Shown here: one piece after another, positions 1 to 64,000 of the stretch
Numbering within the stretch: the stretch's first letter is position 1
How the letters are laid out: each line of letters begins with the position of its first letter
Origin: an uncultured Poribacteria bacterium
GTDB taxonomy: Bacteria > Poribacteria > WGA-4E > WGA-3G
Length of the DNA: 64,000 bases
Assembly: GCA_951828385.1 (NCBI GenBank)
Contig: OX639973.1
Location: 248,001-312,000 of the forward strand
Reading direction: 5' to 3'
Notes under the pieces: generated by a model
Databases searched by the model: none
Told to the model about the DNA's origin: nothing
Seen by the model: the letters and a program-made list of their open reading frames with translations, nothing else
Position numbers and translations under genes: made by a program

Positions 1-35
1 AACGCGCCAGCAATCAAAAGACCACCGGCGCGTTT
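1..35 (-). terminator. Possible 3' hairpin, cut by window edge
   Basis: Arms AACGCGCC (1-8) and GGCGCGTT (28-35) can pair. The hairpin lies just beyond the stop of the minus-strand gene ending at 81. The window ends before any T-run can be seen, so a terminator is only a possibility. The arms resemble the GGCGCG palindromes at 28601, 59317 and 62648. Confidence 0.3.
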
Positions 36-80
36 GTTGAAAAGGGTTCGGTGTGTTTGTCTCATCGTCGAAAAATCGGA

Positions 81-1259
81 CTACTCCGCCCAACACCGAT
101 AACCATTTCTTTTTCGCCACGGCTTATTGCAGATCGGGGTTAGCGGTGTCGTACACTTTTGCCACGATTGACGGCATTCACTGTAACGACACGTCCGCGT
201 GCGGTGAAGATTATATTGATAGCTATTATTCGGGTCATAGGGGTGTTTGTTGGCACACGTCGGGTCTTCCGGTTCAGGGTCGGGGTCGGGGTCGGGTGGC
301 GGCGGTGGCGGTGCTGGATACGAATGACTATGCGAACAGGCATAGAAATTTAGCCCCGTGCAGGTCCCATTGGCATTGCTCGATGAACAACTCGCTTGTA
401 AAGAATGATCCCCACTCACGGTGGTCTCATGAACATTACACGGATGCATCGACGGTGACGAGGGCGGTGTGCTACCCGAACCTGATGGCGGTGTGCTACC
501 CGAACCTGAACCCGAACCACTGCCAGAACCCGAACCACTACCCGAACCCGGATCTATATTTGTATCGTTGATCGTCACCTCGTAATCGCCATCATAATCG
601 TCCACGTCGGGATCGCGGGTGATACCCGGCTCAAACTTCCAAAACGTCGATCTGCCAATCACAAAGCCAATCCCTGGACCCGTGGTACTCGCTTGCGCAT
701 TCAGGGCTGCCTGACGGCTACCATACGTCATAATCCTACGTGAACGCGTCTGCGCCTTACCCGTCGAAGACATAGATACGGTGGCAGCACTTATCTCATC
801 CGCATAACCCAGACGAGACTCATTGATGATATTCGTATTATATCGTTTCTTGTGGGTGAAGGGCTGTCTCTTCGCTTTTTTCAGCGGCTCCGAAGTCCAA
901 TGACCAATCGTATAGTCGCTTGTGCTTCCGTTAAGGGTAAAAGCGACTTCACCGTAACCTGCCGCATTGATCCCGATTCTCACCTCGTAGTAGTCCAAGG
1001 GTTTCGTAGGGGTCCAAACTTCACTGACAACCTGACGGTGACCGGGCGTAACATTGCGTTCCCCATGGAAAACCGAACCATCCATAGGTGTTGAGAGGAT
1101 CCTCGGGGCAGAAGCTTCTAACCCGCCCTGCATCTTGGAATGATCCAGTTGCCAAAGCTCTGGAGGAACCACGATAACCGTGAAAGCATGCGTCTTGATG
1201 TAAAGACCAAAACACACAATAAAAGCAAGTGATAAGCAGAAAAACAATCTCTTTTTCAT
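81..1259 (-). CDS. Exported Cys-rich protein with Gly-Ser linker, unknown function
   Basis: 392 aa. I do not recognise the family. The start is the ATG of MKKRLFF, with AAGGAG just upstream; a longer frame to 1361 has no better site. Residues 1 to about 26 form a signal peptide. A globular part follows to about residue 230. Then comes a pure Gly-Ser repeat (about 235-265), encoded by an imperfect DNA repeat, and a Pro/Asp-rich stretch. The tail holds two Cys/His clusters, including CRYSECRQSWQKC, that could bind zinc or form disulfides. It sits 13 bp downstream of the gene starting at 2112, as last gene of a three-gene operon of exported proteins. The layout (domain, flexible linker, Cys module) suggests a surface or extracellular protein, but this is inference. 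Confidence 0.7.
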   Translation of the reverse strand: MKKRLFFCLSLAFIVCFGLYIKTHAFTVIVVPPELWQLDHSKMQGGLEASAPRILSTPMDGSVFHGERNVTPGHRQVVSEVWTPTKPLDYYEVRIGINAAGYGEVAFTLNGSTSDYTIGHWTSEPLKKAKRQPFTHKKRYNTNIINESRLGYADEISAATVSMSSTGKAQTRSRRIMTYGSRQAALNAQASTTGPGIGFVIGRSTFWKFEPGITRDPDVDDYDGDYEVTINDTNIDPGSGSGSGSGSGSGSGSGSTPPSGSGSTPPSSPSMHPCNVHETTVSGDHSLQASCSSSNANGTCTGLNFYACSHSHSYPAPPPPPPDPDPDPEPEDPTCANKHPYDPNNSYQYNLHRTRTCRYSECRQSWQKCTTPLTPICNKPWRKRNGYRCWAE

Positions 1260-1272
1260 CTGTGAATCTCCT

Positions 1273-2112
1273 TTAGTATTTCTGATAGAATTTCGTAGGT
1301 TCCTCATGCAATTCGTAGAGGTGTTCCATTCCAAAACGTTGATAGAACTCGCGTATCGCAATGCCCGTCAGTCTTGCGTCTTCCGCTTCCGATGGGAAGC
1401 CAGAATTGTTTGCCCCATAGTAGCCAAAGCCATTAGGAGATGGGATTTCTCGTTGGGCATTGGCGACAAGAGACTTTATCTCATTGTCAAGCCGTTGCAC
1501 CTCGGGGGAGGGGTTCTCCCAAGAGCCTCCATTTTTTTCGTCCGCTAATGTTGCGGCTTTCAAGTCAACACGTAAACGCTTATACCGCTCTAACTCTTCG
1601 GGTGTCGGGGCAAACTTCGTTATGAAATCGTACTCTCTGATAGAAACAGTGCCTTGATAATGCCGATGGACATTGCCGTGATTGTCTCGATAGTGTTGCC
1701 AGGAGTCATCCGGCGGCGGCGGTTCACCCCACTCTGCGATGTAATCTGCACGACGCTGGGCTTGCTGTGCCCGGTTTTCTGCGAGTAGTCTCTCTATTTC
1801 GGCTTCAGACAACTCCGGCACGGCGGCATCGTCCCCGGATGTCGTGGCACTCTCGGCGGGGGTTCCAGCGGATTTCCGAGCGTCTCCGCCAACCTGGACA
1901 TCTCCACCTGCCGAATCCACCCCATCAGCAACGGCAGTTGTCGGTTTCTGTCTCTCGTTCCATTGCGCGACGTGGGCTTGCGTCTCGGCAAGTTCTTTCT
2001 CGCCTTGCTGCGTGACGTGCCGCATATAAAGCAGACTGCCACCAACGCAGAAAAGAAAAAAAATCGCTAACGCCCCTATCAAAAGGCGGTTGCTAAAAAA
2101 GTCTTTTAACAT
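1273..2112 (-). CDS. Membrane-anchored protein with coiled-coil segments, unknown function
   Basis: 279 aa. The start is the ATG of MLKDFF, preceded by AAGGAG at good spacing; an upstream in-frame start at 2145 lacks this. One transmembrane segment (about residues 8-30) is followed by charged, alpha-helical sequence typical of a membrane-anchored periplasmic protein. A low-complexity Ala/Gly/Asp part lies around residues 50-100. The C-terminal half includes a Pro-rich GEPPPPDDSW element and a conserved-looking C-terminus rich in Tyr and Phe. No enzymatic motif was seen. It is flanked closely by two other small exported proteins on the same strand (13 bp to the next gene), so it is probably co-transcribed with them. 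Confidence 0.65.
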   Translation of the reverse strand: MLKDFFSNRLLIGALAIFFLFCVGGSLLYMRHVTQQGEKELAETQAHVAQWNERQKPTTAVADGVDSAGGDVQVGGDARKSAGTPAESATTSGDDAAVPELSEAEIERLLAENRAQQAQRRADYIAEWGEPPPPDDSWQHYRDNHGNVHRHYQGTVSIREYDFITKFAPTPEELERYKRLRVDLKAATLADEKNGGSWENPSPEVQRLDNEIKSLVANAQREIPSPNGFGYYGANNSGFPSEAEDARLTGIAIREFYQRFGMEHLYELHEEPTKFYQKY

Positions 2113-2171
2113 GTTAAATGCTCCTTGATTTTCACACCCACACACGTCTGTGTCGGTGTTCGGTTTGGGTT

Positions 2172-2540
2172 CTATCGACTCAATGCCCGCAGGATGTCCG
2201 CTGTGGACACCATCGCGACGGTATTAAGTTTATCGATCTTGACATCTACAAAACACAATTGTTGCGGACTTCTCATCGCATCGCTGGTAAGATGCTCCCG
2301 CCACGCACGCGCGCACGACCCGCGTAACAACGGACGCGAAACATCACAATCAAGCGGTTCACAATCCGGCGGTTGCACATGAGGCAGACACTCGATCGTC
2401 TCACACCCCAACAGTGTCTCAGGGAAACACACTGGCGGGACTTGACAATCAAATGGCTCCGTAGCGGCGTGGTATTCCAGCACCACCGACAAAACAGCAA
2501 GTCCACAGAAGAAAAAAATCAAAAGGATTTTGCTTTCCAA
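2172..2540 (-). CDS. Small exported Cys-rich protein
   Basis: 122 aa. The start is TTG, supported by AAGGAG seven bases upstream; no ATG fits as well. A hydrophobic N-terminus (residues 4-20) looks like a signal peptide. Residues 30-70 hold eight cysteines, several as CxxC-like or PxC pairs (for example PPVC, ECLP, PPDC, PLDC), suggesting disulfides or metal binding outside the cytoplasm. Function is unknown. It is the first gene of the operon running to 81. Confidence 0.6.
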   Translation of the reverse strand: MESKILLIFFFCGLAVLSVVLEYHAATEPFDCQVPPVCFPETLLGCETIECLPHVQPPDCEPLDCDVSRPLLRGSCARAWREHLTSDAMRSPQQLCFVDVKIDKLNTVAMVSTADILRALSR

Positions 2541-2649
2541 AGCGGTTCTCCTTTAGAGGTTGAATGCAACTGATGGGAGTATTGCCGAGACGCAACAAAG
2601 AAAAAGGAAGACTCAGGCAATCCGTCCCAAGAGGATGTTGGTCTCTAGT

Positions 2650-2658
2650 GTTATAGCA
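2650..2658 (-). promoter_or_regulatory. Extended -10 promoter candidate
   Basis: On the minus strand the sequence reads TGCTATAAC (2658 to 2650), an extended -10 element about 110 bp upstream of the TTG start at 2540. No good -35 is visible, which is usual for extended -10 promoters. It is a candidate promoter of the three-gene operon. Confidence 0.35.
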
Positions 2659-2761
2659 TACAAACTGCGTCAGCTGCTATGATAGAAACCAGCAGTGTCA
2701 GAGTCTGGTTATGGCAGTGCCGCGTCGATGGGTGCTGAAAATACAGCACTGTCAACTTTTT

Positions 2762-3553
2762 TTAATCTCGGTGCTTACGCATCTTCGCAAGCGCGGTTTT
2801 CTCAACTTGAGAAACCCACTCGTGCGACTTCCCAAATTGCTTTCCAACAGCGCGCAGGCTCCTCTCAACACCATCCACAAAGCCATACCGGAGGCGTATC
2901 ACTTCACGCTCTACCTCTGAAAGGTGAGACAGCAGCTGTGTGACAGATACCTTTGTCTCAACCTCGGTAAATCCTGGGTCAAGGCTCCCCAATGTATCCT
3001 GAAGGGGCAAGACTTCATCCGAATCTGATAACGGTTCGTCAAGGCTTTCGCAAGTTTGTTCCGAACATTCGCGAAAATAGCCAATAGCCTCGGTAGGACA
3101 CTTCATTGCGGCCGCGATTTCATCATTCGTCGCTCCTTCTCCGAGGTGTCGGCAGACGCGGCGAAACTGGTTCACGGAGCGTCGCAGGGGACTTGGCAGG
3201 TGCACAAGCGTACGCTGCTTATTCAGATAATAGCGGATCTCGCCCAAGATAAAATGCCGGGCGTATGTGGCAAGTCTGCCACGGGCGGGTTGATACTGAT
3301 CAATGGCTTTGATGAGGCCTACGACTCCCTGATCGAAGAGGTCTTTCACATCAATGCCGTAGCCATTAAAACCGAACGCAATTGATTTGACAAGTGGCAG
3401 TTGTGACAGGATGAGTCGGTTGCGTGCTTCAAGGGATGGGTCAAGCACAAGGGAACGCTCTTCTTCCGCGGACAGTGGGACTGAGGTGGAAATAAAGCGA
3501 CTAAGGACTGAGTAGAGCCGGTCAGGTCGAGAGAAGTCACGTTTCGTTCTCAT
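2762..3553 (-). CDS. RNA polymerase sigma factor, sigma-70 family (group 3-like)
   Basis: 263 aa. Region 2 (about residues 47-114) contains DLFDQGVVGLIKAIDQY followed by an aromatic/basic helix, the core-binding and -10-recognition segment. A region 3-like helical part follows (about 120-160). Region 4 (about 208-260) contains LSEVEREVIRLRYGF and a helix-turn-helix ending SHEWVSQVEKTALAKMRK. It lacks region 1.1, so it is an alternative sigma factor of the general-stress/sporulation/flagellar size class rather than the housekeeping factor or an ECF. No anti-sigma factor is adjacent. Its stop is about 220 bp upstream of the exported-protein operon starting at 2540, so that operon is a possible target (inference). 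Confidence 0.9.
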   Translation of the reverse strand: MRTKRDFSRPDRLYSVLSRFISTSVPLSAEEERSLVLDPSLEARNRLILSQLPLVKSIAFGFNGYGIDVKDLFDQGVVGLIKAIDQYQPARGRLATYARHFILGEIRYYLNKQRTLVHLPSPLRRSVNQFRRVCRHLGEGATNDEIAAAMKCPTEAIGYFRECSEQTCESLDEPLSDSDEVLPLQDTLGSLDPGFTEVETKVSVTQLLSHLSEVEREVIRLRYGFVDGVERSLRAVGKQFGKSHEWVSQVEKTALAKMRKHRD

Positions 3554-3798
3554 AACTCGCTCCTTTCCTTATCGTGTGAAGGTTCACAAACTCTATGTGC
3601 GACAAGGGAAAGGAGAAGTCTCTTGAGAAATTTATCCCTCACCTATCATCGCAGAATACATTATTTGCTTTTTGCATGATATCGGGCGATTTTCTCATAA
3701 TTTCAGGATATACAAGCGTAAAATATCCGGTGTCAGAAATTCAGTTAGTTCCGAATGAAACAAATTTGTAAAATCAAGAAAATAAATTTATAGTATAT

Positions 3799-3827
3799 AT
3801 TATGTGCTGAAATCCGTAAAGTGTCAA
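3799..3827 (-). promoter_or_regulatory. Candidate promoter for the sigma factor gene
   Basis: Read on the minus strand: TTGACA (3827-3822), 17-nt spacer, CATAAT (3804-3799). This is a near-consensus housekeeping promoter pointing at the sigma factor gene. Transcription from here would give a leader of about 240 nt. Confidence 0.5.
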
Positions 3828-3872
3828 CTTTTTCTTTTTTTCTGGTAAAATATCCCTAAATTGACACCTATG

Positions 3873-3898
3873 TGCGGTTAGGAAACCGCACCTACCGG
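3873..3898. repeat. REP-like palindrome with CCTACCGG tail, copy 1
   Basis: TGCGGTT (3873-3879) pairs with AACCGCA (3884-3890) around a 4-nt loop and is followed by CCTACCGG. The core GGTT-AGGA-AACC resembles the palindrome at 58382-58408. Confidence 0.45.
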
Positions 3899-3945
3899 AC
3901 CTGGAGAAAATATAGAATTACCGAAATATTTTCTTAAACTTCATA

Positions 3946-3962
3946 AAACCGCGCCTACCGGG
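3946..3962. repeat. Half copy of the CCTACCGG repeat
   Basis: The sequence AAACCGCGCCTACCGGG repeats the right half of the element at 3873-3898 with one change, about 60 bp away. The left arm is missing. Confidence 0.4.
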
Positions 3963-4076
3963 TCGCCCCCTAAAAACGTCATATAGAAGATAGAAAATTG
4001 TTTTTTTCAAAATTTTATTGCAGAAGTTTTCTCCATCTTGCCAATGTATTATCGGAGCCTTCATTAGTAGTTTTTT

Positions 4077-6488
4077 CTATTGATCATCCTCAAACACATC
4101 ATGCTTTCGTTGGCGTTTCGCGAGTTCATCGAGTTGCTGCCGCGCATGGACGACGATAACATTCTCAGGATAATCAGTGATGACTGTAGTATAGGTAGCA
4201 ACAGCGTTGGCAAAATCAGATTTCTGTCGATAAATTTCGGCGATGTTTACCAGTGCTTCCGCGGCGATAGCACTCTCCTGCGTAACGATCTGCTGATACG
4301 CATTGATTGCCTCGTCAGCCTTGCCCGCTTCGCGGTAGATGTTACCTATCAGCAGCCATATATCGTCAACGATAGTGGCTTGCGGATAGACTTCAAGGGT
4401 TCGCTGGCACTGCTGTAGCGCATCTTCTGTATGCCCGCTGAGATAAAGTTGCACGGCGGTCGCATAATCCGTGAGTGGCACCTTGAAATAATCCGAGTGA
4501 TCCTGGATGAGGATGATGCGTTCGAGGGCATCATTCGTGAGTCGATCGGATTTCGAGGTCTGGATAACAAGGTTGTATTCCTTGACAGCTTGCTCAAAGT
4601 CTGAAGCGAAAAAATAGGAATCACCGATCAGTTTTCGAGCCGTCGCGCGGAGGCGGTTCGTACGGTTGGCTATCGGCTCAAGCACCTCTCTTGCGAGTGT
4701 GTAGCGTTTGAGTAGGATATGGCATTCGCCTAAACCCAATTGTGTTTCCACTAATTGCGTAGTAGGCAATCGTTGCGTGAGTAGCGGTTCAAAAACCATC
4801 TGGGCAGCTTTCGGGGCTCGCAGACCGCGCAGTTGTAACTGACCGAGCAGCAACTTATCTTTGACAGATGCCTCGCCACTTTCGATTTGTTTTTTCAAAA
4901 GTGTTACTGCTTCATCCGACCGCTCCATCTTTTGATAAAGTGCCGCGAGCTTGAAACGTGTGTTTCTGATGCGGTTTCTATCAGCCGAATTTGTTATCAA
5001 CGCCTTGTAGAAATTAGCGGAAGTCTGTAGATTTTCGTTACGTTCAAGGATCCGCGCGTATCTCTCAAGCGTTGTGTCAGTATGTGTCGGATAACTTCGA
5101 TAGAGATATGTGAAGGAATCAAGTGCCTGCGTTGCTTTTCCCGCATAGAAAAGGAGCTCACCGAGCGTCATAACGATATACGGATGATGCCCGGATTGAG
5201 GTCGCTGTTTTTGAAGCAGAGCGATGAGTTGTTCCTGAAGGGGTTTGTGTTGTGCACCTTCATAAATCTCAAGCATTGCGTTCCAGATCAATTCTCGTTG
5301 ACTCCTTTCGAGACCGACACGCTGCAAGGCATCAATGTAAACGTCTGCCGCTTCTCGAATTTTGCCCTGAATTTTGTACGCCGCTGCCAATTGTGTATAG
5401 AGATAACTATCTTGTGGGCTCAAACGAATAGCCTGTTGATATGCCGCAATCGCCTCTGGATACATCTTATGAGAAAGATAAATTGTGCCGAGTTGTTGAT
5501 GCCGATCCGGTCGATTTACACCACCTGTGACTAATTTTTTCCATTCAGCCACTGCTTGGGCGGTTTTTCCCATTTCAGCATAGAGAGCCCCTAACTTCTG
5601 ACGCAAGTTTGTATTGTTCGGATTCTGTTTAATGGCTTTGCGGTAAAGTTCAAGTGCCTTTGGGTAGTCGTTCTGTTTCTGATAGAGTTCCGCTAATTGC
5701 ACCAGCAAAGTATTATCATCAGGATACTGTTGCATCCGTTCTTGAATCAGTTTCTCAGCCTCTGCGTAGCGACGGTTTGTAATGTAAAGTTGAATAAGTC
5801 TATTGACCGCGGTGGTACGATAGGGTGAAGTCGGGAAGTTGTCGAGGAAATACTTGTAGCTTTTCATCGCCTCCTCAGATTTTCCCTCTGCTTGTTCGTA
5901 TTGCCCGACGAGATAAGCAGCCGTAGCCGCAGCGGTAGTGTCTGGGTATTGCTTGAGAATTTGTTTACACTGTAGAATCGCTTCCCGATACTGATAGCGT
6001 TCCCAATGAAGATTCGCTAACCGATGCAACGCCCGCGTGGCATAAGAACCGTTAGGGTTTTCGTCAACAACTTCTCTAAAAATGCGCAGCGCCGCGGCAT
6101 CTTCACCCGTCTTGGCGTAACTCTGTCCTAACATCAAGCGGATTGAGTCCTTTTGGATTTGCTGAAGCGGTGTGTGTGAACCATCAGCGTTAGGAATACC
6201 TTTTTCGATCAACGCCTCGTACGCCTTAATCGCCTCCATGTACCGACGCTCGTGATAATGGTCATGTGCCGATTCGACTGGATCTGACACCGGAAGTTCC
6301 CTTGGCGTGCGTGGAACATCCTGAGCTTGGGCTAAAATATATGAGCTATCTCCAGCTGAAATAAAAAATAGTAAAAACAGAATAGAAAGAAAGATAATTC
6401 GTTGTTGCATTGTAGTGTCCATTTTACTAGGTGCCGTATCTCGATCTGTAGGATCCCGTAGTTTGCGTACCTTTATCGGGATAGACAC
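4077..6488 (-). CDS. Exported TPR-repeat protein
   Basis: 803 aa, built almost wholly of tetratricopeptide repeats (about 14-16 units from residue 70 to the C-terminus), with typical elements such as A-x-x-x-Y-x-x-AI and YPDD/NPNN turns. A hydrophobic segment (QQRIIFLSILFLLFFISAG) is a signal peptide. The GTG at 6488 has GAGGAA upstream and overlaps the stop of the preceding gene by 16 bp, suggesting translational coupling. The ATGs at 6422 and 6410 would place the signal peptide closer to the N-terminus, so the start is uncertain. The protein is probably a periplasmic scaffold. It is the last gene of a minus-strand run from 13803. Confidence 0.8.
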   Translation of the reverse strand: MSIPIKVRKLRDPTDRDTAPSKMDTTMQQRIIFLSILFLLFFISAGDSSYILAQAQDVPRTPRELPVSDPVESAHDHYHERRYMEAIKAYEALIEKGIPNADGSHTPLQQIQKDSIRLMLGQSYAKTGEDAAALRIFREVVDENPNGSYATRALHRLANLHWERYQYREAILQCKQILKQYPDTTAAATAAYLVGQYEQAEGKSEEAMKSYKYFLDNFPTSPYRTTAVNRLIQLYITNRRYAEAEKLIQERMQQYPDDNTLLVQLAELYQKQNDYPKALELYRKAIKQNPNNTNLRQKLGALYAEMGKTAQAVAEWKKLVTGGVNRPDRHQQLGTIYLSHKMYPEAIAAYQQAIRLSPQDSYLYTQLAAAYKIQGKIREAADVYIDALQRVGLERSQRELIWNAMLEIYEGAQHKPLQEQLIALLQKQRPQSGHHPYIVMTLGELLFYAGKATQALDSFTYLYRSYPTHTDTTLERYARILERNENLQTSANFYKALITNSADRNRIRNTRFKLAALYQKMERSDEAVTLLKKQIESGEASVKDKLLLGQLQLRGLRAPKAAQMVFEPLLTQRLPTTQLVETQLGLGECHILLKRYTLAREVLEPIANRTNRLRATARKLIGDSYFFASDFEQAVKEYNLVIQTSKSDRLTNDALERIILIQDHSDYFKVPLTDYATAVQLYLSGHTEDALQQCQRTLEVYPQATIVDDIWLLIGNIYREAGKADEAINAYQQIVTQESAIAAEALVNIAEIYRQKSDFANAVATYTTVITDYPENVIVVHARQQLDELAKRQRKHDVFEDDQ

Positions 6489-9400
6489 GTGTTAACTATT
6501 TCCTCAAGCGTTCGCGTTTCCATTTCTAATTTGAGTTTTTCAACTTTTTCATTGCCGAGTTCTACCTCTAATGCAGCGATACCGTTGTTCACTGCATCTA
6601 CATAGAACAGCGTTGTTGTATCGATTTCCGAGTAGATTGACGCGACCCTAAGAAAAAGGCACAAACTCTGCTCAAGGTTGCCTTCTACCTGGGTTAATTT
6701 TCCAAATTGATAGAGCGAATCTGCGATTTCACGCAGGCTTCCACCCGCTTTACGGTGGTCCAAACTTTCGGTGTAATATTGCCTTGCCTCTTTGTACGCA
6801 CCCTGACGAAGTGCTATCTTCCCAAGACTATCCAACAGGTACGGAAGATCTGCACCAGAGGTAGACAGTTCACGAGCGAGGTATAAACTTTCTGTATAGT
6901 AATGTTTCGCTTCCACATCTCTATGTTGCCGATATGCAATTAATCCTAAATGCCTCAATGAGTAAGAACATCCCTGCTTATCACCGAGTTCCCGCTGAAT
7001 ATCCAAGCTTTCCGAGTGACAACAGTGTGCCTCCGCATACTCGGCTTGATGGTACGCTATGAGCCCGAGATGGTTGAGTGAGGTGGCGATGCCGCGTTTA
7101 TCGGCAAGTTCTCGGCGGATTTCCAGACTTTCGTTATGATAACGTTTCGCTTCGTCTCGGAGTCCTTGCTGGTTCACGGTTTTTCCAAGGTTATTGAGAG
7201 CGTAGGCAATACCGCGCTGGTCTTGAAGTTCACGAGCAAGGCGTAGGCTCTCGGTATAACGCAATTTCGCCTCCTCAAAATGGCGATGCTGATATGCTGT
7301 GAGGCCCAAGTTGCTTAGCGCAAAAGCAATATGCCATTTATCGCCTAATACTTTAGCAAGCTCTAAGGCTTCAGTAAAGTGTGTGCTCGCCTCTTTGAGT
7401 TTTTCTTGGTACCTTGAGATAATACCGAGACGGTTTAACGCCTTGACAATGCCGAGTTGCTGTTCCATTGTTCTGAAAATCTGTAAAGCATCTTCGCATA
7501 ATTGTCGAGCCGTCTCACATTCCTGTCGGGCATTATAGAATTTTGCGAGGGCTACCCAAAGGTCTGCTATTGTTAACTCGAACGACCTTTCATCTGTTGC
7601 CAATACGTTTTCTGATCTCTGGTGTTCGCCAAGTCCGTGGTATAATTGGGTCTCTGCCTGTTTCAGCCATCCCAACCCTTCACTCCATAACCCACGGACA
7701 TAGAAAAATTGAGACAGAGCGACCGCTAACTGCCCGAACAGGAGCCATTCAGCATTCTCCCGTGCAAACTCAAAAACAGCACGAAAGTTATCCAGTTCAA
7801 TCGCTATTTCTGAGAGAGCATCGATCTGTTCTGGTCCCTCTAATTTTCTGTCCTGTTCTTGTGCTAACGTGAGATAGTAGTGCGCATGTGCCTGTCTAAA
7901 TTTAGGGGGATGTTGCTTTTCTCGAAGATACAATTGTAGCGGAACGGAAAGGCAGTAGCGGGTTTGAATCAGATATTCTTCAGTCATGAGTAACGATTTA
8001 TCGTGTAAATTAAAGATGAGATCGACTGTCTCTGTACAGGGCAAATCCTGTTCTGCCCGACTGGAAGTCGAACTACAGATGGTTTCAGCGGCTTCTAAGA
8101 AAAATCCCCCTGAAAAAAGCGCGAGTTGACAAAGTAAGTGCTGTTCCTCCGGTTCTAAAAGTTCGTAGGACCAGGCAATCACAGCATTAAGGGTCTGATG
8201 TCTAACCGGCACATCCCGATCACTTGTTGAAAGAAGTGTAGATGACTTCGCTGATGGTGGGTTGTCAAGTAAAACCTTTAAACGACCGAGAATGTGTTGT
8301 GGGGTCATAGCACGGACGCGCGCTGCAGCAAGTTCAATCGCGAGGGAGAGCCCATCCACTATACGGCAAATTGCGCCAATAGCTGCGGCATTGCTGGCCG
8401 TTAATTGGAAGTCCGGCGCGACTGCTTTTGCTCGTGCTAAAAAGAGTTGGACACTTTCAAAGTGTCGGAGGACTTCGCAGTCTACGTCTTCAGTTGGCGT
8501 AGATAACGGAGGCACTATGAATCGCTGCTCACCCGCAACCTTCAAGGGTTCCCGTGATGTAATTAAACAGTGTAAGGTCGGACATCTGAGCAACAAGGTC
8601 TTGACATCCTGAGAGGCTTCCGTCAAGTGTTCAAAATTGTCCAATATCAGTAGAAGTTTTTTTTCTATAAGATACGTGACCACTTGTTCCATGATATTTT
8701 CTGTCGATTTCAATGGCAGAGCGAGAACCGTCGCGATCTCCGTGATGACATGGGCGGGTTGTCTCAAATCGGCTAACGCAATGAACCATACACCCTCAGG
8801 ATACCTGTCAAGCAGTTCTGTTGCAACTTGTAGCGCGAGCCGTGTTTTGCCGATACCTCCAGGTCCAGTGAGTGTCACCAGTCGTGCCTGCCTATTGATG
8901 AAACATTCTGCTATACGGCGGCCCTCGATTTCTCTACCGATAAAACTGTTCATAGGGGCCGGTAGGTTATTCGGCAAATTATTAACGGTTTTGAGAGGTG
9001 GGAACTCGGTTTGTAGTTCAGGGATGAGAGCGCAGTCCGTAGATTTCCCATCCTGCGATGTGTCGCCTCGTGCCGATTTGCTGAAGCTTTCGCGCCAGCG
9101 TTCCTCACCGGTAATCTTTAAAACAGAAGCCCGGGGCGCGAGAAATTGAAAAATCGCTTCTGGGTGTTGAATATTTTTCAAGCGGTGTTCACCGAGTGCA
9201 ATAAAACTGCCGGGTGGAAATTGTGTTTTAACAAGTTCATGTGTCACAGTTGAGAGCAGGATTTGTCCACCGTGCCCGGCATCGGTAATTCGTTTAGCAA
9301 GATTCGCAGGCATCCCGTGATATTCGTCATCCAGCAGGATCATATCACCGGTGTGAATACCGATGCGGACGCGCAATACCCCGATGTCTTCGTGCCATTG

Positions 9401-9673
9401 ATGTGCATTCAGTCTTAACTGCACCTCAAGTGCACACATAACAGCGGCACTTGCGGTAGGAAAAATAAAGAAAAAAGCATCGCCTTCACTCCGGATCTCT
9501 GTGCCACCCCACGCCGATTTTGATGCCCGCAAAATCACATTGTGGGTATTAATAACCTCTGCCATAATTTCATTTCCGTACGCCTCCCAAAGTCGTGTCG
9601 AACCTTCGATATCGGTAAACATCAAGGTGAGGGTGCCGGCTGACAAATATGGTTCTGGATTGCGGGTTGACAC
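6473..9673 (-). CDS. Class III adenylate/guanylate cyclase-like domain fused to NTPase and TPR repeats
   Basis: 1066 aa. The start is the GTG giving MSTRNPEP, five bases after AAGGAGG; a TTG at 9691 lies upstream of that ribosome site. Residues 14-180 form a class III cyclase domain. The metal Asp is in FTDIEGST (D21), the second is D65 in SEGDAFF, and the Asn/Arg pair is N124 and R128, so it looks catalytically competent. Residues 240-560 form an AfsR/MalT-like NTPase with Walker A GPGGIGKT (270-277) and Walker B LLLILDNFEH. The C-terminal half is about ten TPRs. No DNA-binding domain was seen. It is probably a signalling ATPase in which TPR ligand binding controls the NTPase or the cyclase (inference). 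It overlaps the next TPR gene. Confidence 0.88.
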   Translation of the reverse strand: MSTRNPEPYLSAGTLTLMFTDIEGSTRLWEAYGNEIMAEVINTHNVILRASKSAWGGTEIRSEGDAFFFIFPTASAAVMCALEVQLRLNAHQWHEDIGVLRVRIGIHTGDMILLDDEYHGMPANLAKRITDAGHGGQILLSTVTHELVKTQFPPGSFIALGEHRLKNIQHPEAIFQFLAPRASVLKITGEERWRESFSKSARGDTSQDGKSTDCALIPELQTEFPPLKTVNNLPNNLPAPMNSFIGREIEGRRIAECFINRQARLVTLTGPGGIGKTRLALQVATELLDRYPEGVWFIALADLRQPAHVITEIATVLALPLKSTENIMEQVVTYLIEKKLLLILDNFEHLTEASQDVKTLLLRCPTLHCLITSREPLKVAGEQRFIVPPLSTPTEDVDCEVLRHFESVQLFLARAKAVAPDFQLTASNAAAIGAICRIVDGLSLAIELAAARVRAMTPQHILGRLKVLLDNPPSAKSSTLLSTSDRDVPVRHQTLNAVIAWSYELLEPEEQHLLCQLALFSGGFFLEAAETICSSTSSRAEQDLPCTETVDLIFNLHDKSLLMTEEYLIQTRYCLSVPLQLYLREKQHPPKFRQAHAHYYLTLAQEQDRKLEGPEQIDALSEIAIELDNFRAVFEFARENAEWLLFGQLAVALSQFFYVRGLWSEGLGWLKQAETQLYHGLGEHQRSENVLATDERSFELTIADLWVALAKFYNARQECETARQLCEDALQIFRTMEQQLGIVKALNRLGIISRYQEKLKEASTHFTEALELAKVLGDKWHIAFALSNLGLTAYQHRHFEEAKLRYTESLRLARELQDQRGIAYALNNLGKTVNQQGLRDEAKRYHNESLEIRRELADKRGIATSLNHLGLIAYHQAEYAEAHCCHSESLDIQRELGDKQGCSYSLRHLGLIAYRQHRDVEAKHYYTESLYLARELSTSGADLPYLLDSLGKIALRQGAYKEARQYYTESLDHRKAGGSLREIADSLYQFGKLTQVEGNLEQSLCLFLRVASIYSEIDTTTLFYVDAVNNGIAALEVELGNEKVEKLKLEMETRTLEEIVNTCLSR

Positions 9674-9727
9674 AGAAGCCTCCTTCTTCAATTCTATTAG
9701 GTGGAATTTCCCAAGTACTCTGAAGTA

Positions 9728-10924
9728 TTAGCGCATTGCGAGACTTACGAGCAGTGCCATGCCGTAAATCATACAATTTTCATCAATGTCAAATTGTGGA
9801 TGATGACACATATTCACAATACCCTGCTCCTTGTTTCCGGCACCCACCATCACAAAACAGGCAGGAATTTCTTGAGAATAGCATCCGAAATCTTCGCCAC
9901 CCAATATCGGCAGCACTGGAAATATGAGTTTCTCTTTTCCGACCAACTCGCGCGCGTTAGATACAACGTTAGTCACACAAGGTTCGTGATTATATGTCAC
10001 CGGACATCCCTCTTGGTAATCAAAAGTGTAAGTGGCATCGTTAGCATTTGCTAAACCCGCAATGAGACGCTCCAACTGCTCTCGGACGCGTATTTGGACG
10101 GTTTTTTGAAGTGTCCGTACCGTGCCGCCTATGAGAACTTTAGGAGGAATCACATTGAGTGCCGCCCCTGCAAGTCCATTTTGCAGATTGGCATCCCCGC
10201 CGTGTAGTTGTGTCACACTGACCACTGCTGAATCTAATGGGTCAACATTTCTGGCAACAATAGACTGGACGGCTGTCACATACTGCGCGCCAATAAGGAT
10301 CGGATCGATCGTGAGATGTGGAAACGCAGCGTGTCCACCCCTACCCGTGAGCGTGATCCGAAAAGTATCAGACTGGGCGAGCATCGGCCCCACACACGTG
10401 GCATATTCCCCAACAGCATAGATTGGGAAGACATGTATACCATAGATTTCGTCTACATCTTCTAACACACCATCTGCCATCATTGCCTCTGCCCCACCCG
10501 GGAAGACCTCTTCGCTCGGTTGGAAGACAAACCTAATATGCGTCTTGAGGCTACTGCGGAGGTGTGAAAGGATGCGGGCTGTCCCGATAAGCATCGCCGT
10601 GTGTGCATCGTGTCCGCATAGATGGGCTTTGCCGTCAATCCTCGATTTGTAAGGCACATCGGTCAGCTCCTGAATCGGAAGCGCGTCCATGTCTGCCCGC
10701 AACGCGATACGTTTCGATGCCCCGGGCACCTCCATATCGCCGACTACCCCTGTCCGACCGATACCCGTTTTGACGGAGATGCCGAGCGCATCCAGTGCAT
10801 CCGCGGCGATACCTGCAGTGCGTTCCACATCAAACCCTATTTCAGGATGCTGATGAATATCACGTCGGATAGCGACAATATCGTTAAAATGATGATGGCA
10901 CTGTTCAAAAATCAAATTTTTCAT
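9728..10924 (-). CDS. M20 family amidohydrolase (hippurate hydrolase/IAA-amino acid hydrolase-like)
   Basis: 398 aa, the usual length for M20D enzymes. These metal-dependent amidohydrolases cleave N-acyl amino acids such as hippurate. The N-terminal motif RRDIHQHPE and the metal-binding CGHDAH (103-108) are present, followed by a glutamate-rich active-site part (FQPSEEVFPGGA) and a lid domain with GRGGHAAFPH. A late metal-ligand region (PILGGEDFGCY) is also present. No signal peptide was seen, so it is cytoplasmic. The exact substrate cannot be told. It lies 37 bp after the VWA gene and 54 bp before the cyclase gene, on the same strand. Confidence 0.92.
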   Translation of the reverse strand: MKNLIFEQCHHHFNDIVAIRRDIHQHPEIGFDVERTAGIAADALDALGISVKTGIGRTGVVGDMEVPGASKRIALRADMDALPIQELTDVPYKSRIDGKAHLCGHDAHTAMLIGTARILSHLRSSLKTHIRFVFQPSEEVFPGGAEAMMADGVLEDVDEIYGIHVFPIYAVGEYATCVGPMLAQSDTFRITLTGRGGHAAFPHLTIDPILIGAQYVTAVQSIVARNVDPLDSAVVSVTQLHGGDANLQNGLAGAALNVIPPKVLIGGTVRTLQKTVQIRVREQLERLIAGLANANDATYTFDYQEGCPVTYNHEPCVTNVVSNARELVGKEKLIFPVLPILGGEDFGCYSQEIPACFVMVGAGNKEQGIVNMCHHPQFDIDENCMIYGMALLVSLAMR

Positions 10925-10961
10925 AATCGCACCGATCTTCCGAACCTATATTACGTGTGCA

Positions 10962-12533
10962 TTAAAAAGTTAATGTCCGTCGTAGAATACTCCGCTGTCC
11001 TTGTTCATTTTCGAGCCGATAGATTATCGTATAGACCCCCGGCATTGTCTGAAACACCTCGTCATTAATCGCCGGTGTCAATTCTATTTCCTTTGAACCA
11101 TCATCAGGGATCACTTTTTTCTCTGTGAAGGGACCGTAGCACCTTTCACCCAAAGGGTTGAGTACTTTCCATGTCAAAGTCAGTTGCTTCGGACGCGGTG
11201 GATTATTAATATAGACAGTAATCTGATCATCAACTTTTCCGTTTTCAAATCTGAGTGTCCCTAACTTGGAAAACAGCTTCACCGTCAATGTTAGCGGCGG
11301 GACGTATTCAAGGTATCCTCTACCGGGAATCGCGCGCCATGTCCCTCCCGTTGCCAATGCGATCTGTTGGATAGGGAGATAATCAATTCCGATCACATCA
11401 ACACGGATCCGTTCTTTTTGTAGGGTCTCAATAACTGCGTCCAAACTATAGGCAGATCTCCCGTTGTAATCCGCATCGTGGAATGCCCCGTCACTCGCGA
11501 GCACAATGAGACGTTGTGCGCCTTTACGGAATTGAGTCTCTTTTACCGCTGCCATGAGTCCATCTAAACCTGCTTCAGCGATGTCGCCACCCCCCTCAAC
11601 ACCTATTTTAAAAAGCCAGTTCTTGAAGGTGCCAAGATCGTCAGTGTGTCCGTATGTTTTTGTTTTATCTGTGAATGTCACTAATCCAAAGGTCGCATCG
11701 CGCCCTTCCCGTTCCATAGCCTCGAATAGGAAATCAACATAGGCACGGATCCCGCGAATGTTGTCAACCATACTCGCAGTTTCATCAAGCACAAAAACAA
11801 TATCAACTTTTCCGGTTGTTGTCGCTTGAGCGAGTGTTCGGGCAATGTCTTGCATCATATAGACGAAAACACCTCCCACATTCGCACTCCCAGAAGAGCC
11901 GCCGCCACCCCATGAATTGCCTACACCGTCTGCCTTTAGGGCATCGCCACGTTCACTGCCGTAGTGGATCTTTGGAGCATCAATCCCCGGCGAGGCACCC
12001 GCACCCTCTAAGACACCATCTGCCTCTAAAGAAATCGGTTTCGTTTCGCCTTGAGGTGCTACATAATCTATTTTCTCTGCTGTTGGCTGTGCAGCTATCG
12101 GTTGAGCAAGTGCATTCGCCGTTAGAAGATTCTCAGGCGTATATGCAGGTTTCCCGACTACAGGATCCGCATGTGACAATCCGCTACCGACTTCTGATGT
12201 GTGATTAGCACTGTCTTGTCTACGTGCTTCCAATTTCGGAGCCACTGCGTCTTGATCCGCCATCTGCCACGATGCGCTTAAACCGGCTTTCGGTTTTGGC
12301 GGTGCCGGGGATTTTTCTTCTTGTGCCACGATAGGAGCGGCAGGTTCAATAAAGACAGGTGGTTTAACGGGGCGTTGTAAAGGCTTCACATGGGTTATCA
12401 AAGCCTCTATTTTTTCGCGAACCGGTGGGAACGGCACCTCTTTCGGCACCAACTGCCATATTACCAATAACAAGACAAAATGGATAAGGAGTGAGTATAC
12501 AAAATATGGGGACACTGTTTTTCGTTTCAACAT
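10962..12533 (-). CDS. TonB-like N-terminus fused to von Willebrand factor A domain
   Basis: 523 aa. One transmembrane helix (residues 11-28) carries S14-x3-H18, matching the SxxxH motif by which TonB couples to ExbB/ExbD. A Pro/Lys/Glu-rich spacer (about 30-240) resembles the TonB periplasm-spanning region. Residues 245-400 form a VWA domain with MIDAS start D250-E-T-A-S, a Thr instead of the common Ser in the middle. The C-terminal 110 residues look beta-rich. No TonB C-terminal domain is present. Likely topology is inner-membrane anchored and periplasmic. The ribosome site is AGAGG. It lies 26 bp after the GTPase gene, and no exbB/exbD is in the window. Confidence 0.82.
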   Translation of the reverse strand: MLKRKTVSPYFVYSLLIHFVLLLVIWQLVPKEVPFPPVREKIEALITHVKPLQRPVKPPVFIEPAAPIVAQEEKSPAPPKPKAGLSASWQMADQDAVAPKLEARRQDSANHTSEVGSGLSHADPVVGKPAYTPENLLTANALAQPIAAQPTAEKIDYVAPQGETKPISLEADGVLEGAGASPGIDAPKIHYGSERGDALKADGVGNSWGGGGSSGSANVGGVFVYMMQDIARTLAQATTTGKVDIVFVLDETASMVDNIRGIRAYVDFLFEAMEREGRDATFGLVTFTDKTKTYGHTDDLGTFKNWLFKIGVEGGGDIAEAGLDGLMAAVKETQFRKGAQRLIVLASDGAFHDADYNGRSAYSLDAVIETLQKERIRVDVIGIDYLPIQQIALATGGTWRAIPGRGYLEYVPPLTLTVKLFSKLGTLRFENGKVDDQITVYINNPPRPKQLTLTWKVLNPLGERCYGPFTEKKVIPDDGSKEIELTPAINDEVFQTMPGVYTIIYRLENEQGQRSILRRTLTF

Positions 12534-12559
12534 CTATCCTCTCCGTTTCCGCGAAACAA

Positions 12560-13531
12560 CTACAAATGAAATTCGACTACATCTCCATCGTAAACGACAT
12601 CGTTCCGGCTCACAGATTGTCCATCGTGCCATTGCGGTCCCCAGATACGTGCGAACTTGAATTCCTGAAAATCTTTGTGTAAACCGATGGCGGCATCAAG
12701 GACTGTTGAACCGTTCGGGAGCACGATCGGATCATCACGTTCTACTGCTTTACCGGGTGCCTTCGGATAAACCCGCAAGATGTCTAACGCCCTATAGAGT
12801 TCTTCCAATAAAACATCTTTACCCTCACCTGTTTCGGCAGAAATCGGGTAAATCTGAAACGTCTCACCATAAAATTCTTTGAGAATCTCCAACCTCTCGT
12901 CCGCGCCTGCTACGTCCAATTGGTTTGCGATGATAAGCTGCCCATTTTCTGGGGTGCCGTTGCCTGCTTCGTTAAGGAGTGCCGTTACCGCATCAAGATC
13001 GTCCAACAAATTGTCGCTTGCGAGACTTAACACGGGTAGAGAAATATCAGCGTTCCGAGTGAGTGTTAGCACTGTCGGGGAAATGAAATCCTGCATGATA
13101 GATGGGGTATCAATGAGTTGAAATTGGATATTCTCATAACGGAGCATCCCGACTAACGGCGTGGTTGTTGTATAAGGTGTCGCGGACACCTCCGGTTTGG
13201 CGTTTGTGAACTTCGCAAGTATCTGCGATTTACCGGTATTCGGTGGTCCCAAGAGGACGATCTGCCCTGCGCCCTGTTTTGGAATATGTTCGCTATAACT
13301 TTTTCTACCAGCCCCCTTACCCCCTTTTTCTGAAGGTGCTCTTTTGTGCGCAGCAATACGACGCCGGAGATCCGAAACCACCTTTTCTGAGCCTTTGTGC
13401 TTTGGGATAATGCGCAACATCTCCTCTAAGATGCGCAATCGCTCTTCATCCGTCTTGGCGGCTTCGTGTTCATGCTTGAGTTTGTAGTAGGTCGGGGGCA
13501 GATTTGCTGGCATCTTCTCGTTTACTTCCAT
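12560..13531 (-). CDS. TGS-domain GTPase, Obg/DRG-like
   Basis: 323 aa. An alpha-helical N-terminus (1-85) is followed by a G domain with G1 GPPNTGKS, G3 DTPS and G4 NQLD (Gln where NKxD is usual). The C-terminal 70 residues match a TGS domain (VLPNGSTVLDAA...VYDGDVVEFHL). DRG/Obg-like proteins bind ribosomes or RNA; the role here is unassigned. The ATG at 13531 overlaps the stop of the upstream gene (ATGGAAGTAA), suggesting coupling. An internal ATG at 13513 is an alternative. The Gln in G4 may alter guanine specificity. Confidence 0.85.
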   Translation of the reverse strand: MEVNEKMPANLPPTYYKLKHEHEAAKTDEERLRILEEMLRIIPKHKGSEKVVSDLRRRIAAHKRAPSEKGGKGAGRKSYSEHIPKQGAGQIVLLGPPNTGKSQILAKFTNAKPEVSATPYTTTTPLVGMLRYENIQFQLIDTPSIMQDFISPTVLTLTRNADISLPVLSLASDNLLDDLDAVTALLNEAGNGTPENGQLIIANQLDVAGADERLEILKEFYGETFQIYPISAETGEGKDVLLEELYRALDILRVYPKAPGKAVERDDPIVLPNGSTVLDAAIGLHKDFQEFKFARIWGPQWHDGQSVSRNDVVYDGDVVEFHL

Positions 13532-13803
13532 AAAGCGACCGCTATTGCGACCCCAAGGGCAACAAGAGCAACGCTGGTAGCTATCCAATTTCGGGCAGAT
13601 TCTGATCCTGCTTTACGTCCCTTGATTTCAGCAACATCTACCTCAACATTCCGAAGCCGAGCATCAACGGACTCAAGTCGAGTATCAAGCGACTCAAACT
13701 GCCTTGTGAATCGTGCGTCCATTTCAGTTAGCTGCCTTGTGAATCGTGCGTCCATTTCAGTTAGCTGCTTTGATAGCAATTCATATAACTCTTGCGTGGT
13801 CAT
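13522..13803 (-). CDS. Small coiled-coil protein with C-terminal membrane helix
   Basis: 93 aa. Residues 1-65 are charged, heptad-like sequence, and residues 72-92 form a transmembrane helix ending in WK. An 11-residue unit (LTEMDARFTRQ) is duplicated in tandem, encoded by a near-exact 33-bp direct repeat around 13710-13770. AGGA lies seven bases before the ATG. The type (coiled coil plus C-terminal anchor) is common among small hypothetical proteins. It overlaps the GTPase gene by 10 bp. Confidence 0.7.
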   Translation of the reverse strand: MTTQELYELLSKQLTEMDARFTRQLTEMDARFTRQFESLDTRLESVDARLRNVEVDVAEIKGRKAGSESARNWIATSVALVALGVAIAVALWK

Positions 13804-13994
13804 TTTCTTTTCCTGCTATAATTTCATTTTTCGATGGCAGGCACTTTCTTGTAGGAGCGACGTTACTGATAGCTGTTAACTAATTGCTTTTTTGCTGACC
13901 ACTGACGGCTAATTCCTCTATTTACAATCCGGACGAAATCTGCTAAAATGAATCTGTTAAAATGAACGAAACTCTATAAATAGGATACAAAATT

Positions 13995-15620
13995 TTGGCA
14001 CGCATGTCAAGGCAATTAAGACACTCCTTTCAAGACGAAATAAAAAAACACGTCGTTCTTCTCTCTCTTCTATGTATTCCGTTATCTGTTATGGCTGAAG
14101 ATAGCAGTAACTTTTTGCAACGTGGCGATGAACTTCTCACGCTCGTGCAAGCCGATGCCCTTAAAGCACAGGTAGTTGCAGTGCAGGAAAACGTCGCACT
14201 CGGGCGTAGTTTCCACGCACACCGAACACGGAGCGCGCACCACCGCGAAGCAACAGAGAACATAGTCCGCTACATTTCAAATCACTTTCGCCGTTCGCCA
14301 CGTCTACAAGTTAGTGAACAGATTTTTGGAGGTATTAAGAATATCGTTGCCGTTCTGCCGCCGCGCGCCAATGCGTCCAGCAAGCGTATCTTTATTATAT
14401 GCGCGCATTACGACACACAAGCAGGACGCGAACCGAGCTGGAATCCGTTAGCAACGACTGCACCCGGTGCAAATAAGAATGGAACGGGTGTCGCCGCGAT
14501 GCTGGAAATAGCCCGTCTCTTAAGTCGCTACGAATACGACCACGAGTTAAGATTTGTCGCGTTAGGCGGCGAGGAACTCGGTTTCCTCGGCAGTCGGTTC
14601 TACGTTCGGAACGCTTCTGCTATGAAGGCAAATAATGATACGGGTGATACCGTCCGAGTCCGCGAGCATATTGTTTGTGTTTTTAATCTCGATATGTTCG
14701 GTTTCAATTGGAGGAGCGACCTCGTTGAAATTGTTGGTAACAACGATTCGTCATGGATCAGTCGTGCACTTATCATTGCAAACAGTTGGTACAATATCGG
14801 TTTGAAAATTCGCCGCACGCAGGACGAGTTCATTGATATTTCGTCCCACAAGTCGTTCTGGGATAATGGGTACAACGCCGTAACTTTGACTGAAAGCTCA
14901 ACGCCGTGGCGTGATTCCCAAAACTACCTTGCCAACACTTTCTATCATACTTCTGCTGATACTGCCGATAAAGTGAACTTCAGATTGGTGAGAAAAGTGA
15001 CGCAACTCGTGCTTGTTACAATAGACAGCCTCCTCACAGACATGTTTGATCCGATGCGGCAGGCTCCGAAAGTGACGTTGGAACTGCCACCAACGACCCA
15101 AGCGGATGAATTAGAAATCACAGGAACGTTCCGTTCAGATTTCCCAATCGATATCATTGTCTACCCGAGTCGAGCGGAAGCGGTGCTGGATCGAGAAACA
15201 CAGACTTATACAGTAACAGTGCCGTTGAAACCGGGGAAAAATGACCTGCGAGCGATAGCACGGTACCCGCTGGGTGCAGTCTCAGCGGCGCAGTCCACGC
15301 TTTTGACACAGGCGTTCGCGTGGAAAGATGTTGCAGTTTTTCCGAACCCAGCACGTTCATCTGCGTTAACCGAATTTCGCGTTGAGGCGAATGCTGATAT
15401 GACTGAAATGCGGGTGCTTATCTATGATTCGGACGGAAACCTGATAAAGCGGATAGAAGGTGTCGCGGATCGGCTAAATCAAAGACTCTGGCGCACGTGG
15501 TGGAATCAGCAGACCTCTTATGGGTTGGCAGTATCCCCAGGTGTTTATGTGTGTCATATTTCGGTCATTTCAAAAGGTGAGACGTATACGTATTTGAAGA
15601 AATTGGCAATTCTGCGATGA
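13995..15620 (+). CDS. Exported M28-family peptidase homologue with altered metal site
   Basis: 541 aa. The TTG at 13995 has AGGA nine bases upstream; the ATG at 14004 is the alternative. A signal peptide covers about residues 18-35. The M28 fold (about 110-350) keeps the first zinc ligand in AHYDT (about 138), the EE pair in GGEELGFLGS, the Asp in NLDMFG and the late His in YHTSAD. The bridging Asp expected in the GADDN-type motif is Lys (GANKNGTG, K161). The C-terminus (about 440-541) is an FlgD-like/sorting beta domain with YPNPxxx-like FPNPARS and GVYVCHI. Without the bridging Asp it may be inactive or bind a single metal. Confidence 0.85.
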   Translation: MARMSRQLRHSFQDEIKKHVVLLSLLCIPLSVMAEDSSNFLQRGDELLTLVQADALKAQVVAVQENVALGRSFHAHRTRSAHHREATENIVRYISNHFRRSPRLQVSEQIFGGIKNIVAVLPPRANASSKRIFIICAHYDTQAGREPSWNPLATTAPGANKNGTGVAAMLEIARLLSRYEYDHELRFVALGGEELGFLGSRFYVRNASAMKANNDTGDTVRVREHIVCVFNLDMFGFNWRSDLVEIVGNNDSSWISRALIIANSWYNIGLKIRRTQDEFIDISSHKSFWDNGYNAVTLTESSTPWRDSQNYLANTFYHTSADTADKVNFRLVRKVTQLVLVTIDSLLTDMFDPMRQAPKVTLELPPTTQADELEITGTFRSDFPIDIIVYPSRAEAVLDRETQTYTVTVPLKPGKNDLRAIARYPLGAVSAAQSTLLTQAFAWKDVAVFPNPARSSALTEFRVEANADMTEMRVLIYDSDGNLIKRIEGVADRLNQRLWRTWWNQQTSYGLAVSPGVYVCHISVISKGETYTYLKKLAILR

Positions 15621-15745
15621 CGGATAGGATACCACATAAGCAATCGAAAAGCAAGTTTTAGAATTGAATAGAAAATTAGATATAGATTTTCAGACCATGA
15701 TATAGTAGAATAAATTGGAAGATACTCACAACAAGGAGAAAAAAC

Positions 15746-17365
15746 ATGCGATGTTTCGGAACCCAAGGCCGCGTGTATCCTGAAAAGCACTATATTGTCC
15801 GCCGCACAGAAGAAATAGAAAATTTTATCAATCGCGTCAAAGATGGTAAGTATATCGTCCTTTTCGCACCGCGGCAAACCGGCAAAACTACCTTTTTCCG
15901 ATTGGCACTTGACGCACTTGTAATCGAAGATTCAAGATATTTCCCAATTCAATTGGATTTCCAAACGATGCGAAACGCCTCGCCTGTGACTTTTTACGAG
16001 CATTTCCATTACATGATTCATAGGTACATCCAGTACGTTTTCCAAAAACGCGGCGGCGTACCTTCTGAAATGCTAACCCAATTTTTAGAAAACACAAAGC
16101 TAACCGATCATCTGTCGATGGTCAAATTCTTTGAAAACCTTGCAAATTTGTTGAACAGCGATTCGCATGAAGGGGTATCTGCTTTCAAGAGAGTTGTGCT
16201 GCTCATTGACGAGTTTGATGGCATTCCGCAAACTGTTGTGAGTGATTTTCTGTACGCGCTTCGTCAGATTTACCTTTCTGATGAGATGCAATGCCCCCAC
16301 AGCGTTGGTATTGTGGGGGTAAAGAGTATCAGACAACTTGACTATGATAGGTCCGTTTCTCCCTTTAATATCCAAGATGAATTTCGCCTGCCAAATTTCA
16401 CACTTAAACAGGTGACAGAACTCTTTGATCAGTATACCAATGAAGTTGGACAAGCCTTTGCACCAAAAGTTATTGCAGCGATCCATAAACAGACAGCCGG
16501 TCAACCCTTTCTTGTCAATCGGTGCGCGCAGATACTCACTGAAGAGCTCCACATTCCTAAAACAGAGACGATTATAATGGAGCATTTTGCGAAGGCACAC
16601 AGGCGACTCCTCAGGGAAGGGAACACCAATATAGATCATCTGCGAACTAATGTCCGTCGCGACCGCCGCTTTGAAAAGCTCCTGCTGCAAATTGCTTCTT
16701 ATGAAAGCGGCGTGCTATTTAACCCGGATGATGCCCTCATGAATGAGCTTGCCACTTATGGGGTTATCGCAGAAGGTGCTGACGGTATGTGTGAGATTGT
16801 TAACCCAATTTATCAGCATCGCATCCTCCAGATATTCAAGCCTACTTTTAATGGACTGGAGAACGTATACTTTCCTGAAGAGACAGGGATGCATTTTATT
16901 GATTACCTTACGCCTGAGGGCGAACTTGAGATAGAGCTGCTTCTCAATAACTTTCAGGCATTTATTGCGCGTGCTGGGTTCCGTATCTTGCAAGTACCAG
17001 ATACACCGCAGGAATATGTCGGTCAGCACCTCCTTTACGCGTATCTGGACCACTTTGTCCGCATCGTGGGTGCCGATATGTTTCTTGAGGTGCAAACTGG
17101 ACGTGGCAGAATAGACCTACTCATCGTCCACAATCAGCGAAAATACATTGTTGAGACAAAGATATGGGAGGGTGCCAGGTATTATCAGGCAGGCAAAAAG
17201 CAACTCGCGGCGTATATGAAGTTAGAAGCGGTAGTGGAGGCGTACTATGTCGTCTTTGATCATCGTCAGCATCCAGAAGCGCGGGTAGAAACAGAAGAAG
17301 TAGATGGCGTGAAGATTCGGAGTTACGTCATTCCTGTCGTCCAAAGACCACCCTCAGCAGCTTAG
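15746..17365 (+). CDS. AAA-family ATPase fused to PD-(D/E)XK nuclease-like domain
   Basis: 539 aa, with AAGGAG before the ATG. Residues 30-300 form a STAND/AAA-like ATPase with Walker A APRQTGKT (41-48) and Walker B VVLLIDEFDG. The C-terminal 120 residues carry a PD-(D/E)XK core: D457 in GRIDLLIV, then E470 and K472 in VETKIW. This resembles the AAA-ATPase-like plus PDDEXK proteins common in bacteria with many paralogues and no settled function, possibly mobile-element or defence related. The gene stands alone, with 125 bp upstream and 160 bp downstream free. No partner gene was identified. Confidence 0.85.
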   Translation: MRCFGTQGRVYPEKHYIVRRTEEIENFINRVKDGKYIVLFAPRQTGKTTFFRLALDALVIEDSRYFPIQLDFQTMRNASPVTFYEHFHYMIHRYIQYVFQKRGGVPSEMLTQFLENTKLTDHLSMVKFFENLANLLNSDSHEGVSAFKRVVLLIDEFDGIPQTVVSDFLYALRQIYLSDEMQCPHSVGIVGVKSIRQLDYDRSVSPFNIQDEFRLPNFTLKQVTELFDQYTNEVGQAFAPKVIAAIHKQTAGQPFLVNRCAQILTEELHIPKTETIIMEHFAKAHRRLLREGNTNIDHLRTNVRRDRRFEKLLLQIASYESGVLFNPDDALMNELATYGVIAEGADGMCEIVNPIYQHRILQIFKPTFNGLENVYFPEETGMHFIDYLTPEGELEIELLLNNFQAFIARAGFRILQVPDTPQEYVGQHLLYAYLDHFVRIVGADMFLEVQTGRGRIDLLIVHNQRKYIVETKIWEGARYYQAGKKQLAAYMKLEAVVEAYYVVFDHRQHPEARVETEEVDGVKIRSYVIPVVQRPPSAA

Positions 17366-17430
17366 ACCGTGAAACGCGCGTAATGTCCTCAAGGAAATAT
17401 TGAGAACTATAGCATGATCCGAAAAATACT

Positions 17431-17460
17431 TTGACATGCTCTCAAAGATTATGTTAGAAT
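17431..17460 (+). promoter_or_regulatory. Sigma-70 promoter for the HtrA-like protease
   Basis: TTGACA (17431-17436), 18-nt spacer, TAGAAT (17455-17460). It lies about 65 bp upstream of the start at 17527 and points at that gene. Confidence 0.65.
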
Positions 17461-17526
17461 ATACTATACAGAAGTAGACTAAAGAAAGCCTGGAAAAATG
17501 GCTGACCGCGCCAAAAGGGGAATCTA

Positions 17527-18879
17527 ATGAAAAAAAATATCTATGCCTATTTTACTTTGCTATTTTTCATCGTCAGTGTCAGCATCATCTCCTCGTGTGC
17601 TTTCACAAAAGATCAACCGACGGATGTTGAACTGCTGAGTGCAATCGAAAACGCTTTTGTGAGTGTTGCCAACCGCAGCACGCCTGCAATTGTCGGCATC
17701 GTTTCATTCCGACCAGTGGAAGATGGCGAATATCACAGACAAGAAGGTTCTGGATTCATCTTTCGCAAGGATGGACACATTCTCACAAATGAACATGTGA
17801 TACGGGATGCAACAACTATCGAGGTGCAGCTGCTTGATGAAAGCGAATTTGACGCGAAATTAGTCGGCGTAGATCGCAATACGGATATTGCTGTTTTAAA
17901 AATTGATGCTAAAGAAGAACTACCTGCCCTTCCGTTAGCGAATTCAGAAGAGGTCCAAGTTGGACAGTTCGCGATCGCTATCGGGAATCCGTTCCGACTC
18001 AATCACACCGTAACGACCGGTATTGTGAGTGGAAAAGGACGTTCATTCTTGCCCGAGAGGGTCATTATTCGGTATCAGGATTTTATCCAAACAGATGCTT
18101 GGATAAATACTGGAAATAGCGGTGGGCCCCTATTGAATATCCACGGTGAGGTTATCGGGATTAACTCCTTAATTCGGCGCGCTGACAACACGCCAGCGAC
18201 CGGTGCTGTTAGAGCTGGTGCTGGGTTCGCTATTTCCAGTAATCTCGTTGAAAAGATTGGAACCCAACTCATTGAAAACGGACGGATCATTCGAGGGTTT
18301 CTCGGGATTAGTATGGAAGAAGTTCGGCGAGGCATTCGCATTGAGGCTGTCTATAAAAATATGCCTGCACACCTCAGTGGGCTAAAGCGGGGCGACATTA
18401 TCATCAAGTACAACGGGCAGAAAGTAGAAGATACCGGCAAATTCAAAATGTGGGTCGCTGACTCACAAGTCGGTAAACAATCCAAAATTACAGTCCTTCG
18501 CAATGGCCATGAACGGATGTTCAATGTAACCATAGAGGAAATGCCCGCACTACACGCAGGAAGACCTGTTGATGAAATCGACTCCGTCGCGTGGAGACGA
18601 CTTGGACTATCAGTGCGGAAGTTAGAAAAAGGCGATTTTGAAAGGTACACCTATCTGACCGACAAAGATCGCGGCGTTATCGTTGACATGGTCCAAGTAA
18701 ACAGTCAGATTCCGATAGGCACGCTCATCACTGCTGTTAATGGGGAAAATATAAACAGTGTCCAAGAACTTGAGGCACACCTTCAAAAGCAGCAGCAAGA
18801 ACTTGAAGAACTTGTCCTTGATGTCAAGAGCAGCCATGGTGAAGAAAAGATAACTATGCAGCTAAAACCCATTGATTAA
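17527..18879 (+). CDS. Lipoprotein HtrA/DegP-family serine protease with PDZ domains
   Basis: 450 aa. The N-terminus is a signal peptide with lipobox ISSC (C24), implying a lipid-anchored protease rather than the usual soluble DegP or TM-anchored DegS type. The trypsin-like domain has H90 (TNEHV), D120 (NTDIAV) and S198 (GNSGGP), a complete triad. A PDZ domain follows (about 250-340, with LGISME and AHLSGLKRGDIIIKYNG), and a second, weaker PDZ-like segment lies at about 355-450. It probably degrades or refolds misfolded envelope proteins. AGGGGA lies before the ATG, and a good promoter lies at 17431-17460. Confidence 0.93.
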   Translation: MKKNIYAYFTLLFFIVSVSIISSCAFTKDQPTDVELLSAIENAFVSVANRSTPAIVGIVSFRPVEDGEYHRQEGSGFIFRKDGHILTNEHVIRDATTIEVQLLDESEFDAKLVGVDRNTDIAVLKIDAKEELPALPLANSEEVQVGQFAIAIGNPFRLNHTVTTGIVSGKGRSFLPERVIIRYQDFIQTDAWINTGNSGGPLLNIHGEVIGINSLIRRADNTPATGAVRAGAGFAISSNLVEKIGTQLIENGRIIRGFLGISMEEVRRGIRIEAVYKNMPAHLSGLKRGDIIIKYNGQKVEDTGKFKMWVADSQVGKQSKITVLRNGHERMFNVTIEEMPALHAGRPVDEIDSVAWRRLGLSVRKLEKGDFERYTYLTDKDRGVIVDMVQVNSQIPIGTLITAVNGENINSVQELEAHLQKQQQELEELVLDVKSSHGEEKITMQLKPID

Positions 18880-18977
18880 GAAAGATACGGAAACCAAAGC
18901 GCGAGCATCTGCTCAATTCGATTTACGCACACTTCAAACTGCCCGGTGCTAAACCTCGCGCCGTGAGATGCAAATAT

Positions 18978-20960
18978 ATGACAACATCAACATCCCTGAC
19001 GCTCAGAGAAATTTTTAGTCCCGGCGGTCTTATTTCAGAACATCTTGACGGGTACGAATTCCGGCAAGAGCAACTTCAGATGGCACACGAAGTGTCTCGA
19101 GCCTTGACGGATGCCGAACACCTGATTGTTGAAGCTGGAACAGGTGTAGGCAAAAGCTTCGCTTATCTGATTCCCGCGATTTCGCTTGCACTTAGAGCAG
19201 AACAAACAGTCGTCATTTCGACGAACACCATCAGTCTACAAGAACAACTCGTCACAAAAGATATTCCGTTTCTGCAGCGGGTCCTCCCTCGCGACTTCAA
19301 CGTCGTACTCGCAAAAGGGAGACGCAATTATCTCTCGCGAAGACGACTCAAAAATTTACTCAGTTATGAACGGGGTTTGTTTGATACGCTCGAAGAAGTA
19401 GATGAAGTCGCAGAAATTAAAGAATGGGTCAACCTAACAGTGGATGGCAGTCGGGCAGACTTGTCATGGCAGCCTAACTCTCAGGTTTGGGATAAGGTTG
19501 CTTCTGACAGGGACAACTGTCTCGGGCGCAACTGTGAAACCTACGATACTTGCTTCTATTTCAAAGTCCGAAGAGAGATGCACAACGCCGACCTGCTCAT
19601 CGTAAACCATCACCTCCTTTTCAGCGATCTCACAATCCGTAAAAATAGCGACGCAGCGACCGGCATCTTGCCTGATTACGACTATCTCATCATTGATGAA
19701 GCGCATCATCTCGAAGCGACAGCAACCAGCCACGCAAGCGTCAACTTCAACAATACGCGTGTTAAATGGTTTCTCGATTCTCTCTACAATGAACGGAGCA
19801 AAGACGGCTTGGCAACACATTTCAACTCGCCACAATTAAAGGATCAAATTGTAGACGCGCGTGAACAGACGAATAAGCTTTTCAACAGTATCGTTAATGC
19901 TATCGGAGCAATTGAGGGTGGCGGACGCGGTGGCACGCTTACGGAGCGTATTAATAAAGGTGATTTTGTCGAAAACGTATTGGATGCCCCGCTTCTGGAC
20001 ATTGAGCGAACGCTGAAACGTCTCCGAGACGATACTACAACAGACGATGACGAACAGGAGATTACTGCCCACTATCGCAATTGTCAACGTCTTCGGGACG
20101 AATTGGATATGATCATCCGGCAAAACGATCCAGATTATGTCTATTGGGCAGAAATATCAACACGCGGTCGGACACCGCGTATCCTCTTAAACGCCACACC
20201 AGCGAATATAAACCAGATGCTACAAGATCACCTGTTCACAGAGAAAAATAGCGTCGTGATGACAAGTGCCACGCTCTCCACGAATCGCAACTTTGCTTAT
20301 TTTAAAGCGCGGGTCGGGATAAGTGAGTGTCGCGAACTCCTTGCCCACTCACCGTTCGATTTTAAAAAGCAGGTTCAAATTCATATTCCGAAGGGCATGC
20401 CAGACCCGAAAAGCAGCGAATTTATACCGGCAGTGATTGCTAAAATTGAACATTACCTTAAGCTGACCCACGGCAAAGCGTTCGTCCTTTTTACAAGTTA
20501 CAAGATGATGGACGAAGTCTATGATGCTGTCGCACCCGACTTAGAAGATATGGGAATTAGTACTTTCAAACAAGGGGGTGAACTCTCTCGGACGGACATG
20601 CTGCAAGCTTTCCGTGAGGATACGGACTCCGTTTTATTTGGAACGTCCAGCTTCTGGGAGGGGGTTGATGTACGCGGCGAAGCCCTCAGCAATGTTATCA
20701 TAACTCGATTGCCGTTTGAGGTGCCGACACATCCAGTGATGGAAGCGCGGGTGAAACAGATCAAGGAAAGTGGCGGAAATGAGTTTTTTGAGTTCAGTTT
20801 ACCGGAGGCAATTTTACGTCTCAAACAGGGTTTTGGACGGTTGATTCGCACACAAACCGACAAAGGGATTGTCGTTATTCTTGATCCACGAATCAAGACC
20901 AGAAATTATGGAAAGCAGTTTCTCGGTTCCCTACCAGACTGCGAAATTGTGGAAGAATAA
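18978..20960 (+). CDS. DinG/XPD-family ATP-dependent DNA helicase
   Basis: 660 aa from the ATG at 18978; a GTG five codons upstream (18963) is possible and neither has a strong ribosome site. The order is XPD-like: Walker A EAGTGVGKS (about 52-60), then a cysteine cluster (NCLGRNC...YDTC) that fits an iron-sulfur site, then DEAH in LIIDEAHH. The C-terminal helicase half has TSATLS, GTSSFWEGVDV and a QGFGRLIR motif VI. These are the signatures of 5'-3' DinG helicases, which resolve R-loops and other structures. It is followed by a hairpin that terminates the facing gene. Confidence 0.92.
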   Translation: MTTSTSLTLREIFSPGGLISEHLDGYEFRQEQLQMAHEVSRALTDAEHLIVEAGTGVGKSFAYLIPAISLALRAEQTVVISTNTISLQEQLVTKDIPFLQRVLPRDFNVVLAKGRRNYLSRRRLKNLLSYERGLFDTLEEVDEVAEIKEWVNLTVDGSRADLSWQPNSQVWDKVASDRDNCLGRNCETYDTCFYFKVRREMHNADLLIVNHHLLFSDLTIRKNSDAATGILPDYDYLIIDEAHHLEATATSHASVNFNNTRVKWFLDSLYNERSKDGLATHFNSPQLKDQIVDAREQTNKLFNSIVNAIGAIEGGGRGGTLTERINKGDFVENVLDAPLLDIERTLKRLRDDTTTDDDEQEITAHYRNCQRLRDELDMIIRQNDPDYVYWAEISTRGRTPRILLNATPANINQMLQDHLFTEKNSVVMTSATLSTNRNFAYFKARVGISECRELLAHSPFDFKKQVQIHIPKGMPDPKSSEFIPAVIAKIEHYLKLTHGKAFVLFTSYKMMDEVYDAVAPDLEDMGISTFKQGGELSRTDMLQAFREDTDSVLFGTSSFWEGVDVRGEALSNVIITRLPFEVPTHPVMEARVKQIKESGGNEFFEFSLPEAILRLKQGFGRLIRTQTDKGIVVILDPRIKTRNYGKQFLGSLPDCEIVEE

Positions 20961-20996
20961 AAAAGATGCCCGCCGTATAGGTCACAGCGAGCATCT
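20959..20996 (-). terminator. Rho-independent terminator for the lipoprotein gene
   Basis: On the minus strand GATGCTCGC pairs with GCGGGCATC (one bulge) and is followed by TTTTTT. It lies downstream of the minus-strand gene ending at 21078. Confidence 0.6.
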
Positions 20997-21077
20997 AAAT
21001 ATGTACGCGTCGTTTCTTTTCCAGCGTAGTGCAGCTACCTCGAAATTGGCAAGCACGGGAGTGTGCCGCAAGATAGC

Positions 21078-22130
21078 CTAATAACGCTTCGGCGATGGTT
21101 GGGCAACGCGAATGCCACGATCATGTGTGAACGGGAACTCGAATTCTAAAGTTTGATACCGTTGCGCCGCGCCCGGCGGTGGTGCCTTCTCGATAGGTAG
21201 GATGACCTTTAATTCCAGAGCGTTATACTTGGTTTGTACAAACGGCAAGAAACCTTCCGCACTTTTACCGGGCGGTACGCCTGTTCGGTGTGCACCCACC
21301 TGTTTTTCAACAACAGACATCCGTTTTTCGATCAAAATCCGCCGTGCGATTTCCATTCCATTTTTGACATAAAGTCCTGATGCACGTGCCATGTAGAGAA
21401 GACGTTCATCTAAATCTTTGTAATTCAGCCCGTGATAGATATTCTCGCCCTGATCGATGATCTGGCATTTTTTGACATCAAAGATGATATTTTCGTTCCG
21501 ATTGTTAGTAATCTTCACATAAAACACATCTGTTTTGTCGCCTTGGTGAAGTGCTTCGGTCTCATAAAAAGGTGAAAATGCGTTCCCACGATTGTACTTC
21601 CGGTCTAAGTCCGGCCGTCGCCAATATGCGATAGAAACGGTAATCCCATCCACCGTTTTGGTTAGAATTGGCTGTCTTGACTGAACGTCAAAGAGCTGTG
21701 GATGGTCAGACATCATGATGACATCAACGATCTTCCTATCTTCACCCGTGCCGAGCTCAATCTGATTTTGAGTCTCCTGCCACTCACCGAGGAAGTTAAT
21801 CCATTGGTCTTCGGCGTGTGCATATTCATCGAACGCGAAGATGTAGGTTAACACTTCCATATTCGCATCGCGTGCTTTCCCGATCCAGAATCCGACAGTC
21901 TCCATACCGTATTTGTCCAACACCGGTTTCGCGAGTGCCTCAGCGGGGACAGCTGGAACAACCACCTCTTCGTTCGGTTTTTCACTCTGTTCCATCTTCG
22001 CTTTTGCTATATTATGCACAGGCTGAATCGGCGACAGATTGCTGAGGGCGGTACCGCAACCTGCAACGCTAAACGCGAGTGCAAATAGTAAGACGAAATT
22101 GAGTGCTGTGAATTTATTCAACCATTTCAT
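21078..22130 (-). CDS. Lipoprotein, unknown function
   Basis: 350 aa. The start is the ATG of MKWLNKF, with AAGGAGG eleven bases upstream; a GTG-type start at 22157 is less likely. The signal peptide ends in lipobox VAGC, so it is lipid-anchored. The body (about 60-350) is mixed alpha/beta and contains FWIGKARDANMEVLTYIFAF and a C-terminal beta-rich part. No catalytic motif was recognised. It is monocistronic: terminator on its downstream side, non-coding region upstream. Confidence 0.7.
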   Translation of the reverse strand: MKWLNKFTALNFVLLFALAFSVAGCGTALSNLSPIQPVHNIAKAKMEQSEKPNEEVVVPAVPAEALAKPVLDKYGMETVGFWIGKARDANMEVLTYIFAFDEYAHAEDQWINFLGEWQETQNQIELGTGEDRKIVDVIMMSDHPQLFDVQSRQPILTKTVDGITVSIAYWRRPDLDRKYNRGNAFSPFYETEALHQGDKTDVFYVKITNNRNENIIFDVKKCQIIDQGENIYHGLNYKDLDERLLYMARASGLYVKNGMEIARRILIEKRMSVVEKQVGAHRTGVPPGKSAEGFLPFVQTKYNALELKVILPIEKAPPPGAAQRYQTLEFEFPFTHDRGIRVAQPSPKRY

Positions 22131-22242
22131 TGATAATATTGCCTCCTTGGTTACCATTCAACGAATGGCAAGTTCTTTTCACCTAATCTTCGGGCAGGAA
22201 GCCCAAACTTTAAAGTTTGGGAGGAATGCCCGCTCCTTTTTT

Positions 22243-22271
22243 TTGACAAGTAACTTCAAAAATGTTATACT
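22243..22271 (+). promoter_or_regulatory. Consensus promoter inside the IS200/IS605-like element
   Basis: TTGACA (22243-22248), 17-nt spacer, TATACT (22266-22271). It is one of the best promoters in the window, although no protein gene lies downstream on this strand until 30307. Confidence 0.65.
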
Positions 22272-22277
22272 ATTCCT

Positions 22278-22551
22278 TGTAGTGTCCGGTTGCGAGTTAT
22301 GCTGCTGTTTCGCTACCCCCGTGTGCGACTCGTGTAAAGCTACAGCACGATACGGAAAAGAAACAGACGGATGCTTGAGAGAGACACACTCGCACTTTTT
22401 AGGCTTAACCGCCAGCGAGAAACTCATTTTAGCCCTGCTGCGGGGCTTCGTGGAGAGCGGTGGGTTACCACCCTCTGTGAAGCGAGAAACAAGAACGAAG
22501 CACGAGACTTAGGCTTTAACAAGCCCAAGTCTTTAGGCTTGGGTAGTTGAC
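22278..22551 (+). ncRNA. Putative structured RNA, omega-RNA-like
   Basis: A transcript from the promoter at 22243-22271 would start near 22278 and end near the element's right end. It can form several stems: GCCC/GGGGC near 22435, GAG-GGTGG/CCACC-CTC around 22455-22478, and CCCAAG/CTTGGG at the 3' end. A stem-rich 3' half ending in the right-end hairpin matches the layout of TnpB guide (omega) RNAs, where the guide follows immediately after. There is no tnpB here. This is inference from layout; no covariance model was run. Confidence 0.4.
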
Positions 22552-22713
22552 TTGGCATCCCGGGATACTCAACCGATCAGTACATTAGTTTTACAACTAA
22601 TTTTGAGAACGCCGGAGTAAAGTCCAAATGGCGCGTCTAAAACTGAATATATTTTACAAATTAGCATAACTCCAATTTTTAGTCAAGAAATATCTAAGAA
22701 GAATTCGTAGAAC

Positions 22714-24849
22714 TTACTTCACAACGCTGAACTTTCCAATTTCTTGGATAAGTAACGCCGCCTGCTTTGCGGAGATGCGATAGATATAGATGCCAGATGC
22801 AACAGGCGTACCCCTCAGATTCGCACCGCGCCACTCGAATTTCCCTTGTGAAAATACGTTTTGGTGTGCTTCTTTATAGACAAGCGCACCTGTAGGTGTA
22901 AATATCTCAAGGTCAACGTTATCCACGATTTGAGAGGCAGAGAGCCGATAAGCGAACGTCAGCGTTTCACTCGCAAGACGCAGTGGGTTCGGATAGACGC
23001 GTGTCTCCTCAAAGGCAAGTGTTTCCGCCTGAAGCTGTTCGACCCGCAACCGGTAAGAGTCCACACTGCTGAATCCTTCCTCCGATTCTACAACGAGGTA
23101 GAATGTGTCTGTCCTATCCGGTTGGTAAATGAGTTTCAATCCAGCAATTTCAGTCGCATTTTCACCCGTAGCGTACACTTCGCCAGTCGCCGCATGGAGA
23201 GATAACCGATATTTATTATTCGGTGGAATATCAGCCAATGTCACTAAAAGCGTAATTCCACGGACAGCTTGCAGTTCATAGACATCGCGGACATCCGTCG
23301 CGTCGAAAATGAAAGACTCATAAGTTTCGCCATACATGATAGGAAAGGCTGTCACAATTGTATCATTAGGTTCGTAAGTGTCCCCAAAAGATATCAGCAT
23401 CGGGATCGTTAGCCCTTCCGCGCCTATGTTCGTAATAGAGATACCGGTAACAGTACCATCGTTTGCATTGCTATTCGGGACTGTGCCAGGTGTAAAGGCT
23501 GTATGTCCATCATCTAAAGAATAAGCAGCACCATCGGTTATCGTTAGCACATTTATAGATTCAATTCCGTCTTGTTGATAGGTACCGAGATGCTCAGGGT
23601 CTGTCGGATCTTCGAGCCATACCTGATGCGAGGCATCATAAGTGCCAACCGGGTAGGGATCTGTTTCATCAATGTGCCAGATGAGGATGCCTGATTCTGG
23701 TAGATAGGTATCAAAGGTTGCACCTGACACCTTGTTCCGGTTTTCTATAAGAAAAAATTCCGTTGCTTCCCCAGCCTCTGGGTTTCTTGACGAATGGATA
23801 TCAATTTTGAAAAGCTTATTGGTTTTGGGACCGAGTTCAAAACTGGGCACATCAATTTTCTGGTTTTCGGTTATCTCAACGGGTTGGATCCAACCGAGGC
23901 GACCATTTTGAGGTCTTGCATCAAAATCCCATTTGAGATACCCCGTGATATGACTCGGTTCCAAGCCATTTCCAATCCCAAACGCCTCAGGGCCTTGATA
24001 GGGACCGAAGGCACCCATCAATCCCCATTTATGGTCGTATGGACCTCTGAAGACTCCGTAAACATCAGGCGCACCGAAATCGTGAAAGAATTCGTGAAAG
24101 TAGATACCTAAGTGTGGGTGCTCAAAATCTGGTTCTTCAGCAACAATTGCAGCGGTATTGACGCGGACACCATCATGAACAGCGTTCACAGCAGGTATGA
24201 GAAGGGACTGGATGTCATCAATGACATTAGTAGAGGCTTCGTCATTCCCTGAATGGATTAGGAAAACATGATCCACGATGCCATCATTGTCTCTATCGTA
24301 TTGCGAAAAATCAACTGTTGCATCTACCGCCTCGCAAGCCTCGCGCACCAATTCCCGATAACGTTCCAAGATTCGGACACCTTCGCCGTAATACGTCATC
24401 GGTTTTTTCGCGCGAATCCAAGTGTTCCCTCTCGGAAGGACACCTCCCATCGGCCCTGGTTGTATATCCATCTGCCCATAGGAATTTTCGCGATAATAAG
24501 TTTTGAGAGAAACGCCTTCTGTTGCGAAGAGATATTTATCGAACGCAGCCCCGTCTCTGCGCCCTGGCATGTCGCTGAAATCTATCTTCAAGGCGAGCAC
24601 ATATTCTATACCGTCAGACTGCAAAACCCCTTGCGCGTTGGCGAAACAACAGCCTTCCAATCTTTCAAGAAATTCAACGCCGCTTTGAGGTGCCTTGGGT
24701 ACCAATTCACCACTCGTAGAATCTTCATTAAAAAAGAGATAAGGATTCGGAGGGGCGGCGATGCTTAACGGAGAAAAAAGAAAAAAGATGTGTAAGCTGA
24801 CGATGCTAATCATCAGTTTCTGCCAAGTTCTTATTTGCATAATTTGCAT
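22714..24849 (-). CDS. Exported M6-family metalloprotease (immune inhibitor A-like)
   Basis: 711 aa from the ATG at 24849, just after the stop of the upstream gene; ATGs at 24840 and 24813 are alternatives and none has a clear ribosome site. A signal peptide is followed by an M6 catalytic domain with H252-E-F-F-H and DFGAPD, the HExxH zinc site. Before it is a calcium-like DRDNDGIVDH segment. Further C-terminal beta domains (about 480-610) include a pre-peptidase-like domain beginning DTYEPNDT. The last 85 residues form an FlgD-like/T9SS-type sorting module (YPNPLRL, GIYIYRISA). It is probably secreted or cell-surface. Confidence 0.85.
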   Translation of the reverse strand: MQIMQIRTWQKLMISIVSLHIFFLFSPLSIAAPPNPYLFFNEDSTSGELVPKAPQSGVEFLERLEGCCFANAQGVLQSDGIEYVLALKIDFSDMPGRRDGAAFDKYLFATEGVSLKTYYRENSYGQMDIQPGPMGGVLPRGNTWIRAKKPMTYYGEGVRILERYRELVREACEAVDATVDFSQYDRDNDGIVDHVFLIHSGNDEASTNVIDDIQSLLIPAVNAVHDGVRVNTAAIVAEEPDFEHPHLGIYFHEFFHDFGAPDVYGVFRGPYDHKWGLMGAFGPYQGPEAFGIGNGLEPSHITGYLKWDFDARPQNGRLGWIQPVEITENQKIDVPSFELGPKTNKLFKIDIHSSRNPEAGEATEFFLIENRNKVSGATFDTYLPESGILIWHIDETDPYPVGTYDASHQVWLEDPTDPEHLGTYQQDGIESINVLTITDGAAYSLDDGHTAFTPGTVPNSNANDGTVTGISITNIGAEGLTIPMLISFGDTYEPNDTIVTAFPIMYGETYESFIFDATDVRDVYELQAVRGITLLVTLADIPPNNKYRLSLHAATGEVYATGENATEIAGLKLIYQPDRTDTFYLVVESEEGFSSVDSYRLRVEQLQAETLAFEETRVYPNPLRLASETLTFAYRLSASQIVDNVDLEIFTPTGALVYKEAHQNVFSQGKFEWRGANLRGTPVASGIYIYRISAKQAALLIQEIGKFSVVK

Positions 24850-24883
24850 AAAATGTAAAAAATAACGAGGGATGACAACCGGC

Positions 24884-26179
24884 TTAATCAAATTCGCCTC
24901 CGCACTTCCGGCATAAGATATAGAACTGAATATCATCGGATTGGGCATGTTGTATGATCAGATCAACCGCTTGTTGTGGTAGATCCGCCGCGCATTTCGG
25001 ACATTTGTAGAGCGACCCTTCCGTTTCAGGGAATCGGGTGATGTCGCCCCAGATATCTCGGATCCAGTATTTGAATTCCCAAGGTATTTCCGTATCGACA
25101 GCCGTCGCGATTTGCACAGCATGTCGAATAAGTTTTCGACATTCATGAATGGAGGCAGGCTCGTAGAGGTGTGGTGAATACCTGAGTCGCAGGGGTTTTC
25201 CTTCTGTCTCAGTTTGCGCGTTGAAATCGCGGGCGCGGGTGAGCAAAATCTGATCCAAGCGTGAACCGGCTTCGCGCCCTTTAGACCAGAAGCGATAGTA
25301 ACCCGTTCGTTTGATATGAAAAAAAGCAGGTGTGTTGCGCGATCTGTTCGTTGTGTCGTCTGATGCGGTATCCCAGAGCCAGCGTCCCCACTTAGAGGTA
25401 TCATCAGGTTCGGACCAAATTTTTATCGCCCCTGGACCGCCATCCCTATCCCACGGCTTCGGCTGCGCGTCATCCATACCGATCCAATACGAGTCTTTGC
25501 TATATTCAAAGAAAACTCGCGCCCAGAGGTACCACTTCCCAGTTTTGGGGATATAAATTTCGTGCATCGCGCGCGCGCCCGGTGCACTATCAATAGCTTT
25601 GCCACCGGAGGCTTCCTCGTGATCAACAATGTTCACGCCTTTATCCAAGTGAATCGCGTTATCCGCTTCAATAATAAGCGTATCCTTCGGTACCCGAATA
25701 ACTTCCTCAGGTTCATCTGCGTGGTGCAGATCTAACGGTTCATCAAGGTTGTAACTCTTCGCGATTCTTTGTGAAACTTTCTCAAACTGCTTTTCCGAGA
25801 GGTTCGCATCAAAAAAACAGTCTCGGATACCTTTCTTCCATAGATCAAGCAAGAGAAACATCGCTTTCAAGTTTCCATCCGGGCGTTTTCGAGTACCAAC
25901 GACGATTAACATACCTGTATCTTTAGAACGACTGATCAAACACCGATGGATCGGAAAATTTGATTTCTTACGAACTCTACTTGATACGACGAGTGGTGCG
26001 TAGTAGCGACATTTCGCATCGCACCCCGGAATCTTTGCACGTTTGGCTCTACAGCATTCCGGACAGATTAACATACCGCTGAGGGCCGGACAAACGCGTT
26101 TCCCATTACTCGAACGACAAGTGCGACACCTCTGGCTTTTATGCCGTCTTGCTGATGTTTGTCGTCTCTCACGTCGCAT
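24884..26179 (-). CDS. Zinc-finger protein with CBM6-like central domain and C-terminal zinc ribbon
   Basis: 431 aa. The ATG at 26179 has GAGGG upstream and is preferred over the GTG at 26191. Residues 15-65 are basic and Cys-rich, with the order CRTC, RVCPAL, ICPECC, GC-x3-C-x-YY, an N-terminal treble-clef-like module seen on diverse proteins. The middle (about 165-325) resembles a CBM6-type or architecture-related beta sandwich (IEADNA...GKWYLWARVFF, SYWIGMDD). The C-terminus has CPKC and CRKCGGEFD, a zinc ribbon. No signal peptide is present, which is odd for a CBM6-like fold. Its function is unknown. It lies between the flotillin and M6 genes on the same strand. Confidence 0.7.
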   Translation of the reverse strand: MRRERRQTSARRHKSQRCRTCRSSNGKRVCPALSGMLICPECCRAKRAKIPGCDAKCRYYAPLVVSSRVRKKSNFPIHRCLISRSKDTGMLIVVGTRKRPDGNLKAMFLLLDLWKKGIRDCFFDANLSEKQFEKVSQRIAKSYNLDEPLDLHHADEPEEVIRVPKDTLIIEADNAIHLDKGVNIVDHEEASGGKAIDSAPGARAMHEIYIPKTGKWYLWARVFFEYSKDSYWIGMDDAQPKPWDRDGGPGAIKIWSEPDDTSKWGRWLWDTASDDTTNRSRNTPAFFHIKRTGYYRFWSKGREAGSRLDQILLTRARDFNAQTETEGKPLRLRYSPHLYEPASIHECRKLIRHAVQIATAVDTEIPWEFKYWIRDIWGDITRFPETEGSLYKCPKCAADLPQQAVDLIIQHAQSDDIQFYILCRKCGGEFD

Positions 26180-26263
26180 GTTTTCCCTCACAAAGGCGGG
26201 TGCGATTAGGAGTCGCGCCCAAGGATGCTATAAAAAACTCATACTTTCGGTACAGCGAGAAAA

Positions 26264-28564
26264 TCAACTTGGACGATTCACGAGATCCGCCAGATACTCA
26301 GCAATTTTGTCTGTAATTTGTTGGGCATCTACATCCGCAAAGTTAAACAGTTCCTTAAGCATCGGAGAGATCGCCCCTGTATCCAGCAAGGCATTTGCGA
26401 GTCTACCCATACTGCTTCGGTTGATTCCGCCTTGCCCATCGGTGTTACCCATATCCAAAATCTTGATACTTTCGATTTTCTCAACCGGCCTCATCATCTG
26501 TTCGATAATATCATCGGCATCATTAATGAGTTCCAAGATCGCTTCTTGGACAAGCACCCGTTGTTCAGCGACATTCCGCGCTTCATATTCCGCCATCTCA
26601 CCCTGTGCTTTCGCACGCGCTTCAGCGAGTACCGCGTCAGCGAGACGTTCAATCGGCTGTGCTTGCGCTTCTGCACCGATGACTGCAACTTCACGCTGCC
26701 ACTCCGCTGACATTACCTCTTCCGTGGCCGTCACATTCACTTCCGCACCCATACGTTCGGCTTCCGCAACTAACTTTTCCTTCTCCGCGAGTGCGGTTAC
26801 CTGCTGTTTATGGGCAACGTCGATTTTCCGATCTTCATCAGTTAAGGCAACACGTAATTCCTGTCCGATACGCGACTGCTCCACATTCAACATTTTAGCG
26901 ATCTCAGCGAGTTCCACGTGTCGCATCTGGTCAATTTGAGCGGTTTCGACGACGAGGTTCTTCTCAATCTCGCGCTGTTGAACCTGTTGCTCTTGACTGA
27001 AGCGTTCCGTCTGAACTATCAACTCACGCTCAATATCTCGCAAAGATACACCCTCTTCTTGCGCAATACGAGCCTTCTCTACCGCCAATTCCTTTTCGAT
27101 CCCTCGGATTTGTTCCTGTTGATCTGCCGAAATGCGGGAGATCTCTACTGCTAATGTTTTAGCAATCTCGGCGAGTTCTACCTGCCGGAGTTGGTCAATC
27201 TGTGCGGTTTCAACGACGAGGTTCTTCTCAATCTCGCGCTGCATGACCTGTTGCTCTTGAGCGAAGCGTTCTGTCTGAACGACCAATTCACGCTCAATAT
27301 CTCGGAGCATCACACCCTCTTCTTGGGCAATGCGCGCTTTTTCCACCGTCAATACTTTCTCTATCTCACGCACCTCAATCGCCTGCTCCTGCTCAATTTT
27401 CTGTAGCTGGACAGTGAGGAACTGTTCAATTTCAGCGAGTTGGACGACTTTAGATTGTTCAATCTGTTGCGTTTCGACGATGAGGTTTTTCTCAATCTCA
27501 CGTTCTGCGACAATCTGTTCCTGCTGGACACGGGCGACTTCAACATCCCGATTCATCTCAATTTCGCGTTCTTGGACGACCTGTTCTTGTGTGATACGTG
27601 CGCGCTCGACCTCTTGCTTCATCTCATACTCACGCTCTTGCACACTCTGTTCCATCTCAAATTGGAACTTTATGGTCTCCGCCTCCCGTTCAGCGGCATA
27701 GATGGCGATATTTTTTTGCTGGTCGGATTCTGCCCATGCCTGTTCCTGTTCAGCCTCAAGTTTCTCTATACGGGCACTGACTTCAATCTGAACGACAGCA
27801 ACCTCTTTCCGCTGCTCAATGTCGACTTTTTCACGATATTGATCTGCTGTGATTTCAGTGATTTCACGAATACCGACAGCATCAAACCGGTTTTCAGCAT
27901 CAAGCGTATCAACAGGGGTTTGGTCTACACGTATAATAGATACCGTCTCAAGCGTCAAGCCGTTTTGGGTTTCTAAATCTTCGCCGCATGCCTCTTGCAC
28001 TTTATCAGCAAACTCTTGACGTTTCTGAAGGAGGTCTTGGATTTGACTTTCAGCCGCGACGCTTCGCAACGCGCCTTCGAGCTTAGGTTCAATGAGCTCA
28101 CGCACTGTCTCCGGTGTCATGGATTTATCACCCAGAGCTTGTGCGGCGCGTAAAACATCATCTTCTATGGGTTCAACTTTAAGATAAAAAACGACTTCGA
28201 CATCACCACGGTTGAAGTCATAAGTAATCAAAGCCTCTGTCCCTTCGCGAATGACCTCAATCCGCATCGTGTTGAGCGAGATTTCTTTGATTTCATGGAT
28301 AATCGTGTTAACCCAGAGCCCTTTGGTGATATTGATTTTCTCTTTAGCACCACCTGTTCGCACGAGCGCGACATCGGCTTTCGGTATCCGGTAGCGTATA
28401 ACAGCAGCAGCAAAGGCAGCCAAAATAGCGAACAATATGATCAGAACAAATGTTAACCATCTCATTATATTGTCCTGCCCAAAACTGTCAAGTTTTCCAA
28501 AGGCAAACCAGCCAACGGCGACTGCCACAACAATTAAGAAGACGATAACAGCAATGAAACGCAT
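26264..28564 (-). CDS. Flotillin/SPFH-family membrane protein with long 22-residue repeat array
   Basis: 766 aa, with AGGAG six bases before the ATG. Two hydrophobic segments (1-20 and 36-58) precede an SPFH/band 7 domain (about 60-250, with DVALVRTGGAKEKI and VDQTPVDTLDAE). Residues 311-574 are twelve consecutive 22-residue units of the type REIEKNLVVETAQIDQxRxVEL, without gaps. Twenty-two equals two hendecads, the period of a right-handed or straight coiled coil. The C-terminal part (590-766) resembles the flotillin assembly region. Flotillins organise membrane microdomains. This one has a longer, more regular coiled coil than typical family members (about 450-500 aa). Confidence 0.9.
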   Translation of the reverse strand: MRFIAVIVFLIVVAVAVGWFAFGKLDSFGQDNIMRWLTFVLIILFAILAAFAAAVIRYRIPKADVALVRTGGAKEKINITKGLWVNTIIHEIKEISLNTMRIEVIREGTEALITYDFNRGDVEVVFYLKVEPIEDDVLRAAQALGDKSMTPETVRELIEPKLEGALRSVAAESQIQDLLQKRQEFADKVQEACGEDLETQNGLTLETVSIIRVDQTPVDTLDAENRFDAVGIREITEITADQYREKVDIEQRKEVAVVQIEVSARIEKLEAEQEQAWAESDQQKNIAIYAAEREAETIKFQFEMEQSVQEREYEMKQEVERARITQEQVVQEREIEMNRDVEVARVQQEQIVAEREIEKNLIVETQQIEQSKVVQLAEIEQFLTVQLQKIEQEQAIEVREIEKVLTVEKARIAQEEGVMLRDIERELVVQTERFAQEQQVMQREIEKNLVVETAQIDQLRQVELAEIAKTLAVEISRISADQQEQIRGIEKELAVEKARIAQEEGVSLRDIERELIVQTERFSQEQQVQQREIEKNLVVETAQIDQMRHVELAEIAKMLNVEQSRIGQELRVALTDEDRKIDVAHKQQVTALAEKEKLVAEAERMGAEVNVTATEEVMSAEWQREVAVIGAEAQAQPIERLADAVLAEARAKAQGEMAEYEARNVAEQRVLVQEAILELINDADDIIEQMMRPVEKIESIKILDMGNTDGQGGINRSSMGRLANALLDTGAISPMLKELFNFADVDAQQITDKIAEYLADLVNRPS
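26843..27634 (-). repeat. Twelve tandem 66-bp coding repeats (22 aa each)
   Basis: 792 bp = 12 x 66 bp inside the flotillin gene. Units 5-8 and 9-12 match each other best: units 5 and 9 share EKARIAQEEGV, 6 and 10 share VQTERF, 7 and 11 share NLVVETAQID. This points to a recent duplication of a four-unit, 264-bp block on top of the older repeat. Confidence 0.85.
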
Positions 28565-28600
28565 TCAATTCTCCTATAGGATGATAGCACGAAGGCACAC

Positions 28601-28621
28601 GGCGCGCTTTCTAAGCACGCC
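28601..28621. repeat. REP-like palindrome GGCGCGCTT...AAGCACGCC
   Basis: GGCGCGCTT pairs with AAGCACGCC around TCT with one mismatch. The same design recurs at 59317-59336 and 62647-62668. Here there is no T-run, so it is not an obvious terminator. Confidence 0.45.
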
Positions 28622-28628
28622 TACAATC

Positions 28629-30044
28629 TTACCGGAATATCTTCTCGTCACTGAGGTGTGTCCGGTATCGCCCTTTGAGCGGTTGACGTGGAGATGTCTG
28701 CCACGCAAGGTTTGCTAAGTAACATAGCGCATTCTCAATGAGAGGTTTCGCCATGGTGGTGCGATGCGCATCACGGGTATCCACAGCAAACGTGACGTAA
28801 TAGCCTTCGCCCCACTGCAGCTGCACACTTACAGCATCACCGTTATCCTCTCTGACTGCCAATTTTCGGTAACTCCGATCATCTGTTACCCAGTGATCGT
28901 CGGTTATCAAGGTATCTACATTGATTTTGTGGGGCCAGGTAAACATGCCGGTTTTCTGTCCATCATCGGTGACAGTGACATTTACATCTTCGGAATTAAT
29001 CACGCGAATGGGATGTCTATTGACGGGCAACCAATCGCCACGCCACTGCGGCTCAGACGTATGCACACCATCAGGCGGTACGATATGATTATCCATTGCC
29101 GAAGCCCAGACAACCCCACCTTTTCGAACAAATTCCTGGATGGCTTGCTCAGCATCTTCAACGAAATATTCACCATCATGTCCGGGCGCGTTCCATGTAA
29201 ACCAAATGATGTCGTAATTAGAAAGCGTGATGCTTGAAAGCTTAACCGCGTTGTTAGGATCTCCGCGATTCTCAGGATTGTCGTTAATATTTACAGTTGT
29301 AAATTGGAATTCCAACCCTTCAATGGTGGTCAGCGACTCTAACACCGCAGGTTCGCCTGTCAAACTATCACTGACAACAATAAGAACCCGAAATATACCT
29401 AACGGTACAATCTTTATGGAAGAGATAATATCCGAAAATGATTGCGAATGTGGAAGCGTTCTCAAGTTCCGAAGTCCCAACTGAAATTCTCGTGAGTTCA
29501 AGCTTAAGTTCAATCGCCGTCCTTCAAAATTCACATGCTCATAAAAAATAACATGGCATCCACTGAACGGAAAACTCGGGCCCCGCTGGATGCGAATCGA
29601 CGAAATCGTATCGTTCATACCGATCTCAAATATGGAACTGACATCGCGCATAACGACGCTCCGCTGACCGCTATAGTCTACGTCGCGAAACACTTCAATG
29701 ATAACAGGGACAGCCCCATATTCGGGTGGGGTCGGGTGTGCCGATGGGCTAAAACTGATAGCCGTAATCGCATCTCCGAAATTGTAGGGGATGTCATGAA
29801 TATTCGGATAAAACCCAGGCGCGAGAACCAATCGACGCCCCTTATAATTCTCATGCTCATGAAAAATGGCTTTGTAGTTTGGCGACGCGTTGAATCCTGG
29901 CCCTTTATAAATCTTAATCGAAGAGATAATATCTTGAGCCCCAATCACACTGGTATTCGGCACCGATTCGATTAACGTCAACTTGCGTCCGTGAAAATTC
30001 ACATGTTCAAAGACTTCAACGACGAGCCTCGGCATATTGGTCAT
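28629..30044 (-). CDS. Beta-gamma-crystallin repeats fused to ThuA/GATase1-like domain
   Basis: 471 aa. The ATG of MTNMPRL at 30044 has AAGGAG at ideal spacing; the frame extends upstream to 30077 without a better site. The N-terminal 230 residues contain four Greek-key motifs, each with (E)VFEHVNFHGR- or FHEHENYKGR-like strands and a (N/D)-x-x-S/T-S calcium site (DIISS, DAITA, DTISS, DIISS). The C-terminal 240 residues (RVLIVVSDSLTG, YDIIWFTWNAPG, FVRKGGVVWAS) look like a ThuA/type 1 glutamine-amidotransferase fold; the nucleophile region is not conserved. No signal peptide was seen. It lies 64 bp upstream of the flotillin gene. Confidence 0.75.
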   Translation of the reverse strand: MTNMPRLVVEVFEHVNFHGRKLTLIESVPNTSVIGAQDIISSIKIYKGPGFNASPNYKAIFHEHENYKGRRLVLAPGFYPNIHDIPYNFGDAITAISFSPSAHPTPPEYGAVPVIIEVFRDVDYSGQRSVVMRDVSSIFEIGMNDTISSIRIQRGPSFPFSGCHVIFYEHVNFEGRRLNLSLNSREFQLGLRNLRTLPHSQSFSDIISSIKIVPLGIFRVLIVVSDSLTGEPAVLESLTTIEGLEFQFTTVNINDNPENRGDPNNAVKLSSITLSNYDIIWFTWNAPGHDGEYFVEDAEQAIQEFVRKGGVVWASAMDNHIVPPDGVHTSEPQWRGDWLPVNRHPIRVINSEDVNVTVTDDGQKTGMFTWPHKINVDTLITDDHWVTDDRSYRKLAVREDNGDAVSVQLQWGEGYYVTFAVDTRDAHRTTMAKPLIENALCYLANLAWQTSPRQPLKGRYRTHLSDEKIFR

Positions 30045-30221
30045 AACCCGCTCCTTATTTTCAGGCGTAACTTGCAACGAATTACAAGTTAAAATATAAT
30101 ACCATTAGCAGAAACAGTATGTCAAGGAAAACATAAAATTTTCTGCAGATTGCCTTAATCACGCAATCAAGTAAGAACTTTTAACCCGGTTTACGTTGAT
30201 ATTAAGTACTTTCGTTTTTTC

Positions 30222-30250
30222 TTGATTCACTGGAAAAAACATGGTAAAGT
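30222..30250 (+). promoter_or_regulatory. Weak promoter candidate
   Basis: TTGATT (30222-30227), 17-nt spacer, TAAAGT (30245-30250), 56 bp upstream of the ATG at 30307. Two hexamers of moderate match, correctly spaced. Confidence 0.35.
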
Positions 30251-30306
30251 AGAAGTACAGTCTTGCAAAGCGCACCTTTAAATAAATCGAACGTGGAGGA
30301 ACCCTG

Positions 30307-31179
30307 ATGTCCTACAAAAGAGTGCTCCTCGTCATTATGATCATAAGTGTCAGTGGCCTGCTCGTCTACTTCTTAGTGCAAATGGAACAGTCTGCGACAC
30401 AACAGACAGCGGATTCGCGCCCGATACCGCTCCCTTATAATTGGATCGGGAGTATTACAAAAGCACAGATCGCAGAACCTTCTGGCATTACCTATCACCC
30501 AGCTCGGCGAAGCCTGTTTGTCGCTGATGACTCAGGCAGCATCCATGAGATTAATCTACACGGAACATTCATCCAAGCAAAAGGGTTAAATGAACTTGAC
30601 ATCGAAGGCATTACAATGGATCCGGGGACAGGTCTGCTGTATGCAGCTATTGAAGACGATGAAACCATCATAGAGATTGACCCGGAAACGCTCACAATTC
30701 AGAGACAATTCAGAATCCTCAGAGATTTTAAAGGGGAACTCCTGTTGAAAAAAGGCGGTATGGGCATTGAGGCAATTACTTTTGTACCCGATGCTTCGCA
30801 TCCGGAGGGCGGTACCTTTTGGGTCGGCAACCAATCTTTCAGTCTTAAGGCAAAAGATGAGCCTTCAGTTGTATGTGAAGTCGTTGTGCCACTTCGCAGT
30901 GAAACAGGGGCAATCGCGGATGCCTCTATCATTAACGCTTATAAGATGAACTTCATCGACATCTCTGGTATCGCCTATGATCCTCAAGACGATGTCTTGG
31001 TCCTAATTAGCGATACAACCAATCTTTTAGTCGAAATGAGTCGGGAGGGCACAATTTTAAGTAGATACCTCTTACCGGGTGATGAGCAAGAGGGTGTAAC
31101 ATTAGATGGCCTCGGTTATATGTACATCGCTCAGGAGAACGGAGCGATCATTAAACTCGGAGATCGGCGGCTCCGTTAG
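30307..31179 (+). CDS. SdiA-regulated (YjiK)-like exported beta-propeller protein
   Basis: 290 aa, with GGAGGA before the ATG. One N-terminal hydrophobic segment (5-25) acts as a signal anchor. The body resembles the SdiA-regulated/YjiK family: PSGITYHPARRSLFVADDSG, then ELDIEGITMD, then DISGIAYDPQDDVL and EQEGVTLD, repeated strands of a six-bladed propeller. The family's function is unclear, with proposed binding or phosphatase-like roles. Length matches the family (about 290 aa). It stands alone, facing the minus-strand gene at 31211. Confidence 0.8.
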   Translation: MSYKRVLLVIMIISVSGLLVYFLVQMEQSATQQTADSRPIPLPYNWIGSITKAQIAEPSGITYHPARRSLFVADDSGSIHEINLHGTFIQAKGLNELDIEGITMDPGTGLLYAAIEDDETIIEIDPETLTIQRQFRILRDFKGELLLKKGGMGIEAITFVPDASHPEGGTFWVGNQSFSLKAKDEPSVVCEVVVPLRSETGAIADASIINAYKMNFIDISGIAYDPQDDVLVLISDTTNLLVEMSREGTILSRYLLPGDEQEGVTLDGLGYMYIAQENGAIIKLGDRRLR

Positions 31180-31210
31180 AAAAGTTAAACCCCGCCGTTC
31201 TAACTTGCGT

Positions 31211-31438
31211 TTACTCTCTGCTATTTTCTGATGCCGGCTCAGTATCTTCGAGGCGCAACACTGTAACTCCGGGCATCAAGTCCAATACTAAATTAAGAGA
31301 AGCATACTGCTCCGCGGTGTAACCACGATCTATCCGCCACAACACTTGTACATTTCCTTCATCATATAACACGCCATGTGCAAGTTTCTTGCCAGCAGCG
31401 TCCTCTAAGTGGAAAAGTCTCCGGCGTTTGGTGTCCAT
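31211..31438 (-). CDS. Small hypothetical protein
   Basis: 75 aa from the ATG of MDTKRRRLF. The frame extends to a GTG at 31474, but that start would lie inside the hairpin at 31458-31482. The sequence (FHLEDAAGKKLAHGVLYDEGNVQVLW) is compact alpha/beta without motif. It lies just downstream of mqnD on the same strand. Confidence 0.5.
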   Translation of the reverse strand: MDTKRRRLFHLEDAAGKKLAHGVLYDEGNVQVLWRIDRGYTAEQYASLNLVLDLMPGVTVLRLEDTEPASENSRE

Positions 31439-31457
31439 GGTTTTGTCTCGGAAATAT

Positions 31458-31482
31458 AAGGCGAAGTGTAACACCTCGCCTT
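31458..31482 (-). terminator. Hairpin after the mqnD-like gene
   Basis: AAGGCGA (31458-31464) pairs with TCGCCTT (31476-31482). On the minus strand it is followed by TTATATTTCC, only a weak U-tract, so it may attenuate rather than stop transcription. Confidence 0.35.
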
Positions 31483-31503
31483 GCGAGAAATAGTATTAGG
31501 AGA

Positions 31504-32343
31504 CTATTCGAGTGTAACAAAGTCAGCATCTACACGGTGCGGTATAATCCCTGCAGCGTTGCCGCGGTCGAGCAATTCACGGACCCCCGCTCTTCCTTTA
31601 TCGCCATAATCGAGTGTGTAGTCATTGACGTACATTCCGACGAACTTGTCAGCGAGCGCAGTCTCCATATCCCGCGCGTAGGTCATCGCATATTCTAACC
31701 CGCGCGCCCGATGGTCAAGTGAGTACTGAATGCTCTGTTTAAGCAGAGTCGTTATCTTATGTATCTTCTCGGCACCGAGATTACGGCGAATAACGTTAGC
31801 ACCGAGCGGTAACGGGAGTCCTGTCTCCTCATACCACCACTCCCCCAAGTCAATAACTTTGTGGAGTCCTTCGCGTGCATAAGTCAACTGTCCCTCATGA
31901 ATAATGAGCCCAGCGTCCACTTCGTCTCTTTGGACAGCCTCTAATATTTTATCAAATGGGCGGGTTTCTGCCTCAAAATTGGGTTGGAACAGGCTAAGCG
32001 TAAGGTAAGCCGTTGTCATTTCGCCAGGGATAGCGACACGTTTACCTTCCAGGGTGTCCATCGGTGTCTTGGAGACAACAAGTGGCCCATAACGGTCACC
32101 AATACTTGCGCCACAAGGCATGAGCGCGTAATCCTTCGCAACATAAGCGTAAGCGTGAACGGAGATCGCTGTGACCTCAAGCTCAGCAGCGAGGGCGCGC
32201 CGATTTAAAGTCTCAATATCTTCGATAACATGAACGATCTCAAAAGGGTCCGTTGGAATTAGCCCCTTAGCAAGGGCGTAGAACATAAACGCATCATCGG
32301 AATCCGGACTGTGTCCAATCCGGACTTTTTCTGTCTGTGACAT
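31504..32343 (-). CDS. mqnD: 1,4-dihydroxy-6-naphthoate synthase-like protein (futalosine menaquinone route)
   Basis: 279 aa, the usual length for MqnD. The N-terminus IGHSPDSDDAFMFYAL is the family signature and the fold is a periplasmic-binding-protein-like enzyme: SIGDRYGPLVVS, then IPGEMTTAYL, then DAGLIIHEGQ. The C-terminus GDKGRAGVRELLDRG...GIIP is also typical. The enzyme turns cyclic dehypoxanthinyl futalosine into 1,4-dihydroxy-6-naphthoate. MqnA is a close paralogue, so the exact step is likely but not certain. No other mqn gene is in the window. It is divergent from the methyltransferase-like gene at 32454. Confidence 0.78.
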   Translation of the reverse strand: MSQTEKVRIGHSPDSDDAFMFYALAKGLIPTDPFEIVHVIEDIETLNRRALAAELEVTAISVHAYAYVAKDYALMPCGASIGDRYGPLVVSKTPMDTLEGKRVAIPGEMTTAYLTLSLFQPNFEAETRPFDKILEAVQRDEVDAGLIIHEGQLTYAREGLHKVIDLGEWWYEETGLPLPLGANVIRRNLGAEKIHKITTLLKQSIQYSLDHRARGLEYAMTYARDMETALADKFVGMYVNDYTLDYGDKGRAGVRELLDRGNAAGIIPHRVDADFVTLE

Positions 32344-32453
32344 AGTATTCCTTTGTGGTATCTAATTGCAGTTTTGCCGCTAATAGTGATATAATAAATT
32401 GTTTGAATCGGTCTCTCATTAAATTTACATCTGCTTTGGAGTGCTACAAAAGG

Positions 32454-33395
32454 ATGCCATCGCCAGCAAAACCGATATACCTCTATCTTACAGCGATACC
32501 AGATCGACTCACAGAATTAGTCACTGCCGAGTGTATTGCTATGACTGGATCTGCCCCAAACGCACACGGCATCGCGATTTCGGAACACGGCGTTGATGTC
32601 TCTCATGGTGCGTATCTAAAGAGTTGTAGCGAAGTCCTTTTTGAAACAACGAGCCTTACTGAACTCCGAGCAGACATCCGATCCGCGGGTTTACACGCTG
32701 ACGAATTTCGGGTGTCCATCGTGAAAAAACCTCGGAGTCTCAAGGTAAACTCTATGGAACTGGCACGGGACATCGGTAGCATTATTAGCGGGAACGCGAA
32801 CCTAAGCAGTCCACAGGTTACCTTTCTGGTCGTTCTCACGGCTGAAAAAATCTGGTTCGGACGACGCCTCTCCGAATCTGATAATATGTGGCTTGCGCAT
32901 AACCAACGTCCTTATGTAACTTCAAGTTCTTTACCGGCACGACTTGCGCGCGTCCTTGTCAATTTAGTGGCGCGCCCCGGGGATAGCCTACTCGACCCGT
33001 GCTGCGGTACCGGAACAATCGTTATGTCTGCCGCGCATAGCGGCATCCGGGCAGTTGGTTATGACACTAACGTACGGATGATCGGCGCGACGACGAAGAA
33101 CCTTCAGCATTTTGGACTCACAGCAGATGTCGCGTTAGGCGATGCAAGACAGGTGCACGGACAATTCGACGCGATCGCAACCGACTTACCTTACGGCATT
33201 AATCTCATCAAAGATAACTCTCAAGACGCTGAGATTTTAGCCAACTTACGGACATGCGCACCAAAAGCGGCGTTCATAGACCTTCGCGATCTCAGTAAAC
33301 TCTTAAACAACTTAGGCTACCAGATAGAAACTGTGCTACCAGTCCCTAAACTGAGCATCGTAAGACGTATTTTCATTACTTCTGTGATAGAATAG
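32454..33395 (+). CDS. THUMP/UPF0020-type RNA methyltransferase
   Basis: 313 aa from the ATG of MPSPAKPIYL; the frame is open 33 codons further upstream without a better start. The N-terminal half resembles a THUMP-like RNA-binding part. The C-terminal half is a Rossmann methyltransferase: motif I LDPCCGTGTIVMSA (about 180) and motif IV DLPYG (about 245), with AdoMet acidic residue GYDTN between them. DLPYG in place of NPPY is typical of TRM11/Trm14-like tRNA guanosine methyltransferases. The substrate is probably tRNA or rRNA. Confidence 0.8.
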   Translation: MPSPAKPIYLYLTAIPDRLTELVTAECIAMTGSAPNAHGIAISEHGVDVSHGAYLKSCSEVLFETTSLTELRADIRSAGLHADEFRVSIVKKPRSLKVNSMELARDIGSIISGNANLSSPQVTFLVVLTAEKIWFGRRLSESDNMWLAHNQRPYVTSSSLPARLARVLVNLVARPGDSLLDPCCGTGTIVMSAAHSGIRAVGYDTNVRMIGATTKNLQHFGLTADVALGDARQVHGQFDAIATDLPYGINLIKDNSQDAEILANLRTCAPKAAFIDLRDLSKLLNNLGYQIETVLPVPKLSIVRRIFITSVIE

Positions 33396-33418
33396 ACCGT
33401 TTACAGAATATCGCTAAC

Positions 33419-33859
33419 TCAATAATCCTCAACGTTTTCGTAAAAATCGGTTTCTGGCAAGTATTCTTCTTCGTTGAGTTCTTCCTCTTCATGCGCCTCG
33501 TATTCACGCAGACTGAGAAGCGCACCTTTTTCGCTCGGATTTTCCATATAGAATTTACAAATCCATCCATCACCCTCTGGAAAACGATTCAGCAATTCAA
33601 TATCGTCATCGAGGGCAGTATTGACTTCATAAACTTCGCCGCTCACCGGTGCATAGATATAGAAATTGCGTCCATCTGAGGTCTCAATGCGCCCGATAAT
33701 CTCTCCCTGTTCGTATTCGCCAGGAATCGGCAACTCTATAAAAACAATACTGCCGTAGACATCCTGAATCCGTTCAGTGATTCCGACGTTACACTCCCCT
33801 GAATCAAAAACCTCAATCCACTCATGGGTCGTTGTATATTTTATCTCAACATTTTTCAC
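33419..33859 (-). CDS. Glycine cleavage H-like protein lacking the lipoyl lysine
   Basis: 146 aa. The GTG at 33859, nine bases after GGAGG, is preferred over upstream ATGs. The sequence matches GcvH throughout (THEWIEV, NVGITERIQD, GSIVFIELP, YAPVSGEVYEVN). Against E. coli GcvH the 33 residues from VF to the AP of APVSGE align without a gap. At the lipoylation position (ESVKAASDIY) this protein has TSDGRNFYIY, so the Lys is Gly (residue 63). It cannot be lipoylated at that place. The C-terminus has an extra acidic tail of about 28 residues. No other gcv genes are adjacent. It is likely a non-catalytic GcvH-like carrier or sensor. Confidence 0.85.
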   Translation of the reverse strand: MKNVEIKYTTTHEWIEVFDSGECNVGITERIQDVYGSIVFIELPIPGEYEQGEIIGRIETSDGRNFYIYAPVSGEVYEVNTALDDDIELLNRFPEGDGWICKFYMENPSEKGALLSLREYEAHEEEELNEEEYLPETDFYENVEDY

Positions 33860-34065
33860 TACGAAATTCCTCCAATTAAACATGATGGGCATTATCACAT
33901 TTCAATTCCATAACCTTGGAGTCGTGCTTGGAAGGTTTCAAGCATTCTTTAACGGATCTGAATTTCGACGATAGGATCCGGTTCATATCCAAAAAATCGG
34001 GATTTCTTTACAACGTAATACGCGTGGGCAATGCCTGCCACAGTTCTGTATTGGTCAGACATACA

Positions 34066-35199
34066 TCACAATAACAGCATCGGCTTGTCAAAAGTTCTGC
34101 CGATTGAAAAGGTGTACACAGTTTCCCCTTGAACAACGTGGACACGTTCATTCTCTGTCGCTATAGGTCTGAATTGCGGCGTATATCCAGCGTTGAGTAT
34201 TATCTCTCCAAGTCGAACACCGAGTCCAAAACAGAACCCCTCCGCTTTCCAAAGTCGTTCTTCTGCTTCAAATGTGCTATCTTCTAAGAGAAACACTCGC
34301 GTATAACGGTTTTCGGCGTGTCTGAGGTACCCAATTCTGATACCGAACCTATGCCGGTACCACACTTCACCCCCGACATTTGCGCGGATACCATCGCGGA
34401 ACGGAGAATGGACATCTAAACCGATCAGCAGCGTTACATCCGATATTTGGTGCTGATGGGCAATGCCGGCAACAATTGTACGCGCCATTGCGTCTGGAAT
34501 AGAAGGTTCAGAAAAGGAAAGCCCATTGCTCAAGTTTCTTGCAACGAGCCCCACCACAGTGCTGTCGCCAATTCGTTGGCTAATACCGACATTATGGGCA
34601 TATCCATGTCCAAGATGTTCCGTTCCGTCAGCATCAGCGACTTTAGAGCGGAGCCATTTCGTATCGAACCCAACACGGGTGCCCCCAAATAACTTAAGTC
34701 CGTAACTGAAACCGATAGCGAGGTTATTTTCTGGAAAGCTGTTGAGTGCTTTTCCACTATGATCAACTCGGCGAAAGGGCCCCGCTTGTTCAAACGCGAG
34801 TCCGAACCCAATAGCACCGAATTTGCCCATTGGGAATGCATAATTCAGCGTTTCAATACCATACGCACGCCACTCGTAGTGACTATAATCCTCGTAATTA
34901 GCATTCTGATTCGGTTTAGAAAGCAGGGCAAGCGTCCGTGGAAAACGGGTTGCGTGGATAACAAATCGGTTCCCCTCCGCCATACTGATACCCGCGGGGT
35001 TACTACCAAGGGCATTTGCCCCGTGGCTTGTGCCAACGAAACTCCCCCCCATTCCCTGTTGCTCAGCACTTAGCAGCTGTTTAAGAAATCCATCTGCTGC
35101 GGCTGTTGTATTTGCTGCCGAAGCGATACCGTTCAATACAGAAAAATAGACAATGCAGCAAAGTAAGACGTTTACAGGACAATCGCGGACGTATTTCAT
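34066..35199 (-). CDS. PorV/PorQ (UPF0164)-like outer-membrane beta-barrel protein
   Basis: 377 aa. The ATG at 35199 follows GAGG at good spacing; the ATG at 35211 has none. A signal peptide covers residues 1-30. The next part (LSAEQQGMGGSFVGTSHGANALGSNPAG) is the PorV/FadL-like N-terminal motif, followed by amphipathic strands with a Gly/aromatic pattern (FGAIGFGLAF, TRVGFDTKWL, VGLVARNLSNG). The protein ends in IGRTFDKPMLLL. PorV-type proteins shuttle type 9 secretion substrates or transport hydrophobic compounds; which applies here is not known. It is 85 bp from acpS. Confidence 0.78.
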   Translation of the reverse strand: MKYVRDCPVNVLLCCIVYFSVLNGIASAANTTAAADGFLKQLLSAEQQGMGGSFVGTSHGANALGSNPAGISMAEGNRFVIHATRFPRTLALLSKPNQNANYEDYSHYEWRAYGIETLNYAFPMGKFGAIGFGLAFEQAGPFRRVDHSGKALNSFPENNLAIGFSYGLKLFGGTRVGFDTKWLRSKVADADGTEHLGHGYAHNVGISQRIGDSTVVGLVARNLSNGLSFSEPSIPDAMARTIVAGIAHQHQISDVTLLIGLDVHSPFRDGIRANVGGEVWYRHRFGIRIGYLRHAENRYTRVFLLEDSTFEAEERLWKAEGFCFGLGVRLGEIILNAGYTPQFRPIATENERVHVVQGETVYTFSIGRTFDKPMLLL

Positions 35200-35284
35200 T
35201 TTTAACCTCATACGAAGGAATGCGCGTGGATCCTCATTTTTGAAAAAATATAGAAATCAGGTGGAGAATACAGATTAAGTTAAG

Positions 35285-35677
35285 TTATACGGTGCATAGC
35301 GTCACTTGTGCTACAGCATACGTATTCGTATGGGACATCGAAACGAACACGGCACTGATATTCTGCGCGTGAGCATAACGCCGAACTTCACCGTGTAAGA
35401 CGATTTGCGGTTTCCCGACGGCATCAGCCTGAATTTCTACATCTTGCCAACGCATACCGGTTGTCAAGCCAGTCCCAAGTGCCTTGAGTGTCGCCTCTTT
35501 AGCAGCAAAACGGGCGGCAAGCCGCCAGTAGCGAGAGGGGGTATCCCCACAATATGTAAGTTCTTGATGGGTGTAGATCCGTTCCTCAAATCGTGTACCC
35601 CACCGACAGGACGCTTCCTGAATCCGTGTGACTTCAACAATATCAATGCCGATTCCGTATATTTTTTTTTGGTGCAT
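35285..35677 (-). CDS. acpS: Holo-[acyl-carrier-protein] synthase
   Basis: 130 aa, the normal AcpS length. It transfers 4'-phosphopantetheine from CoA to ACP. GIGIDIVEVTRIQ has the metal-binding Asp, and RFAAKEATLKALGTG has the catalytic Glu/Lys motif. HTNTYAVAQV closes the fold. Its ATG lies 8 bp after the stop of folP, so they are co-transcribed. Confidence 0.93.
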   Translation of the reverse strand: MHQKKIYGIGIDIVEVTRIQEASCRWGTRFEERIYTHQELTYCGDTPSRYWRLAARFAAKEATLKALGTGLTTGMRWQDVEIQADAVGKPQIVLHGEVRRYAHAQNISAVFVSMSHTNTYAVAQVTLCTV

Positions 35678-35685
35678 CGAATGAT

Positions 35686-36510
35686 TTATCTATAAAGTGC
35701 ATCCGTCATCAGTGCAGCACGGACGTTTGCTTTGACATCATGAACCCGCACAATATCAGCACCGTGTGCGATTGCCCAACACACTGTCGCTGCGGTACCT
35801 TCAACGCGCTCACTTATAGGCAGCCCTAAAACATTTCCTATAAACGACTTCCGTGAAGTGCCGATGAGCAACGGTTTATTCAACGATCGAAATTCTGAAA
35901 GACGTTTTAAGAGTTCAAGATTATGTGCCGTTGTCTTACCAAATCCGATTCCGGGATCAATAATAATCCGTTCAGCGGCGACACCTTGTGCTTCAGCTAT
36001 TCGTATACTTTCTTGCAGCGATGCGTGAACCTCACTGACAACATCATCATACTGCGGTGCTTGCTGCATCGTGCGCGGTGTCCCTTTTATATGCATCAGG
36101 ATAAGCCCTGCTTCCCTTCTTGCAACGACCGATGCCATCGCGGCATCCGCGCGCAGGGCAGTGATGTCATTGACAAGATGCGCGCCCGCCTCAAGTGCTG
36201 GCTGAGCCACTTCCGCTTTATATGTATCGACAGAAATAAGAACGTCAACCCTGTCAACAACCGCACGAATGACGGGGAGTATGCGTGCTAATTCTTCATC
36301 AACGGATACAGGTAATGCCCCTGGACGTGATGATTCGCCGCCTATATCAACGAGCGTTGCGCCTTCTTGGACCATCAATTGCGTATGTGCGACAGCTCGC
36401 TGGACATCAAAGTAGCACCCACCATCGGAAAAGGAGTCCGGTGTGACGTTCAATATTCCCATCACATGCGTGCGGTCCCCTAAAGTGAGCGTCTTGCCAC
36501 GACAGTTCAT
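35686..36510 (-). CDS. folP: Dihydropteroate synthase
   Basis: 274 aa. It joins p-aminobenzoate to 6-hydroxymethyl-dihydropterin in folate synthesis. Motifs: MGILNVTPDSFSDGG (pterin and phosphate loops), GGESSRPGA, DPGIGFGKT, then GTSRKSFIGNV. Its ATG overlaps the stop of ftsH by 4 bp (ATGA), so translation is probably coupled. Operon order ftsH-folP-acpS. Confidence 0.95.
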   Translation of the reverse strand: MNCRGKTLTLGDRTHVMGILNVTPDSFSDGGCYFDVQRAVAHTQLMVQEGATLVDIGGESSRPGALPVSVDEELARILPVIRAVVDRVDVLISVDTYKAEVAQPALEAGAHLVNDITALRADAAMASVVARREAGLILMHIKGTPRTMQQAPQYDDVVSEVHASLQESIRIAEAQGVAAERIIIDPGIGFGKTTAHNLELLKRLSEFRSLNKPLLIGTSRKSFIGNVLGLPISERVEGTAATVCWAIAHGADIVRVHDVKANVRAALMTDALYR

Positions 36511-38435
36511 AAAATGGAGTTTGCAGGCAATTGGGGTCTCGGTCCGAGAATTTCATCAATTTCTTCTGTAACAAGCGTTTCCCGTTCTAATAAAGCGTCT
36601 GCCAGCAACTTTAATCCTTCAAGGTTCGTTTCCAAAATATCCCATGCCTTTTTATAGCATTCTGTGACGATGTCATGGACGGCTTTATCAATTTCGATAG
36701 CCGTTTTCTCGCTATAATCCTGATGGACGCTCAATTCCTTACCGAGAAAAACCTGTTCATCTCTTCTGCCGTAGGTGAGCGGTCCCATGTGGCTCATTCC
36801 CCATTGTGTGACCATTCGGCGTGCAAGTGCTGTCGCCTGCTCGAAATCGTTTTGCGCACCGGTGGTCTGTTCACCAAAAATAATCTCTTCAGCAACTCTG
36901 CCACCGAGTGCAAAAATAATATGCGCCAGCAGCCGCTTTTTGCTCATATTATGGCGTTCTTCAAGCGGGAGTTTAGCAGTCACGCCAAGCGCCCTACCCC
37001 GTGGAACGATAGTGCATTTATAATTCGGGTCGCTCTCCGGCACAAAGTGTAACATCAGCGCGTGTCCGGCTTCATGATACGCCGTAACGCGCCGCTCTTC
37101 GTCACTAATGACAAGACTCCGCCGTTCAGGTCCCATCAGCACGCGGTCCTTTGCTTCATCAAAGCACATCATGTCAATGTGCTCTTTATCGCATCTTGCG
37201 GCGAGGAGTGCGGCTTCGTTGGTCATATTTTCGAGGTCCGCGCCAGAAAAGCCAGGTGTCGCCTTCGCCAAGATTCCTAAATTGACATCTTCGGCGAGTT
37301 TATAAGGCTGTTTGGTATGTACATTAAGTATCGCTTCTCGCCCACGAACATCGGGGAGATCGACAACAATTTGTCGGTCAAATCTGCCGGGTCGCAGCAG
37401 TGCCGGATCCAAGACATCCGGGCGGTTCGTTGCTGCAATCAGAATCACGCCGAGGACATCTTCAAACCCCTGCATTTCAACAAGAAGTTGATTTAAGGTC
37501 TGTTCACGCTCATCATGTCCACCGCCAATACCTGCACCGCGGTGCCTACCGACGGCATCTAATTCGTCAATAAAGATGATACATGGTGCATTCTTTTTAC
37601 CCATTTCAAATAGGTCTCGCACGCGAGACGCACCGACACCGACAAACATCTCTACAAAATCGGAACCACTGATACTATAGAACGGCACATCCGCTTCACC
37701 CGCGACCGCTTTCGCCAGCATTGTCTTACCCGTACCCGGAGGTCCCATCAGCAGTACACCCTTCGGAATTCTGCCACCAAGACGTTCAAACTTTTTCGGA
37801 GTTTTCAGAAATTGGATAACTTCCTCAAGTGCTTCCTTTGCCTCATCCACGCCAGCGACATCTTCAAATGTTATTTTTGTTTGATTTTCAGAATGAAGCC
37901 GTGCCCGGCTCTTTCCAAAAGAGAGCGCTCGATTTCCGCTGCCCTGCATTTGACGGGATAAGAAAATCATCAGACCTAAGAAGATGAGCAGCGGTACGAT
38001 CGTCGTCCCGAAGATAAGCAACCCCTGTGGAAATTTAGATGCTGGCTTAACATTATAGTTTATATCTTTCTCTTTAAGTTTCGCTTGGATATCATAATCA
38101 TCAATCGGGTCGCGGCTTGCTCTAAACTCACCTTTCCACTTTGGCGGAAAATGCGCGTCGCGTTCCTGAAGTGCCACGTCCGGTGGCATGTTCTGCCAAA
38201 TATAATTTTTAACGTCCACGATGGCACTCTCATGAAACCGCCCTTCAATCCACTCTTCATCCAACGTGAGGTACCCGTCAAAAACCTTTGGGTCGTCTAT
38301 TATATATTGATGAAAATCAGAGGTTGCCAGTTGGTAAACTGGATCTCTGCGGTTAAATAGTTGGTAGATACCGAGCACTACAATCCCGGCAATGACCACC
38401 CACCATATCACCATGCTTCTTGTACTTTTATTCAC
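36507..38435 (-). CDS. ftsH: ATP-dependent zinc metalloprotease FtsH
   Basis: 642 aa, inner-membrane AAA protease that degrades membrane and regulatory proteins. The GTG start has AGAGG nine bases upstream. Two transmembrane helices (8-26 and 136-160) flank a periplasmic part. The AAA domain has Walker A GPPGTGKT (231-238), Walker [12 protein letters not shown], and an SRH with RPGRFDR. The zinc site is HEAGH (454-458). The length is normal for the family. It starts the ftsH-folP-acpS operon; the 340-bp AT-rich region upstream is divergent to the gene at 38777. Confidence 0.97.
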
Positions 38436-38776
38436 AACCGATTGCCTCTCTATTCAAATTTGAGATCGGACAAAAAATTCGATTTTAAAACCTGCTTTAA
38501 AAGTATAACAGATTTTTTTCAAAAATTCAACTGATTTTTCAAAAAAAGACATATTCACACGTCTGACTTCCGATATTTGTAATTTTAATTGGATAAAAGA
38601 ATAGGTTTTAAGGTATACTTTATAATTAGTGAAGAAATTACGAATAGATGCAACAAAATTTTTCGATTCATGTTGAAATGTTTGTCCAATCCAACGCCGG
38701 CGATAAGGAGAATACAACTACTAAGGTAATGCTATTGATACCCTCTGACAAAGGTGAACAGGTAAAGGAGGAATTC
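38436..38776. other. AT-rich divergent intergenic region
   Basis: 341 bp between ftsH (minus) and the CBM9-like gene (plus). It is AT-rich with -10-like TATACT (38614-38619) and TATAAT (38621-38626) on the plus strand, but no convincing -35 at standard distance. It must hold promoters for both sides; their positions are not resolved. No small gene was supported. Confidence 0.5.
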
Positions 38777-39487
38777 ATGAACCTTAACAAACAGATAATT
38801 ATCACATTCAGCCTCTTGCTAATGATTACGTCTTATGCATTAGGACACATAATGGGTGAAAACCTTCAAAATTTTCAATATAACGCAGAACTTGCTCCTG
38901 TTGCACCTATCGTAGATGGCTATCTTGATGACCCAGCTTGGGAGATAGCGATCCCCGGGAAAATGGAACAGGATCTAATTAGCGGGCAACATTGGCATGA
39001 ATCCCCCGATTTCACGGGGTCCTTCGCAGCCGTCTGGCGGAACGGATTCCTTTATGTGGCGATTAAACTGACGGACGACCAAATCGAAACGCGTCAGACA
39101 AAACTTCTTCGCGAAGACCATCTTATCCTTTACCTGGATCCACATCATTCAGGGCTCAAGGATGATCTCTATCGCTTTGACATACCGATGCGTAATGACA
39201 CAGGCGTACTCAAATCTCCGCTCACACGGGTGGAATGGGGAAATGATGGGCAAACATGTGAGTTAAGTTTCCGACTTGATGACATCGCGAGCAAGGGCAA
39301 TACGATTGGGTTCTGTATCGCTTACAACGATGTTGATAACGGACAGCTACAACATCGAATCACATGGGCACCGGACGGTTATACTGAAGAAGATGAGTTC
39401 CTTGCGGATCTCGTCTTCACTGCGAGAATTGAACCCAACAAGCAACAAAAATTAATCCAATGGGGGCGCATCAAAAGCCTCTACTAA
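38777..39487 (+). CDS. Exported CBM9-like protein
   Basis: 236 aa. The ATG at 38777 is five bases after AAAGGAGG; the frame is open 43 codons further upstream, but that part is not supported. A signal peptide covers residues 1-22. The mature part resembles family 9 carbohydrate-binding (DOMON-like) domains: APIVDGYLDDPAWEIA, then FAAVWRNGFLYVAIKLTDD, then DHLILYLDPHHSG and ELSFRLDDI. It binds probably a sugar or ligand outside the cell. It ends in a terminator hairpin. Confidence 0.75.
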   Translation: MNLNKQIIITFSLLLMITSYALGHIMGENLQNFQYNAELAPVAPIVDGYLDDPAWEIAIPGKMEQDLISGQHWHESPDFTGSFAAVWRNGFLYVAIKLTDDQIETRQTKLLREDHLILYLDPHHSGLKDDLYRFDIPMRNDTGVLKSPLTRVEWGNDGQTCELSFRLDDIASKGNTIGFCIAYNDVDNGQLQHRITWAPDGYTEEDEFLADLVFTARIEPNKQQKLIQWGRIKSLY

Positions 39488-39497
39488 TCCGTTGCTG

Positions 39498-39530
39498 TAG
39501 GGCGTGGGACGACACCCCCGCCCTATTTTC
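39498..39530 (+). terminator. Rho-independent terminator
   Basis: TAGGGCG (39498-39504) pairs with CGCCCTA (39519-39525), with additional GGG/CCC pairing inside, followed by TTTTC. It lies 10 bp after the CBM9-like gene. Confidence 0.65.
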
Positions 39531-39552
39531 TTCAAACAGTATTGGAGAATGC

Positions 39553-39735
39553 GTGTACTATATCGGAAAAACTTTGGAACTGATGGGCATCGTTTGCTTG
39601 GGAGCCGGACTCTATTTAGGCTGTGTCAATCCTTTTGATTACAGTGAATCCAAAGCGATGGGTGTTGAGATGGGGTTCCTAACGCTCGGCGTTTTAGTCT
39701 TTTTTGTCGGTAGACTCATCGAAAAACGTTCTTAG
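39553..39735 (+). CDS. Small two-helix membrane protein
   Basis: 60 aa from the GTG at 39553, with GGAGA four bases upstream. Residues 9-23 (LELMGIVCLGAGLYLG) and 38-54 (FLTLGVLVFFVGRLI) are membrane helices; the C-terminus is basic (EKRS). Its function is unknown. It ends 17 bp before the methyltransferase gene. Confidence 0.5.
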   Translation: MYYIGKTLELMGIVCLGAGLYLGCVNPFDYSESKAMGVEMGFLTLGVLVFFVGRLIEKRS

Positions 39736-39752
39736 ATTTCAATTATTAATAA

Positions 39753-40802
39753 ATGCAATACGCACCTGAAAATCCTCAGAATACTGACAAACCCCTCCCA
39801 ATTGACCAAATTCTGTGCGGCGATAACCTCGAACTCATCCAAAAATTACCAGATTGCAGTGTTCAACTGGTGATTACCTCACCGCCCTACTTTCAGCAGC
39901 GCGACTATGGCGGTGGTATGGGTAATGAGACAGAAGTCAACGAATACATTGATAAGTTGCTATGTCTTTTCCGAGAATGTATCAGGATTGTCAAGAATGA
40001 TGGCAGTATTGTGTTCAATATAGGTGACAAGTATAAGAACAGCAACCTGCTACTTGTTCCCTATCGATTTGCCCTTGCCGCAACTGAGACAGGATTGGTT
40101 AAACTCGTCAACGAAATCACGTGGGTTAAACGAAATCCAACCCCACGCCAATTTCGCCGCCGCCTTGTTAGTAGTACCGAACCTTTCTTCCATTTTGCCA
40201 AATCAGACGATTATTTCTATGACTTCAAAGCTTTCTTAGCAGAGAAGAATACGCCAAAACAACGAAACAGAAAAGATAGCACTAAACTTGGGAAACGATA
40301 TTTTGAACTCATCACGGAATCCGACCTATCGGAAGCAGAGAAAACTATGGCACGCCGAGAACTTACAGAAGTTATCCAAGAGGTACTTCAAGGACAGACC
40401 TACGATTTTCGGATGAAAATCCGTGGTATCCATGCTGAACCCTTCGGCGGTCAGATAGGCGGACGCACGCTACAATTGAAAAATAAAGGTTTCACAATCA
40501 TTCGGATGCACGGGAATAAACTCAAACGAGATGTGATTGAAACGTCTGTAGCAGCTGTCAAAGGAAATAAACACCCTGCAATTTATCCCGTAGAAATTGT
40601 GGAAGAATTTTTACACCTCCTCACGCCTTCTGGTTCATTGGTGCTTGATCCGTTCATGGGGTCAGGCTCAACTGCTGTTGCTTGTAAGAAATTGGGTAGA
40701 CATTATATAGGGTATGATATTAACACCACATACTGTGAATACGCCAGACAGCGTGTTTCAGATATACCAAGTGCAGAACTACGTCTATTTGAGGAACAGT
40801 GA
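39753..40802 (+). CDS. Type II DNA methyltransferase, beta class (N4-cytosine or N6-adenine)
   Basis: 349 aa. The order of motifs is beta class: motif IV TSPPY at residues 42-46, then the target-recognition region, then motif I DPFMGSGST (299-307). TSPPY is more common in N4-cytosine enzymes than in adenine ones (DPPY/NPPY), so N4-C is favoured. The target site cannot be predicted from sequence alone. Its stop (TGA) overlaps the ATG of the next gene (TGATG), a tight coupling typical of a type II methyltransferase-endonuclease pair. The endonuclease gene is split by an insertion, so this is likely an orphan methyltransferase now. Confidence 0.9.
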   Translation: MQYAPENPQNTDKPLPIDQILCGDNLELIQKLPDCSVQLVITSPPYFQQRDYGGGMGNETEVNEYIDKLLCLFRECIRIVKNDGSIVFNIGDKYKNSNLLLVPYRFALAATETGLVKLVNEITWVKRNPTPRQFRRRLVSSTEPFFHFAKSDDYFYDFKAFLAEKNTPKQRNRKDSTKLGKRYFELITESDLSEAEKTMARRELTEVIQEVLQGQTYDFRMKIRGIHAEPFGGQIGGRTLQLKNKGFTIIRMHGNKLKRDVIETSVAAVKGNKHPAIYPVEIVEEFLHLLTPSGSLVLDPFMGSGSTAVACKKLGRHYIGYDINTTYCEYARQRVSDIPSAELRLFEEQ

Positions 40803-41296
40803 TGAATAACGTCCGTAAAATTTTGGAAGACGCGTATCAACTGGCAGAATCAGGAGACAATACAAAGTCTGAACTTTCGGAGTCTCAACAAAAATGGGTT
40901 GAAACAATCGTTGAAAAAGCAGAATCCCAAAAAGCAGTTCTTGCAGTTCTAATTACATCCGTTACCAAAAAAATTGAAACACCAACCCAAGATGTTCGCT
41001 ATCATAAAACAGAACTTCCAAATGGTTACTCAGGTAGAAGTTTTGATACCTCATACGTGACACCCTTCATCGCGAAAAAGTTTCAAAGATTTGCTATGAA
41101 AAGCGGAAGCGGATGGCTGACCCGTTCGCTTGAACAGGCTCATCCGTATACGCTAACATATCCTGGTAGAATTCTTGATAAAGCAGTAAGAGAAGCTTTT
41201 CTGCAGATTCTCAACGACATTGAAGAAAACCAAGCTGATCCGAAAAAATATCTTCATACTATATTTGCTGCCCTGATTAATTTGATGGAAAAAGCG

Positions 41297-41303
41297 ACAG
41301 TCC
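41297..41303. repeat. Target-site duplication, left copy
   Basis: ACAGTCC, immediately before the insertion sequence; identical to 42434-42440. Confidence 0.85.
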
Positions 41304-42433
41304 ACGACTTGTGCTAATTAATGTTGTAAGCATAGATATATCCTTATGCGAGAACGAGGTCTTTGAGTTTCATCAAGGGGCGTCCGAGACATTGATTCAC
41401 GAAAGCACCTAGCAGACAACTGCCGAACTTATTGCTCATACGCGTCAGCAACCCCCAATGCTTCAACGCACGCACACGAGACACATGAAACTGGTCTGTC
41501 AACTGACCGATGGTCGTCTCAATGCGGCGACGTATCCGCACTTGAAGTTTACGAAACTCATCGGGATATTGTCGCTTCTGATTGCGTTTGAGCGTCGGTA
41601 ATAAGACGCTCCCTTCGGTCTCCATGAGTTCTGTCTGAAGGTCTTCAGAGATATAACCTTTATCGCCAAGAAGAATCGGATACTCGCCCTGCTCCGCAAG
41701 ATGCCGAAGAACCTCTCGGTCATCTGTATTCGCAGCGGTCATACAGAAGTCAACAGGAACACCGATACCTGTCGTTATCAGGCTGCAGCGAAAACCGAAA
41801 AACGTTCCAAGACCTTTCGTTGCACAGTGTCCATAAGTCGCATAAGTTCCGGTGCCATCTGCCCACTTGAAATCAGACTTTGAAGTATTCGCACGCTTGA
41901 AATCGCAGACAGGGACTGGAAAAGAATCCACGATAAAGACTTCTGTCTTCGGTAAGTAGGTCGTCAAAGCACGACGGATCACTTCACTCGCGGCACAAAG
42001 ATTTCTCCGTCGGCGATTGAAACGCGAACGCTCCGGTAAGTTCGGAAAGACGGTTTTCAGTTCTGCCTTGATCCGTTGATACCCTTTGTTCTCGCTGTCT
42101 TCACCGATGTATTCAAGCAACCATGCGACTGTGAGGATATCGGCATCTTGGGAGTCGGGGTTGCGTCCCGGACGGCGTGCTTCGGCATTCGGGAAGTGGG
42201 TATCATAAAGTGTTTTCATGATCTTCTGGAAGACCCGCGCAACCCGACGGAGGGTGCGCGGTTGATTTTTCAGTTGCAAAGCATAACGTTGTAAAGTAAA
42301 CTGTAAGTCCATCCTTATGTCTCCTTTTGTTTAGTGACTTATAGGATAACATAAGGATGGAACAAAAACAATGAGCACAACGCCTTAATTATGTGAAAAA
42401 ATATATTACAATTAGTTATTTAGCACAACCCGT
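41304..42433 (-). mobile_element. IS982-like insertion sequence
   Basis: 1130 bp. Its ends are imperfect inverted repeats: left ACGACTTGTGCTAATTAA and right (reverse complement) ACGGGTTGTGCTAAATAA. It is flanked by the 7-bp duplication ACAGTCC. It contains one transposase gene on the minus strand. The family is assigned from the transposase; IS982 elements have variable short duplications that allow 7 bp. The frame and intact duplication show that the insertion is recent. Confidence 0.85.
41344..42312 (-). CDS. IS982-like DDE transposase
   Basis: 322 aa, with AAGGAG eight bases before the ATG. The DDE residues appear as D in IVDSFPVPVCD, D in LLGDKGY and E in RRRIETTIGQL. The IVDSFPVPVC motif is characteristic of IS982 transposases. 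The reading frame is complete, so the element may still be active. Confidence 0.85.
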   Translation of the reverse strand: MDLQFTLQRYALQLKNQPRTLRRVARVFQKIMKTLYDTHFPNAEARRPGRNPDSQDADILTVAWLLEYIGEDSENKGYQRIKAELKTVFPNLPERSRFNRRRRNLCAASEVIRRALTTYLPKTEVFIVDSFPVPVCDFKRANTSKSDFKWADGTGTYATYGHCATKGLGTFFGFRCSLITTGIGVPVDFCMTAANTDDREVLRHLAEQGEYPILLGDKGYISEDLQTELMETEGSVLLPTLKRNQKRQYPDEFRKLQVRIRRRIETTIGQLTDQFHVSRVRALKHWGLLTRMSNKFGSCLLGAFVNQCLGRPLMKLKDLVLA

Positions 42434-42440
42434 ACAGTCC
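42434..42440. repeat. Target-site duplication, right copy
   Basis: ACAGTCC, immediately after the insertion sequence; identical to 41297-41303. Confidence 0.85.
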
Positions 42441-43113
42441 AACTTGGTTTATGGGAAAAGTCTGACGAAGGTTCTGCTCAAATACCACAATCAGACACAA
42501 TAACAATAGATAATATAGTAAATCTTCTTAACTATCATTTCTCGTTCAACTACCGTGTTGCTGGTGCTTCACGACTCCCAGTGCTAGCGATCTATTCTGC
42601 TTATGAAATGTTGATGTCAATTGAAAGATATAAAGGTAAAACACTTCCACCATTGAAGAGTCACACCACATCGGATAGCAAATCTGGTGGAATTGGGGAC
42701 ATTGAAGTGCTGGATGAAAATGGGGAATTCTTTGAAGCAGTAGAAATCAAACACAACATCCAGATTTCATCAACACTTGTTCAAGATGCTTATCAAAAAT
42801 TTGCCGAGACTCCTATCTGCCGTTATTATTTACTCACTACAGCAAATCCAAATGTTGATGACCCAAAGACGGTAAATCCATTAATTGAGCAAATCCGCAA
42901 GCGACATGGTTGTGAAGTGATTGTTAACGGTATCCTTCCTTCACTAAAATACTACTTACGATTGTTAAGTGTCCCAAAACTTTTTTTAGATTGCTACTCA
43001 AAAAACCTGAAGTTAGATTTCAAACAGAGTACAGACATCAAGGAAATACATTTACGATATTGGAATGAATTGTTAGAATCTCAGTTATGAAAAATTGGTA
43101 TTAAATAATGGCG

Positions 43114-44004
43114 TTAGTCGGTTAGCTGCATAATCGCTATGCCTTGTTCTCCAGCAGTGGAATAGAGCAGCCACTTTTCCCCATCCTCACAATAAATACC
43201 AGGGTCGCGGAGTTCATGCACCCGCTCCCGATCTAACCCACCTGTTGACGGTCTAATCGGCAGATCTACGCCCTCAAAATCGTATTTCGGCGCGATAACT
43301 TCTATCGGCTCAGACGGATGCCAATCGTTCCAATCGTCTGTCAACTGAACTGTGCTTTTTCGGATACGTTCTGGACTATCACCGTAAAGTGAATAATAAA
43401 CAGTCAAGGTATCGCCTTCAAGGAGGTTCGCCGTGTGACGCGGGAAACCGGTATTGTCTTTTTCCGATTTACGGTGAAAAAGTGGTGTGTCTCGCGGAAC
43501 GAACGATGTTGTCCATTCAGGGGTTTGTCCCCGACTTAACCAACCGTGATACGTTGCATACGGGTAACCCTTCCACCAGAAAACGCGATAATAGGGACCC
43601 ATTTGGCTATTTCGTGTATCCGAGGCAGTATAGTTCACCCCATCGGTAGAAGTCGCCCAACAGGTTGACTGACCCCGATAACTCCCATGAAAGTACATAA
43701 AGAAACGATGGTTCTCTTCATCTATATGTACATCCGGTGAAGCGATGTGGTCGCCCTCTCGGAATACAGTGTTATCGCGATGCAGGACACCCGGACGGCG
43801 GACAGTATAAGGGCCTTCAATAGCATCGGCATAAGCCAGCCGGATATAGGCCCCTCGGTGGTGTGCGAAATAGAGATAATATTTACCCAATGGGTTCTCT
43901 ACCCACTCTGGCACACGAACGAGTGAAGGGCCGTTGATATTGGAGAAGCCGTGTTCCCTGTCAAGCTCGGGCATTTCTGGATGAATTAATAGTGTGCGTT
44001 CCAT
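43114..44004 (-). CDS. GH43/five-bladed beta-propeller glycosidase-like protein
   Basis: 296 aa. GGAGG lies four bases upstream of the ATG. Repeated blades with aromatic/Asp patterns (GKYYLYFAHHRG, IASPDVHIDEENHRFFMYFHG, GEKWLLYSTAGE) resemble the GH43/GH62/GH32-like fold of plant-polysaccharide-degrading enzymes. No signal peptide is present, so it would act in the cytoplasm. The glycosidic substrate is unknown. It is co-transcribed with the PhyH gene upstream (gap 20 bp). Confidence 0.75.
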   Translation of the reverse strand: MERTLLIHPEMPELDREHGFSNINGPSLVRVPEWVENPLGKYYLYFAHHRGAYIRLAYADAIEGPYTVRRPGVLHRDNTVFREGDHIASPDVHIDEENHRFFMYFHGSYRGQSTCWATSTDGVNYTASDTRNSQMGPYYRVFWWKGYPYATYHGWLSRGQTPEWTTSFVPRDTPLFHRKSEKDNTGFPRHTANLLEGDTLTVYYSLYGDSPERIRKSTVQLTDDWNDWHPSEPIEVIAPKYDFEGVDLPIRPSTGGLDRERVHELRDPGIYCEDGEKWLLYSTAGEQGIAIMQLTD

Positions 44005-44024
44005 ATTTTCCTCCGTCCGATCTC

Positions 44025-44840
44025 TTAACCGTGTGCCTGAAACCGATAAATCTCTTGGCTCCCTTCAGACATGTTGTTCCATATCTTTTCAGGGACGCGT
44101 GCACCGAAGATTCCAGGTGCATTAGGGGCGTGATGTAACCGTCGAAAATAGACCAAAGCGAGCATGTGTCTAACCGTAGATTCTGTCCGATTTGGCATCG
44201 CCCGGTGCCAGCACCGCATATCTCGGACAACAACCGAACCGGCAGGCATCTCTAACTGGAATGACGGGTAATTTGCGGCGCGTTCTTCTTCGCAGACGTT
44301 GTACGGCGTATTGCGAACTGCTTCGTCATCAACGATGAGATGCGAACCGGGCCATACTTCGGTGGCACCGTTCTCTACTGTGAAATCAACGAGCGGGATG
44401 TTGACAACAATCGTTGTGACAGGTAGTGGAAACGGTAGTTCGGGGAAGAGTTGTCCCGAATCTCGATGAATCCACTGGATTTCGTTACCCGGGCGCGTTG
44501 AATTGCAGCCATAGGGCAGATACGCGAAAATTTGTTCACCCATTGCGGCTTTCAAAATCGGCATCGCGAACGGGTTATCAATGATCCGTGGGTCCATGAA
44601 CGGCATTTTTAGCATCGGGTTTTCGCCGTCCTCTCTTTCCTCTTCGTTACTCTGTACAGTTTCCATAGCGACGTTGAGATCCGCTATCCAGTCGCGCGGT
44701 AAGACGCTTTCAATGACGACCAAACCTGCCTCGCGTAAGAGACGCTCACCCGCATCAACGCTTTCTGGTGTAAGTTTATTCTCGGCGCGTTCCTGCTCGG
44801 AGATTTCCAATATAGGAATGTTTACTGTTTTTCCCGTCAT
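44025..44840 (-). CDS. Phytanoyl-CoA dioxygenase family protein (PhyH)
   Basis: 271 aa. Fe(II)/2-oxoglutarate oxygenase. The first iron ligands are in IHRDSG (HxD), the distal His in CWHRAMPN, and the 2-oxoglutarate-binding Arg is in RHMLALVYF. AAGG lies close to the ATG. Substrate unknown. It sits between the MNT-HEPN gene (8 bp) and the GH43-like gene. Confidence 0.88.
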   Translation of the reverse strand: MTGKTVNIPILEISEQERAENKLTPESVDAGERLLREAGLVVIESVLPRDWIADLNVAMETVQSNEEEREDGENPMLKMPFMDPRIIDNPFAMPILKAAMGEQIFAYLPYGCNSTRPGNEIQWIHRDSGQLFPELPFPLPVTTIVVNIPLVDFTVENGATEVWPGSHLIVDDEAVRNTPYNVCEEERAANYPSFQLEMPAGSVVVRDMRCWHRAMPNRTESTVRHMLALVYFRRLHHAPNAPGIFGARVPEKIWNNMSEGSQEIYRFQAHG

Positions 44841-44848
44841 TTTACCTT

Positions 44849-45607
44849 CTAAACCTGCCTTTCTAACTCGTTTTGAGGAAGTTTCAGTTCGGATCGGATA
44901 GCTTGACGCACCTCGGTGCAGACCTGTGTTGCATGCTCAGCATTTTCGGCAGTTGCTGACTTTCCGGGGTAGCGAAAGTCCACCGCATGGTCAGAAACCG
45001 TTGAAAAATCAACGCGCCACGCGTCCCACGCTGAAATAGTTGGGACAATCAAATCCAGCAAACTTTCTAAATCGTGCGTTTTTGAAAAACGGATGTTCGC
45101 CTCTTGGAGCCATGCTTTTAAGTATTTTTCTATACACTGTTGGGCATGAAAACAGATGAGATCAAAATTCGGTGATGCCACTTGCCGATGCAATTTGATC
45201 GCATCATAATCACCCTCGGCTTTCTGTATCCACTCAAGGGTTAACTGATTCATAGAGTCTCGCTGTCTTTCCAAGATTTTCGTGAAGAGATTGTTAGGAC
45301 CATAAAGGACTTCTCCTTTTTCCGTGATTTCTCGGAGAAACCAATCGTTGTATGAAATACGATAGGCGATTTCTTCTGGTGATCGCACGAGCACATCCAT
45401 AGGAAACCGGCGCGGAATCCGCTGCCGGATATCCACGGCGTGGTGGCGCGTCTCGGATTCAGGGATATCCATGACGACGAGCAAATCAACATCTGAATTT
45501 TCAGTCGGTGTGCCATAAGCGTAGGATCCAAAAAGGATAACCTGCAGCGGTGCGAACTCACGAACGATGTCATCACAGGTTGCTTGGATGTCTTCCCGAG
45601 TAACCAT
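44849..45607 (-). CDS. MNT nucleotidyltransferase fused to HEPN domain
   Basis: 252 aa. The ATG at 45607 follows GGAGG; the frame extends to 45631. The N-terminal half is a minimal nucleotidyltransferase: GSYAYGTPTENSDVDLLVV, with the third Asp in PMDVLVRS. The C-terminal half (about 120-250) is a HEPN domain with R-x4-H in RFSKTH, followed by DLESLL. MNT and HEPN proteins are usually separate antitoxin and toxin; here both are one chain. It starts the operon that continues with PhyH and GH43-like genes. Confidence 0.88.
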   Translation of the reverse strand: MVTREDIQATCDDIVREFAPLQVILFGSYAYGTPTENSDVDLLVVMDIPESETRHHAVDIRQRIPRRFPMDVLVRSPEEIAYRISYNDWFLREITEKGEVLYGPNNLFTKILERQRDSMNQLTLEWIQKAEGDYDAIKLHRQVASPNFDLICFHAQQCIEKYLKAWLQEANIRFSKTHDLESLLDLIVPTISAWDAWRVDFSTVSDHAVDFRYPGKSATAENAEHATQVCTEVRQAIRSELKLPQNELERQV

Positions 45608-45804
45608 CTGTCTGCCTCCTATCTTATCCAAAGTATAACATAAGATATAAAGGAAGTCAATGTTTATTGCTAAGGCAAGTATAATCAGATCATAGAAAAA
45701 ATTGTTGTTTTCTCACGCGAATTCCTATAGAATTAAGATAGGCTTTTAGCTACAATCTATGCGAATGAGTTTCATGACAATATTTATAGACAAAGGAGTA
45801 AGTG

Positions 45805-46590
45805 ATGACCCCCGAAGTTGCATTAGAAAAGCGGGAGCAGATGATTGAAGACGGCTTCTGCGTTATCGACGATGTTTTAACAGCGGAATTCTTGCAGGAA
45901 CTCCACGACGAATCAGAACGCCTAATCGCAGGACATGTGGAACCCGAGGATGTCGTCTATCAAGGACAGCACGTCAACGTCCGCGGTGAAGATAATCCGC
46001 ATATTCAGAAACTATTGGAGTGGCAGCCATCACGCGACGCACTCGAACAAATCGGTTTTGGCGACTTTACGACATCTGGCGGGATCATTATTCTCACGAA
46101 GGAATCCGGAGGCCCTCCACTCTATTGGCACCAAGATTGGATGCGTTGGAACGATCCGCTCAGCTGCGCGCCGTGGCCCCAAACGATCTTTCTCAACTAT
46201 TATCTCACCGATACAAACCGGGAAAATGGATGTTTAAAGGTTATTCCGGGCACCCATCGCAAGCGAATTGATTTACACGACATATTGGTGCCAGCGCATG
46301 AACAAGGCGCACGGTTTATTGATGAGGATCACCCCATCATGTTCAGCGATCATCCGGATCAGGTAGATGTCTGTGCAAAAGCAGGTTCGTTGGTAATCGC
46401 AGATGCGCGTATCTTACACTCCGCTCACAGAAACTTTACCGATGTTCGACGCACCCTAATTCTCGCATGGCACAGTCGTCCTAATACCGTACCAGAGTAC
46501 TGGGACCGCGAAATTCCAGAATCCGTTGCGAATCGGGACGAGAATGGAAACTATCCGATGTCCCGTATCCCTACTCATTTTTTACCGTAA
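45805..46590 (+). CDS. Phytanoyl-CoA dioxygenase family protein (PhyH)
   Basis: 261 aa. The ATG at 45805 is six bases after AAAGGAG; a GTG at 45802 is adjacent. The iron ligands are in YWHQDWMRW (HxD) and ILHSAHRN, with Arg in VRRTLILAWH. It is the first gene of a plus-strand operon with an SDR and another PhyH (19 bp to the SDR). Divergent from the MNT-HEPN operon; the 197 bp between hold both promoters, not resolved. Confidence 0.9.
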   Translation: MTPEVALEKREQMIEDGFCVIDDVLTAEFLQELHDESERLIAGHVEPEDVVYQGQHVNVRGEDNPHIQKLLEWQPSRDALEQIGFGDFTTSGGIIILTKESGGPPLYWHQDWMRWNDPLSCAPWPQTIFLNYYLTDTNRENGCLKVIPGTHRKRIDLHDILVPAHEQGARFIDEDHPIMFSDHPDQVDVCAKAGSLVIADARILHSAHRNFTDVRRTLILAWHSRPNTVPEYWDREIPESVANRDENGNYPMSRIPTHFLP

Positions 46591-46608
46591 TAGCGTATAG
46601 AGGGCAAT

Positions 46609-47367
46609 ATGATTCCGATTGATCTTAGCAATAAAGTGGCGGTAATCACGGGGGGGTCAGGCGCGTTGGGGCGCGTGATGGCAAGGACTCTGGCGGAAGC
46701 GGGTGCGGATATCGCAATCTGCTACTACCGAGATCAAGAAACGGCGCGCCTCCTACAAAACGAAATCACTGCTAAGGGCGTACAGGCAACCAGTGTACAG
46801 GCAGATGTCACAAATCAAGACGCAATAAATGCCATGCGTGATGCTGTTGTTGACACACTCGGTACAGCAGATATTATTGTGAACAACGCCGTGATTCAGT
46901 ACAATTGGACATCCGTTTTAGAGCAGGCCCCCGAAGACTATGAGAGCCAGTTCCAATCTTGTGTCCTGCATAACGTGTATATGGCGCAAGCCTTCGTTCC
47001 TGCGATGATTGAAGCCGGATGGGGACGCGTCATCAGTATCAATACGGAATGTTCCATGCAAAACTTCGCCGGGCAGAGTGCGTATACATCTGGCAAGAGA
47101 GGTATGGATGGTGTCCTGCGGGTACTTGCTAAAGAAGTCGGCGCACACGGTGTTACTGTCAATCAAGTTGCCCCCGGATGGACGATCAGTGAAAAAAGCG
47201 TGGCGAGTGAATCAGACGAACATTATTGGAGCAAAGTGCCGATGCAACGCCGCGGTACTGCCCAAGAAATCGCCAACACTGTGCTTTTCCTCGCGTCAGA
47301 CCTTGCAAGTTATATCACCGGTGCGTATATTCCAGTGTGCGGCGGAAATGTAATGCCGACTATTTAA
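46609..47367 (+). CDS. Short-chain dehydrogenase/reductase
   Basis: 252 aa, typical for classical SDRs. The NAD(P) loop is TGGSGALGR, followed by NNAV. The catalytic Ser region is INTECSMQ and the YxxxK motif is YTSGK. The C-terminus GAYIPVCGG is typical. Substrate unknown; the neighbouring oxygenases suggest that it oxidises or reduces the hydroxylated product. Confidence 0.93.
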   Translation: MIPIDLSNKVAVITGGSGALGRVMARTLAEAGADIAICYYRDQETARLLQNEITAKGVQATSVQADVTNQDAINAMRDAVVDTLGTADIIVNNAVIQYNWTSVLEQAPEDYESQFQSCVLHNVYMAQAFVPAMIEAGWGRVISINTECSMQNFAGQSAYTSGKRGMDGVLRVLAKEVGAHGVTVNQVAPGWTISEKSVASESDEHYWSKVPMQRRGTAQEIANTVLFLASDLASYITGAYIPVCGGNVMPTI

Positions 47368-47381
47368 GAATTGGGGGAACT

Positions 47382-48218
47382 ATGGAACGCCATAAACTCC
47401 GCTATGAAATGATGAACAAATTTGATCCGTCCGGAGAGACTGGGTATAACTGGGAAATAGAGGTGCACGCCACCCCAGAAGAGTTGCAAGCGTTTGCCGA
47501 GAGCGGTTATCTCATTCGAGAAGGACTCTTTCAAGGTGAAGCCCTCCAAAAGCTGAGAGATGCTTTGGATCGCTTAGAAGAACGCGAATCGGAAAAACGC
47601 GACAGTGCCATCGCTGGCAAGAAAGGCTGGGGTTTCATTCCGCGGCACCTGATGGACAAGGATGAAGTCTTCTTAGACCTCTTGAAATTTCAACCGACCC
47701 TGTCGATTGCACGAGCAATGATGGGACCGCTCGTCCGCCTGCGAGGCTTGAGTGCACGCATCACTTATCCGGGTGATGGTCGGCAACACCAAACGCCGTG
47801 GCACCAACACATGCGCGTTATCTCGAACCCGATTCCGCCTTGGTTTTCACGTCCACACTGCATTGATTGTCTCATCTACCTTGATGATTTAAATGAAGAT
47901 ACAGGCGCAGTCGCTATTGTCCCGGGGTCTCACGACTGGTTAGACAAAGCATCACCGACTGTCCACGAACTTGTAGAGGGTGAGGTTCATCTACAGGTGA
48001 AAGCCGGTGGGGGTGTCCTCATCCACGGTAATCTCTGGCACCGAGGCTTGCCAACGCTAAACGCCAAACGGCGAATGTTAATCCTAAGCTATACACCGAC
48101 ATGGTTACGGAAATCGCCGCACGGCGGGGCACAACCCGAAGACGGGTTAACCCACGATTTTCTCAAAGAAGCAGACTTTGAAGAACGGATGCTGCTCGGT
48201 GTCGGTGGATATTCATAG
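47382..48218 (+). CDS. PhyH family protein with His in place of the iron-binding Asp
   Basis: 278 aa from the ATG at 47382, with a GGGGGAAC ribosome site; the frame is open further upstream through the SDR gene. The fold matches PhyH (DDLNEDTGAVAIVPGSH, then NLWHRGLPTLNAKRRM). At the HxD position the sequence is WHQHMRV: H141, then H143 where Asp is usual. The distal His and Arg are present. This could form a different iron site or be inactive. It lies 14 bp after the SDR gene. Confidence 0.85.
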   Translation: MERHKLRYEMMNKFDPSGETGYNWEIEVHATPEELQAFAESGYLIREGLFQGEALQKLRDALDRLEERESEKRDSAIAGKKGWGFIPRHLMDKDEVFLDLLKFQPTLSIARAMMGPLVRLRGLSARITYPGDGRQHQTPWHQHMRVISNPIPPWFSRPHCIDCLIYLDDLNEDTGAVAIVPGSHDWLDKASPTVHELVEGEVHLQVKAGGGVLIHGNLWHRGLPTLNAKRRMLILSYTPTWLRKSPHGGAQPEDGLTHDFLKEADFEERMLLGVGGYS

Positions 48219-48242
48219 ACGCGTTATAGCAGAAATTTCTGA

Positions 48243-48788
48243 ATGAGAACTAATTTGACTATCGAGAAAAACATGGAACCTGTCATTAGAAAAGCGATAC
48301 CAGATGACGCGAAAGCGGTCGCGTCAGTGATTAACTCTGTTATTCTGGAAGGGAAATATACTGCACTAACCAACCCTTTCACAGTAGAACAAGAACGCGC
48401 CTTTATTGAAGGGTTATGCAATCGAAGTGCGCTGTTTGTTGCCGAGGTAGACGACGAGATCATTGGTATTCAGGTCGTTGAACCAGATGCTTTAGCGCAC
48501 TATACCGACTCAATGCAACATGTAGCTACAGTCGGGACGTGGGTACAATCTAACTTCCGAGGACGCAAGATTGGACAATTGCTTGCAGAGGCATCCTTCA
48601 AGTTTGCCCACGCGAAAAACTTCAAAAAGATCGCTATTCAGGTAATCGCGGACAACACCGGGGCCCTCCGGTTTTATGGCAATCTCGGTTTTAAAAAAAT
48701 CGGCATCGCTAAAAAACATGTGAAACTTGAAGGTAAATTCTGCGATGTGTGCTATCTGGAAAAATTTCTGACAAGAGACGAAAAATAA
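48243..48788 (+). CDS. GNAT family N-acetyltransferase
   Basis: 181 aa; an internal ATG at 48273 is an alternative start. The AcCoA-binding motif V-x4-RGRKIGQLL is present (SNFRGRKIGQLLAEA), followed by NTGALRFYGNLGFKKIG. Substrate unknown. It lies 24 bp after the last PhyH gene and may be in the same operon. Confidence 0.85.
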   Translation: MRTNLTIEKNMEPVIRKAIPDDAKAVASVINSVILEGKYTALTNPFTVEQERAFIEGLCNRSALFVAEVDDEIIGIQVVEPDALAHYTDSMQHVATVGTWVQSNFRGRKIGQLLAEASFKFAHAKNFKKIAIQVIADNTGALRFYGNLGFKKIGIAKKHVKLEGKFCDVCYLEKFLTRDEK

Positions 48789-48932
48789 TTGTTGCTTTTT
48801 TTTGACAATTCTGATATATATTGTAATCAAGGATTGTGCACTGCATTCCAACCCCAACTTATTATCTTTTGAGATACTAACCGCTCTGAAAACACGTGTT
48901 GATGCGCGTGTTATATATAAAGGAGGTTCTCA

Positions 48933-49760
48933 ATGAAAGCTAATTTTATTTTTAAATTTTTGGTGTTAAGTCTGATGCTGACAGGAGCAGTAGTCGCAAG
49001 CCACGCGCAGGGCATCAGTGATGATGAACTTATCATCTACTACAGCTTTAACAAAGATACGCTGAAAAAGGGTGATGTCTTAGATGGGTCTGGCAACGGG
49101 AACGATGGTTTTCTACACGGTAATAATTTAAAGATTGTGGACGGCAAAGTCGGAGAATGTATGGAGTTTCCGGGCAACGCCACTCAATATATATCGGTGC
49201 GGGAACACATGTACAAGGATCCAATTGAAGAAATTACGCTTGCCGCTTGGGTCAAAACAGGGGTAAGAGGCATGATCGCCTCCTGGGATCGGAGTGAATT
49301 CTTCCGTTTTGCCGTAGGTGATGATGTCGGTGCAAATGCCGGCACAACTTTTGTCGCCTTTGACACGTGTTGTGGTATACACGATTGGTTTGGAGAAACG
49401 GATGTCGCTGATGACAAATGGCACCATCTCGTCGCAACTTTTGACGGCAAAGAGAAACGCATCTATGTTGATGGCGAATTAGATGAAAAAATAGCCGCGC
49501 CATCAAAAGTCATCGGCGCAGGGGCTGCGCGATTTGGGTTCATCGGAATTGGTTCAGAAGCCGCTGCGTTTGATGCCGCGGTCGGACCTACGTGGGCATT
49601 CAATGGGCTGATGGATGAGTTCTTGCTGTTCCATCGCGCACTCTCTGAAAAAGAGGTAGAACGTCTTGCGAAGGGACAAAGCAACCCGTTTGCTGTGGAA
49701 CCGACTGACAAACTCGCCACGGCTTGGGGAGATATTAAGAGCACGAGTAATATGAGATAG
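48933..49760 (+). CDS. Exported LamG/concanavalin-like lectin domain protein
   Basis: 275 aa. AAAGGAGG lies before the ATG. A signal peptide (1-25) is followed by a LamG-like beta sandwich (LIIYYSFNKDTLKKGDVLDGSGNG...) with the WHHLVATFDGKEKRIYVDGELD signature. It binds sugars or proteins on the outside. A terminator follows. Confidence 0.85.
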   Translation: MKANFIFKFLVLSLMLTGAVVASHAQGISDDELIIYYSFNKDTLKKGDVLDGSGNGNDGFLHGNNLKIVDGKVGECMEFPGNATQYISVREHMYKDPIEEITLAAWVKTGVRGMIASWDRSEFFRFAVGDDVGANAGTTFVAFDTCCGIHDWFGETDVADDKWHHLVATFDGKEKRIYVDGELDEKIAAPSKVIGAGAARFGFIGIGSEAAAFDAAVGPTWAFNGLMDEFLLFHRALSEKEVERLAKGQSNPFAVEPTDKLATAWGDIKSTSNMR

Positions 49761-49793
49761 GCAGGCGGTGATAGCGTGCCACCTGCCTCTTTT
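49759..49793 (+). terminator. Rho-independent terminator
   Basis: AGGCAGGCGG (49759-49768) pairs with CCACCTGCCT (49779-49788) apart from one mismatch, followed by CTTTT. It overlaps the stop codon of the LamG gene. Confidence 0.65.
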
Positions 49794-49804
49794 CCGTCGA
49801 AACC

Positions 49805-50578
49805 TTAATCATCCGCAGGCGTAATCGCCTCTTGAATCCCGGGCCATTCTCGCCAGATGTCGGTGTACCCATCATAGCCATTTTCCTCACAATCGACATG
49901 CCGCAATCGGAAAATCGCAGCGTAACGGATATCAGCCGCAGCGTTCGGTGCCGCGGTATGAACAATCTGATGGTGCGTCAGAACGACATCTCCGGCTTTG
50001 CCGAGGATCTGCTGAGGGCCTTCAGGCAACTCAGGGCGCGGCATTCCGTTTGCTAAGATCTCATGTCCTTCCTTCTTGAAATAATCGGCGAAGAAACTGT
50101 GTGATTTCGGCCAGACGGTGAAGTTTCCGCTGTATGGTTCTGGCACATCCGCAAGATAGACAACAGCAAGCGCAGTAAAACCACGCCGATACACCCCTTT
50201 TTCCATACCGTTCGTACCGCTGCCTAACCCGTCAAGATGTCCACGCGGCTCGTTCGGATCCGTGTGCAACGGCCCGGGAAACCGGAGCGCAACCTGTGCT
50301 GAGCCGGGTATCTCTACATTCCCTTCGCCCATCAATGCCTCAGCAATTTGGCGGACAGGCGTTTTTCTGAAAAGATCCACCAGCTCGGGGGCTTGGCGAA
50401 TCTCGTTGCAATAGGATTGTGCCCGAAACCGTTCTAAGTCGCCTTGGTGCATGCCGACCGCGCCGATAGAGTGATTGATCGCCTTTCGCGCCGCATCTAC
50501 CATCAATCTTGGCACAACACCAGGAACAGAGATATAGCCATTTTCATAAAAATCTAACTTCTGCTTACGAGTGAGCAT
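49805..50578 (-). CDS. Phytanoyl-CoA dioxygenase family protein (PhyH)
   Basis: 257 aa. The ATG has only a weak ribosome site. Iron-ligand candidates are HLD in PRGHLDGLGSG and the His in QIVHTAAPN, followed by RYAAIFRLRH. This is the fourth PhyH in 6.5 kb. The gene is monocistronic, facing the LamG gene. Confidence 0.85.
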   Translation of the reverse strand: MLTRKQKLDFYENGYISVPGVVPRLMVDAARKAINHSIGAVGMHQGDLERFRAQSYCNEIRQAPELVDLFRKTPVRQIAEALMGEGNVEIPGSAQVALRFPGPLHTDPNEPRGHLDGLGSGTNGMEKGVYRRGFTALAVVYLADVPEPYSGNFTVWPKSHSFFADYFKKEGHEILANGMPRPELPEGPQQILGKAGDVVLTHHQIVHTAAPNAAADIRYAAIFRLRHVDCEENGYDGYTDIWREWPGIQEAITPADD

Positions 50579-50772
50579 ATTTTTCTTGTCTCCCTACTTT
50601 TTGCTGGATGGTGTCTCCATGACATAAGTTTCCTACAAACCTATAGGAACATGAACATATATGGAAACCTGCCCGAAAGGATTTCTGATTTAGACTCTCA
50701 TTAACGCAAAAAGTTTAACAGGATTTATGGGTTATGGAGACCTATTACAACTTCCAAAAGAAAAAATCTTGA

Positions 50773-51501
50773 CTAATGGGTGAGGGTATAAACAACAGCG
50801 TTGATACCCATTTTCAGTGCCATATCAGAATACTCACGCGGGTAGTAATCCTCAGCGGCGTGTTCCCACGCGTCGCCAAGATCGGAATTAAAGTTGATCA
50901 TCATCATCAATCTGCCATAATCATCATAAACACCCCGGCAGTATGCCGGATATCCGTCGTGTCGCTCGTAGGTTCGACCATTAAAAAGTGAACGGAGTCC
51001 AGGGATTTGGATCAGTTTGTCAATTTCAAAAAAGCAGTGGAAAATCGGATGTGTCATCGGAATGTCTATCGGTTCGCGATCTGGGAAAATCTTCTTGAAC
51101 TCGGCATAAAACCACTTCCATTCACGTTCCCCGTGAAAATCGTCAATAAAGATAAACCCACCGCGCAAGAGATATTCCCGTAGATTCTCTGCCTCACTTG
51201 TGCTTAACCTGAGACTCCCGACTTCAAGCATATAAGCGAAAGGATATTCAAATAACTCCGATGCTCCGACCTTAATAATCTTTTCTCGGGGGGCAACCGA
51301 AATGTTTGTCTGTTTACTGAGCTGCCAGATAAAATTACGATCCGAGGCTGGCCAATCCACACGCCAACTGCTGAGTCGTGTGAGTTGCCCGCGATATTCC
51401 AAGCGGACAAAGGTAAATAGGTCGCTGTCATCTTCTCCGTCCAGAAGCACCGTGGGCACAGACAGCATGACAATAAGCGTTAGCAATAGAATAATTCGCA
51501 T
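50773..51501 (-). CDS. DUF4159 exported protein
   Basis: 242 aa. A signal peptide covers residues 1-20. The mature part matches DUF4159: FTFVRLEYRG, VDWPASDRNF, YPFAYMLEVG, LREYLLRGGFIFIDDFHG and MMINFNSDLGDAWEHA. The fold is glutamine-amidotransferase-like, with no known reaction. It is a paralogue of the next gene and the last gene of the envelope operon (28 bp gap). Confidence 0.85.
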   Translation of the reverse strand: MRIILLLTLIVMLSVPTVLLDGEDDSDLFTFVRLEYRGQLTRLSSWRVDWPASDRNFIWQLSKQTNISVAPREKIIKVGASELFEYPFAYMLEVGSLRLSTSEAENLREYLLRGGFIFIDDFHGEREWKWFYAEFKKIFPDREPIDIPMTHPIFHCFFEIDKLIQIPGLRSLFNGRTYERHDGYPAYCRGVYDDYGRLMMMINFNSDLGDAWEHAAEDYYPREYSDMALKMGINAVVYTLTH

Positions 51502-51529
51502 GATCGCCTTGCTCCAAACAGGGACATCC

Positions 51530-52249
51530 TTAGTGCGTCAGTGAATAAACAACGGCATTAATTCCGAGTTTGAACGCCATATCAGAACGCTCGCGCGGGT
51601 AGAAACTCTCGGCAGCGTGCTCCCAGCCATCACCGAGATCGGAATTAAAGTTAATCATCATCATCAACCGTCCATAATCGTCATAAACACCGAGGCACCG
51701 CGCTGGAAAACCGTCGTGCTTTTCGTATGTTCTCCCCCGCATGGCTGCACCGGCACCCGGAATCTGCATCAGTTTGTCAATTTTAAAGAAGCAGTGAAAA
51801 AGCGGATGTGAAATCGGGATGTCTTCCGGTTCACGTTTCGGGAAGATTTTCTTCAATTGCTTATAAAACTGCTTCCATTGCCTACCGCCATGGAAATCAT
51901 CCACCATGATAAAACCACCCCGCAAAAGATATTCGCGCACGTTCTCTGCCTCTTCGGAGGTGAGACGCAACCGACTCACCTCCAACATATAGGCGAACGG
52001 ATATTCAAAGAGTTCTTTGGAACGGATGTCAACGATCTTCTCTCTCGGAGAGACATCAATATTCGTATGTTCGCGGAGCTGGAGAATAAAGTTTCGATCA
52101 GAAGCGGGCCAGTCTATATCCCAGATACTCCGATGCCCTCGGTATTTCAAGCGGACGAAAGTGAATTGATCCGCATCGACCTCTGAATTTAAGGGGATCG
52201 TCGGCATGGACACCATAACAAAGATGATTAAGACCAGGAGAATTCGCAT
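51530..52249 (-). CDS. DUF4159 exported protein (tandem paralogue)
   Basis: 239 aa from the ATG of MRILLVLI at 52249; the frame is open upstream into the barrel gene but is not needed. A signal peptide covers residues 1-20. About two thirds of positions look identical to the neighbour at 50773, including VDWPASDRNF and FDDFHG-like VDDFHGG. It arose by tandem duplication. The gap to the barrel gene is 31 bp. Confidence 0.85.
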   Translation of the reverse strand: MRILLVLIIFVMVSMPTIPLNSEVDADQFTFVRLKYRGHRSIWDIDWPASDRNFILQLREHTNIDVSPREKIVDIRSKELFEYPFAYMLEVSRLRLTSEEAENVREYLLRGGFIMVDDFHGGRQWKQFYKQLKKIFPKREPEDIPISHPLFHCFFKIDKLMQIPGAGAAMRGRTYEKHDGFPARCLGVYDDYGRLMMMINFNSDLGDGWEHAAESFYPRERSDMAFKLGINAVVYSLTH

Positions 52250-52280
52250 ATTGTTTCGTTTTGAAAGACGTTCACTCGGT

Positions 52281-54761
52281 TTAGAAACTGTGATACCAAG
52301 CAGTCGTAATTTGAACACCAAGCCCAGATTCCAAGGCTTTGGCAATGTTAACCCTGAATACAGAATCATCGCGTCCAGAATGTAAACCCGGAACATTAAC
52401 GACGACAACAGAATCGTCTTCGCCAAACTGTAAGCCGATGCCTATACTTGCCTTCGGATTAAAAGGATACGCCCCGTCGGATACATTCCAGACTTGTCCC
52501 TCGTCAAGAAAAGCGACAAGAAACGCATTTTTGAAAATACCCCAACCCAATAGGTTCGACAGTTTGTGGTGATATTCGATATTGAGAAGAAACCCGCTGT
52601 CCCCAGCAAACGCGTAAGGTGAAGCCGTATGGCCGCTCTCATAGGTTATTATACCATCAGATCCGTCTTCTTGTCTATACCAAGGATATCCTCTCAGTCC
52701 ACCCATCCCACCTATCACAAATTGGCGTTGAATCGGCAGAGGCGAGTTAGAATAACCGAGCAAAAGCCGGGTACGGATGCGATTATTCTCAAGTGGGAAA
52801 GCATAGCGCAGGTGCAATTGGAACCGTGTGAAATCAAAATCAGACCCCACAGCTGCACTACTATGTTCAGCAAGAAAAGTATTGTGCCAGCCGAGGGATC
52901 TTGTTCTATTAAGAAAATCGTATTGAAAGACAAGCCCCCGCATCTGCCCCGCAGTTATCGGTGGATTCCCTCTGACACTGAGTTCCGATATCCAATTAGC
53001 AATAAACCAATCGGTGCTTTTTTCAAGACTTCTATGCGACTCAGTAAGCATTGACACCCTGAATGAATGCGTAGGCATAATAGGTGCCCAATATAATCTG
53101 ATCTCAGCACCTTGTCGCAAATAGTAATTTTGAAAGTCTGGCACACCAATAATGCGTTGGAAAATTCCGATGCCGCTGTTGTAGCCCGGAAAAAGTTCAG
53201 GCGCGACAGCATCTGTCAAGCAATGGAGTTGACCGGTAATGCCGAAGTTCCAAGTATACGGTCTTCCCCAATTCGCTACGCCTCCGAGATGATAATGGAT
53301 ATGCGGATTACCAAACGCATAACTCACTTTTCCAAACAGCCTTGAGATTTGGTTGCCGTGCGAATTTCTAATATTCCACATCCAGAGCGGCCCCACTTCT
53401 TTGCGTTTCCCGACTTCAAAGCCGGTGCCGATCTCCCATCCTGTCACGCGGTTAAAACCGAGCCGGAGCGGCGGACTCAGACCGAGATAGGCATCCGTAG
53501 AAAGCGGTTTTTCTTCTACAGAGATCGTGGCGATGTACTTCGCATCCGTCTCATCAACCTGTAAGCGCACCTCTTCAAAATGGGGCATTATTTTAAAGAG
53601 CGTCCTAAGTGCCTTATCAATGTCAGGTGAAGCGTTATCAAGCGTCTGCCGAATCCGTGCCGCTGGCACCTTCTGATTGCCGCGAATACGGATCTCGTGA
53701 ATCGGGGCATCTTTCGCCCAAAATCGCGTTGCTGCAGGTGGCGTATCAACCTCATCTTCTTGCAAAATGAACCACCGATCCTCTACTGATACCTGTTCTC
53801 GCTTACCTGAGATCTTCATAGATTTCAGCACCGATATCTTTTGCATAGATATCACACTAATTATGGCGATACGTTTCGCCCCTTCTTCCGTAATCCGCAG
53901 AGACACCTTCCTGGCATCATCAAGCGCGCCTGCCAGAACCGGTATAACTTCTCTGAGTTCACCAGAACCGTTTCTTAGAATCTTCATGAGTTTATCCCTT
54001 TCGGCTACGATTGTTTCTTCAATCGACTTCGGGTCAGTGCCTTCAGGGGAGGTGAGCTTGCTCTGAATCTGTATCTCATGAATCCGTTCGCCATCCGCAT
54101 ACCAATCCCAAAGCGGCAGTGGCTCAGGTGTCTCATCCGTGCCGAGTTCCGCTGTCTCGCTCTTCTCTGTAATCGGGGGCTCTGGTTGAACGGGTTCAGA
54201 CGGGGGAGGTGGCGGCGGCGCGAGTTCTAAATCACGCTGCTTCAGCGACATTAACCTCGGAATTTCGATACCGAGTTGATTCAGGTTCAGCAACAACTCA
54301 CCCAGCTGCCGCCTCGGAATTTCACAGACAATGTTTATCAGGTAAATTCCGCCCTTGTCTTTGACGATGACGAAGATGCCTTTAACGGTTTCATTCTCGT
54401 GGAGGATATAGAGATGAAGATTAATTTTTTCAGCATCAGTTTGCGAGTACTGTCCTAACGCGCGCCAACCACGTCCTTTTAGCACTTCGCTGTAATACTG
54501 AATCATCTTCTTAAAATTGCCGGATCGGTTTCGGTAGTTCCTGAGATATAAGTTATCCACGCTTTTAAACAGTGGCACAACATCGGAGGTCGGGTCTTCC
54601 ATAACGAGCGCGATGACATCGTGACTCAAATCAAATTGGAACTGAGACGATGGCACATCCGGGCAATCAAAAGGGACAATCCCGTTGTTGGATTGCGAAT
54701 TGACTGAATAACATATCAAAAATAAGAACAGCACTAACGTACCCGCAATGGTATATTTCAT
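52281..54761 (-). CDS. DUF4252-like/POTRA/Omp85-type outer-membrane barrel protein
   Basis: 826 aa. A signal peptide covers residues 1-22. Residues 25-170 resemble DUF4252 (FKKMIQYYSEVLKGRGW, GIFVIVKDKGGIYLINIV). A Pro-rich linker (about 180-210) follows. Two POTRA-like parts are next, with IHEIQIQSK, IHEIRIRGNQKV and a VEEKP exit. A C-terminal 16-strand-type barrel (about 430-826) contains the Omp85-like strand FVIGGMGGLRGYPWYRQ and ends in HSF, a C-terminal Phe for the BAM machinery. The natural partner is unknown. It lies between the PA14 gene (14 bp) and a DUF4159 gene. Confidence 0.85.
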   Translation of the reverse strand: MKYTIAGTLVLFLFLICYSVNSQSNNGIVPFDCPDVPSSQFQFDLSHDVIALVMEDPTSDVVPLFKSVDNLYLRNYRNRSGNFKKMIQYYSEVLKGRGWRALGQYSQTDAEKINLHLYILHENETVKGIFVIVKDKGGIYLINIVCEIPRRQLGELLLNLNQLGIEIPRLMSLKQRDLELAPPPPPPSEPVQPEPPITEKSETAELGTDETPEPLPLWDWYADGERIHEIQIQSKLTSPEGTDPKSIEETIVAERDKLMKILRNGSGELREVIPVLAGALDDARKVSLRITEEGAKRIAIISVISMQKISVLKSMKISGKREQVSVEDRWFILQEDEVDTPPAATRFWAKDAPIHEIRIRGNQKVPAARIRQTLDNASPDIDKALRTLFKIMPHFEEVRLQVDETDAKYIATISVEEKPLSTDAYLGLSPPLRLGFNRVTGWEIGTGFEVGKRKEVGPLWMWNIRNSHGNQISRLFGKVSYAFGNPHIHYHLGGVANWGRPYTWNFGITGQLHCLTDAVAPELFPGYNSGIGIFQRIIGVPDFQNYYLRQGAEIRLYWAPIMPTHSFRVSMLTESHRSLEKSTDWFIANWISELSVRGNPPITAGQMRGLVFQYDFLNRTRSLGWHNTFLAEHSSAAVGSDFDFTRFQLHLRYAFPLENNRIRTRLLLGYSNSPLPIQRQFVIGGMGGLRGYPWYRQEDGSDGIITYESGHTASPYAFAGDSGFLLNIEYHHKLSNLLGWGIFKNAFLVAFLDEGQVWNVSDGAYPFNPKASIGIGLQFGEDDSVVVVNVPGLHSGRDDSVFRVNIAKALESGLGVQITTAWYHSF

Positions 54762-54775
54762 TTACATCTCCGCTA

Positions 54776-55876
54776 CTATTCTTGAACCTTTTTCAGGCGT
54801 TGCTGCAGCTTTTTCAAAGCATCTGGAATTTGTGGTTCGCCGGGGTGATAGATAACATCGGGCGGCACAATTTGTCTGGAGCCGTTTGGGGGTTGATAAA
54901 ACCATTGGAGCGCAATCGCCTGTCGAGGTCCTTGGAAATAGTGAATTTCAACAGCGTGTATACCCGTCCCAAGCCTTATACGCCCCTGCCTACTGATTGC
55001 TGGATGGATCCCGTCGTTATTCACAACGAGAGACCCATCAATATATAATTGCGAACCGTCATCTGAATAGAGTTCAAAGACATACACACCCGGCATGTTA
55101 ATCTCTAATTCAGCACGGAAGCGAATCGCGAAATTCTCGATGACAGACTGCATTTTCGGTGTCGGGAATCCTTGCATATAGTTTCGTACGGGCACATCTA
55201 AGTTCGCTGTGACAAAAGTATAGATAGGAGTCAAACTGTCAAAATCAGGCATTTGGAAGATAGCCTCTCCGGGCACGTAAACTTGTCCGACTAATCCGTG
55301 ACCAGGTCTCACCTCTGTACCAAAAATACCGAGGCCTGTATCTATACGAATCGGGATATCCAGTCCAGCTTCCGATACACCCATTCCACTGGCTAACCCC
55401 ATGCCAAAGCCGCTCCCTTGACGATTAGGGCCACCGAAACCGACACCAACGCCGCCCCCGCCTCTCCCATTCTGTCCTTCAATGACAACGGGGCCTTCGA
55501 GCGTCTTCCCTTCACCAAAACTGGCGTTGGAAACAGCACTCGGACGATCCGTTTTGGGTATATCGGCGTGTGTAACGACATCAGGCACAACATCGGCGTG
55601 AACGGGTGCTTTAGGTGCACTGACCCGCGGCGCGGATGTCGGTGAAGCAGGAGAATCGGACGATGCACCCCCACCTGCCGACCGCGCCATCAGCCGTAAG
55701 CGCGGCGGCAAAACCTGCCGTTTCACCCGTTTTTCCGAGTCCACTTTTAGTATCTCCGCAGATATCTTATCCTTCTCCGCATCGTAATGATTGATCAGAA
55801 ACGGGGAGAGCCCTAACATCAGTCCTATGTGGAGAACAAACGATAGCAATAAGGCACGATTTGTGTGTTTTCGCAT
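54776..55876 (-). CDS. TonB-like N-terminus fused to PA14 domain
   Basis: 366 aa. The transmembrane helix (about 8-26) carries S12-x3-H16, the TonB SxxxH motif. A basic/Pro-Ala-Ser linker (about 45-120) and a Gly-rich stretch (about 135-165) follow. The C-terminal half (about 215-340) is a PA14 domain, with GVYVFELYSDDGSQLYIDG and GTGIHAVEIHYFQGP. No TonB C-terminal domain is present. It is likely inner-membrane anchored with a periplasmic sugar-binding-like domain. It lies between two barrel genes. Confidence 0.8.
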   Translation of the reverse strand: MRKHTNRALLLSFVLHIGLMLGLSPFLINHYDAEKDKISAEILKVDSEKRVKRQVLPPRLRLMARSAGGGASSDSPASPTSAPRVSAPKAPVHADVVPDVVTHADIPKTDRPSAVSNASFGEGKTLEGPVVIEGQNGRGGGGVGVGFGGPNRQGSGFGMGLASGMGVSEAGLDIPIRIDTGLGIFGTEVRPGHGLVGQVYVPGEAIFQMPDFDSLTPIYTFVTANLDVPVRNYMQGFPTPKMQSVIENFAIRFRAELEINMPGVYVFELYSDDGSQLYIDGSLVVNNDGIHPAISRQGRIRLGTGIHAVEIHYFQGPRQAIALQWFYQPPNGSRQIVPPDVIYHPGEPQIPDALKKLQQRLKKVQE

Positions 55877-55899
55877 TTTATGATACCTTACCAGTTTGC

Positions 55900-58176
55900 T
55901 TAGAAACTATAAAACCACGCTGTGTTGAACTGAACTCCTTGGTCGGCTTCAAAGGCTTTTGAAACGTTAAACCGCAAAATCAAGTCTGTCTCACCGAGTT
56001 GCAAGCCGATACCAACATTGCCCTTGGGTTCAAAAATGTACTTCTCCTCTGACGCGTTCCATGCCTGCCCGGCATCAAGAAAAGGCACTAAAAAAAGATC
56101 TACATCAGGAAATCCTAATGTGCTTTTCCAATTTATTAACGCTGGCAAATGGACGAGAAACTCAATATTGAAGAGAAATCCCCGGTCACCCGCAAACGCG
56201 TAAAGTGGATAGCCGTTCAGTAAGCCGGGGCCACCGATAGCAAATTGGCGTTGAATTGGCAGCGGTGCGGTTGAAAAACTGCCGACTGCCCGTGTACGGA
56301 TCCGATGGCTACCTAACGGATGCGCATAGCGTAGGTGGAGTTGATACCGTGTAAAATCATAATCGGATCCGATAGCCGTATTGCTATGCTCAGCGAAGAA
56401 AGTATTGTGCCAACCGAGAAAATCGTGCCGGGTACTATAATCGTATTTGAACAGGACACTCCGCATTCGACCCGGCGTTACCACTGGATTTTCACGCACT
56501 TCTGATTTTGACCGCCAGTTGAAGAAGTGCCAATCCGTGCTTTTTTGTAAACTGTCGTGTGACTCCGCAAGTAGACTCAGTTTCAACGAATGCCTTTGCC
56601 TAATAGGTCTCCATTGCAAGGCAACCTCAAGCCCTTCTCTCAAGTAATAATCCTGATGATCCGGCACTCCCAAAACTCGGAGAATAATCATCCCCGTATC
56701 GTCATAAAACGGAAAAAGTTCCGGGGCGATGACACTTGTCGTGCGATGGAACTGCGTCGTTAACCCAAGGTGCCATGAATCCGGTTCACCCCAAGCTGCC
56801 CTACCGCCAACCCGGTAGTAAAATTGCTTATTCCCAAACCCGTAACCGACCCGTCCGAAAAATTTTGAGAGCGTATCTCCACGGAATTCGCTTGGAACGC
56901 TGATATTGTAGGATGTGTCGGAAGACTTCTCTTTCCGAAAACCGGAATCAATGCGCGCGCCTAACTCCCATCCTGTAACGCGATTGAACCCTGCCCGCGG
57001 GGCATTATCGAAATAAAAATGTAACGGCAGCGGCGTTTCCACTATAGTCACGATCGCTGTGCGTTGCGCACCTTCCCCCTCAATCCTGAGACGTGCTTCT
57101 TCTAAACCCGATATCTCACTCGGCAGTGCTCCGATCGCCTTTTCGATGTCTTCCGGCCCCTTTTCAAGAGCTTTTCTAACATCCTTCAGATGGGTCTCTT
57201 GATGCCCTCGAATCCGTATCTCATGAATCGGTTCCCCTGCTGAGGTCCGAAACTGTTTCGCTAACATAAAAGGCTCATTTTTATGATCTGGTATATGCCC
57301 GACGCTAATCGTCGCAAGACGTTCCGATGTGTGAACAACAAGTTTCTGCTTATATCCAGATGTATTCACGGATGGAAGACTCTCCATTACAGCCTCAATG
57401 TCGGTGGATCCTTTTTGAAGTGCCTCACTGATTTGGTCAATATGCTCCTTGCTGTCAGAACGAATATGGATCTGTTCAATCGGATGTCCGTAGTAATGCC
57501 ACTGTCCATGTAGGGTTTCATTATGGCTCCTTGAGAACGAAAAACCGAACTTTGACGCGTCTCTTTTCGTTGAAAACTTCACGCTAAAAAAATTTGGCTG
57601 CTTGCCAGTGGTACGCAACAAAGTCGGTGGTGTCATCGGTTCGGGTGGTCTTTCAAATCTTTGAAACGTTTGCGCATCAAGCGACTTTAGCGCAGCTATC
57701 TCTATCCCGATTTGACCCAGATTCGCTAAAAGCTGCCCTATCTGTTGCGGTGGAATATTACCTACAATGTTTAGCAGATGCACATCGCTGTCGCTTTGGA
57801 CAACCGCGAAGATACCTGAAATCGCTTTCCCTGACTGCGAATTTTGCGCACTCGGTGCCTCCAGAACATAGAGGTGTACGCCGTTATCTTCCTGTAGGCT
57901 TTGCCAGTTTCCCGCTTTCAGGGTTTCACCATAATACTGAGCGAACTTATCAAATATACCTGCTTCAGCGTGATATATGCGAAAATAAACATCCGACACT
58001 GTGTTGAAAGGTGCTGTCGTGCCAGCGAGTGCGATCAGCTCACGCGTAAAATGGAATTGAAATTTGGCGTGTGGTGCATCAGGACAATCAAAAGCGATTG
58101 TGCCATCAGTCGTTCTGGCATGCGTCAGTCCGGATGCAGTTAGCAATAGGAATACGATAAAAATATGTGTTTTCAT
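55900..58176 (-). CDS. DUF4252-like/POTRA/Omp85-type outer-membrane barrel protein (paralogue)
   Basis: 758 aa from the ATG of MKTHIF at 58176; an upstream frame to 58281 is unlikely because the signal peptide starts here. The same design as the barrel protein at 52281: DUF4252-like part, POTRA-like repeats (IEQIHIRSDSKEH, IHEIRIRGHQET) and a barrel with FAIGGPGLLNGYPLYAF. It ends WFYSF. It is the first gene of the five-gene operon. Confidence 0.85.
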   Translation of the reverse strand: MKTHIFIVFLLLTASGLTHARTTDGTIAFDCPDAPHAKFQFHFTRELIALAGTTAPFNTVSDVYFRIYHAEAGIFDKFAQYYGETLKAGNWQSLQEDNGVHLYVLEAPSAQNSQSGKAISGIFAVVQSDSDVHLLNIVGNIPPQQIGQLLANLGQIGIEIAALKSLDAQTFQRFERPPEPMTPPTLLRTTGKQPNFFSVKFSTKRDASKFGFSFSRSHNETLHGQWHYYGHPIEQIHIRSDSKEHIDQISEALQKGSTDIEAVMESLPSVNTSGYKQKLVVHTSERLATISVGHIPDHKNEPFMLAKQFRTSAGEPIHEIRIRGHQETHLKDVRKALEKGPEDIEKAIGALPSEISGLEEARLRIEGEGAQRTAIVTIVETPLPLHFYFDNAPRAGFNRVTGWELGARIDSGFRKEKSSDTSYNISVPSEFRGDTLSKFFGRVGYGFGNKQFYYRVGGRAAWGEPDSWHLGLTTQFHRTTSVIAPELFPFYDDTGMIILRVLGVPDHQDYYLREGLEVALQWRPIRQRHSLKLSLLAESHDSLQKSTDWHFFNWRSKSEVRENPVVTPGRMRSVLFKYDYSTRHDFLGWHNTFFAEHSNTAIGSDYDFTRYQLHLRYAHPLGSHRIRTRAVGSFSTAPLPIQRQFAIGGPGLLNGYPLYAFAGDRGFLFNIEFLVHLPALINWKSTLGFPDVDLFLVPFLDAGQAWNASEEKYIFEPKGNVGIGLQLGETDLILRFNVSKAFEADQGVQFNTAWFYSF

Positions 58177-58381
58177 AATTTTTGTAAACACAACACAAGA
58201 AAGTTGTGCTATTTTAGCAAGTTGAAGTGTTATTGTCAAACGCAATCTCTGATTTTCAGATACCTTGTTGGTATATCTCAAACGGACAAATTCATAGATT
58301 ATAACGAATTTGGGTGGATCGCGTTGACATTAAACGTCCAATATGAAGTAGGAAAATTGATGATGTAGGCAGGTGTTATAC

Positions 58382-58408
58382 ATTGGCGAGGTTTGGAACC
58401 TCGCCAAT
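58382..58408. repeat. Perfect 12-bp palindrome
   Basis: ATTGGCGAGGTT (58382-58393) pairs perfectly with AACCTCGCCAAT (58397-58408) around TGG. The core GGTT-TGG-AACC matches the element at 3873. There is no T-run on either side. Intergenic. Confidence 0.6.
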
Positions 58409-58470
58409 GATAGATTCGTTCGGTAAATGTCTCACAGCTCACATAACAGACTCATCGCAATATCGTAGTC

Positions 58471-59061
58471 TTAAACGGCTGCTGCATAGTTACCGAGATT
58501 TGACTTTGCGTCATTTCGGGTACCATACGCTTCAGCGAGGTCGGGATCAAGGTGAATTGCTGTCTTACTGTCTTCAATCGCGCCTATATTGTCGCTTATC
58601 TCCAACTTAGCCGTGGCTCTCTTACTATAGACGTAGGCAGCAAAGTCCGTATTCTCTAAAGCGAGACGGATCGTATCATCATAATCTTTAATCGCATCTA
58701 TCGTATCACCTAATTTAGATTTCGCTGCGGCACGATGGACGTAAGCACTTGCGAGAATAGCATTTTTCGGTTTCAGACGGATAACCTCACTATAATCTCT
58801 AATAGCACCTATAGTGTCACCGATATTGAACCTCGCAAGTCCGCGATTGAGGTATGCGACAGTAAGCATAACGGAACTTTTCGGTTGCAGGCGAATCGCC
58901 TCATTATAATCTTCAATGGCACCGATATTGTCACCGTTATCTAATTTCGCGTTGCCTCTTTTAACATAAGAAAAGGTAAGTACCGTTTTGCTCGGCTTAA
59001 GCCGAATTGTCGTATCATAGTCTTGAATAGCCATTTTGTAGTCTCCTAACACATTTTTCAT
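58471..59061 (-). pseudogene. TPR-repeat protein, probably truncated by a stop codon
   Basis: 196 aa from the ATG of MKNVLGDY; the frame extends to a TTG at 59139 and the start is uncertain because no ribosome site is visible. Five to six TPRs of the A-I-x-D-Y-x-x-x-I-R-L type are present. It stops mid-repeat at GNYAAAV-TAA. In the same frame the next codons read D-Y-D-I-A-M-S-L-L, which is a normal TPR continuation; the stop stands where Lys (AAA) is expected. So either a T for A substitution shortened the protein by about 12 residues, or the natural end is here. Confidence 0.55.
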
Positions 59062-59221
59062 AAGGTTTATCTTAAACGACAATTTTTCTCGCTGTTGCTC
59101 ACAATAGGTTCTGTTAATATAGACGCATCTCACAGGCAAAAAGGGTGCATAATTTGAAAAAAAAACGTAAAATTCTGAGATTTATAGTGAATCCTAAAAA
59201 TAAATAGACACATTCGTACCA

Positions 59222-59290
59222 CAAACTTCCAGTTTGGGTTTCCAGTCTGAATGCCTGTTATAGGTATTCAGACTGTTTGGGAGTGCCCAA
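59222..59290. repeat. Cluster of three consecutive hairpins
   Basis: 1) CAAACT/AGTTTG (59222-59236). 2) CAGTCTGAAT/ATTCAGACTG (59243-59275), extended by four more pairs, one of them a wobble, to a stem of 14 around GTTAT. 3) TTGGG/CCCAA (59277-59290). No protein is encoded. It may be a structured RNA or decayed mobile repeat. Confidence 0.55.
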
Positions 59291-59310
59291 TTAATTCTAA
59301 ACTTTACTAT

Positions 59311-59338
59311 AAAAAAGGCGCGTTTGAAAACACGCCTT
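59311..59338 (-). terminator. Rho-independent terminator of the sigma-propeller gene
   Basis: On the minus strand AAGGCGTGTTT pairs with AAACGCGCCTT around three to four bases and is followed by TTTT. It is 30 bp after the stop at 59368 and belongs to the GGCGCG palindrome family. Confidence 0.65.
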
Positions 59339-59367
59339 CTGAAGATCCCATTCGGTCAACGCCGCAA

Positions 59368-62300
59368 TTATTCATCAAGTGTAAAACGTAGCACGCCGCT
59401 ATTGGTAGTCCCGACATAAAGCACGTTGCCATCAACAGCAAACGAAAGGACCAAATCCGGGATCTCAGGTGTCACCTGTTCCCATATGTTTGAACGTTCT
59501 TGCAACTGATACACGTATTGCCCATTTGTGCCATAGACCGTCATTCCCTCTGCCACAAGCCTTTCCATGACAAGTTGTCCACCTTCAACATCGGTTGCTG
59601 CGTGCCAGTGGGTGCCATCGCTTGAATAGGCAACCCCATTATCGGTCGCTACATAAATCGTTGATCCCGCGAAGGTGAGAGCATTGAATTGCTCAACAGA
59701 AAACAGAATCTCTTGCGTGACATCGTTCCAAGTCTCGCCCTCATCAAACGACTGGGCGAGATGTCCATCCCGTTTGCCGACATAGACGGTGCTACCTGAC
59801 ACAGCAATCTTGAAACCCATGGAATCAAGGGCATTCATAGACGTAGAAGCCTCAGCAGAATACTCAGGAAAAACAAATTCAGCTTCATCTATTAACCCAG
59901 TATCGTACCATTCAGCCATGCCGGGTTCCCATCTGAAAAGTTTTTGTCCGTATTCGATATAGTAAGTCTTGCCACTAACGGCAAATCTTCCATAAAATGA
60001 TAGCATATCTGCTGCTGAAGGTTGTGCTCGGAAGGCCTTGTCAAGTGCCACTTTTTTTAACCTGGTATAATCGGGGTTATCCTCGAGTTTCTCAATTACC
60101 TTGTCAGATAACTGGTCAGGATCGATATTAAGGCCGTTGAGCATCTCAGTTAGTTGTTCAAGGTCAAGATCTTCAATATTTTGCTTAACCTTATCTGGAA
60201 ATGCTTCCTGCAAGACCTCCTGCAAGGCCTTGATCATCATTTCTTCGGGCACGTCTATCTCCGCCTGTACCTTATTCTGTTGATTGCCCTCCTCAAAACC
60301 GGGCATGCCGGGGATAAAATTTAAGCGATTATTTTCAGTAGAGAGGCGAAGCAGCGGTGAACGTGAATTCATATTATTTCCTCTTTTCATATACACGCTA
60401 TCGTCAAATGCAGCGATAAAAACACCGTGGTCAATATCTCTCGGAAGCGGCATCCACGATTCACCACCATCCGTTGAGGTGAGATAACTATTATCTGCTG
60501 AATTTGCGTAGAGTCTACCCTTAACAGCGATTAAAGTCACAACAGGCGTGCTAACGAACCCCGTATTAAACGGATGCCAAGATTCACCGCCATCGGTTGT
60601 GCGCAGAATCCCGGACGGACCACCTTTGTAAAAGATGTTTGTATCGGCTATCAGTAGCGGCGGGGCGATACCGACACCTGACCTATCTTTTTCCAAGGTC
60701 GTCCATGTCTCCCCAGTATTTGTGGAGTAGAAAGACTCACCATTTGCATCTGTCACCATAACCCCTGCGCCTGTTGCGAATATCTTGACACGCGGAATGT
60801 TATCTGCATTAGGTAGTGGAAAACCCATCGAAGATTGACCGTTCCGCTGCCTACCCGTCTCACGTTCCTGCCTTTCGCGTGGATCTATAGGATACCACGA
60901 CTCACCTCGATCCGTTGAGCGGTAAAGTGACCACCAAAAATCTGATTTAATTTGCGTGCCGATCTGATTTGCAGATTTTTCTCCCGCTGCGACATAGAGT
61001 CGTTGCTTCGCCGCTGCTAAGGCGTGGATCACAGGTTTTTCTCCGTGTTTATCTACGGGACCCACTGGCAATAGTTTCCACCTCTCAGCGTTGAGACGAT
61101 AGAGTCCACTATTGGTGCCAGCAAATACTGTATTTCCAATTGCGACAAGTGCCCGGATCTTCTCTGCCTCCATACCATCCTTCAGTGCTACCCATGGTGT
61201 CTCACCATCTTTGGCGTAGTAAACACCGTCCGTAAGCGCGAGGTAAAATCCTGAGTCGGTCACCACAAAGCCTCTGGCAATTCCGTTTGGATGGGCACCC
61301 AACGCATGCCACGTCTCACCCTTATCTTCGGATGCCAATATTTCGGTATCAGTGGCAAGATAAAGCATATTACCACGCGCTGCCATCTGTGCCGAATTCT
61401 CGAACCAATCTTGGAGGGTATGTGAACTCACTCTTCTCGCGTTAACGCGTCGCCATGTACGTCCACCATCTCCAAGTTTGTAAAGAGCTGTTGAGGTTCC
61501 CGCGTAAATACCACCAGAATTTGTCGTGAAGAAGTTGTTAACGATACCGCCTTCCGGTCCTTTGGTCTGCGTCCACTGCAGTTGCGGGGTTGCAACTTCG
61601 GTTTCGCCCACCAGTGCTGCAGCGAAGCGTTGTGCGTCCGGTTTCTGACCGGCACCGGGGGTGTTACCAGGCGTAATTGAACTTCCTTCCTGATTCCGAA
61701 CATCGGGTTTCGCTGGAGAATCGTAAACAAAAACTGCCTCAATAATTTCAACTGTCGGTTCCGAAGCGGCGTTCAGGTTGTACGGTCTCTGGAAACGAGA
61801 CAAGTATTGTGTGCCGACACCTATGAGTAGAAAAATCAAAACAGCAGAGGCTGCAGAGAGTGCCCACGGCAATACGGGTTTATTCGCCGCAGGTGCAGTG
61901 GGAACGATACGCGAGATTTCTCGCATAATGGTCTCTGTTAAGTTCGCAGGCAGTTGGAAACTGCCGAGGTTTTGTTGAATCATGTCTTCCTCCTTCTTCA
62001 AACGGTTACGTGCGCGACTGAGGCGGCTCTTGACGGTATTCGGCGAGATACCGAGAAAATCACCTATTCCTTTGATTGTCATCTCACCGAGGTAAAAAAG
62101 CGTGATTACCGTGCGTTCACTTTCTGGCAGTTTTTGGAGCAGCTTCTTAACGACTTCGCGGCGTGTCTCATCGGCTTCTGTCGCCTGTTTGTCTGCAACG
62201 TATCGAGAATATGACACCCGATCCACCTCACTTGGGTCAATATTATTTAAGGATTTCATCGGCATAGCGTTCTTTTGGTGCCAGTCATAACACAAACGCG

Positions 62301-62532
62301 CCGCAATAACATAGAGCCAGCCAGCAAACAGGTTGTGGTTTTTTAAGTCACCAAGATTCTGGTATGCCTTAAGAAACGCATCTTGCGTGATCTCTTGAGC
62401 GATGTGAAAATCACCGATTTTCCGCCACGCCAGCGTGTGAACCGGTTTCTGATATTTTTTCACCAAAGAAGCGAACGCGTCCTGGTCACCTTGCAAGCTG
62501 CGTTGAATGAGTTCAGCATCGTTCTGGGTCAT
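59368..62532 (-). CDS. ECF-type sigma factor fused through a membrane helix to an extracytoplasmic Asp-box propeller
   Basis: 1054 aa. The ATG at 62532 follows GGAGG; start codons at 62541 (ATG) and 62535 (GTG) also lie nearby. Residues 1-185 are an ECF sigma factor: region 2 (YQKPVHTLAWRKIGD, DAFLKAYQNLGDL, GWLYVIAARL) and region 4 (LPESERTVITLFYLGEMT, ISPNTVKSRLSRARNRLKK). One helix (221-244) crosses the membrane. The outer 700 residues contain about eight Asp-box (BNR) repeats, such as STDRGESW, TTDGGESW and SFDEGETW. No separate anti-sigma gene is near. It may sense extracellular ligands directly and alter sigma activity. Confidence 0.88.
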   Translation of the reverse strand: MTQNDAELIQRSLQGDQDAFASLVKKYQKPVHTLAWRKIGDFHIAQEITQDAFLKAYQNLGDLKNHNLFAGWLYVIAARLCYDWHQKNAMPMKSLNNIDPSEVDRVSYSRYVADKQATEADETRREVVKKLLQKLPESERTVITLFYLGEMTIKGIGDFLGISPNTVKSRLSRARNRLKKEEDMIQQNLGSFQLPANLTETIMREISRIVPTAPAANKPVLPWALSAASAVLIFLLIGVGTQYLSRFQRPYNLNAASEPTVEIIEAVFVYDSPAKPDVRNQEGSSITPGNTPGAGQKPDAQRFAAALVGETEVATPQLQWTQTKGPEGGIVNNFFTTNSGGIYAGTSTALYKLGDGGRTWRRVNARRVSSHTLQDWFENSAQMAARGNMLYLATDTEILASEDKGETWHALGAHPNGIARGFVVTDSGFYLALTDGVYYAKDGETPWVALKDGMEAEKIRALVAIGNTVFAGTNSGLYRLNAERWKLLPVGPVDKHGEKPVIHALAAAKQRLYVAAGEKSANQIGTQIKSDFWWSLYRSTDRGESWYPIDPRERQERETGRQRNGQSSMGFPLPNADNIPRVKIFATGAGVMVTDANGESFYSTNTGETWTTLEKDRSGVGIAPPLLIADTNIFYKGGPSGILRTTDGGESWHPFNTGFVSTPVVTLIAVKGRLYANSADNSYLTSTDGGESWMPLPRDIDHGVFIAAFDDSVYMKRGNNMNSRSPLLRLSTENNRLNFIPGMPGFEEGNQQNKVQAEIDVPEEMMIKALQEVLQEAFPDKVKQNIEDLDLEQLTEMLNGLNIDPDQLSDKVIEKLEDNPDYTRLKKVALDKAFRAQPSAADMLSFYGRFAVSGKTYYIEYGQKLFRWEPGMAEWYDTGLIDEAEFVFPEYSAEASTSMNALDSMGFKIAVSGSTVYVGKRDGHLAQSFDEGETWNDVTQEILFSVEQFNALTFAGSTIYVATDNGVAYSSDGTHWHAATDVEGGQLVMERLVAEGMTVYGTNGQYVYQLQERSNIWEQVTPEIPDLVLSFAVDGNVLYVGTTNSGVLRFTLDE

Positions 62533-62641
62533 CACAAGCATTCCTCCAGATTGAATCTATCTTTAACTATAAGTGACTGGTTTTAGGGATCGAAAAGTTG
62601 CATTATTTAACGATATTTTCAGAAAGAGGGTTTATGCCAAT

Positions 62642-62668
62642 AAAAAAGGCGCGCTTGAAAGCGCGCCT
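62642..62668 (-). terminator. Rho-independent terminator
   Basis: AGGCGCGC (62647-62654) pairs perfectly with GCGCGCCT (62661-62668) around TTGAAA. On the minus strand it is followed by TTTTTT. It is 50 bp after the stop of the lipoprotein gene at 62717. Confidence 0.7.
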
Positions 62669-62716
62669 ACGATAATTTAATCACGTTGATAACGACCGCT
62701 ATGCTTCATGGCAACT

Positions 62717-63163
62717 TTAATTGGTGACAAGCTTATGAGCGACTTTACGCGGTTCTATACTTTCCACACTCGCTTGAAAACCTAAGTCTTCAACAGTCTT
62801 AATTAATGCTGCTTTCACACGGTCAGAGATCGCCTCATTAGCACCCTGTGCAGGATCCGATCCACGAAGTGCCCACACTTCAACAGTAAAGTTTTGTGGT
62901 TCATCAGGATCCAGATGCCACCCGTTAAGGGGTGCCTCAAGCTTCGTTACTTTATAGACCGCATCATCGATAACCAACGCGTCGGTCTTTTGCAACGACC
63001 GCATAACACCGAACACAGAGGTAACCCGTGTCATACCCGTAACCGATAACTTAACATCAAACCCCGTTTTGCCCATGGCTTGGGGCGTGCAACCTATCTG
63101 AAAAACAAATGACACTGCGAACAAGACCAAAAGACAGATAAATACCCACTTTAACTGACGCAT
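62717..63163 (-). CDS. Small lipoprotein-like exported protein
   Basis: 148 aa. The ATG of MRQLKWVF follows GGAGGA. The signal segment ends FQIGC, an atypical lipobox (Gln at -3), so lipid anchoring is likely but not sure. The mature part (VKLSVTGMTRVTSVFGVMRSL, GWHLDPDEPQNFTVEVWALRG) is unknown. It lies between the sigma-propeller gene and its partial paralogue. Confidence 0.65.
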   Translation of the reverse strand: MRQLKWVFICLLVLFAVSFVFQIGCTPQAMGKTGFDVKLSVTGMTRVTSVFGVMRSLQKTDALVIDDAVYKVTKLEAPLNGWHLDPDEPQNFTVEVWALRGSDPAQGANEAISDRVKAALIKTVEDLGFQASVESIEPRKVAHKLVTN

Positions 63164-63212
63164 TGCAATTTCCTCCATATCTTAAAATCTAAACGTAACA
63201 CAATCTATTGAA

Positions 63213-64000
63213 CTAATCATCAAGCGTGAAACGTAGCACGCCACTGCTGGAAGTTCCGACATAGAGAACGTTGCCATCAACAGCAAATGACAAAACAGAA
63301 TCTGGGATTTCAGGCGTTACCTGTTTCCACGTGTCAGAATCTTCTCTCAACGCATACACGTATTGACCGGTTGTACCGTATACCGTTGTTCCCTCTACTG
63401 CAACCTTCTCCACGACAAGCGGGTTGCCTTCAGCATCGGTTGCCGCGCGCCAGTTAACACCACCGCTCGAATAGGCAACGCCTTTGTCGGTTGCCACATA
63501 AACCGTTGATCCTGCGAAGGTAATCGCGTTGAACGCCGCAAAAGAAAACGGAATCTCTGGCGTGACATCGTTCCAAGTCTCGCCCTCATCAAACGACTGC
63601 GAAAGATGTCCATCCCGTTTCCCAACGTAAACGGTATCTCCTGACACAGCAATTTTGAAACCCGTAGAATCCATCATATTCGTAAAAGCAGAAAAACCCC
63701 CTGAATAATCGAAAGGCTTGGATATTAAAGCCGCAAAAACACCTTCTCCGCTATCTACCAATCCTGTGTTGTACCATTCAGTCTCACCGGGTTTCCATCT
63801 GAAAAGTTTCTGCTTGTATTCAACGTAGTACGTCTCACCGCTAACAGCAAAACTTCCGAACATCGGTGCTATGGCGGATATAGCCGCTTCCGCGAACGCC
63901 TTATTCATCCCTTCATTTATCTGTTCAAAATCAATATCCTCAGGATTCGGGGCTTTACCGCTCTCAAGGTCTTGCTTAGCCGCATCCTTAAGTGCATCAA
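63213..64000 (-). CDS. Partial Asp-box propeller protein, 5' end beyond window
   Basis: The frame is open through position 64000; there are at least 262 codons. It matches the C-terminal 270 residues of the protein at 59368, with SFDEGETWNDVT, RWKPGETEWYNTGL and the end VLSFAVDGNVLYVGTSSSG. DNA identity is high between 63213-63860 and 59368-59980. It is probably a second sigma-propeller protein; the sigma part is not in view, so this is inference. Confidence 0.8.
   Translation of the reverse strand, partial: DALKDAAKQDLESGKAPNPEDIDFEQINEGMNKAFAEAAISAIAPMFGSFAVSGETYYVEYKQKLFRWKPGETEWYNTGLVDSGEGVFAALISKPFDYSGGFSAFTNMMDSTGFKIAVSGDTVYVGKRDGHLSQSFDEGETWNDVTPEIPFSFAAFNAITFAGSTVYVATDKGVAYSSGGVNWRAATDAEGNPLVVEKVAVEGTTVYGTTGQYVYALREDSDTWKQVTPEIPDSVLSFAVDGNVLYVGTSSSGVLRFTLDD

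Follow-up and report, generated by a model that had tools for sequence, protein, structure and literature searches.

We describe a jumping element of 369 bp, located at 22183-22551 on the plus strand of a 64-kb window (the whole stretch of DNA analysed) from the genome of a Candidatus Poribacteria bacterium (6.66 Mb, one contig). The element holds no gene, as judged from the list of open reading frames (ORFs), and is probably a PATE-like, non-autonomous element of the IS200/IS605 type that produces a stand-alone omega RNA and relies on a resident TnpB in trans for its own retention.

Mobility and ends of the element

Orthologues of the left flank are found in 36 of the 38 genomes of the genus. 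We fetched 15 orthologous loci, including the element's own copy, and obtained the junction for 13; the element is absent from all 13, and four of these (L157, L158, L160 and L161) are precise empty sites in which both flanks align without a gap. The occupied site in the window reads ...TTCTTTTCAC, the 369 bp element, then TTGGCATCC; at the empty sites, ...AAGTTCTTTTCGC is fused directly to TTGGCATCC, or to TTCGCATCC in its place in L161. These gap-free sites therefore define the element as 22183-22551, inserted without target duplication 3' of TTTTCAC (22176-22182, plus strand), the presumed TAM, for which the relatives have TTTTCGC fused directly to the right flank. IS200/IS605 elements insert 3' of a short motif and do not duplicate their target. 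The first-pass annotation had drawn the element at 22190-22551: its right end stands, and its left boundary is corrected to 22183 by the empty sites of the four relatives.

For the second genomic copy, L031 (389 bp), relatives with empty sites exist too: in L217, for example, ATTTCAC is fused to TGATAACTC. TCAC or TCAT adjoins the left end at 18 of the 26 family loci with sufficient upstream sequence, as counted by eye. The element is thus mobile, and both the window copy and L031 inserted 3' of a short motif without target duplication. Among 28 family loci inspected, insertion at the same site in two species is apparently confined to the L085/L086 pair. Phage, plasmid and viral collections searched for the element gave no match.

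The ends are palindromic. At the left end, inverted repeat I1 (22191-22232, plus strand) has arms that are 76% complementary with 0 nt between them and a perfect core of 20 nt (22202-22221); a copy with 74% identity lies at the right end (22521-22543), which terminates in GGGTAGTTGAC (22541-22551, plus strand). Similar left ends, 71-88% identical, occur at 14 further places of the same genome, relating these near-terminal palindromes to resident IS605-type elements, and the ORF list places neither a tnpB nor a tnpA inside the element. The matching palindromes, the right terminus, the lack of both genes and the reading of the element as a PATE, all proposed in the first-pass annotation, are borne out by these ends, by the absence of a gene and by the precise insertion adjoining TTCAC with its empty sites. 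Five other left ends in this genome (L042, L043, L046, L049 and L050) have no tnpB ORF behind them; L043 looks like an element consisting of ends alone, and at L050 the leader RNA persists with tnpB absent.

The element sits between a minus-strand gene (21078-22157) and another gene (22714-24948). The start codon of the former lies about 25 bp away (intervening positions 22158-22182), and the insertion may separate this gene from its own promoter.

A predicted transcript with an omega-RNA scaffold

A putative sigma-70-type promoter, TTGACA-17-TATACT (22243-22271, plus strand), agrees with the motif as first called, with 11 of 12 matches and a TG preceding the second hexamer. From the predicted transcription start at 22278, the plus-strand transcript would comprise three parts: a conserved 5' RNA domain of 89 nt, the head (22278-22366; alignment A1, covariance model R2); a middle hairpin region (22367-22426), in which CTCGC (22389-22393) can be seen to pair with GCGAG (22415-22419); and a type 1 omega-RNA scaffold with the right end (22427-22551), recognised by identity with tnpB 3' ends, by covariation and by a TnpB relic. 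Within the scaffold lie stem 1 (22432-22446), stem 2 (22454-22476) and the right-end hairpin (22524-22543). By analogy with TnpB omega RNAs, the predicted guide was placed in the right flank (22552-22571, plus strand), and this 20-mer occurs once in the genome, allowing up to 3 mismatches.

For the predicted 274-nt transcript, the folding energy is -92.3 kcal/mol (z = -2.0; 4/200 shuffles equally good), a modest single-sequence signal too weak to rely on by itself; the strong evidence is comparative. Rfam gave no match at gathering score anywhere in the 64-kb window, and a relaxed threshold yielded chance-level scores only. The match to known RNA models that had been looked for was thus not found, which may reflect an Rfam that does not contain this group of RNAs.

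The suggestion that the element is an exapted guide RNA, or more broadly a host regulatory small RNA, fares poorly. The strong promoter and the location, some 25 bp ahead of the start codon of gene 21078-22157, would suit such a role; yet the insertion is missing at 13 of 13 orthologous junctions, with 4 precise empty sites, and no other place in the genome matches the guide within 3 mismatches. We regard exaptation as very improbable.

Comparison with resident tnpB elements identifies the scaffold. A search of the genome with the element returned 38 matches, among them nine loci (L032-L040) that each carry a tnpB ORF of 410-438 codons; the 3' ends of these ORFs share 86-97% identity with the element's scaffold core. 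Three representative proteins have TnpB domains according to Pfam, and across the whole genome 54 TnpB matches exceed the Pfam cut-off, versus 12 Y1 TnpA matches. The scaffold matches the tnpB 3' end and abuts the right end; it is a relic of TnpB codons 388-436 from which the coding tail before the right end has been trimmed away. The middle hairpin region was not found in tnpB elements among the loci of this genome compared. The proposed resemblance to omega RNA is therefore supported by identity with tnpB 3' ends, together with the covariation described below, and a cognate TnpB is encoded elsewhere in the genome, as had been anticipated, at nine tnpB loci with a match of this scaffold type. 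None of the 12 Y1 TnpA loci of the genome has matching ends; there is one weak right-end match. No adjacent transposase with matching ends was found at those tnpB elements whose scaffold or left end is shared with the element. A tRNA gene (L048:25-98) directly precedes one tnpB element of this genome.

The transcript might instead act as an antisense regulator of tnpB or tnpA, for which there is a precedent in the regulatory RNA that IS200 makes in Salmonella, according to the accessible part of that report (PMC12594629). However, the transcript has no minus-strand match to tnpB loci of the genome (E 0.5), and comparison of eight TnpA loci gave a single 24-nt match, at the right end. Antisense regulation is accordingly hardly credible.

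A family with a common head and two scaffolds

The block common to the window copy and L031 is 93% identical and begins exactly at the predicted +1 (22278), whereas the left end and the promoter region differ between the two. In a search across 84 genomes of the phylum, the first 90-100 nt of this block recur without a match to the scaffold. Covariance model R2, built on the 5' domain, gives 30 hits in 20 of the 84 genomes, 19 of these hosts belonging to the same genus and one (G018) to another family; L107 is a partial copy, and L254 (R2 E 6.7e-4) stands outside the counts. A 28-nt pattern matches 25 times in 16 of the 38 genomes of the genus, and its reversed control 0 times. Copy number is low, at 1-3 per genome.

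We inspected 28 loci in 20/84 phylum genomes and sorted them by eye into 13 with the type 1 scaffold, 11 with type 2 and 4 decayed; the scaffold is lost at 4/28 loci. Type 2 scaffolds match the 3' ends of another group of TnpB proteins (MAKKRKRK...). Most copies retain both the right end and, downstream of it, an unoccupied guide position. In 9 of the 11 genomes that hold a type 1 member, an intact tnpB of the same scaffold type was recognised, either by its open frame or by a spacing of about 1.2 kb between tnpB leader and scaffold; the remaining two genomes are G079 and G018.

The head is more uniform than what follows it. Alignment A1 (25 of the 28 loci; L086, L093 and L099 omitted) has a mean column identity of 90%. 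Comparing 11 of the 13 type 1 with 8 of the 11 type 2 loci, the mean identity of the 5' domain is 0.94 within type 1, 0.90 within type 2 and 0.905 between types, and that of the scaffold is 0.77, 0.80 and 0.535 (shuffled mean 0.24, maximum 0.52). For the middle region, a between-type identity of 0.45 (control mean 0.27, maximum 0.50) is only suggestive of homology across types. A promoter score of at least 9/12 at a fixed position upstream of the 5' domain was found at 21/28 loci versus 240/5600 mononucleotide shuffles (4.3%); the other seven loci, including L031, score 7-8 and have no recognisable sigma-70 promoter. At L031, L082, L085, L086, L087 and L099, a second, different sequence, from which a sigma-70 promoter is absent, lies upstream of the 5' domain and is perhaps another promoter.

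Two possible origins of the head were considered and rejected. ATG and FRYP-like codons seen by eye had pointed to a remnant of the tnpB N-terminus, and tblastn found no N-terminal match (E 1e-3); with three TnpBs as queries, the family loci yielded C-terminal relics only (residues 371 onward) or nothing. The second candidate was a version of the pseudoknotted leader of tnpB, and the model of that leader (R1) has 0 matches in 26 loci at E values up to 10. Both the 5' domain and the tnpB leader sit at +1 and permit the drawing of a crossing helix, and we do not claim homology between them.

The leader itself is a separate observation from outside the window. The tnpB elements of the genus (alignment A2; L034:230-313 and others) carry a pseudoknotted leader RNA, about 84 nt long, which lies at the predicted +1 immediately ahead of the tnpB start codon; in this leader 19/28 pairs are double-changed (58 double-changed cells versus a shuffled mean of 18.2), and 6/6 pairs of the crossing helix covary. 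Model R1 finds it in 46 of the 84 phylum genomes and 39 times in this genome; Rfam gave no match to it at gathering or relaxed thresholds. An HDV-type ribozyme was considered for the leader and set aside on account of the 4-nt loop and short junction. The leader possibly controls tnpB translation or RNA processing.

Covariation points to constraint on the RNA. In the type 1 non-coding scaffolds (alignment A3; 14 rows, 13 distinct), 97.3% of cells are paired and 9/20 pairs are double-changed; there are 37 double-changed cells versus a shuffled mean of 12.6 (0/500), and the covariation score is 0.434 versus 0.151 when shuffled (0/500) and at most 0.115 in slid controls, values that are not to be read as probabilities, since the rows are kin by descent, with the structure drawn on the same sequences. 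A3 includes L109, L110 (contig end) and L111, in which the 5' domain is unseen, and omits L086, a near-duplicate, and L102, which is truncated. More informative is a set of 53 scaffold copies, in which stem 1 is inverted (GCCCTGCTGCGGGGC for GGGCAGCTGCTGCCC) in 6 non-coding copies and in 0 of 35 coding copies, defined as those with an open frame of at least 87 codons, and a U-A version of this stem (GGGTG/CACCC) is likewise confined to non-coding copies. Type 2 elements (alignment A4, 9 rows from 9 of the 11 loci; L105 and L106 omitted) have 18 double-changed pairs among 64 predicted, including the middle hairpin. Scaffold secondary structure is thus conserved, by covariation, in both types. 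Compensatory stem changes occur in the non-coding copies and are absent from the 35 coding ones, which suggests selection acting on the RNA itself. High conservation of the 5' domain leaves little variation for a covariation test, and its signal is weak: a single pair has 10 double-changed cells (mean 4.0, 1/500), but the number of double-changed pairs is 1 versus 0.8 (329/500), and further pair types fall below the shuffled mean.

This constraint has to be weighed against an inert, MITE-like deletion derivative, in which the scaffold would be kept merely as overlap with the right end that TnpA needs, the rest hitchhiking. Right-end hairpins are needed as DNA, some of the family copies have decayed, and PATE-like elements of Halanaerobium consist of ends plus the 3' part of tnpB, as given in the available portion of that report (PMC7290912). 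Several features speak against such a derivative: stems 1 and 2, situated 75-119 bp inward of the right end, carry compensatory changes, identity of the 5' domain stays near 90% from genome to genome although left end and promoter vary, the middle hairpin covaries, and there are only 1-3 copies per genome. We therefore consider an inert derivative unlikely and favour an element that makes a stand-alone omega RNA.

Proposed retention in trans and known systems

Under the guide-RNA reading, the element would have lost both genes and be mobilised in trans, its only cargo being a TnpB guide RNA that stands alone under a promoter of its own. Transcription would begin near 22278, pass in turn through the head, the middle hairpin, the omega-RNA scaffold and the right end, and continue into the right flank, the part that would become the guide. 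A TnpB from an intact type 1 tnpB element elsewhere in the genome would bind the scaffold and, directed to the predicted target TTCAC-TTGGCATCCCGGGATACT, cut TTCAC-TTGGCATCC..., the empty site left after excision; a chromosome copy would then serve repair, and the element would be restored. The head may help the RNA to survive or assemble although it is not a translated mRNA. The empty site of the closest relatives has TTCGC, not TTCAC, and may escape cutting. TnpB-driven transposon retention was reportedly described by Meers et al. in 2023.

Alternatively, the RNA could be a decoy that binds TnpB and blocks cutting, protecting element or host instead of guiding. Bearing an extra head, the scaffold could tie up TnpB unproductively, and part of the TnpB mRNA inhibits cleavage in another system, as stated in the section of that paper available (PMC10278001). 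Most copies, however, keep a right end and free guide position that a decoy would not require, although transposition also needs the right end. A decoy is, in our view, rather improbable, less so than exaptation and more so than an inert derivative.

For the family as a whole, we tentatively suggest, at slightly less than even chances, a long-lived guide-RNA-only transposon family whose dedicated head has been joined to the scaffolds of two TnpB groups, switching nuclease partners and parasitising TnpB in trans for retention. If true, RNA-guided retention would extend to elements that carry RNA alone, and TnpB would be a resource shared within the genome rather than the private gene of each element. 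The family would also offer natural TnpB guide RNAs that stand alone, are driven by a promoter and bear an extra domain, which might serve as a template for formats that separate guide and nuclease, and it would be a setting for testing the selfish-retention idea without tnpB in cis.

PATEs themselves are already known; the new part is the dedicated RNA head common to two scaffolds. In the full-text literature searched, to which subscription papers mostly do not belong, we found no account of a family whose elements keep just the TnpB guide RNA and have an extra head in common. According to the accessible text on Haloquadratum walsbyi (PMC3119063), its PATEs are, like the present element, short, devoid of transposase and bounded by near-terminal IS605-related palindromes, with no target duplication, and in some the core is reported to be deleted and the termini fused; that text does not describe them as guide RNAs, whereas the Poribacteria element would make a structured RNA with its own predicted promoter and a dedicated head. 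The 271-nt PATE-like element of Halanaerobium hydrogeniformans, composed of 28 nt from the left end, the final 58 nt of tnpB and the entire 160-nt right end, would likewise keep an omega-RNA region, but it is a single copy, for which the available part of the report describes no promoter, extra RNA domain, family or covariation test (PMC7290912). As in the omega RNA or reRNA of TnpB, the scaffold derives from the tnpB 3' end and the guide lies in the right flank (PMC10278001, PMC8612924, as far as their available sections go); those RNAs are made in cis from tnpB mRNA (PMC10278001, same sections), and the one proposed here would be made without tnpB and with a head added. Finally, a Fanzor-only non-autonomous element, as presented in the excerpted report (PMC10711439), resembles the present one in lacking a transposase, but it keeps the nuclease, whereas the Poribacteria element keeps the RNA only.

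Follow-up and report, generated by a model that had tools for sequence, protein, structure and literature searches.

The closest described relatives of the locus analysed here are the Ton and Tol systems. TolA and TonB contact their motors through a membrane helix bearing a Ser-His-Leu-Ser (SHLS) motif, the histidine of which is required; H20A and H22A substitutions abolish TonB/TolA function (PMC10666116). A five-gene operon in the window (the whole 64-kb stretch of Poribacteria DNA that was analysed) resembles these systems in encoding a protein with an N-terminal membrane helix containing an invariant Ser-x3-His, a disordered periplasmic stalk and a globular tip, in a genome that also encodes ExbB and ExbD. 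The tip, however, is PA14 or DUF4159 where TonB and TolA carry TonB_C or TolA domain III, and the neighbouring genes encode Omp85-type barrels rather than plug-domain receptors or TolB/Pal. These barrels share with the Omp85 superfamily (BamA, TamA, FhaC/ShlB) their POTRA repeats, a modelled barrel of 15-16 strands, the RGY motif of barrel B and a C-terminal Phe, but they differ in having an N-terminal DUF4252 domain and a TonB-like partner gene, in the loss of RGY from barrel A, and in scoring far under the BamA equivalog cut-offs.

The Agl-Glt gliding and sporulation machinery of Myxococcus brings together TonB-like inner-membrane proteins, outer-membrane barrels and an ExbBD-type motor, a combination that our reading of the operon shares. 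Its component GltJ has a TonB-like C terminus (PMC8262864). The proteins are nevertheless different ones, and the Poribacteria operon is without motor genes. Both domains of the operon that bear only DUF numbers are also found in other settings. DUF4252 is found in Bacteroidota (a Bacteroides control genome was matched), whereas the Poribacteria version continues into POTRA and an Omp85 barrel. DUF4159 proteins presumably also occur in operons of the BatA/MoxR type, and one copy in the window's own genome (L049) has a neighbourhood resembling that kind; in the Poribacteria operon, by contrast, the domain appears to be carried by a TonB-like stalk or to descend from a protein that had one. Our literature search found no paper on DUF4159, no Poribacteria TonB/PA14 system and no description of a TonB-type arm combined with a barrel of the BamA kind. 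The operon could be an energised outer-membrane machine in which a TonB-type arm with exchangeable PA14 or DUF4159 tips stands beside two BamA-kind barrels.

Operon layout and the two barrels

An earlier note, made from the sequence alone, had described a five-gene, single-strand operon with gaps of 14-31 bp, and this was borne out; five genes lie on the minus strand at 50773-58176, with successive gaps of 23, 14, 31 and 28 bp:

58211..58239, minus strand: candidate sigma-70 promoter of the operon, TTGACA-17-TAAAAT with extended -10, 11/12 consensus (a consensus match only)
55900..58176, minus strand: barrel A, 758 aa; signal peptide, DUF4252-like domain, POTRA-like repeats and Omp85-type barrel, with NGY, not RGY, at L6
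54776..55876, minus strand: TonB-like/PA14 putative transducer, 366 aa
52281..54761, minus strand: barrel B, 826 aa
51530..52249, minus strand: DUF4159a, 239 aa; exported, lineage-specific extra copy
50773..51501, minus strand: DUF4159b, 242 aa; exported, conserved copy

All five products had been called exported, a statement that holds for the four with signal-peptide-like N-termini but not for the PA14 protein, which has a helix of the uncleaved-anchor type and is therefore expected in the inner membrane, exposed to the periplasm. The sigma-70-like site is located about 35 nt upstream of the operon's first ATG, and a PhyH gene, mostly syntenic within the genus, follows 194 bp downstream of the operon. 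Further upstream, at 59368-62541, is a gene for a protein of 1057 aa in which a probable membrane helix links an ECF sigma factor to a BNR/sortilin-type propeller, in effect a single-protein membrane-tethered sigma factor; many relatives of the same genus also have a similar fusion ahead of the operon. It was not adopted as the operon's regulator, and its position may be plain synteny, because several relatives from other genera lack a sigma gene near the operon.

Both barrels had been read as a DUF4252-like domain joined to POTRA and an Omp85-like barrel, and profile matches together with a model of barrel B supported that architecture. Omp85 was matched in both by Pfam (6e-6 and 2e-11); DUF4252 was matched over the Pfam cut-off in barrel B (2.6e-6) and under it in barrel A (0.036); the POTRA profile matched neither, and POTRA topology appears twice in the barrel B model. 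Nor did the DUF4252 and POTRA assignments fail in profile searches of 50 barrel homologues, which matched DUF4252 in 35/50 (taken at E up to 0.1), POTRA in 13/50 and Omp85 in 48/50. The parts of barrel B were placed as follows:

54294..54635, minus strand: DUF4252 domain, residues 43-156
53808..54104, minus strand: POTRA-topology repeat 1, residues 220-318, beta-alpha-alpha-beta-beta in the model
53511..53723, minus strand: POTRA-topology repeat 2, residues 347-417, beta-alpha-alpha-beta-beta in the model
52284..53498, minus strand: Omp85-type beta barrel, residues 422-826, with C-terminal Phe
52686..52694, minus strand: RGY codons, the Omp85 L6 loop motif

The AlphaFold model of barrel B, of moderate quality (mean pLDDT 75, pTM 0.50), showed the DUF4252 region and the two repeats, followed by about 15-16 strands that form the barrel; its top Foldseek matches were BamA and TamA (E 4.5e-17, probability 1.0), with low whole-chain TM-scores that are probably due to the domain arrangement. 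The L6 motif of Omp85 proteins is of the (V/I)RG(F/Y) type; its Arg is present in 31/33 barrel B sequences and replaced by Lys in the other 2/33, while 15/17 of the barrel A sequences and family f4 copies read NGY or SGY. In a tree, barrels A and B separated with good support into two clades of orthologues throughout family f1, with the f4 pair in a clade of its own. The depth of these clades and the unlike L6 motifs support the view that barrels A and B are truly distinct.

Three familiar identities were tried for the barrels and rejected: BamA, since the equivalog profile, which has its cut-off at 297 bits, gave scores of 27.1 and 15.3; a two-partner secretion TpsB, since ShlB scored 19 bits against a cut-off of 22.7 and there was no TpsA-type neighbour; and a TonB-dependent receptor, since Pfam found no Plug in either barrel and the Plug places are elsewhere in the genome. 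For BAM/TAM the better candidates are other genes of the genome, which match Omp85 more strongly.

A TonB-like arm and its apparently exchangeable tip

By its anatomy, the PA14 protein is a putative force transducer of the TonB/TolA type, in which PA14 and a conserved C-terminal helix take the place of TonB_C:

55787..55855, minus strand: TonB/TolA-like transmembrane segment, residues 8-30, with Ser12-x3-His16
55334..55753, minus strand: disordered periplasmic stalk, residues 42-181, about 140 residues at pLDDT <50
54842..55294, minus strand: PA14 domain, about residues 195-345, sugar-binding PA14 fold
54782..54826, minus strand: conserved C-terminal amphipathic helix, PDALKKLQQRL, residues 351-365

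AlphaFold placed a helix at 2-41 and low confidence, indicative of disorder, at 30-181, followed by PA14 and the C-terminal helix. Among 36 aligned homologues Ser12 and His16 were invariant (36/36) and Ser24 was present in 35/36, most other positions of the helix being variable and hydrophobic. Ser12 and His16 match the leading Ser and His of the SHLS motif in TolA/TonB; against the transducer reading, the +11 Leu of that motif is merely hydrophobic here and its final Ser is displaced to Ser24. The PA14 profile was matched at 1.7e-11 (Pfam), and structure comparison aligned this part with solved sugar-binding PA14 structures at E about 1e-9. Neither TonB_C nor the TolA C-terminal domain was present in the protein, for which Pfam gave PA14 alone and NCBIfam nothing. 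A second TonB-like/PA14 gene of the same genome (L050:8845-9738) stands alone, with neither a barrel nor a DUF4159 neighbour, and stops short of the conserved C-terminal helix; tandem duplicates of the TonB/PA14 gene lie inside the operon at L145, L150, L152 and L155.

No ExbB or ExbD gene was found near the operon, which counts against a motor-coupled arm; the sole ExbB-ExbD-ExbD locus of the genome (C1:4560266-4561689) is distant from it. Profile searches of the same genome located ordinary TonB_C proteins at 4 places and Plug domains at 15, so the ExbBD motor serves other clients. Imaging in Poribacteria has placed an ExbD-type protein at the membrane (PMC5087111).

DUF4159a and DUF4159b scored 172 and 175 bits with the DUF4159 profile, whose cut-off is 25.9 (E about 1e-50 for both). 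In isolate PCPOR4, a gene lying between those for barrel A and TonB/PA14 (L128:5576-6856) encodes a 426-aa protein with DUF4159 (E 1.6e-50) in place of PA14, on a stalk identical to that of the adjacent TonB/PA14 protein at 116/171 aligned positions; the PDALKKLQQRL tail is common to both. The equivalent operon position elsewhere presents a series of decay, in which the histidine is retained and the stalk lost (L146), or the histidine is replaced by Cys (L105) or Tyr (L143, L144), the stalk being lost in L105 and L143 as well. These decayed fusions look like former arms whose N-terminus survives as an apparent signal peptide, leaving plain exported DUF4159 proteins. Given the domain swap and the decaying intermediates, PA14 and DUF4159 appear to be interchangeable tips, and the DUF4159 proteins look like an alternative tip of the TonB-type arm that is now mostly made separately and exported.

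Within the window's own genome, four TonB-like N-termini are joined to DUF4159 (Pfam-confirmed); fusions of this kind lie at L053:5934-9008, L054:6412-7890 and L052:7728-9053. Two of the four are in tandem, and all are away from such barrels. A cluster from another family (L171) holds a sigma factor, a putative anti-sigma factor, DUF4252 proteins, a DUF4252-POTRA-barrel and a Pfam-confirmed TonB-like/DUF4159 fusion. By fusion and neighbourhood, DUF4159 belongs with the TonB-type arm. An amidotransferase activity was considered for DUF4159 and rejected, there being no invariant Cys in the 'GGF..DD' stretch expected to bear the nucleophile; Asp, His and Glu are the residues conserved in common with other DUF4159 proteins.

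Conservation and loss across Poribacteria

The set was found to be conserved in other genomes, DUF4159 standing directly after barrel B in 35/36 testable loci. Conservation within the genus is weak evidence because the neighbours are syntenic there; the four-gene order, however, is kept in other genera despite mostly different flanking genes, where TonB/PA14, barrel B and DUF4159 follow one another, usually with barrel A first (for example L147-L149, L153, L156, L169, L187-L189, L191-L195 and L205). At most loci the junction between TonB/PA14 and barrel B measures -8 to 22 bp. In a sample of the phylum, TonB/PA14 (E 1e-40 or better) was present in 56/59 genomes of family f1, 4/9 of family f4 and 0/17 others, and a pattern scan of limited reach returned, from named collections, relatives that were all Candidatus Poribacteria, an apparent restriction to the phylum.

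Most relatives have barrels and DUF4159. DUF4159a is a lineage-specific additional copy, barrel A is missing in several relatives, and the sister family f4 has barrels and TonB/PA14 without DUF4159, followed by unrelated downstream flanks. Eight genomes (nine loci, L196-L204) carry the operon without either barrel; TonB/PA14 and DUF4159b adjoin there with Ser and His intact, a small ORF separating them at one of the nine loci, and no orthologue of barrel A or B was found elsewhere in these eight genomes, just weaker, differently built paralogues. The arm therefore does not require these barrels. On this distribution TonB/PA14 is the hub of a modular system, with the Omp85-type barrels as frequent, dispensable partners.

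Other arrangements were seen along the way. In one relative a TnpB-like (IS200/IS605-type) gene lies between a TPR gene and barrel A (L072:4654-5766). A recurrent Poribacteria group (L059, L064, L067, L171, L185) comprises an ECF sigma factor, a putative zinc-finger anti-sigma factor, one or more DUF4252 proteins and sometimes a DUF4252-Omp85 barrel; in the window's own genome one such DUF4252 protein is joined to DUF5694 (L185:6680-7984).

A proposed machine and its rivals

We propose that the operon encodes a variant envelope machine of the Ton/Tol type, in which an ExbBD-powered trans-envelope arm works on partners in the periplasm or outer membrane, most often Omp85-like barrels, and we judge the chances of this to be about evenly balanced. 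It is likely that ExbBD powers the arm, and plausible from genomic context that the arm acts on the barrels where barrels are present. The single ExbB-ExbD motor of the genome would drive the arm via proton-motive force; the tip, perhaps with DUF4159, would contact either the DUF4252/POTRA region of the barrels or a glycan in the periplasm, and this contact would gate or pull some process at the outer membrane, for example export, insertion or uptake. With RGY retained, barrel B may be the active barrel and barrel A, with RGY lost, an accessory; in the barrel-less relatives the arm would have to work on another partner. The narrower proposal of a PMF-driven Omp85 machine, in which a dedicated TonB-type arm with PA14/DUF4159 tips pulls the DUF4252/POTRA part of an Omp85 barrel, we regard as doubtful.

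The main rival to a barrel-acting arm is action on glycan, whether cell wall or capsular. A core of TonB/PA14 and DUF4159 might work on peptidoglycan or a periplasmic polysaccharide, in cell-wall sensing, anchoring or remodelling or in a Tol-like role, with the barrels as mere passengers of the operon; the adjacency of the two genes in the barrel-less genomes, the resemblance of PA14 to sugar-binding structures and the one stalk common to PA14 and DUF4159 make this a tentative possibility, against which stand family f4, where barrels are kept with TonB/PA14 and DUF4159 is absent, and the very tight junction between TonB/PA14 and barrel B. The same losses bear on the earlier note's interpretation, that paired paralogues denote a heteromeric apparatus for outer-membrane secretion or assembly, comparable to BAM, TAM or two-partner secretion. 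The pairing of the barrels stood up, in that they are two ancient orthologous clades with different L6 motifs, and the BamA/TamA-like fold with POTRA repeats and the conserved gene order also speak for such a heteromer; the pairing of the DUF4159 genes did not, one being an extra copy, and given this modular presence and loss of barrels and DUF4159 the interpretation, for which neither a substrate nor a role in secretion was found, is supported in part only. With barrel A absent from several relatives, no conserved adjacent gene for a substrate, a ShlB match under its cut-off and better BAM/TAM candidates elsewhere in the genome, we consider it unlikely. Still less probable, to the point of being remote, is a surface-signalling relay running from barrels and TonB-like arm to an ECF sigma factor. 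Genes for ECF sigma, anti-sigma and DUF4252 do repeatedly share a neighbourhood, which in L067 includes DUF4252-barrels and in L171 a barrel and TonB-DUF4159, and the sigma/BNR fusion precedes the operon in the window and in many same-genus copies; its absence near the operon in several other-genus relatives, however, is what genus synteny might produce, and the window operon bears a sigma-70-like promoter of its own.

A conserved operon that holds both an Omp85-type barrel and a TonB-type transducer, as this one appears to, offers a directly testable case, and if the PMF-driven machine proved true, an Omp85 protein would have direct access to the energy of the inner membrane. The tip of a TonB-like arm seems to be replaceable wholesale, from PA14 to DUF4159, and both DUF4159 and DUF4252 would be placed in a cellular setting, in a phylum whose known members are mainly uncultivated sponge symbionts.
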